Part shown: positions 1 to 51,892 of the stretch, in pieces
Layout: the number at the start of each line of letters is the position of its first letter
How positions within the stretch are numbered: the stretch's first letter is position 1
Source: Christensenellaceae bacterium
GTDB taxonomy: Bacteria > Bacillota > Clostridia > Christensenellales > Aristaeellaceae
DNA length: 51,892 nt
NCBI GenBank assembly: GCA_022510815.1
Contig: JAFLST010000018.1
Location: 1-51,892 of the forward strand
Direction: 5' to 3'
Translations under genes and position numbers: made by a program
Notes under the pieces: model-generated
The model's input: the letters and a program-made list of their open reading frames with translations, nothing else
Database searches by the model: none
Told to the model about the DNA's origin: nothing

Positions 1-702
1 GCGGATGTTGCGGCCCTCGCGGCCGATGATGCGGCCCTTCATATCGTCGTTGGGCAGGGCGATGACGGAGACGGTGGACTCGGCCACATGATCCGCCGCG
101 CACTTCTGAATCGCCAGCGCGATGATGTTGCGGGCCTTCTTTTCGCCCTCCTCCTTGGCGCGGGCTTCAATGTCCCGCACGGAGGCAGCGGCGTCATGGA
201 ACGCGTCCTTCTGCACCCGCTCGATGATGACCTGCTTGGCCTCATCCTGCGTCATGGAAGCGATGCGCTCCAGCTCGACGACCTGCCGGTTGTGGAGCTC
301 CTCGGTTTCCTCCTGCAGCTTCTGGATGTCAGCCGTCTTCTTGTTCAGGCTCTCCTCGCGGGCCTCGAGGCTGTCAGCGCGCTTGTCCAGCGATTCCTCC
401 CGCTGGATCAGGCGACGCTCACTGCGCTGCACCTCGTTGCGGCGCTCACGCATCTCACGGTCGTTTTCCGCCTTTTCGCGGTCGTTTTCCGCCTTGGCCT
501 TCAGGATCTCCTCCTTGGCTTCCAGCACCTTTTCCTTCTTGTATTCGTCCGCCTTGCGCACGGCATCGTCGTAGAGATGCTTGGCGTAATCCTCAGTGCG
601 GCCAATCTTCTTCTCCACGCCGTCCTTGCGGTAGATGTATCCGACCAGCGCGCCGATGGCAGCGGCCAGAACGATCAGCAGAATACTCAGCCAGAGTGGC
701 AT
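1..702 (-). CDS. rny: Ribonuclease Y, N-terminal part (3' end outside window)
   Basis: This is the membrane-anchored endoribonuclease that starts mRNA decay in Bacillota. The 234 codons visible read off the left edge without a stop. Residues 1-20 (MPLWLSILLIVLAAAIGALV) form the N-terminal membrane anchor. A long charged coiled coil rich in K, E and R follows to about residue 200. The KH domain then begins, with the family signature LPNDDMKGRIIGREGRNIR at the edge. The catalytic HD domain would lie outside the window. The ATG at 702-700 is preceded by an AGGAGG site near 713-720. Identification is firm from the anchor, coiled coil and KH signature. Confidence 0.96.
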   Translation of the reverse strand, partial: MPLWLSILLIVLAAAIGALVGYIYRKDGVEKKIGRTEDYAKHLYDDAVRKADEYKKEKVLEAKEEILKAKAENDREKAENDREMRERRNEVQRSERRLIQREESLDKRADSLEAREESLNKKTADIQKLQEETEELHNRQVVELERIASMTQDEAKQVIIERVQKDAFHDAAASVRDIEARAKEEGEKKARNIIALAIQKCAADHVAESTVSVIALPNDDMKGRIIGREGRNIR

Positions 703-1272
703 ACCTGTGTTCCCTCCTTTTCTTTCAAAGTATCCATTACATTATTCAGAGCGCGGCGCAAAAAAAGCCGCGATGAGGCGCGCCCGCTCGCCGCCCAACG
801 GACGGGAAAAGGCCTGCCTCCCACGGCTGACGCTGTTTCAATATACCGCGCGGAAACGCCCAAGGGCATGCGACGCACACCCCCGCGACGCTATAAACCG
901 ATCTCTTCCGGCAAAGGGGTCTGATACGCCCCTTCGCGCTTCACAAAAACCACTGCGCGACCGGGAAAAACGCCCTGCGACGCGCCGAAGAAAGCCCTTG
1001 CTTCCTTCCGATGCAATTCCTATGCAGCCAGCCGTCCGCTTGAAGCGCGGAGAGCCGCCGAAAAATGACGCGCAGGCAAGCTAAACCGCCGCCCGAGCGA
1101 TGGCGTGATGAACACGGGTCTATCGAAAACAGCCTGCGAACCGTTCGTGAAAGAACGGCCGGACAGCCGATCATTTCCTATTGTAACGGTCAAAGGGCAA
1201 TCTGTCAAGCGCCGCACAGAAAAAGGACAATATTTTGTGCATATTTGCCCTGTAAACCTTCCCGCTTTCGGC
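703..1272. other. Intergenic stretch without a gene
   Basis: This lies between the divergent rny and first NAGPA genes. Open frames here are short, have no good ribosome binding site and resemble no family I know. A small perfect hairpin (CGCGGC at 752-757, GCCGCG at 767-772) sits in the rny leader, but its A/T run is in the loop, so it is not a normal terminator. I see no tRNA-like fold or repeat. Confidence 0.6.
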
Positions 1273-1301
1273 TGGACAAGGCCGGAAAAGGCGAGTATAA
1301 T
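1273..1301 (+). promoter_or_regulatory. Sigma-A promoter of the NAGPA/LRR/beta-galactosidase set
   Basis: The -35 box TGGACA (1273-1278) and a perfect -10 box TATAAT (1296-1301) are separated by 17 bp. It lies about 50 bp upstream of the first start codon at 1353. No operator-like palindrome overlaps it. Confidence 0.8.
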
Positions 1302-1352
1302 CATGATGGGTATACATGCCCGGCACATCTCGGATGAGGAAGTGGAAGCACC

Positions 1353-2270
1353 ATGAGACGACTGTTGGCACTGATCGTGCTGCTGATTCTGATTGGCTCA
1401 ACGGCGGCTGCGGAATCGTGGCAGCCCCTGCCCTTAGGCGGGCCCGCGCCCTATGGGCCCGTGGAGGGCGCGCTGTCGGAGGACGGACTGAGTTACGACG
1501 ACGGCACGCTTTCGGTGCGTATCGAGAAGGATTTTCTCAACGATACGAACGTCTATTATATCTATGTGACCATCACCGATCCTTCCCAGCTCCGCACGGC
1601 TGTCGCCGGCAATCCCTCCGGCAAGACAACCCGCAGGGCCACCCTGATGGCCGAGGAGAACAACGCGGTGCTGGCCTTCAACGGCGATTTTTACAGCTAC
1701 AACTCGAAATCGCCGGGCATCGTCTACCGCAGCGGCGAGCGCATCCGCTACAATCCCACGGCGAACTACGATCAGCTCTTCATCGACAGCGACGCCAACC
1801 TCACCCCGATCGCGTGGCCTACGGATCTGAAGCGCGGCTTCGCCTCTTACGCACAGGAGCGCTTCGACGCCTATCTGGCCGACCACGAGCTCCGGGAGGC
1901 ATTCTGCTTCGGCCCGGCGCTGATCGTCGACGGCGAGGTGCAGACGTTCAAGTACACGGAAAAGAATTCCTGCGGCTATCCCACGGCGGATCAGCGGCTG
2001 GTCTTCTGCCAGCTGGACACCCTGTCATACCTGTTCATTGCCTGCGAGGGCGAGAATCAGCTCGGCAAGCAGAGGGGATTGAGCGTCCCGGAGATGACGG
2101 AGCTCTGCCTCCAGAAGGGCGCTGTGCAGGCCTATAACATGGACGGCGGCAATTCCACCTCCATCATCCTGTGCGGCATGCGCATCAACGGCTACAACGA
2201 AGTGAAAAGCTCCGTCAAGGAACGCGAGATTAAAGACATCATTTATTTCGCCACCCTGCGCGGCGAATGA
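1353..2270 (+). CDS. Secreted phosphodiester glycosidase (NAGPA-domain) protein
   Basis: This 305-residue exported protein belongs to the phosphodiester glycosidase (NAGPA) family. Relatives remove a sugar from a phosphodiester-linked group, and bacterial members act at the cell surface on unknown substrates. Residues 1-20 are a signal peptide ending in a TAAA-E cleavage region. The NAGPA core shows the early motif LAFNGDFYSYNS, the central FGPALIVDGE, and the C-terminal YNMDGGNSTSIIL, whose DGG is the family hallmark. It is the first gene after the 1273-1301 promoter and is followed 29 bp later by a second, divergent paralogue. The family assignment is firm; the substrate cannot be read from the sequence. 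Confidence 0.85.
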   Translation: MRRLLALIVLLILIGSTAAAESWQPLPLGGPAPYGPVEGALSEDGLSYDDGTLSVRIEKDFLNDTNVYYIYVTITDPSQLRTAVAGNPSGKTTRRATLMAEENNAVLAFNGDFYSYNSKSPGIVYRSGERIRYNPTANYDQLFIDSDANLTPIAWPTDLKRGFASYAQERFDAYLADHELREAFCFGPALIVDGEVQTFKYTEKNSCGYPTADQRLVFCQLDTLSYLFIACEGENQLGKQRGLSVPEMTELCLQKGAVQAYNMDGGNSTSIILCGMRINGYNEVKSSVKEREIKDIIYFATLRGE

Positions 2271-2299
2271 CACTCACTGAAATCGGAGGTACCGAAGCG

Positions 2300-3442
2300 A
2301 TGAAAACCATGATGAAGATCATTCTGGCGCTCCTGTGCGTGGCGCTGCCGCTGGCGGCTGTGGCGGAGGACGCCGCGCGGGTGATGCCGGAGCCCTATGC
2401 CTCGGCTGTCTTTACCGATCCGTCCGAAATCCCCTACCCCGCCGAGCGCGACGAAAACGGCTACCTGCTCCCGGGCGCCAGCACCACCTCCATGCGGCTG
2501 GTCGACGAGGAGACCGGCGAGATGGAGAGCTACGCCACCGAGGGCGAGTTCGTCTATGAGAACCCCGCGCTGGGCCTGTGGGCTTATCTCTCCCCCACCG
2601 TGCAGGTGGAGATCATTCGCTACAACGGCAATTGGGACGACTTCGAGCAGCTCTGGTTCGTCGCCGATGTGCGCTTCGACACGGAGACGGAGAGCTTCGC
2701 GCGGCACACATATTATCTGGAGGACGCTACGGGCATGGACGTCCTCGGCCTCAACAAGGACGGCGTCACGCGCGGCAAGAAGAATCAGGCCATCTGGCCC
2801 AAGACCCTCGCGCAGGCCGACCGGATGGTCATCGCGGTCAACGGCGACTTCTACCTCGGCCGCGTCAACCAGGATCATAATACCGGCAGCATCCTGCGTC
2901 AGGGACAGGTGCTCTACGAATACAACCCGAGAAAGGGTCTGAGCTTCCCCAATCTGGACAGCGCGGCCCTCTACCCGGACGGCAGCATGAAGGTCTTCGA
3001 CGCCGCGGAGACCACCGCCGCCGAGCAGCTCGAGCAGGGCGCGGTCAACATGCTCTCCTTCGGCCCGTGGCTGGTTCGCGACGGCGAGCTGCGCGACTAC
3101 ACCGGCAATCTCTACGACCACCGCGATCCCCGGCTGGCTGTCGGCATGGCGGAGCCCGGACACTACATCTTCATCGACTGCGAGGGCCACATCCCCAATA
3201 ACGGCCCGAAGGGCCTGACCCTCAACGAGCTGGGCGCGCTGCTGTACTACCACGGCGCGAACGAGGCCATCAATCTGGACGGCGGCAACACCTCGGTGCT
3301 GATCTTCATGGGCGAAAAGCTCAACCGTACCGGCAAGGTGACCATCATCACCACGCCGCGCAATCAGAACGAGCTCTTCGGCGTGGGCACGTCCGAGCTG
3401 GTGCGCACCGACTGGGCCAACGGCGACCCGAAGAAGAAGTAA
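2300..3442 (+). CDS. Secreted phosphodiester glycosidase (NAGPA-domain) protein, second copy
   Basis: This 380-residue exported protein is of the same NAGPA family as its upstream neighbour but larger. The ATG at 2300 is chosen over an upstream in-frame ATG because GGAGGT (2285-2290) is correctly spaced and a signal peptide starts right there (MKTMMKIILALLCVALPLA). The N-terminal 150 residues form an extra domain. The core follows with VIAVNGDFYLGRV, LSFGPWLVRDGE, FIDCEGH and the terminal INLDGGNTSVLIFMG. The first-copy core is similar but not close, so the pair is probably specialised rather than a fresh duplication. It may cut surface glycan phosphodiesters; the substrate is unknown. Confidence 0.85.
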   Translation: MKTMMKIILALLCVALPLAAVAEDAARVMPEPYASAVFTDPSEIPYPAERDENGYLLPGASTTSMRLVDEETGEMESYATEGEFVYENPALGLWAYLSPTVQVEIIRYNGNWDDFEQLWFVADVRFDTETESFARHTYYLEDATGMDVLGLNKDGVTRGKKNQAIWPKTLAQADRMVIAVNGDFYLGRVNQDHNTGSILRQGQVLYEYNPRKGLSFPNLDSAALYPDGSMKVFDAAETTAAEQLEQGAVNMLSFGPWLVRDGELRDYTGNLYDHRDPRLAVGMAEPGHYIFIDCEGHIPNNGPKGLTLNELGALLYYHGANEAINLDGGNTSVLIFMGEKLNRTGKVTIITTPRNQNELFGVGTSELVRTDWANGDPKKK

Positions 3443-3478
3443 GCCGTGACGCAGCTTCCTCGAAAGGAGATGATGCCG

Positions 3479-4585
3479 ATGCGGATCAAGTGGGCTGTGG
3501 CGGCGCTGCTTTGCCTGCTGCTGGCGCTGCCTGCCATGGCGGAGGAAGGCAGCCTCTCCGTGCTGGGCGTGGACGTTCCGCAGGGAGCGGTCACCGTTGA
3601 TCTGACGTCCCTGACCAAGGTCACGAAAAAGCAGGCGCAGGAGCTGAGCAAAGCCCTCGGCGTGCTGCCGGACGCGGCTGAGGTCGATCTGCGCGGCGTG
3701 ACCGTTGACCGCGGCGGTCAGAGCGAGCTGCTTGCGGCGCATCCGGGCGTGCATTTCCTGTGGGAGGTCTCCCTCGCCGGAGTCCTCGTGGACGGCGACG
3801 CGACCGAGCTGAACATCGACGAGCTTGGCATCAGCGCAAAGACGGAGCTCAAGGAGATTCGCGCCGCCATCGCCTGTCTGCCGAAGCTGGAGCATGTCAC
3901 AATGTACAGCTTGATCTATGCCAAGAACACCATGGAAAAGCTGCTGGCGGACTACCCGGACGTCCAGTTTGACTGGAGCATCCACTGGAACATCTGCAGC
4001 GGCCGCGTGGTGAACCTGCGCACTGACGCTACGGCGTTCTCCACCCTCAAGGGCCGTCAGGACCCGCGCTACACCGCCAGCCAGATCATGGACTACCTCC
4101 AATACACGCCCGATCTGCTGGCCATCGACGTGGGACACAACAACGTCTCCGACCTGTCCTTCCTCGCCAACTGGCCGGGACTGCGGCGGCTCATCTGCAT
4201 CGACAGCAAGAAGCCCGTCACCGATATCAGCGTGATGGCCGACCTGCCGGACCTCGAGTATGTCGAGCTGTTCATGCAGAACATCACCGATCTCTCGCCG
4301 CTGGCGAACCACACAAAGCTCCTCGACCTGAACCTGTGTCACAACAGCATCGAGGACTTTTCTCCGCTCTATTCCTGCACCAGTCTGGAACGCCTGTACA
4401 TCTCCAACAACCCCGGCCTGAACGACGAGGCCATCGCGGCGCTGCAGGCGGCCCTGCCGAACTGCCTGATCGAGACGGAGGTCTGGGGCTCCACCGACGC
4501 GGGCTGGCGGGAGCATCCACGGTACTTCACGATGTATCAGAGCTTTGAGGACAATACCTACTATCCCTTTGAGGACGCGGAATAA
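3479..4585 (+). CDS. Secreted leucine-rich-repeat protein
   Basis: This is an exported protein of 368 residues. The start at 3479 is preferred over ATGs at 3470 and 3473 because AAAGGAG (3463-3469) is then properly spaced and a signal peptide follows directly (ending LPAMAEE). Two repeated blocks of about 90 residues precede the repeats; both contain DLTSL- or ELNID-like strands and a 'hP-V-F-W' ending. From about residue 210 come leucine-rich repeats (LLAIDVGHNNVSDLSFLANW, YVELFMQNITDLSPLANH, LLDLNLCHNSIEDFSPLYS), spaced as in the SDS22/internalin type. Such repeats usually bind protein or glycan. No anchor motif is present. Its place between NAGPA genes and a beta-galactosidase suggests a role in surface glycan handling, by inference only. 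Confidence 0.75.
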   Translation: MRIKWAVAALLCLLLALPAMAEEGSLSVLGVDVPQGAVTVDLTSLTKVTKKQAQELSKALGVLPDAAEVDLRGVTVDRGGQSELLAAHPGVHFLWEVSLAGVLVDGDATELNIDELGISAKTELKEIRAAIACLPKLEHVTMYSLIYAKNTMEKLLADYPDVQFDWSIHWNICSGRVVNLRTDATAFSTLKGRQDPRYTASQIMDYLQYTPDLLAIDVGHNNVSDLSFLANWPGLRRLICIDSKKPVTDISVMADLPDLEYVELFMQNITDLSPLANHTKLLDLNLCHNSIEDFSPLYSCTSLERLYISNNPGLNDEAIAALQAALPNCLIETEVWGSTDAGWREHPRYFTMYQSFEDNTYYPFEDAE

Positions 4586-4610
4586 CCACCCGACCGAAAG
4601 GAGCATTCCC

Positions 4611-7600
4611 ATGCGCAAGACGCCGCAGGGCCCCTTCACCCCCGACTGGCTGGCCGACCCGGAAATCTTCTCCGTGAACGCGCTGCCGCCCTTCTCCGAC
4701 CACGAGATTTATGCCAGTCTTGAGGAAGCGGACGCTGGAGCCTCCTCGCTGGTGCGCTCGCTGGACGGGACGTGGCGCGCGCATTTCGCCCTGAACCCCG
4801 ATGGCACGCCGGACAGCCTGCTGAGCGACGGCTCCGGCGACGGGGAGCTGACGGCCATCAGCGTGCCCTGCGAGTTCCAGCTCGTTAATCCCGAGTGGGA
4901 CCCGCCGCACTATGTCAACACCCAGTATCCGTGGGACGGTCACGAGGCGCTCGAAGCCCCGCAGGTCTCGAAGGAGTACAACCCGACCGTCACGGCGATC
5001 CGCGTATTCGAGCTGTCTGCGGAGGACGTCGGCAACCCGGATCAGGATATTGTGCTGACCTTCGGCGGCGTGGAGGCGGCAGTGGCCGTGTACATGAACG
5101 GCGCCTTCGTCGGCTATGCGGAGGACAGCTTCACGCCCCATCACTTCGATGTGACGAAGTTTGTCAAGCCCGGCGAGAACCGGTTGGTCGCCCGGGTATT
5201 CAAGCGCTGCTCGGGCTCGTGGCTGGAGGATCAGGATTTCTGGCGGTTCAGCGGCATCCACCGCAGCGTCACGCTGTCCTTCTGGCCGAAGGTGCATCTG
5301 CTCGACCTGCGCGTCCAGACCCCGCTCACGGACAACTACACCAAGGCCGGGCTGTGGGCCGGGCTGAACATCCACGGTTGTCTGAACGGCACGGTTGAGC
5401 TGGCTCTGACGGCTGAAGACGGCATGGTTCTCCTGCGGCAGGAAAAGGCTCCGGTCGGCGCGCAGCTCATTTTCTGCGAGCCTGAGATTCCGGGCGTGAA
5501 GCTCTGGTCGGCAGAGGAGCCCAACCTCTACGCGCTGACCGTCACGCTCAGGGACGCGGCTGGCGAGACCGTGGAGGTCGCCCGCACGATGGTAGGCTTC
5601 CGGCAGTTCGAGATGATCGACAAGATCATGTGCCTGAACGGCAAGCGCATCGTCTTCCACGGCGTGAACCGCCACGAGTTCGACTGCGACCGGGGCCGCG
5701 TGATGACCGAGGAGCTGCTGCTGCAGGACATCCGCGACATGAAGAGCCTCAACGTCAACGCCGTACGCACCTGCCATTATCCGAACACCTCGCTGTTCTA
5801 CAGGCTGTGCGATCGGTACGGCCTCTACGTCATCGACGAGACGAACATCGAGAGTCACGGCTCTTGGGCCCCGCTGCACCACTGGTATGTCCCCGGAGAC
5901 AAGCCCGAGTGGCGTGAGGCGGTGCTCTGCCGCGGCCGGGCCATGATGGAGCGGGACAAGAACCACGCCTGCATCCTCCTGTGGAGCTGCGGCAACGAGA
6001 GCTATGGCGGCTCGAATCTCAAGGCCCTCAGCGATATGTTCCGCGCCGAGGACCCGACCCGGCTGGTGCACTACGAGGGCGTGGCCAATGACCGCCGCTA
6101 TCCCGATACCACCGATGTTTGCAGCCGGATGTACGCCAAGGTGGCGGATATCGAGAGCTACCTGCAGGGCAACCCCGACAAACCCTTCATCAACTGCGAA
6201 TACACCCACGCCATGGGTAACTCCTGCGGCGGCATGCACCTCTATGCCGAGCTGGAGGACAAGTACCCCCTGTATCAGGGCGGCTTCATCTGGGACTACG
6301 TCGATCAGGCGCTGCGCACCACGGCTCCCAACGGTCACGAGCGGCTGGCCTATGGCGGCGATTTCGGCGACAAGCCCACGGACTGGCAGTTCAATACCAA
6401 TGGCATCATCCTCGGCGACAGGACGTTCACGCCCAAGTGTCAGGAGGTACGCCATGTTTTCCGCGACGTGTGGCTCAAGCCCGGCAAGACCGGCGTGACC
6501 GTCACCAACCGCCGCGTGTTCGCGCCCGTGAAGGACTGCGACATCCGCTGGACGGTGGAGTGCGACCGCATGCCCGTCAAGGCCGGCGAGGTGATGCTGC
6601 CGGAGGTTCCGGCGGGCGAATCCCTGCACATGAACCTGCCCTACGGCAAGCTGCCCGAGGAGGGGCAGGTGGTGCTTACCTGCTTCCTCGTGCTCCGGGA
6701 ACAGAGCGGCCTGCTGCCCGCGGGCACGGTGCTCTCGCAGGGCCAGACAGTGTTCGGCGAGACGGTGGTCGAGGAACTGCCGGACAACGCGGGCTGGCCT
6801 GTGGTGGGCGACAGCAACATCGGCCTGCGGGGCGACGGACTGGGCGCGCTGCTGGAACGCGGCGCCGGGCTCATCTCCTTCCGCGACAGGGCCGGGCATG
6901 AGACGATGCTGCGCGCGCCGCAGCTCTCCCTGTTCCGCGCGCCGACGGACAACGACCGGGGCAACCGCAACGCCCTCAAGCAGGGGATCTGGCACATGGT
7001 CAGCCGCTATAGCTGGACCACCGGCGCGAAGGCCGATATCCGCGAGGGACGCACCGATGTGACCTATCACTACCATAACGCCCTGCTGCCGGAGCTCGAT
7101 CTGCCGGTGACCTACACATGGCGGCGCAGCGACGAGCTGGAGATCACCGTGAGCTGGCCGGGCGTGGCGAATCAGCCTGACCTGCCCGCGCTGGGCCTAT
7201 CCTTCCAGCTCGGTCCGCGGCTTAACACCGTGCGCTACTATGGCCTCGGCCCCGACGAGAGCTACGTCGACCGCTGCACGGGCGCGCTGCTGGGCTGGCA
7301 CAGCTACCCGGTCAGCGAAGGCCTGACCCGCTACGAGTTCCCGCAGGAGAGCGGCAACCGCATGGGCGTGCAGGTGATGACCATCACCGGCGCGGACGGC
7401 CACGGCATTGAGATTTCCGGCAGCAGCCTCGAGATCAGCGTCTCGCCCTACCTGCCCGAGGAGGTGGCGGCGGCCTATCACTACGAGGAGCTGCAGGGCT
7501 CCTGCCGCACGGTGCTCGACGTGGCGCTGTTCCGCAAGGGCGTGGGCGGCGACGACAGCTGGGGCGCGCCGGTGCTGCCGCAGTACAGATATCCGTCCGA

Positions 7601-7640
7601 TCAGCCGTATACGCTGACCTTCAAGCTGCGGGCTATCTAA
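4611..7640 (+). CDS. lacZ: Beta-galactosidase, glycoside hydrolase family 2
   Basis: This 1,009-residue enzyme has the LacZ layout: a jelly-roll sugar-binding domain (SLDGTWRAHF, VPCEFQL), a beta-sandwich, the TIM barrel, and the C-terminal Bgal small-chain domain. The barrel shows GVNRHEFDCDRGRV, DETNIESHG and WSCGNESYGG with the acid/base Glu463. The nucleophile Glu530 lies in NCEYTHAMGNS, and both residues match the E. coli LacZ motifs. The late domain includes LFRAPTDNDRG and YYGLGPDESYVDR. There is no signal peptide, so it acts in the cytoplasm on imported galactosides. The ATG at 4611 has AAAGGAG at 4597-4603. It is 25 bp after the LRR gene, and no transporter gene is adjacent. Confidence 0.95.
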   Translation: MRKTPQGPFTPDWLADPEIFSVNALPPFSDHEIYASLEEADAGASSLVRSLDGTWRAHFALNPDGTPDSLLSDGSGDGELTAISVPCEFQLVNPEWDPPHYVNTQYPWDGHEALEAPQVSKEYNPTVTAIRVFELSAEDVGNPDQDIVLTFGGVEAAVAVYMNGAFVGYAEDSFTPHHFDVTKFVKPGENRLVARVFKRCSGSWLEDQDFWRFSGIHRSVTLSFWPKVHLLDLRVQTPLTDNYTKAGLWAGLNIHGCLNGTVELALTAEDGMVLLRQEKAPVGAQLIFCEPEIPGVKLWSAEEPNLYALTVTLRDAAGETVEVARTMVGFRQFEMIDKIMCLNGKRIVFHGVNRHEFDCDRGRVMTEELLLQDIRDMKSLNVNAVRTCHYPNTSLFYRLCDRYGLYVIDETNIESHGSWAPLHHWYVPGDKPEWREAVLCRGRAMMERDKNHACILLWSCGNESYGGSNLKALSDMFRAEDPTRLVHYEGVANDRRYPDTTDVCSRMYAKVADIESYLQGNPDKPFINCEYTHAMGNSCGGMHLYAELEDKYPLYQGGFIWDYVDQALRTTAPNGHERLAYGGDFGDKPTDWQFNTNGIILGDRTFTPKCQEVRHVFRDVWLKPGKTGVTVTNRRVFAPVKDCDIRWTVECDRMPVKAGEVMLPEVPAGESLHMNLPYGKLPEEGQVVLTCFLVLREQSGLLPAGTVLSQGQTVFGETVVEELPDNAGWPVVGDSNIGLRGDGLGALLERGAGLISFRDRAGHETMLRAPQLSLFRAPTDNDRGNRNALKQGIWHMVSRYSWTTGAKADIREGRTDVTYHYHNALLPELDLPVTYTWRRSDELEITVSWPGVANQPDLPALGLSFQLGPRLNTVRYYGLGPDESYVDRCTGALLGWHSYPVSEGLTRYEFPQESGNRMGVQVMTITGADGHGIEISGSSLEISVSPYLPEEVAAAYHYEELQGSCRTVLDVALFRKGVGGDDSWGAPVLPQYRYPSDQPYTLTFKLRAI

Positions 7641-7664
7641 GAAATCAAATGTAAGAGGAAAAAA

Positions 7665-8423
7665 ATGAATAGATTGGAAAGAATCACAAGCGCCTTTGTA
7701 GAGGAAAGCAAGGCGATTTTGGGCGATCTTCTTGTTGGTGTGTACCTTCATGGCTCCGCGGTGATGGGGTGCTTTCATGAGCGGAAAAGTGACGTCGACT
7801 TGCTGGTCGTCGTCAACGAGACGCTCGAAGATGAGCTGAAAAGGCGATTCATGGATATGGTTGTAAGGCTGAACGCGGATGCTCCGGTCAAGGGGATTGA
7901 GATGAGCATCGTAAGGAAAGCCGTGTGCAAACCCTTTGTTTATCCGACGCCGTTTGAGCTGCATTTTTCCGTCGGCCACCTGGATTGGTATCGGGCGAAT
8001 CCAACGGATTACATTGCCAAAATGAAGGGCGAAGACCGTGATTTGGCGGCGCATTTTACGATTATCTATCATAGAGGGCTATGCCTTTATGGCGAAGCGA
8101 TCACGAATGTCTTTGAGAAGGTCAGCAGAGAGCATTATCTGGATAGCATTTTAACGGATGTGGGGGATGCGGAAGCAGATATCGTAACGAATCCTGTCTA
8201 TACGATCCTCAATCTTTGCAGAGTGCTTGCTTATCAGCGGGAAGGGCTCATTTTGTCCAAGAAAGAGGGCGGAGAGTGGGGATTGAAACATCTGCCCAAG
8301 CAATACCATGCGCTGATCCTGCAGGCGCTGAGCGCATACGCGGCGGACGAAGAGAAGGAATGGAACGCGATGAACGCCGCAGACTATGCGCGGTATATGC
8401 TTGAGGAACTATGGGTCAGATAA
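7665..8423 (+). CDS. Aminoglycoside nucleotidyltransferase-like protein (ANT(9)/AadA type)
   Basis: This 252-residue protein has a nucleotidyltransferase fold. The N-terminal motif LHGSAVMG followed by KSDVDLLVVV is the GS-x-DxD signature that binds Mg and ATP. The C-terminal half (WGLKHLPKQYHALILQAL) matches the DUF4111 domain of spectinomycin/streptomycin adenylyltransferases, and total length also matches. Known relatives AMP-modify the drug; whether this one confers resistance is not shown. It sits 24 bp after the beta-galactosidase and before a terminator, so it is probably co-transcribed. Its codons end in A or T far more often than those of its neighbours, which suggests recent acquisition. 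Confidence 0.8.
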   Translation: MNRLERITSAFVEESKAILGDLLVGVYLHGSAVMGCFHERKSDVDLLVVVNETLEDELKRRFMDMVVRLNADAPVKGIEMSIVRKAVCKPFVYPTPFELHFSVGHLDWYRANPTDYIAKMKGEDRDLAAHFTIIYHRGLCLYGEAITNVFEKVSREHYLDSILTDVGDAEADIVTNPVYTILNLCRVLAYQREGLILSKKEGGEWGLKHLPKQYHALILQALSAYAADEEKEWNAMNAADYARYMLEELWVR

Positions 8424-8428
8424 ATAAA

Positions 8429-8466
8429 GGGACATGGCCGTTCATCGCGGGCCATGTCCCTGTTTG
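8429..8466. terminator. Bidirectional rho-independent terminator
   Basis: An 11-bp perfect stem (8429-8439 with 8450-8460) encloses a 10-nt loop. T-rich tails follow on both strands (TGTTTGT on plus, TTTATTTA on minus). It lies between the convergent nucleotidyltransferase and cas5 genes. Confidence 0.85.
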
Positions 8467-9093
8467 TCAGGCTTTGTATTTCTGGACGTCGATCACGCCG
8501 TTGATCATGTGGGGATTGTAATAGACGGCCTGCCCTTGGGGCGGGGCGGGGGAGGCTTCGTTCTCCTTGAATAGCAGTCCATAGAGCATGTTGCCCAGAT
8601 CGACGTCGCCCTGGGAGCGGATGACCGGGCTGATCTCGTCCATGTCGAAGCTGTCGACCAGCTTCAGGCTGGTAACCGGGCAGTCCGTCAGGCCAAAGCA
8701 GGGCTGCCGGAAGCACACCCCCTTGCGCAGCCTGCGCAGGATCATGCTGTACTGCTTGCCGGGGTTGGGCTCGTCGTCGTGCAGCCCCGTCATCTCGAAG
8801 TGGAACGCAATGCCGTAGCGGACGTTGCGCAGCGCCATGGCAAAACGCCGCATCCTCCCGGCGGACAGATTATCCGACTCCTCACGGCGCGGAACGTTCT
8901 GAAACTTGATCGCGTTGAACACGACGATCTGATCGATGACATACCGGATGGCAGGCTTCCAATAGACCGATTTCAGCATGCCTTCCAGCGCGCCGGGTGT
9001 CGGCACGTCATAACTGATGCGCTCCGTGCTGATCTCCGGTCTTGTAAAACAGGCGTAAGGGCCCTCGGCGATCACCTTGAAGCCGTATCCCAT
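8467..9093 (-). CDS. Solitary Cas5c (Cas5d)-like CRISPR-associated protein
   Basis: This 208-residue protein matches the type I-C Cas5 family along its length. It shows the N-terminal YACFTRPEISTERISYDVPT and LEGMLKSVYWKPAIRYVID, then IKFQNVPRRE. The middle has LRRLRKGVCFRQPCFG and the end has LGNMLYGLLF and MINGVIDV. In type I-C systems this protein cuts precursor crRNA and joins Cascade. The start at 9093 is set by GGAGG at 9101-9107. No cas7, cas8, cas3, cas1, cas2 or repeat array is present in the window. The GKH motif expected just before LRRLRKG reads GKQ here, so the nuclease histidine may be missing. It may have a role outside CRISPR; family membership is well supported, function is not. 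Confidence 0.82.
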   Translation of the reverse strand: MGYGFKVIAEGPYACFTRPEISTERISYDVPTPGALEGMLKSVYWKPAIRYVIDQIVVFNAIKFQNVPRREESDNLSAGRMRRFAMALRNVRYGIAFHFEMTGLHDDEPNPGKQYSMILRRLRKGVCFRQPCFGLTDCPVTSLKLVDSFDMDEISPVIRSQGDVDLGNMLYGLLFKENEASPAPPQGQAVYYNPHMINGVIDVQKYKA

Positions 9094-9169
9094 GGCTGGC
9101 GCCTCCTTGCGTGGGTCGTTCGGGGGTGTCGGTCGTGAATGCACGGCTGTGCGGAGCAAGCGTCGGTCA

Positions 9170-9196
9170 GAAAAAGAACGAGATTTATTCTTTTTC
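9170..9196. repeat. Perfect AT-rich inverted repeat in the cas5 leader
   Basis: GAAAAAGAA (9170-9178) and TTCTTTTTC (9188-9196) form 9-bp arms around a 9-nt loop, about 77 bp upstream of the cas5 start codon. It could be an operator or a leader hairpin; no downstream U-run makes it a typical terminator. Confidence 0.5.
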
Positions 9197-9277
9197 TTCA
9201 CGCCGCAGGTCCTTTCCTCTTTTTTTCGGCGCCATTTCAAGATAACAGCCGTTTTTTGCTGCAGCCCTTTTGACGAT

Positions 9278-9311
9278 GCCCCTTTACGAAAGGGGCCCGA
9301 TGTGCTATTCT
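9278..9311 (+). promoter_or_regulatory. Sigma-A promoter overlapped by a palindrome
   Basis: The -35 box TTTACG (9283-9288) and -10 box TATTCT (9306-9311) are 17 bp apart, with an extended -10 TG at 9303-9304. A perfect palindrome with 8-bp arms (GCCCCTTT at 9278-9285, AAAGGGGC at 9289-9296) covers the -35 box, as an operator would. It drives the NAGPA gene at 9343. Confidence 0.6.
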
Positions 9312-9342
9312 TGCACTATCGGGAACACAAGGAGGCTTGCTC

Positions 9343-10236
9343 ATGAAGACGCCCTTCAAACGGATCATCGCTGCCTGCGCGGCGCTGGCATGGGCCTGCG
9401 GCTTTTCCGCGCTGGCGGAGGAGCCGCTGCCGGACTATCCCTATTCCTTCTCCGGCTCTGTCGTCGCGTCCTATGAGTCGCCGACCCTGCGGTACACCGT
9501 CGAATCCTTTGATTATGAGGACGCGGCCTGCTATGTTGCCAAGCTGTGGATGGCTGACCCGGGCCGCCAGATCAGGAAGGGCACAGCCAACTGGGAGACT
9601 GACCTCGAGCTGCCCTCCGAGATGGCGGAGGACGTGCTCGGCGCGGCGCTGGTGATCAACGGCAGCGGCTACGTCAGCCCGCAATTTCCGTGGATTCCCG
9701 AGAACTACCCCGGCGTGAGCGAGGACTATCATTACACGCCCCTCGGCAGCCTGACCATCACCGACGGCGAGGTATTCCGCAACCTGCCGGGCGTCCCCTT
9801 CTATGGCCTGACGCTGCAGGCAGACGGCCTGCACATGCACGTTGCGGAGGACAATGAGGACGTTCTGGCCCAGAACCCCACCCAGACATGGTCGTTCTAC
9901 ATCGAGTGCCCGGTCATCCGGGATCACGCGTCCATCCTTGACCCGGACTGGCGCTTTACGAGCAGCCGCGCCATCCGAACCATCGTCGCCAAAATGGACG
10001 CAAACAACTACATCACCGTCACCGTCACGGGCAAGCCCCGGGGCCTGACCATGGCCCAGTGCGTGGCGATGCTGCAGACGCTCTTTGATCCCGAATGGGC
10101 CTACAATCTGGACGGCGGGCCCTCCTCAGCGCTGCTGGCGCGCGGCGCAGAGGAAACGGCGCTGACCATCCTCCACGGCAACAAAACCAAGGATACCGAC
10201 GTCATGGCGTTCATCGAACTGCCGGGCGGAGAATAA
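9343..10236 (+). CDS. Secreted phosphodiester glycosidase (NAGPA-domain) protein, third copy
   Basis: This is a 297-residue exported protein. The ATG at 9343 follows AAGGAGG (9329-9335) and opens a signal peptide ending near FSALAEE. The core includes AALVINGSGYVSPQ, GSLTITDGEV, SFYIECPVI, the strand NNYITVTVTGK, and the hallmark WAYNLDGGPSSALL near the C-terminus. It is of the same family as the genes at 1353 and 2300 but lies on its own promoter. A flavodoxin-family gene follows 24 bp later. Substrate unknown; probably a cell-surface sugar phosphodiester. Confidence 0.83.
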   Translation: MKTPFKRIIAACAALAWACGFSALAEEPLPDYPYSFSGSVVASYESPTLRYTVESFDYEDAACYVAKLWMADPGRQIRKGTANWETDLELPSEMAEDVLGAALVINGSGYVSPQFPWIPENYPGVSEDYHYTPLGSLTITDGEVFRNLPGVPFYGLTLQADGLHMHVAEDNEDVLAQNPTQTWSFYIECPVIRDHASILDPDWRFTSSRAIRTIVAKMDANNYITVTVTGKPRGLTMAQCVAMLQTLFDPEWAYNLDGGPSSALLARGAEETALTILHGNKTKDTDVMAFIELPGGE

Positions 10237-10260
10237 GCACAGATTAAAGGAGGTCATCCC

Positions 10261-10881
10261 ATGTCCAAGGTTCTTCTGCTCAACGGCAGCCCCCGGGCGA
10301 ATGGCTGCACCTATACCGCGCTGATGGAGATCGCGGGCGAACTGAACAAAGCCGGCATCGAGACCGAGCTGATCCATATCGGCCATAGCCCCGTCCGCGG
10401 CTGCATCGCCTGCGGCTACTGCTACACTCACCCGGAGTGCGCCATCGACGACGAGGTCAACGAGATCGCCCCGAAGCTCGCCGAATGCGCCGGTCTGGTC
10501 ATCGGTTCCCCGGTATACTACGCCTCGGCCAACAGCACCGCCACGGCCTTCCTCGACCGGCTGTTCTATTCCAAGCACACCGACATGACCATGAAGGTCG
10601 GTGCGGCGGTGGTCTCCTGCCGCCGGGGCGGAGCCAGCGCGACCTTTGACCAGCTCAACAAGTACTTCACCATCAGCGGCATGCCTGTGGTCTCCAGCCA
10701 GTACTGGAACAGCATTCACGGCAACACTGCCGCAGAGGCGAAGCAGGATCTGGAGGGCATGCAGGTCATGCGCACGCTGGGCCGCAACATGGCGTTCCTC
10801 ATCAAGTCCATCGAGCTGGGCCGGGAGCAGTTCGGCCTGCCGGAGAAGGAGCCTCGAGTCGGCACCAACTTCATCCGGTGA
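10261..10881 (+). CDS. Flavodoxin-family (NADPH-dependent FMN reductase-like) protein
   Basis: This 206-residue cytoplasmic flavoprotein has a flavodoxin fold. The phosphate-binding loop LLNGSPRANGCTYTAL lies at residues 5-20. A cysteine motif RGCIACGYC follows near residue 45, as in iron-sulfur flavoproteins and related reductases. IGSPVYYASAN is the second FMN contact and SCRRGGA the third. Members pass electrons from NAD(P)H to small acceptors; the acceptor here cannot be told. It shares an operon with the NAGPA gene 24 bp upstream and is ended by a strong terminator. Confidence 0.85.
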   Translation: MSKVLLLNGSPRANGCTYTALMEIAGELNKAGIETELIHIGHSPVRGCIACGYCYTHPECAIDDEVNEIAPKLAECAGLVIGSPVYYASANSTATAFLDRLFYSKHTDMTMKVGAAVVSCRRGGASATFDQLNKYFTISGMPVVSSQYWNSIHGNTAAEAKQDLEGMQVMRTLGRNMAFLIKSIELGREQFGLPEKEPRVGTNFIR

Positions 10882-10891
10882 GAAGCATAGG

Positions 10892-10924
10892 AAAACCGGC
10901 TGGCACAGACCAGCCGGTTTTTTT
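10892..10924 (+). terminator. Rho-independent terminator after the flavodoxin gene
   Basis: Stem 10893-10903 with 10910-10920 (11 bp, arms AAACCGGCTGG and CCAGCCGGTTT), 6-nt loop, then a run of seven T at 10918-10924. The run overlaps the end of the convergent gene at 10923. Confidence 0.92.
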
Positions 10925-11450
10925 ACGTCCTTCGCGTCACAGGAAAAAGCATGTTCAACTGATAGGGGCCCAGCGGCACCTCCGGCGAAAAGCGCTCGAT
11001 GGCCGCATACCCCGGCTCGCACGCGAAGGTTTCCGGCTCGATCAGCGACGCATGCCCGGATTCCGGCAGCCATTCGCCCCAGAACGCTCCGCACAGCCGC
11101 TCATAAGCCGCAAAACGCTCCGTTTCCGCGCCGCACCCGCCTTCAAACCGCGCGTAGGTCTGCGGCTTCAGGATCAGCTCCTCGGAGACGCCCGCCTGTG
11201 CGCCGCTTCTGTTCTCGCACGCGATATGATAGGAGAAGGTCTTTGCCTGCATATCGCAGCGATAGCAGAAAAGACCCACCGCTTCCTCGCACCCGCAGCG
11301 CTCCTTGAGCCGCGCGATCTCGCCGTTTTCCAGCGCCCGCCGCCAGAAGCCGAACTGCATGTCGAGGTTGTTCTCCCATGGCATCTCTATTCCCACAGCC
11401 AGATATCGCTTCTCCGGCAGGGTCACCAGTCCACGGAACGCGCCGTTCAC
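10923..11450 (-). CDS. GyrI-like / effector-binding domain protein
   Basis: This is a 175-residue cytoplasmic protein. It reads as a stand-alone small-molecule binding (GyrI-like, AraC effector-binding) domain: an opening strand, a Met-Pro-Trp turn (VGIEMPW), EEAVGLFCYRC, YHIACEN, and a closing MLFPV strand. Such domains bind cations or drugs, or act as small hydrolases. The start is a GTG at 11450 that overlaps the stop of the gene before it by 4 bases (GTGA), which implies translational coupling. Family call is moderate, based on fold-level pattern rather than a strict motif. Confidence 0.5.
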   Translation of the reverse strand: MNGAFRGLVTLPEKRYLAVGIEMPWENNLDMQFGFWRRALENGEIARLKERCGCEEAVGLFCYRCDMQAKTFSYHIACENRSGAQAGVSEELILKPQTYARFEGGCGAETERFAAYERLCGAFWGEWLPESGHASLIEPETFACEPGYAAIERFSPEVPLGPYQLNMLFPVTRRT

Positions 11451-11776
11451 AGCACCAGCTCCTTGAGTTTGTCGAGGAACGCCTCCTCGCCGAAGGTGTT
11501 GATCTTAAAGAACATCGCCTGACTGCCGCCGGAGGTGATCGCCGAGAGGTGCACCGGGCCGTCCCCGGCCTGAAAGAGCGTCACGTTCATGCTGACCCGG
11601 TTGTTGCCCAGCCAGCTATACCGCTCGAAGACGCGCACGCTGACCCGCGCGCTGCCCTCGATGAAGTCGCTTGCGTCCTCCAGCGACGCGGACAGGCTGC
11701 CATTCAAAACGCCTCGCTCAATCCGCTGCAGCACATCGTCAAACCTGCCGTGCAAAGCTTTTTCCAGCTTGGCCAT
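11447..11776 (-). CDS. DUF6054-like small protein
   Basis: This 109-residue protein opens MAKLEKALHGRFDDVLQRIE and closes SGGSQAMFFKINTFGEEAFL. The pattern matches the small conserved DUF6054 family of Clostridia, of unknown function. The second Met (11776) is taken as the start because the GGAGG site just upstream is then 7 nt away, against 1-2 nt for the Met at 11782. It is likely a soluble protein with a two-layer fold. It is translationally coupled to the GyrI-like gene downstream, so the two may act together, perhaps in sensing a small molecule. Confidence 0.65.
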   Translation of the reverse strand: MAKLEKALHGRFDDVLQRIERGVLNGSLSASLEDASDFIEGSARVSVRVFERYSWLGNNRVSMNVTLFQAGDGPVHLSAITSGGSQAMFFKINTFGEEAFLDKLKELVL

Positions 11777-11798
11777 GACCATCCCTCCTTACGGGGAT

Positions 11799-11807
11799 AT
11801 CATAGCA
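11799..11807 (-). promoter_or_regulatory. Extended -10 promoter for the DUF6054/GyrI-like pair
   Basis: On the minus strand TGC-TATGAT forms an extended -10 element about 22 bp before the start codon at 11776. No clear -35 box is visible 17 bp further upstream. Confidence 0.45.
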
Positions 11808-11904
11808 TACCGGGCATCCCCGCGCCATCGGAACCCGCCCAATCAGGCGTTTGAGCGGCTCAATTCCGCTTTTGGCAGGCTGAAACCGCACGCGCCGCGG
11901 CTGG

Positions 11905-13131
11905 TCACTCTTCCCTCCAGATGTAGGTTCTTCGCCGCCCCGCCGCGTCCACCGTCGACACGCAAGCATCGCCCCGGCCATCCGGCAGGATGCAGAACAT
12001 CGGCAGCTCCGGCTGACGGACGCTCCGGCCAAAGGAGAACTCCACATGAATGCCCTGCGGGGTCAGCCGCCCGGCGCTCCAGCTCTCCAGCACGTCCATG
12101 GCGCGCTCCACCTTCGGGAAGGCCGGATGCGTGGCCTGAAAGTCCGTCAGCAGCATGAAGCCGGTCAGCGGGTCATAATTTCCCTCGAGGAGCGTTTCGT
12201 CCTGCTCGCAGGGGCAGATCACGGTCATATCCTCGGTGTTCAGGCGGCTCCGGGTGACCATCAGCGCCTCGGGGCTGATATCCACGCCCAGCACCCGGCA
12301 CCCCAGCGCCTGTGCCGCCGCCAGCGTTGTTCCGCTGCCGCAGCACAGATCACACACCATATCCCCCGGCTCCACCAGCGGCCTGAGCAGCCTGTCCAGC
12401 AGCCGCAGGGGCTTCTGTGTCGTGTAGCCGGTGCGCTCCGGGTCCTTCTGCTGCAGGTGACTAATGTCCGTCCACACGTCGCCGGGATAGACAGGCTCGT
12501 CGTCGTAGTAGCGGTATTCCTTGCCGGCTGACATGATCGACCGATAGGCGCGGCCCTCCTCGTCCACGGCGCGGCGCATGTGGTTCCGACGGTTCTCCGC
12601 GCGGTCCAGCGGCACCTTGCGCAGGTCAAAGCGATACTTCTTCGTCCGCCCGTAGAGCAGGATGACGTCATGCTTGCGGCTGAAATACCGTCTCGCCCGA
12701 CCGCCGCTCTCATAGGCCCAGATCACCTCGTTGAGGAACATCTCCTCGCCGAAGATCTCGTCGCACAGCACCCGGGCATAGGCCGAGACACGCCAGTCGA
12801 GGTGCAGGCAGAACACGCCCGTGTCCTTGAGCAGCCGGTGCGCCTGCCGGATGAGCGCCTCAAGCATGGTCAGGTAGTCCTGCCGGGACTCAAACCGGTC
12901 GTCGTAGGCCGGGTATTCCGGCGCGGGACGGCCCGTTCTCCAGCCCGGCGCGCCAAACCTGCGCCTGCGGACAAAGCGCTCGCCCGTCATGAACGGCGGG
13001 TCGATGTACACGCACTGAACCTGCCCGTCATAGGCCCGCAGCTCCGGCGCGTCCGCCGCAGCGTCCAGACACATCAGGAGGCTCCGTCCCCTGCCGGACG
13101 TCTCCCGGAGGATGTTCACCTGCTCAAACAC
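11905..13131 (-). CDS. Site-specific DNA methyltransferase, beta class (orphan)
   Basis: This is a 408-residue N6-adenine or N4-cytosine methyltransferase. Motif IV VYIDPPF (near residue 45) precedes motif I VCDLCCGSGTTLAAA (near residue 265), the order of the beta class seen in type III Mod and similar enzymes. TTQKPLRLLDRLL lies just before motif I. Motif IV has DPPF rather than DPPY. The GTG at 13131 is preferred over a GTG at 13140 because AAGGAG (13146-13141) would directly abut the latter. No restriction endonuclease or specificity subunit is adjacent, so it is an orphan enzyme. Its target sequence cannot be inferred. Confidence 0.88.
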   Translation of the reverse strand: MFEQVNILRETSGRGRSLLMCLDAAADAPELRAYDGQVQCVYIDPPFMTGERFVRRRRFGAPGWRTGRPAPEYPAYDDRFESRQDYLTMLEALIRQAHRLLKDTGVFCLHLDWRVSAYARVLCDEIFGEEMFLNEVIWAYESGGRARRYFSRKHDVILLYGRTKKYRFDLRKVPLDRAENRRNHMRRAVDEEGRAYRSIMSAGKEYRYYDDEPVYPGDVWTDISHLQQKDPERTGYTTQKPLRLLDRLLRPLVEPGDMVCDLCCGSGTTLAAAQALGCRVLGVDISPEALMVTRSRLNTEDMTVICPCEQDETLLEGNYDPLTGFMLLTDFQATHPAFPKVERAMDVLESWSAGRLTPQGIHVEFSFGRSVRQPELPMFCILPDGRGDACVSTVDAAGRRRTYIWREE

Positions 13132-13146
13132 GCCCCGCACCTCCTT

Positions 13147-13635
13147 TTATCCAAATCGCCGCTGCAGTGCCCGCAGCTCGTCCTGCTCCTCCGTCAGCCG
13201 CCGCAGGAAGGCCTGCTGGGTTTCATCCTCCATGAGGGCCTGTCCTGCCTGCCGCACCGCCTCGACGAACGCGTCCGACAGCCCGCGCACTCCCTGCGCC
13301 GCCAGCGGACAGACTGCTCTCGCCCGCGCGTCCATGGCGACCTTCACGCCCTCCGCCCGCAGCACCGGCAGCAGCGGAAACAGCCTGCACGAGAGCGGTC
13401 TTTCGCCCCGGTCGCAGCTCCCCGCGCACACCACCAGCGGACCTGTCGCCGTCTCCAGCAGCTCATAGCCCGGCTTGCCCTGATAGTATGCCTCCTCGCC
13501 CGGAAAAAGCAGCATGCCCGTCCGTTCTCCCGGCAGCGAACGGCAGCACGCGCCGCCGCAAATCTGCCCGCAATCCACGCGAAGGGGCGTCACATCCCGC
13601 AGGATCTCGCGGGCCTGGCCGAGGGAATCGCTCAT
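13147..13635 (-). CDS. Cysteine-cluster protein (YkgJ/UPF0153-like)
   Basis: This 162-residue cytoplasmic protein carries a cysteine cluster near the N-terminus (CGQICGGACC) and further cysteines at CAGSC, LSCRLFP and AVCPL. The spacing resembles the zinc/iron-binding YkgJ family, whose function is unknown. The C-terminal 50 residues are helical and rich in Q and E. The stop overlaps the ribosome binding site of the downstream methyltransferase, so the two are probably one transcript. The start ATG at 13635 has only a weak ribosome binding site. Confidence 0.55.
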   Translation of the reverse strand: MSDSLGQAREILRDVTPLRVDCGQICGGACCRSLPGERTGMLLFPGEEAYYQGKPGYELLETATGPLVVCAGSCDRGERPLSCRLFPLLPVLRAEGVKVAMDARARAVCPLAAQGVRGLSDAFVEAVRQAGQALMEDETQQAFLRRLTEEQDELRALQRRFG

Positions 13636-13673
13636 TCGCTGTCACATCCTGTCGAAAAATCGCTCTTCTTCCA

Positions 13674-13685
13674 TCATTATATAAT
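13674..13685. promoter_or_regulatory. Palindromic TATAAT promoter element
   Basis: CATTATATAATG reads the same on both strands and gives a -10 box to each. It lies between the minus-strand Cys-cluster gene and the plus-strand RNA element at 13735. No good -35 box is visible on either side, so this is a candidate only. Confidence 0.35.
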
Positions 13686-13734
13686 GAAAAGCCTGAAAAG
13701 AAAAGGCCTTGCGGGCCATAGCGCGCCAAAAAAC

Positions 13735-13858
13735 TCATGGGAGGCGTCGGAGCGTCCGCGGGCCCTTCGACTTTCGTACAAAAAACGGACCATATGCGCG
13801 ACTGTTTTGAATGATTCGCTAAAATCTCCCTGCAGGCATGGGCAGGCTGGCGTCGGAC
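13735..13858 (+). ncRNA. Candidate structured RNA, copy A
   Basis: This non-coding segment is homologous to 19772-19899. A 27-nt block (13739-13765) matches copy B at 23 positions, and a 31-nt block (13828-13858) matches at 24, with a similar spacing (62 versus 66 nt). The first block folds as a hairpin: stem 13746-13754 with 13763-13771, with one C-C mismatch, and an 8-nt loop TCCGCGGG. The loop sequence TCCG can pair with CGGA at 13854-13857, giving a possible pseudoknot. It lies upstream of the GH31 gene, which has its own promoter downstream. The class was not recognised; the strand is inferred from the neighbours. Confidence 0.55.
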
Positions 13859-13907
13859 TGACCATGACTGAATCACCCGTAAAAGTGGCAAAGCCGCTTT
13901 TGCGACA

Positions 13908-13936
13908 TTGCGGAGACCTCCCGCTTGTGGTACAAT
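13908..13936 (+). promoter_or_regulatory. Sigma-A promoter with extended -10 for the GH31 operon
   Basis: The -35 box TTGCGG (13908-13913) and -10 box TACAAT (13931-13936) are 17 bp apart, with an extended TG at 13928-13929. The start codon is at 13969. Confidence 0.7.
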
Positions 13937-13968
13937 ACTGGAAACCACCCATGCAGGAGGAAACGCTC

Positions 13969-15951
13969 ATGAGCAAGCTGACCGCCACCGACCGCGGCAT
14001 CCTGTTTCAGATGCGCGACGAGACCGTGCTGATCGAGCCCTACGGCGAGAACGTCATCCGCGTCCGCGCGTCACGCAACGCCCGCCTCTCCGACGAGCGC
14101 TGGACCCTCGAGCCCCCGCGGCCCGATCAGGCGGCGATCACCTGCGACGGAGAGCGCGCCGCCATGCATAATGGCCTCATCTCCTGCGAGGTGTACAAGG
14201 TCTGGGGCGGCTGGCAGATGCGCGTGCTGCGCAAGGGCGTCGAGATTCTCCGCACCCGCGAGGAAGGCGACCCCATCCGCAAATATCAGCACACCGAGGG
14301 CAATCACTACCGCGTCCGGGCGCTGTTCGAGGCCCGGGAAGGCGAGCGCTTATACGGCCTCGGCCAGGAACAGCAGCCCTTCTTTAACCGCAAGGGATGC
14401 TCCTGCGAGCTGATTCACTACAACACCAAGTCCGCCATGCCCGTGGTCTATTCATCGCTGGGCTACGGCTTCCTGTGGAACAACCCCGCGCCGGGGCTGG
14501 CGGAGTTCACCAACAACCACACCCTCTGGCAGTGCGACAGCGCCTATCAGGCGGACTACCTGATCTATGCGGGTGAAACGCCCGCCGACGTGATGCGCCT
14601 CTACGCCCAGCTCACCGGCTTCTCACCGGAGATGCCCGACTGGGCCGCGGGCTTCTGGCAGTGCAAGCTGCGCTACGAGAGTCAGGACGACCTGCTGGCG
14701 GTGGCGAGGGAGTATCACCGCCGGGGCGTGCCGGTGGACGCGATCGTCATCGACTACTTCCACTGGACGGAGCAGGGCAACTGGGAGTTCGACCCCGAGC
14801 TGTGGCCCGACCCCAAGGCCATGTGCGATGAGCTCTACGCCATGGGCATCCGCCCGGTGGTGTCCATCTGGCCCACCATCAACCCCGCCAGCCATAACTG
14901 GAACGCCATGAATGACGAGAACATGCTCGTCCGCACCGAGAACGGTCAGTACGGCGCGTTCGAGTTCTACGGGCAGCAGACCTTCATCGACCCGACCAAC
15001 CCGCGTACCCGCGAGTATGTCTGGGAGCAGGTGAAGAAAACCTACTACAGCTACGGCATCCGCACCTTCTGGCTGGATGAAGCGGAGCCGGAGGTACACC
15101 CGCAGCAGTTCCAGAACCTGCGCTTTCACATCGGCAACGGCGCGCAGACCGCGCTGCTCTATCCCTACTACTACGCCAAGGCCTTCCATGACGGCCTGAA
15201 AGCGGAGGGCGAGCAGGACGTCGTTTCCCTGACCCGCTGCAGCTATCCCGGCAGCCAGAAGTTCGGCGCGGTGGTCTGGAACGGCGACATCCCCTCCACA
15301 TGGCAGGCGCTCAGGGAGAGCGTCGTCTCGGGTCTGTCCATGGCCATGTGCGGCATCCCGTGGTGGAACAGCGACATCGGCGGCTTCCTGTTCGGCGATG
15401 TCGAGAGCGATGATTTCCGCGAGCTGATCGTCCGCTGGTTCCAGTTCGGGCTGTTCTGCCCGGTAATGCGCCTCCACGGCTCCCGCCAGCGCACCAAGGA
15501 TCAGGTTGACCGCCATCCCGGCGTGAAGGAGCGCTCCGGCGGCGACAACGAGCTGTGGTCCTTCGGTGAGCGCAACTGGCCCATCCTGCGGGATCTGGTG
15601 CACCTGCGGGCCCGGCTCAAGCCCTATATCCTCGCCTGCGCCAAGCGGACCGCCGCCACGGGCGAACCGATCATGCGCCCGATGTTCTTCGACTTCCCCG
15701 CCGATGACCGCAGCTATGACCTCGCCGATCAGTACATGTTCGGCCCGGACATACTCTTCGCGCCCATCATGGCCCCGGGCCAGACCGACCGCGAGGTCTA
15801 CCTGCCTGAAGGCCGCTGGATCAGCGTGAACGGCGGCGCGGCCGTCACAGGCGGACAGACCGTCACCTGCCATGCGGAGATCGGCGAGTTTATCGCCTTT
15901 GTCCGCGAGGGCGCTGCGGTGCTCGAGGCGTTCCACGGAGGCGACGCATGA
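13969..15951 (+). CDS. Glycoside hydrolase family 31 (alpha-glucosidase/alpha-xylosidase type)
   Basis: This 660-residue retaining glycosidase has an N-terminal beta-sandwich (YGLGQEQQPFFNRKG), a TIM barrel, and a C-terminal beta domain. The nucleophile Asp370 lies in FWLDEAEPE and the acid/base Asp440 in VWNGDIPSTW, both GH31 signatures. GIPWWNSDIGGF and RLHGSR line the active site. There is no signal peptide, so it acts on imported oligosaccharides. The ATG at 13969 has AGGAGG at 13955-13960. It overlaps the next gene by 4 bases (ATGA). Alpha-glucosidase and alpha-xylosidase activity cannot be told apart by eye. Confidence 0.9.
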   Translation: MSKLTATDRGILFQMRDETVLIEPYGENVIRVRASRNARLSDERWTLEPPRPDQAAITCDGERAAMHNGLISCEVYKVWGGWQMRVLRKGVEILRTREEGDPIRKYQHTEGNHYRVRALFEAREGERLYGLGQEQQPFFNRKGCSCELIHYNTKSAMPVVYSSLGYGFLWNNPAPGLAEFTNNHTLWQCDSAYQADYLIYAGETPADVMRLYAQLTGFSPEMPDWAAGFWQCKLRYESQDDLLAVAREYHRRGVPVDAIVIDYFHWTEQGNWEFDPELWPDPKAMCDELYAMGIRPVVSIWPTINPASHNWNAMNDENMLVRTENGQYGAFEFYGQQTFIDPTNPRTREYVWEQVKKTYYSYGIRTFWLDEAEPEVHPQQFQNLRFHIGNGAQTALLYPYYYAKAFHDGLKAEGEQDVVSLTRCSYPGSQKFGAVVWNGDIPSTWQALRESVVSGLSMAMCGIPWWNSDIGGFLFGDVESDDFRELIVRWFQFGLFCPVMRLHGSRQRTKDQVDRHPGVKERSGGDNELWSFGERNWPILRDLVHLRARLKPYILACAKRTAATGEPIMRPMFFDFPADDRSYDLADQYMFGPDILFAPIMAPGQTDREVYLPEGRWISVNGGAAVTGGQTVTCHAEIGEFIAFVREGAAVLEAFHGGDA

Positions 15952-17351
15952 GCTGCTCCTCCCGCAAGCCAACCGCTGAACCCATGCTCATGAGACCAAT
16001 GCACGATATGCTCAGCCGCGCCGCAGGACGGCAGAGCGGTCACATGCCCGGCCACAAGGGACAATCTCCCTTCGGCCCGGTCGACCCCTACGCCCTCGAC
16101 ACCACCGAGCTCCCCGTCACCGACGACCTTTACGCCCCGGAGCGGGGCATCCTCGAGGCCCAGCGGCTCTATGCGCAGGCGGCAGGCGCGGCGGAGACGA
16201 TCTTCCTGCACAATGGCTCCACCAGCGGCATCCATGCCATGGCGCAGCTCTATGCCCATGAGGGCGATACCGTCATCCTGCCAAGGAACGCGCACCTGTC
16301 CGCGGTGAACGGCTGCGTGCTGGGCGGCCTGCGGCCCGTGTGGATTCCCGTGACCCAGACCGCCGACGGCTATTGCTGCATCGCCGAAGCCGACGCGCTG
16401 GCGGCTCTCGACGCACACCCCGAGGCAAAGGCCCTGCTGCTGACCCGTCCGGATTACTTCGGCGGCTGTCTGCCGCTGGAGCGGATCATCGCCAAGGCCC
16501 ACGGCATGGGCATCCGCGTGGTGGTGGACGAGGCCCACGGCGCGCACCTGCCTTGGCTGGGAGGGGTGCCTTCCGCCGGAGCTCTGGGAGCCGACGCATG
16601 GGTGCAGTCAACTCACAAGACACTCCCCGGGCTGACGGGCAGCGCGGTGCTGCACCTTCGCAATGCCGCCGACCGCAGCCGCGCCATGACGCTCCTTCGC
16701 CGGGAGCAGACCTCCTCGCCGTCCTTCCTGCTGATGCTGTCCATCGACGACGCGCAGGCATGGATGACCAGTCACGGCCCGGAGCGGCTGATGGCTGTCC
16801 GGCATGCCGCCGATGAGCTTCGTACCCTGCTTCCTGCCTTGGGCTATGCGGACGCCCATGACGGGTGGCGCGGCACCGGCCTGACCTTCGATCCGACCCG
16901 GCTGGTCATTGCCGCGCCGCAGGGGGGCTATGCGCTGGCGAAGGCCATGCAGCGCCATGGCGTGGATGCGGAAATGGCCGATGCTCACCGCGCGGTGCTC
17001 ATCCTGACCGCCATGGACGATCCCGCCGGTATTCTCCATATAGCCGACATTCTGCGGGACATCCCCGCCGTTCCCCGCGAGCTGCCTGTGACAAACGCCG
17101 CGTGGCCCATTCCCCGGCAGGTCATGCCGCTGAGAGCCGCCGCCATGGGGCCGACGGAACAGGTGTCGCTGACCAAGGCGCAGGGGCGCGTCGCCGCGGC
17201 GGTCGCGGGCCTGTATCCCCCGGGCGTTCCGCTGGTGTGCCCCGGCGAGGAGATCACCGAAGAAACCATTCACCGACTGCAAGCCGCCGGAAGCCAGCAG
17301 CGCTTCGGCGTGGAAGGAGACTGCCTGACGTGCGTTATGACAAGTGTGTGA
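15948..17351 (+). CDS. PLP-dependent Orn/Lys/Arg decarboxylase-family enzyme
   Basis: This 467-residue fold-type I PLP enzyme is of the short, wingless decarboxylase group found in Bacillota. MPGHKGQSPFG, DTTELPVTDDLY and FLHNGSTSGIHA are family signatures. VVDEAHGAHL contains Asp194 and His197 that hold the cofactor, and STHKTLPGLTGSA carries the Schiff-base Lys224. Members decarboxylate lysine, ornithine or arginine; several sit beside tmk and holB genes with no proven activity. The same neighbourhood is seen here, with a thymidylate kinase fusion next. Start ATG overlaps the GH31 stop by 4 bases. Confidence 0.85.
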   Translation: MSCSSRKPTAEPMLMRPMHDMLSRAAGRQSGHMPGHKGQSPFGPVDPYALDTTELPVTDDLYAPERGILEAQRLYAQAAGAAETIFLHNGSTSGIHAMAQLYAHEGDTVILPRNAHLSAVNGCVLGGLRPVWIPVTQTADGYCCIAEADALAALDAHPEAKALLLTRPDYFGGCLPLERIIAKAHGMGIRVVVDEAHGAHLPWLGGVPSAGALGADAWVQSTHKTLPGLTGSAVLHLRNAADRSRAMTLLRREQTSSPSFLLMLSIDDAQAWMTSHGPERLMAVRHAADELRTLLPALGYADAHDGWRGTGLTFDPTRLVIAAPQGGYALAKAMQRHGVDAEMADAHRAVLILTAMDDPAGILHIADILRDIPAVPRELPVTNAAWPIPRQVMPLRAAAMGPTEQVSLTKAQGRVAAAVAGLYPPGVPLVCPGEEITEETIHRLQAAGSQQRFGVEGDCLTCVMTSV

Positions 17352-18607
17352 TTTTCGATCTGGACGGTACGCTGACCCGCTCCGAGCAGGGCATCTGGAA
17401 CAGCGTGCGCTATGTGGCCGAGCAGCTCCATCTGCCCGTGCCGGACGCACCGACCCTGCGCAAGTTCATCGGCCCGCCGCTGGACTACAGCTTCCAGACA
17501 TGGATGGGCATGACCCCGGAGCAAGCCGATGAGGCGACCCGCATCTACCGCGCCCGCTATCAGGAGGTCGGACTGTTTGAAAACCGGGTCTATCCCGGCA
17601 TCCGGCGGCTGCTGCGCGGGCTGAAGGCGCAGGGCTGCTGGGTCGGCGTGGCAACGGGCAAGCCGCAGGGCCCCTCCGAGCGCATCATCGAGCATTTCGG
17701 ACTGGCGCCCTTTGTCGACCGGATCGTCGGCCCCACGGTCAAGATGGGCGCTGAGAAGGACGCGCTGATCCGCAAGGCCCTGCCGGGGGAATACGGCGAG
17801 GCATGGATGGTCGGCGACCGCAAGTTCGACGTCGAAGGCGGCAGGGCGGTGGGCATCAGGACCCTTGGCGTGGGCTACGGCTACGGCTCCGAGGAGGAGC
17901 TGCGCGCCGCCGGGTGCGACGCCTACGCCGCCACGGTGCAGGACGTGATCGACCTGTTCTGCCCGGAATACAAGGCCGACGGCGCGTTCCTGTCCATGGA
18001 GGGCCTCGACGGAAGCGGCAAGACCACCCAGATGGGGCTGCTCACTGAGGCGCTGGATTGCTGGGGCTTCGAGGTTGTCACCAGCCGTGAGCCCGGCGGC
18101 TGCAAGGTTGCCGAAGCCATCCGCGGCGTGGTGCTCAGCCGGGAGAACGTGGGCATGACCGACGTCACCGAGGCGCTGCTGTATGCCGCTGCCCGGGCCC
18201 AGCATGTGCGGGAGGTCATCCGTCCGGCCATCGCCGCGGGCAAGGTGCTGCTCTGCGACCGCTTTGTCGACTCCTCCGTGGCCTATCAGGGCGGCGGCCG
18301 GGAGCTGGGCGTACAGTGGGTTCTCGATATCAACACCCCCGCCGTGGACGGCACGCTGCCGCTGGCAACGGTCTACCTCGACATAGGCCACCGGGAGTCC
18401 CTTCGCCGCCGGGCCGCGGCGACGGAGCTCGACCGCCTCGAGATGGAGGGCGACAGCTTCCATGCCCGGACGGAGGCCGCGTATCGGGAGCTGATCGCCC
18501 GCGACCCGCAGCGCTTCATCGTCGTTGACGCGACCCGCAGCCCGGAGACCATCGGGCAGGAGATCGCCGACAGGGTGCTGGCGCGGCTGATGGAGGCCGG
18601 ATTATGA
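17330..18607 (+). CDS. Fusion: HAD-family phosphatase and thymidylate kinase
   Basis: This single 425-residue protein contains two enzymes. Residues 1-215 form a HAD phosphatase of the phosphoglycolate-phosphatase type: motif I FDLDGTL (nucleophile Asp10), the cap [17 protein letters not shown], and motif [15 protein letters not shown]. Residues 219-425 form a complete thymidylate kinase with the P-loop [11 protein letters not shown] (Lys231), [19 protein letters not shown], and a lid with [15 protein letters not shown] makes dTDP for DNA synthesis; the HAD half might remove a related nucleotide. GTG at 17330 is the start, with AAGGAGA at 17314-17320, and overlaps the upstream gene by 22 bases. 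No stop or frameshift interrupts the junction. Confidence 0.88.
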
Positions 18608-19695
18608 GCGAGCGCATTGTCGTGGGCATGTCCGGCGGGGTCGATTCCGCTGTCTCGGCGCTGCTGCTCAAGCGGCAGGGCTACGACGTGGTCGGCGTGT
18701 TCATGAAGAACTGGGAGGAGCAGGATGACGCGGGCGTGTGCACTGCCGAGGCCGACTGGCAGGATGTGCGCGACGTGTGCGATGTGATCGGCATCCCCTA
18801 TTACGCCGTCAACTTCGCCAGAGAATACTGGGATCGGGTGTTCAGCTACTTCCTCGAGGAGTACCGCGCGGGCCGCACGCCCAACCCGGACGTGCTATGC
18901 AACCGGGAGATCAAGTTCAAGGCTTTTCTTGACTTCGCGATGCAGCTCGGCGCGTCGAAGATGGCGACAGGCCACTTTGTCCAGACCAACGAAAGGGGCG
19001 ACCTGCTGCGCGGCGCCGATCCGAACAAGGATCAGAGCTACTTCCTCTACATGCTCCGTCAGTCCCAGCTCAAGCAGGCGATTTTCCCCGTCGGCGGGCT
19101 GACCAAGCAGCAGGTGCGGCAGATCGCGGCGGACGCGGGCCTGCCCGTCAGCGCAAAGAAGGACTCCACCGGCGTGTGCTTCATCGGCGAGCGAAAGTTC
19201 AAGCAGTTTCTCGCCACCTACCTGCCCGCCCAGCCCGGCGAGATGGTTGCTCCAGACGGCACGGTGGTCGGTCGGCACGACGGCCTGATGTACTACACCC
19301 TCGGCCAGCGGCGGGGCTTGGGCATCGGCGGACGCGGCGACGGCCGGAGCTGGTTTGTCATCGGCAAGGATCTCGACCACAACCGCCTCCTCGTCGCGCA
19401 GGGCGAGGATCACCCGATGCTCTATGCCACCGAGTGCCTCGCAGGCGGCGTGACATGGGTCGGCGAAGCTCCCCTGCAGGAGGGTGAGACGCTCTCCTGC
19501 ACCTGCAAGTTCCGCTACCGCCAGCAAGATCAGCCCGTCGAAGTCACCCTGCAAAGCGGCAAGCTGCTGATCCGCTCCCTGACCCCGCAGCGGGCCGTTA
19601 CCCCCGGTCAGAGCGCCGTGCTCTACAGCGGCGACACCTGCCTCGGCGGCGCGGTGGTCGAAACCGTGCTCAACCCCGGTGCCGCTCTTTCATAA
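18604..19695 (+). CDS. mnmA: tRNA-specific 2-thiouridylase MnmA
   Basis: This 363-residue cytoplasmic enzyme puts sulfur on uridine 34 of tRNA Lys, Glu and Gln. The ATP pyrophosphatase P-loop [14 protein letters not shown] opens the protein. The first catalytic Cys lies in [12 protein letters not shown], and the second in [25 protein letters not shown] and [14 protein letters not shown] are further family signatures. The length matches other MnmA proteins. Its start overlaps the TMK stop by 4 bases, so it belongs to the GH31 operon. No terminator is obvious downstream. Confidence 0.96.
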
Positions 19696-19721
19696 AGCAC
19701 AAGAGAAAAGCACCACCCCCG

Positions 19722-19749
19722 TTGTTCACATTCAATGCAATGTTATCAT
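19722..19749 (+). promoter_or_regulatory. Candidate sigma-A promoter upstream of RNA copy B
   Basis: TTGTTC (19722-19727) and TATCAT (19744-19749) are 16 bp apart. It would transcribe the RNA element and the XRE-cupin gene together. Confidence 0.45.
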
Positions 19750-19771
19750 CGTATTCAATCCTTCCGGGAAA

Positions 19772-19899
19772 CCACGGGAGGTATCGGAGGGTCCGCAGGC
19801 CCTCTGATTGCAATCGGAAACCAGCGACATGTGCAGCGGTTTTCGCACGTTCTCACCTGAGAGCGCTTCCTTACAGGCGTTGGCTGTCTGGCATCGGAC
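19772..19899 (+). ncRNA. Candidate structured RNA, copy B, in the leader of the XRE-cupin gene
   Basis: This is the second copy of the element at 13735-13858. Its hairpin has a 9-bp stem, 19783-19791 with 19800-19808, and an 8-nt loop TCCGCAGG. Against copy A, the outermost pair changes from G-C to A-T, which supports a real stem. The loop TCCG can pair with CGGA at 19895-19898. A second stem (TCTCA/TGAGA near 19851-19862) is present only here. It ends 39 bp before the start codon of the XRE-cupin gene, so it could act as a leader or as a separate RNA. Confidence 0.58.
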
Positions 19900-19938
19900 A
19901 AACAAGCCTGCAAAAATCTCGTAAAAGGAGGTATCATT

Positions 19939-20496
19939 GTGTCCGACCAAGTAAGACAGATCGCCATGCGCATCACAGACTTGCGTGAAATTTCGGACTA
20001 CACCGTTGCCCAGATGGCCGAGGCCTGCGGCGTATCCGAGGAGGACTATGCCGCCTATGAGAGCGGGGAGATCGATATCCCGATCAGCTTCCTGCTCAAG
20101 CTCAACGAGATCTTCCACGTCGACATGACGGAGCTTCTCACGGGCGAAGCGCCGCGGCTGAACCTGTTCTCCATCACCCGCGCGGGCAAGGGGCAGGACA
20201 TCCAGCGCCGCAATCACTACATCTACAAGAACCTTGGCTATAATTTCGTGCACCGCAAGATCGAGCCGCTGTACGTCACCATCCCGGCGGGTACCAACAG
20301 GGAGCTCCAGCCCAACAGCCATGAGGGGCAGGAGTTTGACTACATTCTCTCCGGCGCCATGAAGCTGCTGGTGGCCGGGCATGAGGTGATCCTGCGCCCC
20401 GGCGACAGCGTCTACTACGACAGCCGCGCGCCCCACGCCATGACCTGCGCGGGGGATGAGCCGGTGCACTTTCTGGCCATGGTGATTCCCGATTAA
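19939..20496 (+). CDS. XRE-family regulator with a cupin domain
   Basis: This 185-residue DNA-binding regulator has an N-terminal helix-turn-helix (VAQMAEACGVSEEDYAAYESGE, residues 22-43) and a C-terminal cupin barrel (EGQEFDYILSGAMKL, RPGDSVYYDSRAPHAM, residues 125-175). Such proteins sense a small ligand in the cupin barrel. It lies 18 bp before an acyl-CoA synthetase, a pair seen in other Bacillota, and probably controls it. Start is a GTG at 19939 with an AAAGGAGG site 7 nt upstream. The ligand is unknown; a fatty or aromatic acid would fit the neighbour. Confidence 0.85.
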   Translation: MSDQVRQIAMRITDLREISDYTVAQMAEACGVSEEDYAAYESGEIDIPISFLLKLNEIFHVDMTELLTGEAPRLNLFSITRAGKGQDIQRRNHYIYKNLGYNFVHRKIEPLYVTIPAGTNRELQPNSHEGQEFDYILSGAMKLLVAGHEVILRPGDSVYYDSRAPHAMTCAGDEPVHFLAMVIPD

Positions 20497-20514
20497 AAAA
20501 GGAGACGGAACATC

Positions 20515-22167
20515 ATGCTGGCAAACCGATATATCCGCACGGACTTCACCTCGCAGGAGGACTTCGAACAGAACTATGTGCTGAACATCCCGGAGCGCTT
20601 CAACTTCGCCTACGACATCGTGGACGAGTACGCCCGGCTGGAGCCGGACAAGCCCGCCATGATCTGGACGAACGTCGAGGGCGAGGAAAGGCGCTTCACC
20701 TTCCGGGACATGAGCATCCGCAGCAATCAGGCGGCAAACTTCTTCCGCTCGCTGGGGCTCAGGAAGGGCGACCCGGTCATGCTGGTGCTCAAGCGCCGCT
20801 ATGAATACTGGTTCTGCGCGCTGGCACTGATGAAGCTGGGCTGCGTCATCATCCCCGCCACGGCGCAGCTGGTGAAAAAGGACGTGGTCTACCGCTGCGA
20901 AGCCGCGTCGATCAGGGCCATCGTGACCGTATACCTCGACGAGGTCTGCCGCCACATGGAGGAAGCCCGTCCCGAATGCTCCACGCTCCGGCACCTGATC
21001 ACGCTGGGCGACCGGGACGGCTGGCTGAACCTGACCGCCGGCATGGACGCGCAGCCGGAGGCATTTGAGAAGCCCGACGAGCTGCCGGAAAACGACGACA
21101 TCCTGATGATGTACTTCACCTCCGGCACCACCGGCATGCCCAAGATGGCCGCCCACAGCTACACTTACCCGCTGGCGCAGATCGCCACCGCGGCTTACTG
21201 GCACAACGTGAACGACAGCTCCCTGCACATTGCCGTGGCAGACACCGGCTGGGCCAAGGCGGGCTGGGGCAAGATCTACGGCCAGTGGATCTGCGGCGCG
21301 TGTCTGTTCGTGTATGACTTTGACCGCTTCGTCGCCACCGACATGCTGCGCATGCTGGAAAAGTACAAGGTGACCAGCTTCTGCGCGCCGCCGACGGTCT
21401 ACCGCTTCATGCTGAATGAGGATATCTCCCAGTACGACCTGAGCGCGCTCCAGTGGGCCAATACCGCCGGCGAGCCGCTGAACCCGGAGGTCTACAACCA
21501 GTTCCTCCGGCTGACGGGCATCTCCATTCACGAGGGCTTCGGCCAGAGCGAGACAACCCCTCTGCTGATGACCAGCAAGTGGATGGAGCCCCGCATGGGT
21601 TCCACGGGCCGCCCCTCCCCTGCCTATGACATCGACCTCGTGGACAAGGACGGCAATCCGGTCGAGGACGGCATAGAGGGTGAGATCGTCGTGCGGCTGG
21701 ACAAGGGCCACCCGGCGGGCCTGTTCCTCGGCTACTACCGGGATAAGGAGAAGACCGACGAGGCCTTCCATGGCGGCGTATACCACACTGGCGACATGGC
21801 GTGGCGCGACGTAGACGGCTACTACTTCTTCATCGGCCGCAGCGACGACGTCATCAAGTCCAGCGGCTACCGCATCGGCCCCTTCGAGGTCGAGAGCGCG
21901 CTGATCGAGCACCCCGCCGTGCTGGAATGCGCCATCACCGCCGTGCCTCACCCGGTGCGCGGTCAGGTGGTCAAAGCGACGATCGTGCTGGCGAGGGGCT
22001 ACTCGCCCTCAGACGCGCTCATCAAGGAGCTTCAGGATCACGTCAAGCGCACCACCGCACCGTACAAGTATCCCCGCATTGTCGAGTTCGTCGACGAGCT
22101 GCCCAAGACCCTTTCCGGCAAGATTCAGCGGGTCAAGATTCGTCAGGAGGACGAAGCGAAGGGTTAA
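20515..22167 (+). CDS. Acyl-CoA synthetase (AMP-forming, medium-chain type)
   Basis: This 550-residue ANL-superfamily enzyme activates a carboxylic acid with ATP and joins it to CoA. The P-loop YFTSGTTGMPKMA lies near residue 200. GEGFGQSET-like core EGFGQSETTPL, YHTGDMAWRD and GRSDDVIKSSGYRIGPFEVE follow in order. The C-terminal catalytic lysine is in LSGKIQRVKIR. The pattern is closest to medium-chain acyl-CoA and acetyl/propionyl-type ligases with the TGWAKAGWGK segment. The upstream XRE-cupin gene likely regulates it. Substrate chain length cannot be inferred. Confidence 0.9.
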   Translation: MLANRYIRTDFTSQEDFEQNYVLNIPERFNFAYDIVDEYARLEPDKPAMIWTNVEGEERRFTFRDMSIRSNQAANFFRSLGLRKGDPVMLVLKRRYEYWFCALALMKLGCVIIPATAQLVKKDVVYRCEAASIRAIVTVYLDEVCRHMEEARPECSTLRHLITLGDRDGWLNLTAGMDAQPEAFEKPDELPENDDILMMYFTSGTTGMPKMAAHSYTYPLAQIATAAYWHNVNDSSLHIAVADTGWAKAGWGKIYGQWICGACLFVYDFDRFVATDMLRMLEKYKVTSFCAPPTVYRFMLNEDISQYDLSALQWANTAGEPLNPEVYNQFLRLTGISIHEGFGQSETTPLLMTSKWMEPRMGSTGRPSPAYDIDLVDKDGNPVEDGIEGEIVVRLDKGHPAGLFLGYYRDKEKTDEAFHGGVYHTGDMAWRDVDGYYFFIGRSDDVIKSSGYRIGPFEVESALIEHPAVLECAITAVPHPVRGQVVKATIVLARGYSPSDALIKELQDHVKRTTAPYKYPRIVEFVDELPKTLSGKIQRVKIRQEDEAKG

Positions 22168-22178
22168 CCGCATACAGA

Positions 22179-22217
22179 AAGCCGCCCTGCTCCAAAGATG
22201 GAACAGGGCGGCCTTTT
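22179..22217. terminator. Bidirectional rho-independent terminator
   Basis: Stem 22181-22189 with 22204-22212, extended by TCC/GGA inside, then TTTT on plus (22214-22217). The minus strand also shows a short T run. It separates the convergent acyl-CoA synthetase and zinc-ribbon genes. Confidence 0.85.
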
Positions 22218-22223
22218 GATTGT

Positions 22224-24170
22224 TTACGGCTGATAATACCATTGAATCGCGGTAACAAGGCCTGCGCGGTCGAGCCAGTAGTTCAGATACCAGAGGTTGC
22301 CGTCTGCGGTGTCGGTGACATACTGGATCAGCTTGCCGCCGTCCTCCTGAACATAGATTTTACCCTTGTCGCTGCTGTTCTGATCCTCATAGAGCCCGCG
22401 ATTGCCCGAGGGACTCACGATCTGGCCCATATCCTGAAACTTGCTGACCACGTCGGCCTCGGTGCTGCCGATGCCCGTGCCGCGCGGCCCGGCGATATCC
22501 TCGGTGGTGAAGTACACCTCGCCCAGCACCCAGCCGCCGGAGCGCAGCCTCATCATGGTCGCGTAGCCCCAAGGGTAAATGTGCCGCTGGCACTCGTTCG
22601 TGACGTTGCCGAGGGTCGCGTCCTCCACCGATTCGCTCTGACCATATTTCGCGAAAAACTCCTCGCGGGTGGTTATGTTGAGCGTCAGGCCGCCAATGGC
22701 GTCGGCCATCCTGAACGGGTCCTTCGGCCACGGGCAGGACTTGAGCACATAGCCCACTTCCTTGGTGTTGCTGGCCTTGTTGTAGCCGTTCACCGACACG
22801 GCGCGGATGGTCGCCCGGCGGGTCGCGATGTAGACGGGCGTGCCGTCATAGATCGGGCTGTCCTGATCGGGAATGGAACCGTCAATGGTGTAATAGATCG
22901 TGATGGTCTGCGCCACGGGATCATCGAGGGTGCTGGCGTAGCCCGGGTTATCCGCGAGCTGCTCCTTGGTCAGGCTGCCCGGGGAAAGCCGCACATTCTG
23001 CGCCTTCTGATAGGTGCCCGGCGCAAGGTGCACGTTGGGCTGCAGGGGCGTGGGCATGTAAATCTGATAGGTGGCCGACAGTGGGTCGCTGACCATGGTT
23101 TCGCTGACCGCCACGGCCCTCAGCGGCCATTCGCCCTCCTCCAGATCAATCGGCGCGGTATACAGCTTGCCTTCCTCTGGCAGCACCGCCTCCGGATCGA
23201 AGGTGTAGTAGATGTCGTACCCCTGCTCGGAGGTCAGGGTCAGCGTCTTCTTCTGATTGTAATAGGCAGCCACCACGTCCACCCGGGGCGCGGAGGGAAG
23301 CAGCTCCACCCGCTGCTGGCGGAAGGAATCCTGCCCGGTCGTCTGATACGCCAGCTTCAGCAGCTCGGCAGCCTCCGCGTCGCGGCCCTGCGCCAGCATG
23401 ATGCGCACCACATTGCGGTAGGCCTCCGGGGCGCTGGGGACGATGTCGGTGTAGATTTCGGTATAGAGCTCCTCCGCCTCGTCAATCTGACCGTTCGCCT
23501 CATAGGCGCTGCCCAGATTGAGCAGGCCCGTGACGTTGATGTTCTCCGTGCCATCCTTCTCCCGGGCCATGAGGAAATACTCGATGGCGCCGTTCAGGTC
23601 GCCCGTGTCCAGCCGTTCGCCGCCCACCTGCCAGAGGGCCGCGGCGTCCGCTTCCCGACCGAGGCGGGCCATGATGACCTGTCCATCCGCCGTCTGAGTG
23701 AGGTAGAGCGCGACGCCCACGATGGCGCCGATGACCAGCACCGTCAGCACGATGGCCATATGGGCCCAGTTGATGCCGCCCTGCTGCACCTGATGCCGCC
23801 TGCGCCCTGCCCGGCTGCCGTCCGGGAGCCTGCCGCCCACCACGGTGCTCGCGCCCATCTCATGCACGGGACGCACCTTGCCGGTGCTCATGCGCTCACC
23901 GTTCTGGTCGTAAATTTCCGGGTCGGCCCACAGGGGAATGTTCGTCGTGCTGCCCAGACGCGCCGACGCGTCCACATAGGTCCGGCTGGCCCCCAGACGG
24001 TTCTGGGGCTGCGGCTTGCCGGTGGACGGAGCCGATCTTGAGCCGCTCCTGCCCTGCCGGATGCTCCGCACGCCGCTCTCCTGTTCTTCATTGTCCGTCA
24101 GCAGCGCGCCGCACTGGGGGCAGAGAATATCCTCGCCCGTGGCATAGCTGCCGCACTTGGGACACAGCAT
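22224..24170 (-). CDS. Zinc-ribbon membrane protein with TPR and CHB_HEX-type domains
   Basis: This is a 648-residue protein, probably membrane-bound. It opens with a zinc ribbon (Cys3, Cys6, Cys17, Cys20 in CPKC/CPQC), then a flexible Ser/Arg-rich stretch. One membrane segment lies near residues 136-156 (MAIVLTVLVIGAIVGVALYL). Outside are tetratricopeptide repeats (LLNLGSAYEANGQIDEAEELY) and two beta domains of the chitobiase/hexosaminidase C-terminal kind (YYTFDPEAVLPEEGKLYTAP, IYYTIDGSIPDQDSPIYDGTP). The last 150 residues resemble no family I know. It is the last gene of a minus-strand operon. It may be a cell-envelope sensor or scaffold; this is inference. Confidence 0.75.
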   Translation of the reverse strand: MLCPKCGSYATGEDILCPQCGALLTDNEEQESGVRSIRQGRSGSRSAPSTGKPQPQNRLGASRTYVDASARLGSTTNIPLWADPEIYDQNGERMSTGKVRPVHEMGASTVVGGRLPDGSRAGRRRHQVQQGGINWAHMAIVLTVLVIGAIVGVALYLTQTADGQVIMARLGREADAAALWQVGGERLDTGDLNGAIEYFLMAREKDGTENINVTGLLNLGSAYEANGQIDEAEELYTEIYTDIVPSAPEAYRNVVRIMLAQGRDAEAAELLKLAYQTTGQDSFRQQRVELLPSAPRVDVVAAYYNQKKTLTLTSEQGYDIYYTFDPEAVLPEEGKLYTAPIDLEEGEWPLRAVAVSETMVSDPLSATYQIYMPTPLQPNVHLAPGTYQKAQNVRLSPGSLTKEQLADNPGYASTLDDPVAQTITIYYTIDGSIPDQDSPIYDGTPVYIATRRATIRAVSVNGYNKASNTKEVGYVLKSCPWPKDPFRMADAIGGLTLNITTREEFFAKYGQSESVEDATLGNVTNECQRHIYPWGYATMMRLRSGGWVLGEVYFTTEDIAGPRGTGIGSTEADVVSKFQDMGQIVSPSGNRGLYEDQNSSDKGKIYVQEDGGKLIQYVTDTADGNLWYLNYWLDRAGLVTAIQWYYQP

Positions 24171-24207
24171 CCTGATTCACCTTCTTTCGGGATGGATGAC
24201 CGCCGCG

Positions 24208-25050
24208 TCAGTTCTGCGCGTCCTCCATCCGATGCAGTGCCTGATACTCCGCGTCGTCGTAGAATTCCTTCTCGGGCGCCTCGCCGCCGAGCTGCTCGAT
24301 GGCACTGCGCAGCTCGATAAAGTCGATGTAGCCGCACTTGTCGTCCTTCGCCGCGGCCATCAGCGCCGGGAGCGCCCGGTCGTCGCCCAACTTGGCCAGA
24401 TAGGAAGCAAACAGCGCCCGACGCTTCGGGTTCTCCTCGAACAGCCGGAGAGCCAGTTTGAATACCTGCTCATTGCCGGGGTAGTTGACCAGCACGTCCA
24501 GCAGCGCCTCCTGCCCGGCAGGATTGGCATTTTTGAGCGCCTCCAGCATCGGCTGCACAGCGGCCTTCCCCATCTCCTTGAGGGACTCGATCGCGTTGTC
24601 CGCCAGCTCATCGTCGGCCTGACGGTTCACCTGCCACGAGATGTAGAGCATCTTGGGCATCGTCGATTCCAGATCGCGCAGCAGACCGATGGCGGTCATC
24701 TTGGCGTCCTGCGGCACATTGCCCGCCTCATCCTTGAGCAGCGCCACCAGCCGCTTCTCACAGGGACGGCCCACCGTCTGTATCTGCTCCAGCAGCATCT
24801 CGGGCACAGGAACCTCCTGCCGGCAGTAATCCGCCAGCCAGTCCACCAGCACCTTCGGGTCCTCGTACTGGGTGAAGTAGGAGCCGGGGGTCAGGCCGTC
24901 CAGCCAGCTCACGGGCATGTTCAGGAAAGCCATGTACACCCGGGGCAGGTCGGCCTCCATCGCGTCGTAGTTGCGGTACTCGCCCTTGTGATCCTTCATC
25001 CACTGGGCGGCAAAATCAGCGAAATGGCTGTCAAAATCAATGCACTTCAC
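24208..25050 (-). CDS. HEAT-repeat-like hypothetical protein
   Basis: This is a 280-residue soluble protein made almost entirely of helices. From about residue 90 the helices repeat with a HEAT-like spacing (KRLVALLKDEAGNVPQDAKM, VQPMLEALKNANPAGQEALL, LALRLFEENPKRRALFASYL, ALPALMAAAKDDKCG). HEAT arrays bind other proteins. No catalytic motif is visible. The start is GTG at 25050 with CGGAGG 8 nt upstream. It lies between a TPR protein and the zinc-ribbon/TPR protein, and all three are probably co-transcribed. Function unknown. Confidence 0.6.
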   Translation of the reverse strand: MKCIDFDSHFADFAAQWMKDHKGEYRNYDAMEADLPRVYMAFLNMPVSWLDGLTPGSYFTQYEDPKVLVDWLADYCRQEVPVPEMLLEQIQTVGRPCEKRLVALLKDEAGNVPQDAKMTAIGLLRDLESTMPKMLYISWQVNRQADDELADNAIESLKEMGKAAVQPMLEALKNANPAGQEALLDVLVNYPGNEQVFKLALRLFEENPKRRALFASYLAKLGDDRALPALMAAAKDDKCGYIDFIELRSAIEQLGGEAPEKEFYDDAEYQALHRMEDAQN

Positions 25051-25074
25051 GCTGTATTCCTCCGATTCTTCTCG

Positions 25075-26736
25075 TTATTCCCTGTCCGCTTCGGGCGTAT
25101 CGTCAATCATTCTCGCCAGCCGGCGCAGCACGCGTCCCACCCGGCGGATCGACACCGGCATCCATGCCACAGCGGCCTGCGCGGCCTCCTCCTGACCCGT
25201 CATACGCAGGTAAAGCAGCTCGATCGCCTTGGCATAGCAGACCTGTTCCCGGCCCGCTGCGGCCCGGCGCTGATCAGGTGACATCATCGGCCACAGATCC
25301 GCCGCAAAGGCCGCAATCTCCGCTGACTGCCGCCACCGCCTCGTCTCCCGCAGAAGCTCCGGCAGGAACATCCGCCACAGGCTCATGCGCCGCTGCTCCA
25401 CGGGCTGGCACTGAACCGTCGTGACGCGGTTGCCCATCAGCATGTACATTGGGCCCGTCTGACCCAGCTCCGCCAGCCGCACCAGCACCTGACGCCGCGT
25501 CTGGGGCAGCACGCCCGGGTGCAGCAGGAGCTGCCGCAGATAGCGGATCACCGACGGGTGCCCGCTCTCGGACAAAAGCGACAGCGCGGCTGACTGCTGG
25601 GTCTCCTCGGCGATGTCGAAGCAGCCGTCCAGCATGGCGCGGGTCTCGCTGCCGGGACGAAGCAGCTCCTCCTCCGGCAGGTTCGCGATCACGGCCTTCG
25701 AGAGCGCCATCAGGTGGCTGCGCATCGCCTCCATCGGCAGTGCGCCCAGCGCCGGCAGCGAGTCGTCCGGGTCGCTCTCCGCCCAAGCCAGCATGGCCCC
25801 GGCCCGGCGGTCATCCGGGTCGATGCGCTGGATATGCCGCCAGACCTGCACAGCCCGCTCCCGGCGATTCATCACCCAGAACACGTCCGCCAGCGGCAGC
25901 AGCAGCGCGATGCGGTTCGGCCAGTGGCGCAGCCGCTCCAGCAGATAGTCCTCGGCTTCCCGATAGGCTTCCGCCGCCCACGCGGCGCTGACATAGAGTT
26001 CCTCCGTGGTCACATCCCGACAGAGCCGACTTGCCCGCCGAAGCACGCCCAGCGCGGCACGGCGCTTTCCCTGCTGCGCGAGGATGCCGCACAGGGCCAG
26101 CCACGCCTGCGGACTGTCCGGCGCGGCGTGAATGGCGCGAAATATCTCCTTCAGCGCGGAGGAAGCGTCGTCCTCCGACAGATACAGATAAGCCAGCGTG
26201 ATATGCAGCCGCTCCGTCTGTTCCTCCATGCGCAGGGCACGGCGCAGACGGCGCAGCGCCAGCTCCCGGCGGCCCTCCTGCCATGCCCGCAGACCGCGGC
26301 GCACCAGAAGCGGCAGACGGTCCGGCATCTGAACCGTAAAGGGCGTCTCCTGCTCAGAGAGCATCATCCGCGCTTCATCGGCTCCGGCGGACCATGGGTC
26401 CTCCTCCAGATAATGATACAGGCAATCCGCGGCCAGCTCCGTCCATCCGACGGCCCGGGCGCATCGTCCCAGCTCCAGCCACGTCTCAGGCAGCACCTCG
26501 TCCCGGGCCAGCAGCATCGTCAGGACGCTCGCCGCCTGCTCCCAGCAGCCCTGTGCCCGGAGCTGCTGCGCCAATGCCAGCCAACCGGAGGGCGTGTCCT
26601 CCTCCCGGGCCGCGCGCCTCGTCAATTCGAGGGCCTCCACATGCTGCCCGCGTTTCCGATAGACGCTCGCGCCCCGCCGCAGCCTCGCTGCGGAGAGCGT
26701 GAAAGGGACAACCTGCCCGAAGTTCCTATCCTTCAT
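25075..26736 (-). CDS. TPR-repeat protein
   Basis: This 553-residue soluble protein has many tetratricopeptide-like helix pairs: WLALAQQLRAQGCWEQAASV, WLELGRCARAVGWTELAADC, AYLYLSEDDASSALKEIFRA, WLALCGILAQQGKRRAALGV. Very high Arg and Leu content. The C-terminal 200 residues are helical but not clearly TPR. No signal peptide. The Met at 26736 is used because GGAGA precedes it, rather than upstream Mets lacking a site that lie inside the previous gene. TPR arrays hold partner proteins; none can be named. It is 56 bp downstream of hslO. Confidence 0.65.
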   Translation of the reverse strand: MKDRNFGQVVPFTLSAARLRRGASVYRKRGQHVEALELTRRAAREEDTPSGWLALAQQLRAQGCWEQAASVLTMLLARDEVLPETWLELGRCARAVGWTELAADCLYHYLEEDPWSAGADEARMMLSEQETPFTVQMPDRLPLLVRRGLRAWQEGRRELALRRLRRALRMEEQTERLHITLAYLYLSEDDASSALKEIFRAIHAAPDSPQAWLALCGILAQQGKRRAALGVLRRASRLCRDVTTEELYVSAAWAAEAYREAEDYLLERLRHWPNRIALLLPLADVFWVMNRRERAVQVWRHIQRIDPDDRRAGAMLAWAESDPDDSLPALGALPMEAMRSHLMALSKAVIANLPEEELLRPGSETRAMLDGCFDIAEETQQSAALSLLSESGHPSVIRYLRQLLLHPGVLPQTRRQVLVRLAELGQTGPMYMLMGNRVTTVQCQPVEQRRMSLWRMFLPELLRETRRWRQSAEIAAFAADLWPMMSPDQRRAAAGREQVCYAKAIELLYLRMTGQEEAAQAAVAWMPVSIRRVGRVLRRLARMIDDTPEADRE

Positions 26737-26792
26737 ATCTTCTCCGAGATGTCGCGCAAACGGCAGCGCCATTTGGACGAATCGTGTCAGCG

Positions 26793-27695
26793 TTATCGCT
26801 GAGCCCGCGCCACCAAGTCTTTCAGCTCGTCGGTGGTGAAGCGGTACTGGCTGTGACAGAAATGGCACCCCAGCTCCGCCCCGGTGTCCTCAGCGATAAT
26901 GCCGCTTAGTTCCTTGCGGCCCAGCGAGATCAGCGCCTTTTCCATGCGCTCCCGGGAGCAGCCGCAATGGTAGCGCAGCGGCGTACGCTCCAGCACCTGC
27001 GGATTCATGCCCCGGAACCAGTCCTCGATGAGCTGCTCCTTCTCCACAGCGGCCAGCTCCCGGCTGATGTCGGCGAACATGGGGCTGCGCAGCTCAAGCT
27101 GGTCGATGGTCGATTCCTCGCAGCCGGGCATGGGCTGGATCAGCAGTCCGCCGGCCTTGAGCACAGCGTCCCCGGAGACCAGCACGCCCAGCGCGACCAG
27201 CGAGGGCTGCTGCTCGGAGACAGTAAAGTAGTTCGCGAAGTCGATGCCCAGCTCCCCGGACACCAGCTCGCACTGGCCGATGTAGGGCTCGCGCATGCCG
27301 AGATCCTTGACCACGCTCATGCGGCCATGCTTGCCCACGGCGGTGCCCACGTCCAGCTTGCCGTCCGCCCGGAGCGGCAGGTCGACCTGCGGATCATCGG
27401 CGCAGACCTTCACGTCGCCGTGGTTCGCCACCGCCACCAGCGTCCCCATGGGGCCGCCGCCCTTGATGGTCACGGTCACGGACTCGTCGTCGCCCTTCAT
27501 CATCACGCCCAGCATCGCCGTGGCGGTCATGAGCCGACCCATCGCCGCCGTGCACACCGGGGTTGCGCCGTGGATGTCCGCCGCCCGCTGGCACATGGCC
27601 GTGGTCTCGCACATCATCACGCGCACCTGTCCGTCCATCAGCGACAGGCGGATCATCTCGTCGCCTTCATGGCGCTGTATCCTATCGTTATTCAT
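26793..27695 (-). CDS. hslO: Hsp33 redox-regulated chaperone
   Basis: This 300-residue chaperone is turned on by oxidative stress. The core has GRLMTATAMLGVMMKGDDE and the substrate-binding region with GLLIQPMPGCEE. The zinc-binding redox switch is intact: CGCSRERMEKAL and later GCHFCHSQYRF, i.e. the CxC and CxxC pairs. Oxidation forms disulfides, frees zinc and exposes the chaperone surface. The start at 27695 has AAGGAG 8 nt upstream. It lies 12 bp after a methyltransferase gene in the operon. Confidence 0.95.
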   Translation of the reverse strand: MNNDRIQRHEGDEMIRLSLMDGQVRVMMCETTAMCQRAADIHGATPVCTAAMGRLMTATAMLGVMMKGDDESVTVTIKGGGPMGTLVAVANHGDVKVCADDPQVDLPLRADGKLDVGTAVGKHGRMSVVKDLGMREPYIGQCELVSGELGIDFANYFTVSEQQPSLVALGVLVSGDAVLKAGGLLIQPMPGCEESTIDQLELRSPMFADISRELAAVEKEQLIEDWFRGMNPQVLERTPLRYHCGCSRERMEKALISLGRKELSGIIAEDTGAELGCHFCHSQYRFTTDELKDLVARAQR

Positions 27696-27707
27696 CTTCC
27701 CTGCTCC

Positions 27708-28466
27708 TTACGCCTCCGGGCCATCCGCCCGGTTGAGGGCCGCAAAATGCCAGCGCTGTTCCTTGTCGCGAGGGGCCTCCAGCGCGCTGTTGCCGTAGAC
27801 CAGCACCCGGTCGAAGCCCGCCCGGTAGAGCTGATTGGACAGCGACTCAATCGTGTGCGCCCGCTGCTTCTGTTCCTCGTCGATGCGGCGATAGCTGCCG
27901 TCCGGCTGCTTGACGAAAATGCACAGGTGCATGTCCAGCAGGCCAGTCTTCTCCGAGTAACGGTTCTGCCACAGGTAGGTGATGTCCTCCCGGTCCTCGC
28001 AGATCATCCGCTCCCCCAGCACATGGGACAGCTTGTAGGGCGTCGATACGTCGAAGAACAGCCCGCCGCCGGGCCGCAGCGCCCGCTTCGCCGCCTGAAA
28101 GAACTCCCCCGCATCCTCGTCGGTCAGGAGATAATTCACACCGTCGCAGGTGGCGAGAATCGCGTCCATGGGCCGGTGCAGGTGCAGCTTGCGCATGTCC
28201 TGCCGCACGAAGGGAATCGCCATGCCCTCGCCGCGGGCCTTCTGAGCCGCAATCCAGAGCATGTCCTGACTGAGGTCAATACCGGTCATCGTGAATCCGC
28301 GTCGGGCCAGAGGCAGCGTCAGGCCGCCGGTGCCGCAGGCGCATTCGCAGACCTTGCCGCCGCGAATCCCGAAGGCGTTCATCAGCGCCACATAGAGATC
28401 CGCCCAGCGCTCATAATCCACGTCGCTCATCAGCGCGTCATATACTTCCGCAAATCCTGTGTACAT
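27708..28466 (-). CDS. Class I SAM-dependent methyltransferase
   Basis: This 252-residue cytoplasmic methyltransferase starts MYTGFAEVYDALM. Motif I VCECACGTGGLTLPLA binds S-adenosylmethionine, followed by GIDLSQDML (motif II) and DAILATCDGVNYLL (motif IV region). This layout is common to many Clostridia methyltransferases of unknown substrate. The Met at 28466 is preferred because AAGGA abuts the Met at 28472. The spore-protein gene is 9 bp upstream and hslO 12 bp downstream. Substrate not inferred. Confidence 0.85.
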   Translation of the reverse strand: MYTGFAEVYDALMSDVDYERWADLYVALMNAFGIRGGKVCECACGTGGLTLPLARRGFTMTGIDLSQDMLWIAAQKARGEGMAIPFVRQDMRKLHLHRPMDAILATCDGVNYLLTDEDAGEFFQAAKRALRPGGGLFFDVSTPYKLSHVLGERMICEDREDITYLWQNRYSEKTGLLDMHLCIFVKQPDGSYRRIDEEQKQRAHTIESLSNQLYRAGFDRVLVYGNSALEAPRDKEQRWHFAALNRADGPEA

Positions 28467-28475
28467 GTCCATTCC

Positions 28476-28640
28476 TTAATTCGTTTCACTTTTGCGTTTG
28501 CCGTGAAGGCTCCCGCCGATGCGCCCGGCATCCTTGGCCGACAGCCCCGCCCAGCCCTTTTCAGCCAGCTCGTCCGTCAGCCCGAAGCGCCGCGCCGCCT
28601 CATACTTGCGTTTGTCCTTATCCTTGAGCCGCCATGTCAT
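28476..28640 (-). CDS. Small acid-soluble spore protein, alpha/beta type
   Basis: This is a 54-residue basic protein with the alpha/beta SASP pattern: KYEAARRFGL, DELAEKGWAGLSAKDAGRIGG and a Lys/Arg tail. These proteins coat and protect DNA in the spore. The ATG at 28640 is used because GGAGGAGG (28648-28655) is then 7 nt away. It lies between a membrane protein gene and a methyltransferase gene. It may have its own sporulation promoter in the 55-bp gap upstream, but none is obvious to the eye. It is direct evidence for a spore-forming lineage. Confidence 0.85.
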   Translation of the reverse strand: MTWRLKDKDKRKYEAARRFGLTDELAEKGWAGLSAKDAGRIGGSLHGKRKSETN

Positions 28641-28695
28641 GCGCATGCCTCCTCCATTTTGGGTTTCGGATACAGGATGCGCCATCGCCGGATGA

Positions 28696-29718
28696 TTATT
28701 CCTCTCCGGCTTCCTCCTCTTCGTCGTCCTCGTCGTCGTCATCGGGTTCGGTATTCAGGCCGCGGTTCACGGTCGCGCCCTCGATGCGGCTGTTGATGTA
28801 GCGGTCAAACACCGCGTTGGTGTAGCTGGCCGTGACGAAGCGGCTCAGGCCGAAGCCCATCAGGATGTAATAAGCCAGCAGGCCAAAGACCGCCACCGGC
28901 GTGCTGAAAAGCGACACGAGGATGGCCACCGCGATCGGCACACAGTGCAGCAGGCGCACGCCCACGCTCATCGGCAGACGGCCGATGGCCAGCAGGAAGC
29001 TGTTGCGCAGCACGTCCCGCAGGCGCATCTTATAGGACACGATCATCGGATAGGTATAGGTGACAGCAAGGCTCCAGAGGAGGCCCAGCATGACGGTGAT
29101 CGTCTGCGGGATAACCATGACGGCGTTCGTATTCGCCATCTCGCCGTAATAGGTCCAGCACAGGTACATCGTGACCGGCATCAGCGCGGTGATGAAGGAG
29201 ACGATGATGCTCGGCTTCCAGTTGGCCTTCACCGCGTCGATGAAGTCCGACCATGCGAAGGCGTGCTCATCCCGGGCCCAGTTGCGGGTGACATAACACA
29301 AGCCCGCGGTAAAGGGCCCCGTGATGGTGATACAGGGAATCAGCAGCAGCAGCGTAAACCACAGCACCGACTGCATCATGCTCAGGAACTCCGCCGGCGA
29401 CAGCTCGACGACCGCCGCCGTCTCCGCTTCCTCCACGGAGGGCAGCTCTCCCTCCTCCACGATCGCGGCGGGATCAGCGGCAAGCTGCTCCCCGCTGGGC
29501 GCTACGCCGTACAGGACACTCATGACGCCCATCAGCAGCACGACCATGGCAGGGAGCCACACCAGCATATAGGTCAGGTTCATCCGGATCAGCCCGCTGA
29601 AGCGTATCCGCAGCATCTCCCAGAAAAGCTGCCAGCGCGTCCTGGGCAGATCCTCCTTGCGGTAATCTCCCTTCCCGCTCTTGCCGTAATAATATGAGTT
29701 CATCAGCTTGCCGAACAT
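28696..29718 (-). CDS. YesL/DUF624-like multi-pass membrane protein
   Basis: This is a 340-residue integral membrane protein. About six hydrophobic segments are visible, with the start MFGKLMNSYYYGKSGKGDY typical of the DUF624/YesL group. A long extracytoplasmic loop lies between segments 1 and 2 and is acidic. FTAGLCYVTRNWARDEHAFAWSDF matches the conserved DUF624 segment. The C-terminus is a strongly acidic tail (DDDDEDDEEEE). The family is often near sugar transport genes, with unknown role. The ATG at 29718 follows AAGGAGG. It is the first gene of the minus-strand operon running to 22224. Confidence 0.75.
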   Translation of the reverse strand: MFGKLMNSYYYGKSGKGDYRKEDLPRTRWQLFWEMLRIRFSGLIRMNLTYMLVWLPAMVVLLMGVMSVLYGVAPSGEQLAADPAAIVEEGELPSVEEAETAAVVELSPAEFLSMMQSVLWFTLLLLIPCITITGPFTAGLCYVTRNWARDEHAFAWSDFIDAVKANWKPSIIVSFITALMPVTMYLCWTYYGEMANTNAVMVIPQTITVMLGLLWSLAVTYTYPMIVSYKMRLRDVLRNSFLLAIGRLPMSVGVRLLHCVPIAVAILVSLFSTPVAVFGLLAYYILMGFGLSRFVTASYTNAVFDRYINSRIEGATVNRGLNTEPDDDDEDDEEEEAGEE

Positions 29719-29747
29719 GGAAATTCCTCCTTATAAAACGCCCTTTC

Positions 29748-29775
29748 ATTATATCATATTAAGCGCAAATTGCAA
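29748..29775 (-). promoter_or_regulatory. Sigma-A promoter with extended -10 for the DUF624/hslO/TPR operon
   Basis: On the minus strand TTGCAA (29775-29770) and TATAAT (29753-29748) are 16 bp apart, with an extended TGA next to the -10 box. The start codon of the first gene is at 29718. Confidence 0.72.
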
Positions 29776-29860
29776 GCAGAGCCAGCGGGCGGCGCCCATC
29801 CCGTGCCATCCTCCCGGCGCGGCGATCAGGCGGATCACCGCGTCTGCAGCCAGCTCAACG

Positions 29861-29897
29861 AAAAAAATGGCAGGCGCTGCGGCATGCAGCGCCTGTC
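29861..29897 (-). terminator. Rho-independent terminator of the XRE-Nudix gene
   Basis: On the minus strand a 10-bp perfect stem (29895-29886 with 29880-29871) with a 5-nt loop is followed by seven T (29867-29861). Confidence 0.92.
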
Positions 29898-29904
29898 CCA
29901 TCCG

Positions 29905-30645
29905 TTATTCCGTGATCCCCAGCGCGTAGAGCAGCGCCAGCATTGACACGCCGCAGCGAATCTCGTTTCGCCGAAGCATGCCGCGGACTTCATCCGGCGT
30001 GAACCATTGCTTGGATTCGATCTCATTGGTGTCGAGGATCGCGCCCTCGGTGTCCACTTGGGCAGCGAAAACGTGCATCTTCAGGTCGGACATGCCGTTG
30101 GCGGGGTTGTGCCAGCAAAGATAACGCAGCCCCCGCAGCGTACAGCCCGTTTCCTCCACGCTCTCGCGGCGAGCGGCATTTTCGGGGCTCTCTCCCGTCT
30201 CGACGCGTCCGGCGGGCACCTCCCACTCCAGCCGACCCGTGGTATAGCGCCGGTTATGGGTGAGCAGGATATCGCCGCGCTCGTTCGTGATGACGATGCT
30301 GACCGATTCGTGCGGGTAGTGGAGCTGATGGTAGCCGTCAATCACCTCGCCGTTCGATAGGCGCACGGTGTCCAGATACAGGCAGACCCAGTCGCTCTCG
30401 TAGACGGCCCGGCGGGCAAGGCGCACCTGAGGCCCCGGCTCATCCACAGTGAGCAGCGCGTCCACGGTGACGCCCAGCATCCTTGCCAGCGACGGCAGGA
30501 GAAGGATGTCCGGACAGGTGACATTGTTTTCCCATTTGCTGACGGCGGGAGAGGTCACGCCAAGCGCTTCCGCAAGCGCCTCCTGTGTGAGGCCCTTCTG
30601 CCGCCTGAGCTCCGCGATGCGCTGGCCGAGGGTGATCTGGTTCAT
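29905..30645 (-). CDS. XRE regulator fused to a Nudix hydrolase
   Basis: This 246-residue protein joins two domains. Residues 1-70 are an XRE helix-turn-helix (LGQRIAELRRQKGLTQEALA, SPAVSKWENNVTCPD). Residues 85-240 form a Nudix hydrolase of the ADP-ribose pyrophosphatase type: SIVITNERGDILLTHNRRY, then the Nudix box beginning at GRVETGE and ending RESVEETGC. The RE and EE metal residues are intact; the hydrophobic position after RE is Ser. Nudix domains in regulators can sense ADP-ribose or NAD derivatives. The Met at 30645 has an AAGGAGG site, so the upstream in-frame Met is not used. It probably controls its own gene or a nearby one. Confidence 0.85.
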   Translation of the reverse strand: MNQITLGQRIAELRRQKGLTQEALAEALGVTSPAVSKWENNVTCPDILLLPSLARMLGVTVDALLTVDEPGPQVRLARRAVYESDWVCLYLDTVRLSNGEVIDGYHQLHYPHESVSIVITNERGDILLTHNRRYTTGRLEWEVPAGRVETGESPENAARRESVEETGCTLRGLRYLCWHNPANGMSDLKMHVFAAQVDTEGAILDTNEIESKQWFTPDEVRGMLRRNEIRCGVSMLALLYALGITE

Positions 30646-30682
30646 GCTATCGCCTCCTTCGCTTGATGACAGCAGGATAACA

Positions 30683-30717
30683 CAAAGGCCGTCCGGCCGG
30701 AAGCGACCAGACGGCAA
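30683..30717 (-). terminator. Rho-independent terminator of the GH94 gene
   Basis: On the minus strand GCCGTCTGG (30715-30707) pairs with CCGGACGGC (30696-30688), with one G-T pair and a 10-nt loop, followed by a T-rich tail. Confidence 0.75.
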
Positions 30718-30755
30718 GTTTAAACCCTCAAAAATTAACCAAACGGCATGTCCGC

Positions 30756-33149
30756 TTACATGACCACGGTGATCTGCGCGCCGTCGGTCAGCACATCGTC
30801 CGTCAGCACACCGGCATGCTCGACGCCGTTCACCAGCACCTTCTGCACGCCGCCCTGATGATGGGCGCTGTTGTCAACAGTGATGTGCAGGCGCTTGCCG
30901 CGGAAGGTCTTGTCCATGGTGAAGCCGTCCCACTCGGCGGGGATGGCCGGAGAGATGCGCAGGCCTTCGGGCGTGGGACGCAGGCCGAGGATGCCCTCGA
31001 CGCAGCCGACCATGACCGTCGAAGCGGTGCCGGTCAGCCAGTGCACATGCGCGCGGCCCGGCTGCGGGGTCTCATGGCCCTCGATGAACTGGGTATGCAC
31101 ATAAGGCTCCGCCTCACGCAGGTCGGCACGGTCGTTGAAGGCGGCGGGGCAGCTCTCCTTGAAGTACTCGAAGGCGCGGTCGCCGTGACCAAGCAGAGAT
31201 TCCGCCAAGATCGCCCAGCCCTGCGGCTGGCAGAAGACGCCGCCGTTCTCCTTGGTGGACGGGTTGAAGAGCAGCATGTTCGCGCCGTCGAAGGCATGAT
31301 AGCGGTAGCAGGGCGCCATGACCTCGATGCCGTAGGGGGTGTTCAGCTCGCGATGGACGCTCTCCATGGCAGCCTCGGCCTGTTCCTTCGTCGCCGCGCC
31401 GGAGATGACCGCCCAGCTCTGAGGATTGAGCCACATGGAGGCTTCCTTGTTCTCCTTGCTGCCGATGATCTGACCGTCCTCGGAATAGCCGCGGCGGAAG
31501 CGGTCGTCCTCCCAGAAGTGCTGGTTGATGAGGGCGAGCTGCTCGGCAGCCTTCTCGCGCAGGTAAGCGCGGTATTCGTCGTTCTCGGGGCGGTCGGGCA
31601 TCAGCTCGTCGAGCTGCTTCAGGGCCAGATAGAGCTGCATCGCCACGAAGGAGGACTCGCCCGCCGCACCAAGCCGCAGGCAGTCGTTCCAGTCGGCGTG
31701 CAGGCCCGCAGGCATGCCATGGACGCCCAAATGATTCATGGAGAAGTCGATGGCGCGCTTGAGGTGCTCCAGCACCGTGCCCTCGCCGTGGGTCGCGAAG
31801 GGAATCACCTCATCCATGAAGGCCGTGTCGCCGGTCTCCGCCACATACTTGTAGACCGTCGGGAACAGCCACAGCGCGTCGTCGGCGCGATAGTGCGGGT
31901 GCCCGGTGGCGCGGACGTAGCTGTCGTCCTCGGGGCTGTCCTCATGACCCGCGTTGTGGTTGAACTTGACCAGTGGCAGGCCGCCGCCGTGATGCACCTG
32001 CGCGGAGAGCATGAACACAAGGCGCTCCTTGGCCATGGCAGGGTCGAGATGGATGATGCCCTGAATGTCCTGCACGGTGTCGCGGTAGCCCAGACCGTTG
32101 CGCTGGCCGCAGTAGATCAGGCTCGCCGCGCGGCTCCAGATGAAGGTGATGAAGCACTGGAAGGCATTCCATGTGTTCATCATGGTGTTGAAGTCCGCGT
32201 CAGGGGTGTTCACGGTCAGCGCGTCCAGCTTGCCGTGCCAGTAGGTCTTGAGTTCGGCGAGCTCCGCGTCAACGGTGGCGGCGGTGTCGGCATAGCGGTC
32301 GAGCAGCGCCCGGGCAGCCTTCTCGCCCTTCTGGGCCAGCACGAAGGCGATGGTCTTCGTCTCGCCGGGCTGCAGGATCAGCGAGGTATGCAGCGCGCCG
32401 CAGGGGTTGCCGTTGTAGTTCAGGGTGTCGGACAGCTTGCCGTCGATGACGCCCTGCGGATTCCAGAAGCGGTTCTTGCCCACAAAGTGCTCCCGGCGGC
32501 CGGTGTAGCTGGCCACAGGGCTGCCCGCCAGACCGAAGAAGCGCTCGCGGCCGTTCTCGCCATCCTCGTTCACGCCGCAGTGGATGTTGATGTGCTGGAG
32601 GATATGATCGCCGTGGAAGCTGGTCTGGGTGATGAACTGGGTGTACTGCAGGTTGACCAGATCCTGTTCATAATTGCTCTCGGTGGTCAGCTCGCAATAG
32701 CCGAAGAGGGAAATCTTCCGCGCCTTGTCGGAGGTGTTGGTCACGGCGACGCGCCAGACCTCGTGGGTCGCGTTCAGGGGCACATAATACAGCGTCCTGC
32801 TGGCAATGCCCGCGTATTCGCTCTCGATCTCCGTGTAGCTGGTGCCGTGCCGCGTGGCGGTCTTATACTGCTCGAGGGGTTTCTCCACAGGCCTCCACGA
32901 CGCAGACCAGTAGTCGCCGGTCTCCTCATCCCGCAGATAGACATAGCGGCCCGGCTCGTCGAACTGATTGAAGCTGTAGCGCAGGATGCGGCCCGCCGCG
33001 CCGGACTTGACGAAGCTGTAGCCGCCGGCGTTCTGGGTGACGATCGCGCCGTATTCGGGCGAGCCGAGGTAGTTGGCCCAAGGCATGGGCGTCCGGGGAT
33101 CAGTGATGACATACTCACGGGCTTTGTCATCAAAATAGCCGTATTGCAT
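30756..33149 (-). CDS. GH94 glycoside phosphorylase (cellobiose/chitobiose phosphorylase type)
   Basis: This 797-residue cytoplasmic enzyme splits a beta-linked disaccharide with phosphate. The start MQYGYFDDKAREYVI and NYLGSPEYGAIVTQNAGGYSF match GH94 N-terminal domains. QRNGLGYRDTVQD and FNHNAGHEDSPEDD line the phosphate and sugar sites. GLHADWNDCLRLG contains the catalytic acid Asp489. KENGGVFCQPQGWAILAE and the late WLTGTASTVMVG complete the pattern. Cellobiose, chitobiose and related substrates cannot be separated by eye. The Met at 33149 is chosen by its GGAGG; upstream in-frame codons include a GTG that abuts its site. A separate promoter and operator lie upstream. Confidence 0.88.
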   Translation of the reverse strand: MQYGYFDDKAREYVITDPRTPMPWANYLGSPEYGAIVTQNAGGYSFVKSGAAGRILRYSFNQFDEPGRYVYLRDEETGDYWSASWRPVEKPLEQYKTATRHGTSYTEIESEYAGIASRTLYYVPLNATHEVWRVAVTNTSDKARKISLFGYCELTTESNYEQDLVNLQYTQFITQTSFHGDHILQHINIHCGVNEDGENGRERFFGLAGSPVASYTGRREHFVGKNRFWNPQGVIDGKLSDTLNYNGNPCGALHTSLILQPGETKTIAFVLAQKGEKAARALLDRYADTAATVDAELAELKTYWHGKLDALTVNTPDADFNTMMNTWNAFQCFITFIWSRAASLIYCGQRNGLGYRDTVQDIQGIIHLDPAMAKERLVFMLSAQVHHGGGLPLVKFNHNAGHEDSPEDDSYVRATGHPHYRADDALWLFPTVYKYVAETGDTAFMDEVIPFATHGEGTVLEHLKRAIDFSMNHLGVHGMPAGLHADWNDCLRLGAAGESSFVAMQLYLALKQLDELMPDRPENDEYRAYLREKAAEQLALINQHFWEDDRFRRGYSEDGQIIGSKENKEASMWLNPQSWAVISGAATKEQAEAAMESVHRELNTPYGIEVMAPCYRYHAFDGANMLLFNPSTKENGGVFCQPQGWAILAESLLGHGDRAFEYFKESCPAAFNDRADLREAEPYVHTQFIEGHETPQPGRAHVHWLTGTASTVMVGCVEGILGLRPTPEGLRISPAIPAEWDGFTMDKTFRGKRLHITVDNSAHHQGGVQKVLVNGVEHAGVLTDDVLTDGAQITVVM

Positions 33150-33176
33150 GAGAGAACCTCCTTCTGCTTCACGAAG

Positions 33177-33190
33177 CGAAAACGTTTTAG
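33177..33190 (-). promoter_or_regulatory. LacI/CcpA-like operator candidate
   Basis: CGAAAACGTTTTAG contains the palindrome AAAACGTTTT centred on CG, close to the cre and LacI-family consensus. It lies between the promoter (33240-33268) and the GH94 start, where a repressor could block transcription. Confidence 0.45.
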
Positions 33191-33239
33191 CTCCCGGCAA
33201 CAGAACGATACCGCCGGCAACGTTCACTCCTTTGCTGCC

Positions 33240-33268
33240 ATTGTAGCACAGTTTCTGTCCGCTGGCAA
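33240..33268 (-). promoter_or_regulatory. Sigma-A promoter with extended -10 for the GH94 gene
   Basis: On the minus strand TTGCCA (33268-33263) and TACAAT (33245-33240) are 17 bp apart, with an extended TGC. The start codon is at 33149, giving a leader of about 85 nt. Confidence 0.78.
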
Positions 33269-33307
33269 TGCGTTAACAGGCTAACAAGGGGATATTTTTC
33301 GGCATAC

Positions 33308-33334
33308 AAAAAGCTGCCGGCGTCAACCGGCAGC
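33308..33334 (-). terminator. Rho-independent terminator of the PRTase-like gene
   Basis: On the minus strand GCTGCCGG (33334-33327) pairs with CCGGCAGC (33320-33313) around a 6-nt loop, then five T (33312-33308). Confidence 0.88.
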
Positions 33335-33341
33335 CCGCGTC

Positions 33342-33977
33342 TTACAGCTTGGAATAGCCGAAGCTGTTCACCAGCGCGTCCAGCTTGACATTGCCCTTGC
33401 AGAAGGGGCACTCCAGCTTGTTGAAGGCCTGATAACCGGGGATATCCTTGGTGGTGAAGACGGCGTTCACCGGATAGCCGCTGACATGATCCACCGCGCT
33501 GAACAGCGCGCAGACGCCCCGGACAACGCCGCCGTAATACTCGACGCCCTCCACGCACTTGGCCGACGTTCTGCCCGTGGTGACGTCCGCCAGCAGCAGC
33601 AGGACGTTCTTCCCGGCGATCATGGGCCGGATGTTGTCGCGGAAGATGAGCTGGTTGGTGCTGTTGTACTCCGGCGGCACGATGTAGATGGTCTTCTGCG
33701 TGTTCATCGACCGGATGCCCGCCTTGGTCAGCTCCTCCGCGAGGAACGCGCCGATGATCTCCGTGCCCTCGATGCAGACGATGGTATCCACCGGCGTGCT
33801 ATAGACATACTGGGCCGAGAGCTGCTTGGCGGCAGCGGCAGACTCGCTGTGGCTGGCCTTCAACGTCGTGGTATCCACATAATAATTGATGTGGGAATGA
33901 TTCGTCGAGAAATGCCCCTGCGTCACGCGAATCGACACGCCCGCCGACGAAGTGATCTCATAGCTTCTGCTTTCCAT
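33342..33977 (-). CDS. Phosphoribosyltransferase-like protein
   Basis: This is a 211-residue cytoplasmic protein. The PRPP-binding loop reads VLLLLADVTTGRTSA, a variant of the type I phosphoribosyltransferase motif, and the TIVCIEGTEIIGAFLA region resembles the active-site flank of orotate phosphoribosyltransferases. The motif has ADVTTG where most have DDVxTTG, so one acidic residue is missing. The end carries a lone CPFC pair. The N-terminal 40 residues do not match. The reaction may therefore differ from pyrimidine synthesis. The ATG at 33977 follows AAAGGGGAT. Confidence 0.6.
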   Translation of the reverse strand: MESRSYEITSSAGVSIRVTQGHFSTNHSHINYYVDTTTLKASHSESAAAAKQLSAQYVYSTPVDTIVCIEGTEIIGAFLAEELTKAGIRSMNTQKTIYIVPPEYNSTNQLIFRDNIRPMIAGKNVLLLLADVTTGRTSAKCVEGVEYYGGVVRGVCALFSAVDHVSGYPVNAVFTTKDIPGYQAFNKLECPFCKGNVKLDALVNSFGYSKL

Positions 33978-34021
33978 AAGCGATCCCCTTTCTTTTCTTG
34001 GTGTCATGCTTCTGTAGGCAA

Positions 34022-34051
34022 ATTATACCACGCGGAGCCTTTTCCGCACAA
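34022..34051 (-). promoter_or_regulatory. Sigma-A promoter with extended -10 for the PRTase-like gene
   Basis: On the minus strand TTGTGC (34051-34046) and TATAAT (34027-34022) are 18 bp apart, with an extended TGG at the -10 box. Confidence 0.65.
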
Positions 34052-34070
34052 GTAGAAATTGTCCATCGCG

Positions 34071-35240
34071 TCACTCGATATGCTCCAGCAGGTCATTGTG
34101 AGCCTCGTCCGGGCCGACGCTTGACCAGTACAGGCCGAAAATCCGGCAGTCCGCGCGCCCGGAATCCTGCACGCTGTACCGGCCCGTCTGCTGGGAGCTG
34201 TGCATCTTGAAGGCCCGCTTTGCCACGGACAGCGAGGTCTCCCCGCCGAAGGCCGCCAGCGGCTGCCGCCAGTCGAAGACCGTCCGGTCCTCCTTCCACA
34301 GGTGCACATAGAGCTTCTGGGGCTGCCAGACCCCGTACAGCGCCGCGGTGGGCTCATCCCACGTTTCGTCGCCCGACAGCAGGGTGACCGCGTCAATGAC
34401 CGCCTGCACGGTGAGCTTGTGATGAGTATGGCCCAGCTCGCCGTTGACGTCCTGCGTGACGACCACGGAGGGCCGATACTTGCGGATCAGCTCGGCGACG
34501 TATTGCTTCGGCGCGTCCTCACCGCCCCACATCTCGATATAGCCCTTGAGGTTCTTCGCGCTGCGGTCCGGGAAGGCGCCGATCTCGGGATAGTAGCGCA
34601 CGCCGCAGGTCCACAGTCCCGCCAGCAGCTCATTGTGCCGGAAATCCGAGCTGCCCACCGTGTAGACGACGATCACCTTTTTCTGATACTCGCCCGCGTA
34701 GGTCGGCAGCAGACCGCCGAACCAGAGCAGCTCATCGTCCGGGTGGGTGGCGACGAGCATGATGTCCGCCGGGCCCTCCATGCGCTCCCACTGCTGCACC
34801 GTATCCGGCAGATCGCCCTCCGAATACACCTGCATCCGCTTGAAGTGAACGTCCTCCGGCCCTTCCCCGATGGTGATGGTGAAGGTGGTCACAGGCCGCG
34901 AGAAGGGAATATAGTTTGTCACGAAGGTCTCGGTATACTCGGCGATCACCTGCCCGTCGGACTCGATCACCAGCTTCGGCACATCGCCCAGAAACGACAC
35001 CATCACGCCCTGCGCGGGTGTGTTTTCCGGCGTTTCAACCGTGAGCGTATCGCCCGGCGAGCAGGGCCAGTAGTCCCGGAGACCGCCGCTCACCAGCTTC
35101 GAGCGGTGTCTGCTGTTGCTGCTGGCCGTCAGCTTGCATTTCGCGGCGATGTTCTGGGCCTCGCCCTCCGCCGCCGCCACGCCGCACAGCGTCAGCAGCA
35201 CGAGCAGCGCCGCCAGCAGTTTCCCTGCACAGGTTTTCAT
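34071..35240 (-). CDS. Secreted PIG-L family deacetylase with an N-terminal beta domain
   Basis: This 389-residue exported protein has a signal peptide (residues 1-24, ending CGVAAAEGE). Residues 30-150 form a beta-rich domain of unknown type that could bind a sugar. Residues 155-389 are a PIG-L/LmbE deacetylase. The zinc motif is ATHPDDELLWFGG, and HTHHKLTVQAVIDA supplies the third ligand. Family members remove acetyl groups from GlcNAc-type sugars. Being exported, it may act on wall or host glycans. It is divergent from the sortase gene at 35452. Confidence 0.8.
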   Translation of the reverse strand: MKTCAGKLLAALLVLLTLCGVAAAEGEAQNIAAKCKLTASSNSRHRSKLVSGGLRDYWPCSPGDTLTVETPENTPAQGVMVSFLGDVPKLVIESDGQVIAEYTETFVTNYIPFSRPVTTFTITIGEGPEDVHFKRMQVYSEGDLPDTVQQWERMEGPADIMLVATHPDDELLWFGGLLPTYAGEYQKKVIVVYTVGSSDFRHNELLAGLWTCGVRYYPEIGAFPDRSAKNLKGYIEMWGGEDAPKQYVAELIRKYRPSVVVTQDVNGELGHTHHKLTVQAVIDAVTLLSGDETWDEPTAALYGVWQPQKLYVHLWKEDRTVFDWRQPLAAFGGETSLSVAKRAFKMHSSQQTGRYSVQDSGRADCRIFGLYWSSVGPDEAHNDLLEHIE

Positions 35241-35377
35241 GGGTATCTTACCTCCGTCTTTCCATCCGCGAGGAGCCTCTCCGGAATCTTTTGCGTGTAT
35301 TCTTCATGCTGTCAAAGCCTTGCTTATTCTACAATGCCCGCCACGCCTTTGTCAACAAGGGCCTTTCCGCCAAAGGC

Positions 35378-35406
35378 TTTACAGGGCGCGGGAGTTCATG
35401 TACAAT
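35378..35406 (+). promoter_or_regulatory. Sigma-A promoter of the class B sortase gene
   Basis: TTTACA (35378-35383) and TACAAT (35401-35406) are 17 bp apart. The start codon is at 35452. Confidence 0.8.
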
Positions 35407-35451
35407 AGATGTGATACCGCATGTCAGCCGCGGACGGGAGGTGCGTTTCTC

Positions 35452-36408
35452 ATGAAAAAAGATGACCGCCGGGGGAAAAGGCTCCCTCTGGTCATGTTCC
35501 TGATTTTCGCCTCCCTGTTCTGCTTTTCCGCGTACAAGGTGGCATCCCAGCTGCTGACGGAGCACAGGGAACAGCAGGCCTTCTCGGACCTGCTCGCGGA
35601 GATCAGCGCCAGCCGTCAGGCCGTTCAGCATGTGATCCCCACCGGGGCCGGCCCGGAGACAGCGGTCACACTGCCGACCGCCGAAGCCATCCCCGTGACG
35701 GAAGCGCCGGAAAACACCCAGCCTGTGTTGGCGGGCCCGCCCGATCAGCAGACCCCGGAAGCCTCGCCCGAGAGCACTGAACCAGCCGCGACGCCTTCGC
35801 CGGTGACGACGCCCACGGAAGTGCCGCCCATGCTGGACGCCTATGCGACGCTTTACAGGAAGAACCGGGATCTGTTCGGCTGGATCGAGATTGAGGGAAC
35901 GGCCGTCAGCTTCCCCGTGATGCACACCCCGCGCAACCCGGAATACTACCTGCACAAGGCCTTTGACAAAACCTACTCTTTCAGCGGCGTCCCCTTCATG
36001 GACGGCTCCTGCTATCCGGGCTGCGGGAACTACATCATCTACGGTCACCACATGAAAAACGGCACCATGTTCGCGCCCATCGTGAACTATGCCCGGGAAG
36101 ACTACTGGCGGGAGCACCCCTTCGTCTACTTCGACACGCTGTATGAGACGGGCGTCTATGAGGTGGTCGCAGCCTTCTATTCCAAGGTCTACGGGAAGGA
36201 CGAGACGGACGCGTTCCGCTATTACCTTTACACGGACCTAAGCGATCCCGCCGCCTTTGAGGAATACACGGCGCAGGTTCGGGCCGCCGCCATCTATGAC
36301 ACGGGTATTGAGGCCGTTTACGGCGACCAGCTCATCACCCTCTCCACCTGCGAATACAGCACGACGGACGGACGCTTCGTCGTGGTGGCAAAAAGAATCG
36401 ACCCATAA
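35452..36408 (+). CDS. srtB: Class B sortase
   Basis: This is a 318-residue membrane-bound transpeptidase. Residues 9-29 are the N-terminal membrane anchor, followed by a long Pro/Thr/Glu-rich linker to about residue 125. The sortase barrel contains the catalytic His199 in IIYGHHMKNG, Cys300 in LITLSTCEYS and Arg308 in DGRFVVVAKR, in the class B pattern. Class B sortases attach proteins to the wall or build pili. It is the only sortase in the window, and the giant surface protein at the right end lacks an obvious LPXTG motif. The ATG at 35452 has a GGGAGG site. Confidence 0.9.
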   Translation: MKKDDRRGKRLPLVMFLIFASLFCFSAYKVASQLLTEHREQQAFSDLLAEISASRQAVQHVIPTGAGPETAVTLPTAEAIPVTEAPENTQPVLAGPPDQQTPEASPESTEPAATPSPVTTPTEVPPMLDAYATLYRKNRDLFGWIEIEGTAVSFPVMHTPRNPEYYLHKAFDKTYSFSGVPFMDGSCYPGCGNYIIYGHHMKNGTMFAPIVNYAREDYWREHPFVYFDTLYETGVYEVVAAFYSKVYGKDETDAFRYYLYTDLSDPAAFEEYTAQVRAAAIYDTGIEAVYGDQLITLSTCEYSTTDGRFVVVAKRIDP

Positions 36409-36415
36409 ACAAGCG

Positions 36416-36447
36416 CTCCCGCCCGCGGCACAGACCACAGGCGGGAG
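36416..36447. terminator. Hairpin between convergent sortase and solute-binding genes
   Basis: CTCCCGCC (36416-36423) pairs with GGCGGGAG (36440-36447). T-rich tails on both strands are weak, so the terminator is probable rather than certain. Confidence 0.55.
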
Positions 36448-36460
36448 TTATTATATCTTC

Positions 36461-37711
36461 TTACAGCCCTGTAAACAGATGGTAGAGCTCCTGCGCCTGC
36501 TCCTCCGAGGTGCTCCTGTCATAGAGCACGGCGTTGCAGGCATTGCGGAAGCCTTCGATCATGCTGTCATTTTCCAGATACGGGCTGACCACCGCAATAT
36601 CCTCGGTGTACTCGTTCATCTTCAGGAACGCCTCATACTGAATGCCGGTGAGCATGTCGTTCTCCTCGAGGCACGCCCGGGCCGAAGCGCTGACCGGCAC
36701 GCCCTTTTCAACGCCCTGCAGCTTCGCCATCTCCTCGGAATTCAGCAGGAAGTCCAGCAGCATAGCCGCCTCCTTCGGATGATCAGTGTCCCTGCTGATC
36801 GCGTACATTGTCGCGGGCTTGGCGTACCAGCCGTCCCCTACCTCGGCGGAGTCCCCGACAGGATAATTGACCACAATGATCTCGTAGCCGTTGGCGATGG
36901 CCTTGCCGCAGTGGCTCGACGCGTCGCTGATCCATGCCAAAATGCCGCCATACTCGCCGGTGGCAACCTTCAGGCTGTCATAGTATTCCGGCTGGGGCAT
37001 CACCTTTTCGTTCACGAGCCGGCAGTAGAAGTCGATCATCACCTGCACGTCGTCCGCGGTAAAGTTGATGCTGCCGTCCAGATTCATGAACGTCTTTCCC
37101 GTCAGCTGCTCTGCGTAGGCGATCACGAAGAACCACAGCGACTTGGCCACCATGGCGATGGGATACGTCTCCCCGTTCATGACCTTCGCCGCCGCAAACA
37201 GGTCGTCCCATGTTTGCGGGATTCCGAGGCCATACTGCTCATAGATGGTCTTGTTGATATAGACGGTCTGGGTGTTCAGCGCGATCGGAATCGCGTTCAG
37301 GCTGCCGTTCTGCATGCCGAAATCGAGCTCATCCTCGCTGAAATTGGAAAGGTCGATGTAATCGCTGAGCTTGCTGATGTCATAATACCCATCGCCGTCC
37401 GGCGAATACTGCTGAATCCATGCGTAGTTGATCTGCATGACGTCCGACTCGGTGTTCGAGGCCATCTGGGCGTCGCTTCGCTTCTGATATCCCGACCAGT
37501 CCGAATAATGGCAGACGACATTGATCTCGGGATGGAGCTTCTCAAACTCCTTGACGGCGGCGAGGGTATACTCGTGCCGGACATCGTTGCCCCACCATGA
37601 CAGGGAGACGTCGATTTGCTCAAAGTTGGAGGTCAAAACTGCCTGACGGCTGCAGCCTGAAAGCAGGAGCGCCGCAGCCAGCAGAAGCGATACAAGCGCT
37701 TTCCTTTTCAT
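36461..37711 (-). CDS. Extracellular solute-binding lipoprotein (family 1)
   Basis: This is a 416-residue exported lipoprotein. The lipobox ALLLSGC puts the acylated Cys at residue 20. The body has the family 1 layout with VSLSWWGNDVRHEYTLAAVKEF, the clamp HPEINVVCHYSDWSGYQ and ATMYAISRDTDHPKEAA. These proteins usually bind sugars for an ABC transporter. No permease or ATPase gene is near. Its start codon directly follows the stop of a GGDEF gene, so the pair is one transcript. It might act as a ligand sensor for the signalling protein; this is inference. Confidence 0.87.
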   Translation of the reverse strand: MKRKALVSLLLAAALLLSGCSRQAVLTSNFEQIDVSLSWWGNDVRHEYTLAAVKEFEKLHPEINVVCHYSDWSGYQKRSDAQMASNTESDVMQINYAWIQQYSPDGDGYYDISKLSDYIDLSNFSEDELDFGMQNGSLNAIPIALNTQTVYINKTIYEQYGLGIPQTWDDLFAAAKVMNGETYPIAMVAKSLWFFVIAYAEQLTGKTFMNLDGSINFTADDVQVMIDFYCRLVNEKVMPQPEYYDSLKVATGEYGGILAWISDASSHCGKAIANGYEIIVVNYPVGDSAEVGDGWYAKPATMYAISRDTDHPKEAAMLLDFLLNSEEMAKLQGVEKGVPVSASARACLEENDMLTGIQYEAFLKMNEYTEDIAVVSPYLENDSMIEGFRNACNAVLYDRSTSEEQAQELYHLFTGL

Positions 37712-39208
37712 TCAGTTTTCCTCCCCATCTATCGTAAAGTTGTCCTTGCCCTTTCGCTTGGTCGCATACAGCGCGCTGTCCGCCATCTTGTACAGCTCGG
37801 CGAAAGACGTGCCGTTGCGAGGATACAAGGCCACGCCCACGCTGGCAGAGCCCCTGTATTCCTTGTCACCGACGGGTTCCCGCTTCCGCAGGGCCGTCAG
37901 CAACTCGCTGCACTTGCGATGGATCAGCCGATTTCTCTCCTCCTCGCTCATGCTGCCCTTGATGCCCATGAAGACACAGAACTCGTCGCCGCCGAGCCGC
38001 CCCAGACTGTCCTCGGAGCGGAACGTGCTGCGCATGCTCTCGCCGACGTCCGCCAGCACCTTGTCGCCATAAGCGTGGCCGAAGGTATCGTTGACCGACT
38101 TGAAGTTGTCAATGTCGATGAGCAGCAGGGCATACTGCATATTCTCCTCCGCATTCTGGAGAAGGGTATCCACCCGCACCTCGAAGAACCGCTTGTTGAG
38201 GACGCCCGTCAGCTGATCGACATGGGCCTCCTCATTGAGCGTGGTGAACTTCTTGCCAACGGAGCTCGACACGCCAAAGGAGAGAATCATGCTCAGGCCG
38301 ATGGCGATGATGGCCGCGATGGCGCCGATGCCGAGGATGTACCCCTGCACGGTGTTCTTTTCCTTCAGAATGATCTGAGTCGGCACCGAGCTGATGACCC
38401 GCCAGTTATCGCCGCTGGGGTTGACCGTGATCAGATAGTCGTCGTCCATGAGCGTCGCCGAGTCATGGCCGCTGACACGCTTGCTGATATCGTCGCTCAT
38501 GATGCTGCCCATCTCGCCGTCGACGGAGGAGTAGATCATGACGTCGTTATCCTCCACCAGCCGGATGGTGATGTCCGCAATGCCGCCGGGATGCTCGAAC
38601 ACGCTCTCCAGCTCCGTCGCGTAAAAGGACGTGAGCAGCACGGCATTGCTGTTGACCCGCTTGACATAATAGATTCTGTTGTAATTGCCGCTGTAGCCGG
38701 CCAGCCAGCCGTCGTGCGTGCGCTCCCGGTTGATAATCCCGGCGAGGTCGTCGTAAAGGCTGCTGCCGAAGAGATCCTTCGTGTTGTTGGAGAGCTTGCC
38801 CACCACATGGTTATTGCTGTAAACGATACTAAAGTCCACGAAGTTCTCCATCAGGCAGAGGCTGTAGAGCTTGTCAGAGATGGAATTCTCGGTGTTGAGA
38901 GCTTCGTATTCATCATTGTTAGCATCGGTCGCGTCGTAGGTATAGGCCACCTTCTCCGCGAAGACAAGCGCCGCCATGGTCTCTACCCGGGAAAGGTAGC
39001 TGTCCAGATTCATCTGCATCTGCACGTTCAGATCGGCAGCGAGCTCGCTGACCTTGGATTTCAGAACGTCATCCGTCTTGATGATCGTGCTGACCGAAAT
39101 AAAGCTCGTGATTCCGATGATGATGAACGCGTAATACGCAATCAGCGAAAACTTGAACTTGCGGATGTCTGCCGTATTCTCTCTGCCTCTCCCAAAAAAA
39201 CCAGCCAT
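37712..39208 (-). CDS. Membrane diguanylate cyclase (sensor plus GGDEF domain)
   Basis: This 498-residue protein makes c-di-GMP. A membrane segment lies near residues 17-40 and another near 290-312, with a dCache-like extracellular sensor between them. The GGDEF domain is intact: DQLTGVLNKRFFE, DIDNFKSVNDTFGHAYGD, and RLGGDEFCVFM. An RxxD inhibitory site (RSED) sits five residues before GGDEF, so product inhibition is likely. Start at 39208 is used because a GGAG-rich site precedes it. It lies directly before the solute-binding lipoprotein and near an HD-GYP-like gene. Confidence 0.92.
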   Translation of the reverse strand: MAGFFGRGRENTADIRKFKFSLIAYYAFIIIGITSFISVSTIIKTDDVLKSKVSELAADLNVQMQMNLDSYLSRVETMAALVFAEKVAYTYDATDANNDEYEALNTENSISDKLYSLCLMENFVDFSIVYSNNHVVGKLSNNTKDLFGSSLYDDLAGIINRERTHDGWLAGYSGNYNRIYYVKRVNSNAVLLTSFYATELESVFEHPGGIADITIRLVEDNDVMIYSSVDGEMGSIMSDDISKRVSGHDSATLMDDDYLITVNPSGDNWRVISSVPTQIILKEKNTVQGYILGIGAIAAIIAIGLSMILSFGVSSSVGKKFTTLNEEAHVDQLTGVLNKRFFEVRVDTLLQNAEENMQYALLLIDIDNFKSVNDTFGHAYGDKVLADVGESMRSTFRSEDSLGRLGGDEFCVFMGIKGSMSEEERNRLIHRKCSELLTALRKREPVGDKEYRGSASVGVALYPRNGTSFAELYKMADSALYATKRKGKDNFTIDGEEN

Positions 39209-39282
39209 CGTGCCTGTCTCCCTCCACACCAGCAAGCCCATGGTCATGTTTTGTTTTTCAGCGGCGGTTGATTGTCCATTCC

Positions 39283-39311
39283 ATTGTACCGAAAGCCTCG
39301 CCGTCGATCAA
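39283..39311 (-). promoter_or_regulatory. Sigma-A promoter of the GGDEF/solute-binding pair
   Basis: On the minus strand TTGATC (39311-39306) and TACAAT (39288-39283) are 17 bp apart. The start codon is at 39208. Confidence 0.72.
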
Positions 39312-39378
39312 TAGCTTTTGTTATTTTATGCGCTTTCTCGGCAACGATCTCACGGCTGTCCGCGCGGCGGCGCCCCAA

Positions 39379-41235
39379 TCACTGCTCACGGAAATAGATG
39401 TCGCAGTAGATTTCCTTTCTCCGCTCGTTGATCATGTGGTTGATCTTCTGCCGGATTTCCTCCACATGGAGCAGCTCGCTGATGCGCCCGCAGTACCGGG
39501 CGCCCCTCGCGCTGTCGAACTCGGCCGTGACCTGCTCCAGCGTCTTGCCCAGGCCGTAGGGACGGCCGATATTGTCCGTCGCCGCGTCAATGCAGTCCGC
39601 AATGGTCAGGATGTTCACGAAAGGCTTGTTGGCCGTATGCTCCTTCCGGGGATAGCCCGCCGACGCGTCGAACCACAGGTGATGCAGCTCCGCGCAGTCG
39701 CGGATGCACTCGATCTCCGGGGTCAGGACGCCCCGATAAATCGCCGAGAAATTCGTGGGGTGCTCCTTGATGATCTCGAATTCCTCGTTCGTCAGATTCC
39801 GGGAGGAATTCGTCACATAGTCCAGACAGAAATACTTGCCGATATCGTGGCACAGCGCGCTTTTTTCCATCAGGCTCAGGGCTTCCTCCCGATGGTCGCG
39901 CCAGTATGCCCAGTCCTGCCCTGCCACGCCGTCCAGATACTGCGGCTCATGCTCCAGAACATAGTCAAGCAGGATCAGGCAGATTTCCTTGACCATGATG
40001 GTATGAACAAAGAGGTCCTTGCTGGCATAAATCGTAGCATCGAGCACAATGTGCATAAAATAGTCAAAGTCCACGATGCTGGAGGCCACATGCATCAGCT
40101 CCAGCATAAAAAGGTTGACCTGATAGACGCTGACATATAGCGCCAGCTGGCTCAAGCCCGCCGTGGCATCCGCCATGTTTTTTTGCACATGCCCGATGAC
40201 CTCGAGGGTCTTGTCCAGCATCATCTGCCTGTCAGCCCCGCGGCACCGGCACAGATTATCCAGATAGCAGGTATTCATGACAAACAGGGTGGTGCACTGC
40301 TCCAGCGCGCCATAATCCTCATGCGGATGGGTGAGCTCTTCGGTCCTCGCCAGCATCTCCTCCATGGTGATTTTGCCCAGATAGAAGTCGGCCTGAGCGA
40401 TGTAATACCACGTCGTCAAACGATCCGACAGCAGCGTGAGAGCCTGATCCGATTTGACCACCGCCCGCAGGTCATCCGCCAGCTCCTCGATCACGTCCGC
40501 ATTCTTTTCCAGATCCTCAAGCACTGCCGCAGAGGGCGCGCCGCTGTTGGGAGCGAAGGTTTTATACCACGCGCTCATCGCGAATCCCAGCACATACGTC
40601 TTGCACTGAATATAACCTTCCTGCGCGAAATCCTCTCCCATCGTCTGACGGAGCTCTTGAATCCGCCTCTTGATTTCCCGGTATTTTCTCAGCCCGAAGG
40701 TCAGGTCCTTCTTATTGTACACGCAAAGCAGCCAGCAGCTGACCAGCAGACGTTTATTCTGGTCGGACAGCTTGTCAAAGTCCTTCAGATACTGCTCCGC
40801 CATCAGAGAATACTCGCTGCTCCCGCTGGCGTCGCGATGATCCATCAGCATGAGGTCGAAGCGCATACATGTGCCCATCATTCGCACGATCTGATCCGGA
40901 TCCTGCGCCGCCTGGTCATACTCGAGCAGCAACTGCGCGATTCGCTGCGAGACGCTGGGGTCGACATAATCTCCTGTGCCTTTAACAGGCATAAGCCGCT
41001 CGAGAAAATCGCGCAACCCAGCCACGACCTCCTCATTCAGCAAAGAGGGGTCCTTCTCATAGACCGCGATATAGTCCCTGATAATGGCATTCGTCTGGCC
41101 TGAAATCTGCTTTTTTTCATAGGAGGTATCCATCAGCTTTTTGATCAAGCTTTCTCTGGTCTCCTCCGGGCCGACGCTGACTGGCCCCAGCTCGTTATAG
41201 CGCTCCATCAGCGCTGGATAGTCCCGATAATCCAT
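39379..41235 (-). CDS. HD-GYP-like domain protein
   Basis: This is a 618-residue soluble protein. The C-terminal third is an HD-type phosphohydrolase domain with CHDIGKYF, NEEFEIIKEHP and a GYP-type motif ELHHLWFDASAGYP. HD-GYP enzymes degrade c-di-GMP. The usual HHExxDGxGYP reads HHLWFDASAGYP here, so some ligands are changed. The N-terminal 400 residues are helical and match no family I know. The Met at 41235 is used because AAGGAG precedes it. It lies just upstream of the GGDEF gene, and the two may form a make-and-break pair. Confidence 0.78.
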   Translation of the reverse strand: MDYRDYPALMERYNELGPVSVGPEETRESLIKKLMDTSYEKKQISGQTNAIIRDYIAVYEKDPSLLNEEVVAGLRDFLERLMPVKGTGDYVDPSVSQRIAQLLLEYDQAAQDPDQIVRMMGTCMRFDLMLMDHRDASGSSEYSLMAEQYLKDFDKLSDQNKRLLVSCWLLCVYNKKDLTFGLRKYREIKRRIQELRQTMGEDFAQEGYIQCKTYVLGFAMSAWYKTFAPNSGAPSAAVLEDLEKNADVIEELADDLRAVVKSDQALTLLSDRLTTWYYIAQADFYLGKITMEEMLARTEELTHPHEDYGALEQCTTLFVMNTCYLDNLCRCRGADRQMMLDKTLEVIGHVQKNMADATAGLSQLALYVSVYQVNLFMLELMHVASSIVDFDYFMHIVLDATIYASKDLFVHTIMVKEICLILLDYVLEHEPQYLDGVAGQDWAYWRDHREEALSLMEKSALCHDIGKYFCLDYVTNSSRNLTNEEFEIIKEHPTNFSAIYRGVLTPEIECIRDCAELHHLWFDASAGYPRKEHTANKPFVNILTIADCIDAATDNIGRPYGLGKTLEQVTAEFDSARGARYCGRISELLHVEEIRQKINHMINERRKEIYCDIYFREQ

Positions 41236-41303
41236 GCTGTCTCCTTCTGCCCGTCCGATGTACATCCATTGGCTGGCAATGCGCTCATTGGTCAGATACA
41301 ATC

Positions 41304-41332
41304 ATTATAAACCCTAACATTCGAGAGTTCAA
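41304..41332 (-). promoter_or_regulatory. Sigma-A promoter of the HD-GYP-like gene
   Basis: On the minus strand TTGAAC (41332-41327) and TATAAT (41309-41304) are 17 bp apart. Confidence 0.82.
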
Positions 41333-41433
41333 GTCAGAAATGACAGCAATCCCATAGGATTACAGCATCGGCGCCATCCGATCGCGGACGCGCTGCACAT
41401 CAGCGCACAGAGGAATGCGCGAGCTCAGGCAAA

Positions 41434-41466
41434 AACTGACCCAGCACGCAGCCGGGCCAGTTTTCT
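41434..41466. terminator. Second terminator-like hairpin
   Basis: AAAACTG and CCC pair with GGG and CAGTTTT around a single mismatch, close to a stronger hairpin at 41478-41506. The two in a row may give tight insulation between genes. Confidence 0.5.
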
Positions 41467-41477
41467 GATGCAAATAC

Positions 41478-41506
41478 AAAATCCGAACCGCTTGGGTTCG
41501 GATTTT
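41478..41506. terminator. Bidirectional rho-independent terminator
   Basis: A perfect 12-bp stem (41478-41489 with 41495-41506) around a 5-nt loop has T runs on both strands. It ends the secreted-protein gene at 41610. Confidence 0.88.
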
Positions 41507-41609
41507 GTCATGATTGGGCAGCGCGTACCGGCTTCAACCGGCGTCTTCCGCCAACGAGCATGTGGCGCGCGCATTTTCTCAGAGCCACCTGCAACGGATC
41601 GTCTTTTTA

Positions 41610-42404
41610 TCAGAACTCAACGAACCCCAGCTCTTCAAAGTCGCTGTTCAGGAACATCACGCCCCAGTCGGGATCGTCTCCGGTCACCGTGCCGATCACT
41701 TCTCCGCCTTCTGTCAGGTTCTCTTCCAGAAATACAGCGTTGCCCTCCATATAGACCACCGCCATCACGGCCTCGCCGCCCAGCTTCAGATCAAAGCAGA
41801 TCTCATCGCCTGCCGTCGGCTGCGTCACCGTCTCATACGACCCGTCTCCCTTCAGGCGCCGATACTGCACCTCGCTCACGCCGTAGGTATCCTCCAGCGT
41901 GAAGTGCCACCCTAACTGAGGGTCGTCGCCCTTGATCTCCGGGCTTCCGAGCGTCTCCGCCGTATCAATGATGCACATCGCGTCCATATCGACGTTATAC
42001 GTCGTGCCCAGCCGCAGCGACACAGGCAGCGTGATCTCAAAGCAGGTACCGCCGCCCCACATCTGCCACGCCAGCTCGAGCTCCGACAGCGCCCGCTGAC
42101 GGACATGCTTGCTGTCATTCATCGCGATGACATACTCTTCTCCGCCGTCCGACGTCTTGATATGCAGGCTGCCGGTACCGGCCTTCACGTCCTCGCGCGG
42201 CAGGAAAATGAACAGCGTCTTGCCTCCCAGCATGCTCACCTGCGCATTCGGGTAGAACATCATGTAGCCGAGCTTCGTGGTCAGATCAATCTTGGGAACA
42301 TTCTCATTCGGCTGGTCAGGGCCATACCCCTCCGGCCATTCCGCAGCACTGGCGCTCGCCATCAGCAGCGCGAGAACCATGCAAATCGCTATCAGCTTCT
42401 TCAT
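41610..42404 (-). CDS. Secreted protein of unknown function
   Basis: This is a 264-residue exported protein. Residues 1-20 are a signal peptide ending ASASAAE. The rest is beta-rich, with VSMLGGKTLFIFLPREDV, SLHIKTSDGGEEYVI, LPVSLRLGTTYNVDMDAMCI and a late acidic TVTGDDPDWGVMFL. I do not recognise a family. No anchor, repeats or catalytic motif are visible. The ATG at 42404 has GGAGGG upstream. It lies between the giant surface protein and the HD-GYP-like gene, both on the same strand. Confidence 0.7.
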   Translation of the reverse strand: MKKLIAICMVLALLMASASAAEWPEGYGPDQPNENVPKIDLTTKLGYMMFYPNAQVSMLGGKTLFIFLPREDVKAGTGSLHIKTSDGGEEYVIAMNDSKHVRQRALSELELAWQMWGGGTCFEITLPVSLRLGTTYNVDMDAMCIIDTAETLGSPEIKGDDPQLGWHFTLEDTYGVSEVQYRRLKGDGSYETVTQPTAGDEICFDLKLGGEAVMAVVYMEGNAVFLEENLTEGGEVIGTVTGDDPDWGVMFLNSDFEELGFVEF

Positions 42405-42539
42405 CGTCTTTCCCTCCAGCAGTTCCTCTCATGAGCGCGGCCGCCCGTCTTCAGAGCCGCCGCTTCACCAGAACCTTTCTGAAACGCGAATGTCCTCTCA
42501 TCCCAGAGGCATCTTCGCCATCTCGGGATGCGGAACGCT

Positions 42540-42602
42540 GTCCCATTTCCCGTTGTGAGCCATGACCGCTCTCATCGCTGAGGGCGGCCATGGCTTTTCC
42601 TT
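42540..42602. other. Hairpin with a plus-strand T run, no matching gene
   Basis: AGCCATG and CCGC pair with GCGG and CATGGCT, followed on the plus strand by TTTTCC. No plus-strand gene precedes it. It may be a folded leader of the gene at 42404. The rest of 42405-42683 holds nothing I can call a gene. Confidence 0.35.
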
Positions 42603-42639
42603 GATTCTTTGATTGTAACCATCATGTGAAGGCATGCCC

Positions 42640-42670
42640 CGGGCCGAGTCAACCGATGAGACTCAGCCCG
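42640..42670 (-). terminator. Hairpin after the giant surface-protein gene
   Basis: CGGGCTGAGTC and GACTCGGCCCG (42670-42660 with 42650-42640 on the minus strand) form an 11-bp stem with one G-T pair. No strong T run follows, so it is only a probable terminator. Confidence 0.5.
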
Positions 42671-42683
42671 GGCTTCCTTGTGA

Positions 42684-45600
42684 TTAGTCTTCCTTCTTCT
42701 TCCGGCCAAAGACGATCACCAGCAGGATTGCCAGTGCGCCGCAGCCACCGAAGACGAACGGATACATCGGGATCTCGAGACCCGTGCCAAGCAGCGTACC
42801 GAAGAGCGGGACGCCGTAATCGAACAGCATGAGCATTCCAGCCAGTTCCTCAGCGTTGTAGTCGCCTAAATACGGCACACCGCGCGGGACAGGGCCATCG
42901 GGGATTATGATGTCGCGATTCGGCCGCTCGGGCAGCAGCACATTGGTCACGTTCATGCCATCGTACAGGGCGTAGTAGCCGACAACGGACTCCTCTCGCA
43001 CCGTGTAGATGTAGGTATTGCCGTAGCCGTCGCCCTCGGGCAGGTTCGTGAACGTGTAGGTCCACTCGTCGGCAGCCGTCACGGTCGCTGTGCGGATCTC
43101 CTTGCCGTTCTGCAGCAGGATGATCGTGATGGACTCGGGACGCTTCTCGTTCTCGTTGTCGTTGTCCCGCCAAGTCTTCACGCCGGAGACCTCGATCTGC
43201 GCGACTTCTTCCTTCTCAACGATGGTGTTGGTGAAGTTGAGGCCATCCTGCGTGCCGATGTAGTAGTCGACAGGCGTCTCAACGACCGTATAAACGATCG
43301 GAGTACCCTGCGCGTTGGTCATCGGCAGCCGCGTGAAGGTGTAGGTCCAGACATTGGTGTCGGTGTTGGTCCAGACCGGAACGTTGGGCTGCGCAACGCC
43401 ATTGGCGTAGAGCACGACCTCGATCGAGTCAGGACGCATGCCGTCAGCATTGTTGTTGTCAACCCACGTCTTGGTACCGGACAGGTTGGTCGTCCGAACC
43501 GCCGGGACAGGCGTCTCCGTTTCCTCAGGCGTGGAAACCGGCGTCTCCGTCGGGGCCGCAGTCGGCGTTTCCGTCGGAGCAGCGGTCGGGGTAGCAGTCG
43601 CAGTCGCAGTCGGAGTCGCGGTTACAGTCGCCGTAGGCGTCGGAGTCGGAGCAGCGGTCGCCGTGGGCGTCGGAGTCGGAGCAGCGGTCGCCGTGGGCGT
43701 CGGAGTCGGAGCAGCGGTCGCCGTGGGCGTCGGAGTCGGAGACACAGTCGCCGTGGGCGTCGGGGACGGAGATGCAGTCACCGGGATCGTCGGGGTCGGG
43801 GACGCGGTCACCGGGGGCGTTGACTCCTCAACAATCGTCTTGTTGTCGAACGCGATGGCCGAGGCCGCCTGACCGTCCTTCGTGATCGTGACCACTTCCG
43901 TCAGCGCCGTGCCGCTCGCGGTAACCTTAACCTCCACCATGAAGACAGCCGCGTCGTACTCGTAATGCTGACCGTCGTTCACCTCGGTCACACGATACTT
44001 GTATGTGCCGGCCATGGTGAACTCCACCTGATCGAGCAGCGTGAAGCTGCCGCCGTTGTTCTGGACGATCACGCCCTTCGCAAGCGGGTCAGCCGTCGGG
44101 TTGCCCGCGACAGGCTCCATGTAGAAGCTGAACGTCTCGCCGTTGGCCGGAGTGACGCCGTTGACCGTCTTGGAACCGTTCAGGTTCACAGCCACGGGAG
44201 TGTAAGCGCTGTTGCTGATACCAAAGCCATCAACATCGACGACGAACGGCGAACCCGGATCGTCGGAGTACATCCACTTGGTGCTGTTGCCGTAATGCTT
44301 GTCGATGACAGCCTTGAAATTCGCCAGCGTCCTGCCGTTGCCGGACCAGATGACCGTGCCGTTGTTCAGGACGATCTCCTCGAGGACGGTGAAGTCAGCC
44401 GGAGAGCTGGCGACCAGCTCGCTGAACTCAACCGACTTGGCCAGCATGCCGTTGCTACTCTTGTACAGGTTCTGGTGGATGTAGAGCCCACCGTCCTTCC
44501 AGAGCCAGACATTGATAGCCTTGACGCCAATCGCATCCAGCTGAGCCGCGCTCGTGATGTTCGCCCAAGTCTTGTCGACGGTGATGTCGAGCGACGTGTT
44601 GCTGCGCTCGAAGATCACCGTACCGTTGTTGCCAATGCCGCCGCCCAGCTTGTTGGTGCTGTTGCCCCGAATGAGGACGTACTGCTTCGGCAGGGGGCTC
44701 TGCGGCACCGCCTGCGTGTACAGGTTCTTGAAGTAGCCGGAGTTCTTGAGGAAGCTGTCGGAGACATAGTCGCCAGCCTTGTAGTCAAAGCGGGTATTCG
44801 TGCCGACAGACTGCCAGTTGTACGGCGTGCCGTCGTACATGGCCTCGCTGACTTTGGACTTCGGGCTGCCCGTGCCGCCGCTGACCGAGGCCGAGATGCT
44901 GTTGGAAATGGCCAGATCGTCCGGCTTCTTGCCGCTGCCGAGGTTGCCGTAGATAGCAGCCATGTCGCCCACATTGCTGGTGGACGTCGCGCAGCCAGCA
45001 TAGCCGCCGCCGGCGATGGTCGCCGTATTGCCGGTCAGGATCGCGTTGACGATGGTCAGCACGCCGTTCTCGAAGAGGCCGTCGCCGTCATTGACGTAGA
45101 TGGCGCCGCCGCCGAAGTTGCCGATGCCGGTCGAAGGACCGCCAGTGCCAGCGGTGGTGCGGTTGTTCAGGAACTGACCGCCGGTGATCGTCGCTTTGAA
45201 CGAAGCCTGAACGAACAGGCCGCCGCCATTATGAACCGCCGTGTTGCCGGAGATCGTGCCGCCGGTCATCTCGAAGCTGACCACACCGTCATTCATCAGG
45301 TTGTCCGCAGCGTCCAGAGAGCCCAGCGACACACCGCCGCCATAGGTGGCAGCAGAGTTGCCGGAAATCGTACCGCCAGTCATGCGCATACGCGCCTTGC
45401 CGTAGATCAGTACGCCGCCGCCGCTGCCATCGCTGCTTTCGCTGCCGTTGGCACGGTTGCCGGTGATGGTGCCGTTCTTCATCTCGAAGAACGCGCCACG
45501 ATTCATTGTGATAGCGCCGCCCAGCGAGGCGTAGTTATTCGAGATCGTGCCGCCTTCCATCACGATATGGGCGCCCGAGCCAGCGGCATAGACCGCGCCG

Positions 45601-48600
45601 CCCTTCTCATGGGGGTTGCCGCCGGAAACACGGTTCCTCGTCAGGACCGCGCCGTCGGTGATGCGGAGCGTGCCGTTATCGCTGACATTGACAATGGGGC
45701 CGACGTTCGTGTACTTCGCGCCGGTGCCGTCGCCGCCGTGCAGGATGATGCCCTTGCCAACCGTCAGCGTACCGTTCGAGACCGAGAACATGGCCTTGCC
45801 GCCGACGTTGGAATCCTTGGAGAAGCGAGTGATCTTGATCGCGCCGTTGTTTGCAATCACAGAGCCGTAATTGGAGAGGGGCTCATCGCCGATCAGCGCA
45901 TTGAGCGAGAGCTCCAGACTCGTGCCGCTGACGGACACCGTACCCATCAGGTAAATGCCGTCATACTGCTTATCCGGATTCGCCGCGTTATGCGCCTTCA
46001 GCCTTGCCAGCGCGTCCTTGAGGTCGCCCGTCGGATTCTCCATGGTGCCGTCGCCATTCTTGCCGGGCTCCCAGAAGATGCCGCCGGTCACCGTCTTCTG
46101 CGCGACTACGATGTTATCAAGCGTCGTGTAGACGATGATGCGCGGGTTGGGGATGCCGGTAATCGTCGTCTTGCCGGGGTTCTTGTCGTCATCAATGCCG
46201 TTGAAGCCGGTATCCTGACAGAGAGTCTTGTCGACGAGCGGAATCTGCCCCTCGGTGTCCTGATCGTTCATCAGTTTGTACACCGCGCTGTTCACGTCGC
46301 TCAGGTTGATGGCAAAGTTGTTGTCCTGCGTGCCGAAGATGGAGCCCTCAGCACCCACGACGATCGGGGCATGCATGGCCTCCGGATTGCCGCTGGTGTA
46401 ACCGAACGCCTTATCCGTCGGCTTGACGATCATGTTGTTGACCCAGCCATTGATGAACAGCGGCTCGTCGGAATCCAGCCGGATCACCGCAGCGCCGTGG
46501 GTGCTCGAGTACAGATAGCTTCTGGTTCCGTTGCCGGTGCTGGCATTGCGGATCGGGGCCTTCGCCGCAGAGTTCGTGAGCGTCAGCCGACCGCCCGTCA
46601 CATTGAACAGCACGCTCTGATCCGAGTAGATGTTGCGGCCGTTCAGGTCGATCGTCACGCTGCTGCTGATTACCACCGTCTGCGGCTCATGGAACTCCTT
46701 GATGCCGGGGAACACGTCGGTCCATCCGTCCAGATAGCCCCCATCGCCGGGCACAGCACCCGTGATCAGCCTGAGGTTCGTCGCGTTGTTCGCGATGGCC
46801 TCCCCGAGGGTAGCGTAGAGCACATTGTTCGTCACATCATAGACGTTCATCCAGACCGGGATATTCTCCTCGGGCATGACCGTGAGGAAATAGCTCTCAG
46901 CCTTGATGGGCTTGCTCTTGATGTTCGCGGCAGTCCTGACAATCGCATGGCCGTAGTCATACCAGACGTGGCCCGCGGCCATGGAGCTCGCTTCCGGCAC
47001 CGTGGCGTTCTTGTTGCCCGCCACATACAGGTCGTGAGCCTGCTCGTTGACAGCCGCCTTATCCGACAGCTTGTTGTTCATGAGCTTGCCGGTCATGGAG
47101 AAGCTGCCGTTGCTGGGAATGGCGATACCGCCCGCAGCGGGCCGCACGCTGTCCGCGGTGTTGCCCGTGACCTCGACGTTCGTCAGGGTCATCGCGTTGG
47201 TGTTGCCGTACTGCACGATGCCGCCGGCAACCGTCACATCGGTCGTGGTGCCGCCGGTCACGACGAGCGTGTTGTCCTTGACGGAGCCGCCATTCATCGT
47301 GACGCTCTTGGTGGTGTAGGCCACCAGACCGCCGGCAACGTAGCCGTTCCCAGACACGATCGCGTGGTTACCGTCGATGGTGACATTCTTCAGCGTGAAG
47401 CTCGTGCCGTTCAGGAAGATACCGCCGGCGATGTTGCCAGTGCCCTCGGCCGTGTTGCCGGTGACCTTGGTGCCGGTGATGGTCAGAGCGCTTTCCTTGC
47501 CGGTGAGGTTGGCATAGATCGCGCCCGCCGTCGTCGCCGTGTTGCCGGAAATCTCACCGTCGGTGATGGTCACCTTGACCTGCGAGGCGGAGCTCACACG
47601 CACAGGAGCGCTGAAGCCCTTGTTGCCGGTGACGGTCGCGTTGCTGATGGCATGTTTCTCGCTGCCGCTGTTCATGCCTGTCACATCGATCACATAGCCG
47701 CCCTCGCCGGTGTTCCCTGAAAGCTCGGCGCCGCTCACGTCAAACGCGCACGACAGGTGCAGGATTGAGCCGCCATCCGTGGTGTTCTCAGAGAAGCTGC
47801 CGGTGATCGTGACCACCGCAGCGGTGCCCGTATGCACACCAACGCCGGAGTTGCCGGAGTTGCCGGTGAAGGTCGCGCCGATGGTCGCCTCACCGGAGGC
47901 AACAAAGACGCCAGCGCCCTTATCGGCGTTGTTGCCCGTGAAGGTGTTGGTGCTGTCAAGAACCAGCTGTTTTCCCGCGGCATAGATACCGGCGCCGCTG
48001 ACAGCCGTATTGTTCTTGAAGTTGGAGTTGGTGATCTTCGCGGCGGAGCTGCCTTCGATGCGCAGCGCGCCGCCATAATAGCTGCCCTTGTTGTTCTCAA
48101 AAGTCACGCCATCAATGGTCAGATTCGCGTTCGTCACGTTCAGACCGCCCGCGATGATGGATCTGGTGAACTCGCCGTCCGCGATCCGGCCATTCAGAAT
48201 GGAAACGACGTGCTTGTCAACATCCTCTACGGAGCTGAACTGGACATTCAGAACCGTCTTCTTGCCCTGACCGTTGAGCTCCCTGCCCCCCAGATCGAGC
48301 ACGAAGGTCTTATCGGTCACGACGAGCTGCTCAGCGATCACCATCGGAGCATCCTCGAGGAAGCTGATGACCGTCGGCTCGGCAGTCGCATCCGTCGCAA
48401 TCGCGGCAAACGCGTCCGCCAGCGTGGTGAAGTACATCACGCCGATGATCGTATCATTGCCCACCACCTCGGGGCGCTCGATCTTGACAATCGCGCCTTC
48501 GGGCGGCAAGATCTCGCCCACGGTCAGGAAATACTCGCCGCCCTGAGCGATCTCAGCGATGGCGGGATAAGTGCCGTATCTGGTGAGCCAGTAGCTGTTG

Positions 48601-51600
48601 GGGGCTACCTGCGCGCCGTTGCTCTTCATCATCTGCGGATGAATCAGCGCAGGCTTCGCGTCCTTGCTGACGTAGAGATCGTTGGCCCAGTAGGTGCTGC
48701 CGCCGCTGCTGTTGCCATAGATCGCGCCGCTGTTCATCACAAAGCCCGTGGTGCCGATCAGCACGCCGCCGGCATTCACACCGACGAACTCGGCCGCGCT
48801 GTTGCCCGTGATGACAACGTCATTCAGCGTCATCGAAGCGCCGCTGTGATACACGATTGCGCCCGCGGCATAGTTGCGCTCCCAATCGTTCGTCGCCTTG
48901 TTGTTCGTGAAGGTGACGCTGGTCAGCTTGGTCGCGCCAGAGCCGCTCTCGTTATAGATGGCGCCGGACTGCAGGCCCGTATTGCCGGTGAACTTGGAAT
49001 CCTGCACAGTCAGGTTCGTGCCTTCGCCCACGAAAACCGGATACCTCGCGCTGTTCCCCTCAAAGGTCATGTTGTCCAGCACGACATTCGCGTTCACAGC
49101 GTTAAGCACCGCATACGCGTCGCTCGTGCCGGTCTGGTTGCCCGCGAAGGAACCGTTGGCAATGGTCACATTGCCGCCCTTGATCGTGAACACGGAATTG
49201 TTGCCCGCGTTCGTCGAGAAGGTCTTGCTGGCCATATCCAGCGTGTAGGACTTATTATTGGAAACAACGGGCATGTCGATGTCCGCCAGGAGCTCGATCG
49301 TCTCACCGTCTTCCACGGCCTCGATCGCGGCCTCCAGCGTGAAGAACAGATACTGCTCCTCCTGCCCGGGCACTTCCTTCTCAACGATCTTCGCCACGGC
49401 CACATCCCAGTCCATCTGGCGATCCGTGCTGCCGAAGCCAAAGGCGTCAGAAACGCTGCCGCTCTTCGTCGCCACAGCGCTGTCGGAGTCGCCGACGACG
49501 GCGGTGAAGGAGAGACCATCCTCGCTCAAAGAGGTGATGATGCCCACGGTCAGGTCGTCTCCGCTGCCGAAGAAGACCAGATCGCCAACGCAAATCCTGT
49601 CCGATCCGTCAGGATTCTGCTCCCCGACCGGCTTCACGTCTTCAGGTTCGATGTAGAGACCAGTCGCCTTCATCTGCGCGAGCATCTCCGCAGCAGAATC
49701 AGTCAACTTGATCGTGTTCACGCCGACCATGCCAGCGCAGAACGCGACGAACTGCGCGTTCCAATCATCATTGTAGGAATACAGCTCATCCCGCGCGGTC
49801 AGGCCGTAGCGGGCACGCCCATACCACTCGCCATAGACGGAGTAGTAGACCTTGGGGCCATTGATGCTGTCGAAATCTACGACGCCCTCGGGCAGGATAA
49901 AGTCATCAATCTGATGATATCCCACCTGCGACAGCGCAACCGCGGCCAGATCCGGGCCGATCTCACCAGTCTTGCTGGCGTTCTCGGCCTTGCTGACCAT
50001 GTTGTCATACTCTTTGTCCTTCTCGGTTACCAGAACGGTGTGCACATACTCGCCGGTCTTCTTGGTGGTCTGATCCTGCACAATGACACCAATCTGGTAG
50101 ATGCCGGGATCGTTCCAAGAGAAGGGGCAGTCATACATGTACATCATCCAATGAGGCTGAGTACCATCGCCGTATGCGTCGCCATACGCATAGAGATATT
50201 CCTTCGCGCCGGTTTCTTCATCATACAGCACGTCGAAGTATTCGACCTTATATGTAGTTCCCACCATATTCTGGATGGTGAAATTCATGCTGTCCAGCGT
50301 GATACGATCCCCAACGAAAATGTGAGACTTCAGAGGCATATCGGGAGTGAGCACAATCTCCGGCAGTTCATCCGCCGTAATGAAGTTAAGCTTGGCTGCA
50401 CGCACGCCAACGCGCTTCTGATTAGCCAGCTCGTCGAAGCGAACCAGAAGGGTGGAATCCTCTTCAATACCCGAAATCGTGATCTCGTTATTCTGCCGAG
50501 GGCCGACTGTCGTAATGTAGTCCGACTTAATGAACTGATTCCATGTGGCTTCGGCCGCGGCCGCACGAAGCGCCGCATCGTCAGTCGTCACATCGCCGGC
50601 AACAACTGCCCAATAGGCGTTATTGCTGCATCCGTAACCAGTTCCCTCATAGACGCTGACCGTGAGGGGAAGACCTTCGACCACATCAAACTCATACTGC
50701 AGGAGCCTGAACCAGTTCGCTTCCTCGTTCAGCTTCCAATCGCTCGTATCCAGACCAAGGGCCGACTCGCCAGCCATCGTGGCGGGCAGCGCAGACGCGC
50801 GGACCATCAGCGCCATCATGCTGGCATAGCCGATAATATCCTTGTCGTTGCGGGCATAGCTGTGCCGGACGACCGCGCTGCCGCCCTCGACAACCTGCAC
50901 CTGACTGTCAGACACGCCGACCACGATACCGGCGCGGTCTTCCTTCAGGAAGATCACGTCGCCCTTCTCGGGCTCATAGTCAGAGGCGCTCTTGATCGCG
51001 CCCATCGAGTTCAGCTTGGCATACAAACCGTTCACGTCGCCCTGACGCGGGAAGCCGGTCGCCGGGATCTCCGCATAGGCGGCGCAGAAGGAAATGAACA
51101 TCGCGGTCCAGTCCGCGCCATAGGCATGACCAAACCAGTCGCCATAGACGGAATAGAACTGGCGCTCGCCATTCTCAATGATGAAGTCGATCTCGCTCTG
51201 CGTGTAGCCGACCTGCGACAGCGCCACAGCAACAATGTTCTCGCGCCAGTCGTCGGTCAGCTTCACTCTCTTCGCCGCCGCCGTGCAGGCGTCCAGAGAG
51301 GTCTTGTCCTTCTCGGCCACGATCACGCTGACGTTCGCAGACTTGACCTGCTCGGCTTCGTCCGTCACCACCGCGGTGATCGTGTAATCGCCGTAGGTCT
51401 CGGGCACAAAGTCCAGCGTGTCGGCGCTGCCGGAAACCGACTTCGAGCCAATCTCCTCGCCATTCACCTGATAGACCACCTGAATGTCGCCGAAGCCGCC
51501 GTCAACATCCAGCGTCACACGGACGGTCTCGCCAGCAAACGCGAAGCTCTTGTCAGCGGCCAGCGCGATCACGAGCTCTTCGATCTCCTCGGGCTCCTCA

Positions 51601-51892
51601 GTGGCCTCATCCTCAGGCACCTCGGTCTCCTTGGGGAGCTCTTCCTCATCAGCAGGCTCGGTCTCCTCAGGCGCCGGGGTCTTCTCGTCCTCGGGCACAG
51701 GAGTCTCCGCATCGTCATCGACTTGGTCATTCGTTTCGGGGGTTTCGGTTTCCTCGGCAGGCTCCGCCGTGGGTTCACTCGTCACCTCTTCGGTGGGCTC
51801 CGCCGTCGGTTCGCTCGTCACTTCTTCAGCGGGCTCCGCCGTCGGTTCGCTCGTCACCTCTTCGGCGGGCTCAGCCGTCGGCTCGCTCGTCA
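42684..51892 (-). CDS. Giant multidomain cell-surface protein (5' end outside window)
   Basis: The frame runs off the right edge, so the true start and any signal peptide are not seen; at least 3,068 residues are present. In order: 12-residue [12 protein letters not shown] repeats; an acidic Glu/Pro/Thr stretch; an Ig-like domain; a CHAP-like domain (51245-50815); a second Ig-like domain; another CHAP-like domain (about 49960-49500); a very long right-handed beta-helix with many SGNTA-like turns (about 49300-44650); a Cna-B-like domain; a Spy0128-type pilin domain (about 44200-43830); a Thr/Pro linker of 10-residue repeats; two Cna-B domains; a membrane segment and KKKED tail. No LPXTG motif is clear. 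Both CHAP-like domains lack the expected nucleophile Cys. An adhesin or wall-binding role is inferred from the domains. Confidence 0.88.
43651..43740 (-). repeat. Perfect 30-bp tandem repeats in the surface protein linker
   Basis: Three identical 30-bp units lie back to back, with degenerate copies on each side (43621-43650, 43741-43800). On the minus strand each encodes ten residues rich in Thr, Pro and Ala. Such repeats change copy number easily, so linker length may vary among strains. Confidence 0.9.
51750..51892 (-). repeat. 36-bp tandem repeats at the right edge
   Basis: Three full 36-bp units (51857-51822, 51821-51786, 51785-51750) and part of a fourth encode [12 protein letters not shown]-type repeats. 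The array continues out of the window. The units differ at a few silent positions and in one Ala/Thr change. Confidence 0.88.

Follow-up and report, generated by a model that had tools for sequence, protein, structure and literature searches.

A dispersed family of five-hairpin miniature elements in Clostridia, probably transposons moved by an IS1182-family transposase, with old copies upstream of GH31 and XRE genes

The locus and its genes

The window analyzed here is the whole 51,892-nucleotide stretch of contig JAFLST010000018.1 from a Christensenellaceae bacterium (assembly GCA_022510815.1). Two related non-coding segments, A and B, are located on its forward strand. Segment A (13719..13912) lies upstream of a forward-strand gene for a GH31 glycosyl hydrolase (13969..15951; PF01055, 266 bits). 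Segment B (19756..19928) lies between forward-strand genes for an MnmA-type tRNA thiouridylase (18604..19695; PF03054, 267.5 bits) and a helix-turn-helix and cupin regulator, here XRE (19939..20496; PF07883 and HTH matches). Elsewhere in the window, an 849-codon open frame on the reverse strand (4527-7076) runs antisense to a 1031-codon frame on the forward strand (4545-7640); this long antisense frame, in G+C-rich DNA, is probably spurious.

The original prediction described A and B as two copies of a structured RNA element that share two conserved blocks. Recounting gave exactly the identities claimed, 23 of 27 positions in the first block (from 13739/13740 in A and 19776/19777 in B) and 24 of 31 in the second (from 13827/13828 and 19868/19869), and the blocks are indeed at nearly equal spacing in both segments. 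The best 27-base match among 200 letter shuffles was 19, against the 23 observed. The extent first assigned to A, 13735..13858, proved too short at both limits; alignment of copies together with their flanks adds a longer hairpin 4, a hairpin 5 and terminal repeats. The ends of A given above come from alignment to copies that carry target duplications. Those of B come from alignments in which its hairpin 5 and right end are decayed and reach the ribosome binding site of the next gene. A covariance model of the element, R1, matches A at 13737-13907 (130.2 bits) and B at 19774-19948 (125.3 bits).

A dispersed family

Instead of two copies, there is a dispersed family with many matches in the same genome (2.74 Mb, 77 contigs). 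A DNA search with B gave 25 matches at E<=10, of which 13 were below 1e-4 and some were fragments of a single copy; with A there were 33, including 10 below 1e-4. R1 produced 86 matches at E<=1, including 40 at E<1e-9, with several of the weaker ones being opposite-strand shadows of the same copies. Under stricter filters, R1 matches at E<=1e-3 were found in 25 of 60 sampled genomes: the window's own genome, 16 of 17 further genomes of its genus, 7 of 18 from other genera of the family, and 1 of 24 from other families of the order. The element is about 190-215 bp long, is non-coding, contains no transposase gene, and is present in many copies per genome, as expected of a miniature transposon (MITE). 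The Rfam comparison proposed in the original prediction returned no match, either for the whole window at the gathering score or for segments A and B at E<=10. A sequence pattern scan of genome contigs gave 107 stretches; among the 80 listed, many were in metagenome-assembled genomes (MAGs) of gut Clostridia and in Candidatus Limiplasma pullicola, and we infer that those scattered over unrelated phyla are chance matches. Several contigs of genome G002 begin or end inside near-identical MITE copies (L051-L054; other contig ends are alike). Because the repeat breaks assemblies, the copy counts are probably too low.

Secondary structure

Copies aligned with their flanks share an architecture of five hairpins, H1 to H5. 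H1 has an 11-bp stem and a CGCA loop, a better drawing than the 8-nt loop originally given. It occupies 13746..13771 in A, where the loop is CGCG, and 19783..19808 in B, and its outer pair does change from G-C in A (13746/13771) to A-T in B (19783/19808), as predicted. H2 has a conserved loop near GACATGCGC and is found at 13782..13808 in A, partly decayed, and at 19816..19844 in B. H3 is variable (19848..19865 in B) and is followed by CTTCCTTACA; the linker of A at 13828..13834 matches the conserved CCUUACA. H4 is a long hairpin (13833..13870 in A, where it contains the second block; 19874..19910 in B) and is a module, with a different hairpin in its place in the copies examined from G002, G025 and G030. 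H5, at 13878..13904 in A, adjoins the right end. All of these are on the forward strand. An extra hairpin-like insert in the H2 loop, around GCCCCTTCGGGGC, is present in L049, L055, L056, L061, L063, L069, L070 and L072; it reads GCCTC in L063, and insert-bearing copies occur in both G002 and G025. ERIC and other MITEs form one long fold-back, in contrast to the several separate hairpins seen here.

Covariation across homologues, which the original prediction had proposed to look for, is present. A 12-copy alignment gave 52 predicted pairs, and for 26 of these one or more copies have both partners changed. Over 77 copies, aligned by fitting to the covariance model, 47 of the 52 show both-side changes, and 94.8% of cells pair, compared with 77.5% when shuffled and 34.6-47.8% with slid partners. 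Folded as a single strand, A is no better than its shuffles (z 1.09), so the structure rests on comparison; B gave a z of -2.25. Additionally, the loops and the linker are conserved, with 23 of 94 unpaired columns reaching 90% or more. G-U cells outnumber A-C cells 164 to 58 on the forward strand. The two are even in H2 (20:19) and H3 (7:11), the excess is in H1, H4 and H5, and a handful of fixed positions in H1 and H4 supply much of it. With the alignment itself fitted to an RNA model, and the excess concentrated and uneven, this is modest evidence for the forward strand.

A pairing between the H1 loop and the 3' block had also been predicted. Although 37 of 45 cells are able to form it, all four pairs are present in only 3 of 12 copies. 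Controls with slid partners pair in 3 to 30 of 45 cells, and the copies examined from G002, G025 and G030 have other sequence in place of the 3' partner block. The core letters hardly vary, which places this pairing beyond the covariation test, and the pseudoknot stays unproven.

Relation to neighboring genes

Strong covariation, conserved loops and linker, and the position of B directly upstream of a gene would all suit a cis-regulatory RNA class or regulon element, a riboswitch-like leader of the GH31 and XRE genes. However, the right-hand gene shares the strand of the element for only 30 of the 60 copies considered. These 60, from a set of 73 copies, are those with both neighbors called (++ 18, -- 19, -+ 12, +- 11) by a crude open reading frame calling that mis-called the left neighbor of A. 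R1 found nothing convincing at three orthologous XRE loci (L239, L240 and L242, with one 8-bit partial match at L242) or at six orthologous GH31 loci (L251-L256), and over the 24 orthologue loci searched the best match besides A and B reached 15.9 bits (L258). The upstream stretches of L240 and L242 (XRE) and of L253 and L255 (GH31) contain promoter-like sequence followed by a Shine-Dalgarno sequence, with no element between. Together with the missing Rfam match and the terminal repeats and target duplications described below, these results make a regulatory RNA very improbable. What stands of the dispersed RNA family or regulon originally suggested is a dispersed family with conserved secondary structure; a regulatory class or regulon is unsupported.

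Scans for promoters and terminators called nothing near A or B. Alignment to the orthologue L255 nevertheless indicates a probable GH31 promoter, uncalled by the scan, TTGCGG-17-TACAAT at 13908-13936. Copy A reaches with its right end into the -35-like TTGCGG of this predicted promoter, which would place A at or above the promoter and outside the leader. Copy B, between a promoter-like stretch and the XRE gene start, is a lineage-specific insertion in the 5' region. At 19918-19938, the ribosome binding site of the HTH-cupin gene (AAAAGGAGG) abuts the apparent H5 remains of B (CTCGTAAAAGG), and for this reason the old insertion may now belong to the leader of that gene.

Ends, target duplications and empty sites

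The fresher copies begin with CAG and finish with CTG or near it, and the same terminator-like hairpin is found on either side of the element. The terminal inverted repeats are about 15 bp long and imperfect (5' CAGACCATCAACAAA against the reverse of 3' CAGCGTATCGACAAA, plus variants). A flanking duplication was detected at a score threshold of 11 in 31 of 73 copies and in 0 of 217 re-paired flank controls, the best of which scored 5; the 42 copies without one include some cut by contig ends. Exact duplications measure 33 bp (L045), 28 bp (L073), 32 bp (L070) and 44 bp (L082), and in the window's own genome 27 bp (L018) and 24 bp (L013). Only 4 of the 20 own-genome copies in the set passed this test. 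No flanking target duplication was found at the borders of A and B, and A is an old copy with decayed ends.

When the folds of the 31 duplicated sequences were compared with those of 300 random windows matched in length, 20 ranked in the best 5%. These are clear hairpins, typically whole terminator stem-loops. At least four T in the eight bases after the duplication were counted in 12 of 31 cases, and at least four A in the eight bases before it in 19 of 31. The 11 duplications that miss the 5% threshold include several matches that stop inside a hairpin; those of L064 and L069 are not clear hairpins.

Counterparts of two filled sites carry a single hairpin. At the L049 locus, G002 has hairpin, MITE and hairpin; in G016 and G017 the same two flanks enclose a single terminator hairpin. 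The counterpart of the own-genome copy L018 in G001 is about 225 bases shorter, with one hairpin and no element; beyond G001, a search with the L018 flanks gave only distant matches. R1 found no copy in these G016, G017 and G001 counterparts. The intergenic gap that holds the L049 copy in G002 also contains a MITE copy in G012 (L274, about 2353-2557), and the two are possibly independent insertions at one terminator. The outcome known from IS1272, in which the target hairpin is deleted and no duplication is left, was not seen, as the exact cases keep the hairpin on both sides.

A structured body, terminator-hairpin targets and duplications of varied length are also compatible with a remnant of a group IIC-like intron or other retroelement, inserting beside terminator hairpins by target-primed reverse transcription. 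Group IIC introns do insert beside such hairpins, but they are ribozyme retroelements without terminal inverted repeats. The elements described here have such repeats at both ends, their duplication borders fall at the hairpin feet, they lack an Rfam intron match, and DDE-type insertion sequences share similar ends, all of which leaves this origin scarcely credible.

An IS1182-type partner

An intact transposase of G002 (L097), with DDE transposase domains, matches the NCBIfam IS1182 model NF033551 at 415 bits (cut-off 270), and 18 of 150 genomes of the bacterial family contain matches that exceed this cut-off. Repeats were found exactly at CAG-starting ends in 4 of the 31 IS1182-type loci scanned, many of which are fragmentary. 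These end repeats are 25 bp (L097), 31 bp (L209), 22 bp (L210) and 20-21 bp (L213) long and all four fold as hairpins; additionally, hairpins lie a short way inside most ends of the four elements. When MITE rows starting with CAG, the only ones used, are compared with the ends of these insertion sequences, up to 14 of 16 positions agree, and G002 has both kinds of element in one genome. In several other rows the end was misplaced, as the duplication match overran it or fell short of it. One further candidate, L218, was not counted: a 44-bp palindrome is repeated (608 and 3138, 2.5 kb apart) round the IS1182-type transposase of G160, without CAG ends.

The assemblies of the window's genome (G000) and of G030, which has fresh MITE copies, gave no IS1182 transposase; G025 yielded weak fragments only, and a PF13751 search of eight genomes matched in G002 only. 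Draft assemblies often drop repeated insertion sequences. Outside its ends, the MITE shows no similarity to any of the four IS1182 elements at E<=0.05. The negative searches of G000 and G030 and the unrelated body are points for a hairpin-targeting transposase of another family as the mover. Against this, the end sequence and the duplication of a whole hairpin are shared with IS1182 elements of the same bacterial family, and we consider another transposase family improbable.

Interpretation

Segment A is most likely a now decayed MITE, of a family that measures about 190-215 bp and is mobilized in trans by an IS1182-family transposase, a reading to which we assign a probability of roughly 0.88. 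Points against it are the negative transposase searches in G000 and G030, the dissimilar body, and the many copies, A and B among them, that show no duplication. Dispersed structured copies, terminal repeats, hairpin duplications, single-hairpin empty sites, and IS1182 elements whose ends and hairpin duplications resemble those of the MITE were observed directly; the role of the transposase in moving the MITE is deduced from these sequence likenesses. A and B are best read as old copies of a mobile element with an unusually structured body, not as a gene-control RNA switch. The original prediction had named a transposon end as a contrary possibility, which came close, but it is the entire segment that appears to be a miniature transposon.

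In the proposed mechanism, the transposase would bind the terminal repeats of about 15 bp, and the ends of the element would be joined, in a presumed order, to the 5' feet of the terminator hairpin on the two strands. Gap repair would then leave a full copy of the hairpin on each side. With a whole hairpin on each side, the invaded terminator would be expected to go on functioning.

DNA repair can keep the arms of palindromes matched, and this would mimic covariation. The covariation seen here exceeds the needs of a passive MITE, a point against the MITE reading, and the conserved unpaired columns and the G-U excess in H1, H4 and H5 leave room for a role as single strand or RNA. The five-hairpin body may be kept by selection for hairpins in the transposing DNA or in a read-through transcript. 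A more specific proposal, which has a small chance of being correct, is that the body acts as single-stranded nucleic acid, probably the forward-strand read-through transcript of the invaded terminator, recognized by the IS1182-type transposase or a host factor. If true, the element would be no passive MITE but a terminator-tuned DNA transposon assisted by structured RNA.

Palindrome targeting is already known in relatives of the IS1182 family; the five-hairpin body is the unusual part. According to excerpts of two reports (PMC5678879, PMC4923244), IS1182-family elements including IS1272 and TnSha1 likewise have terminal inverted repeats and a DDE transposase and target hairpins, or inverted repeats and terminators, without a sequence motif. 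IS1272 and TnSha1 remove or replace the hairpin and leave no duplication, whereas here the hairpin is found on both sides, and unlike IS1182 elements the MITE family is about 200 bp long and codes for nothing. A possible pathway of 5'-foot attack that duplicates the whole stem-loop is drawn in an excerpt of PMC5678879, and the elements described here fit that branch of its stem-loop transposition model. BOX, RUP and SPRITE of Streptococcus pneumoniae, in the excerpts of PMC3049150, are also short, dispersed, non-coding MITE-like repeats with extensive predicted secondary structure, and BOX itself is modular. Those excerpts report no terminator-hairpin duplication for them, their hosts are unrelated, and SPRITE is itself terminator-like instead of having a terminator as its target. 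ERIC and other bacterial MITEs share the non-autonomous character, intergenic location, terminal repeats and structured transcripts (excerpts of PMC10969869), and IS1182 does not occur in that review. The listings of open PMC papers showed no IS1182-derived MITE and no record of the present five-hairpin family.

The proposed origin accounts for structured repeats, dispersed in uncultured gut Clostridia, of a kind that a comparative RNA screen could mistake for a riboswitch class, and strong covariation alone is thus no proof of a regulatory RNA. It also provides many natural cases in which the target duplication is a whole transcription terminator, a mode of insertion that should leave gene ends working. 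The elements offer a direct system for testing structure-guided target choice.
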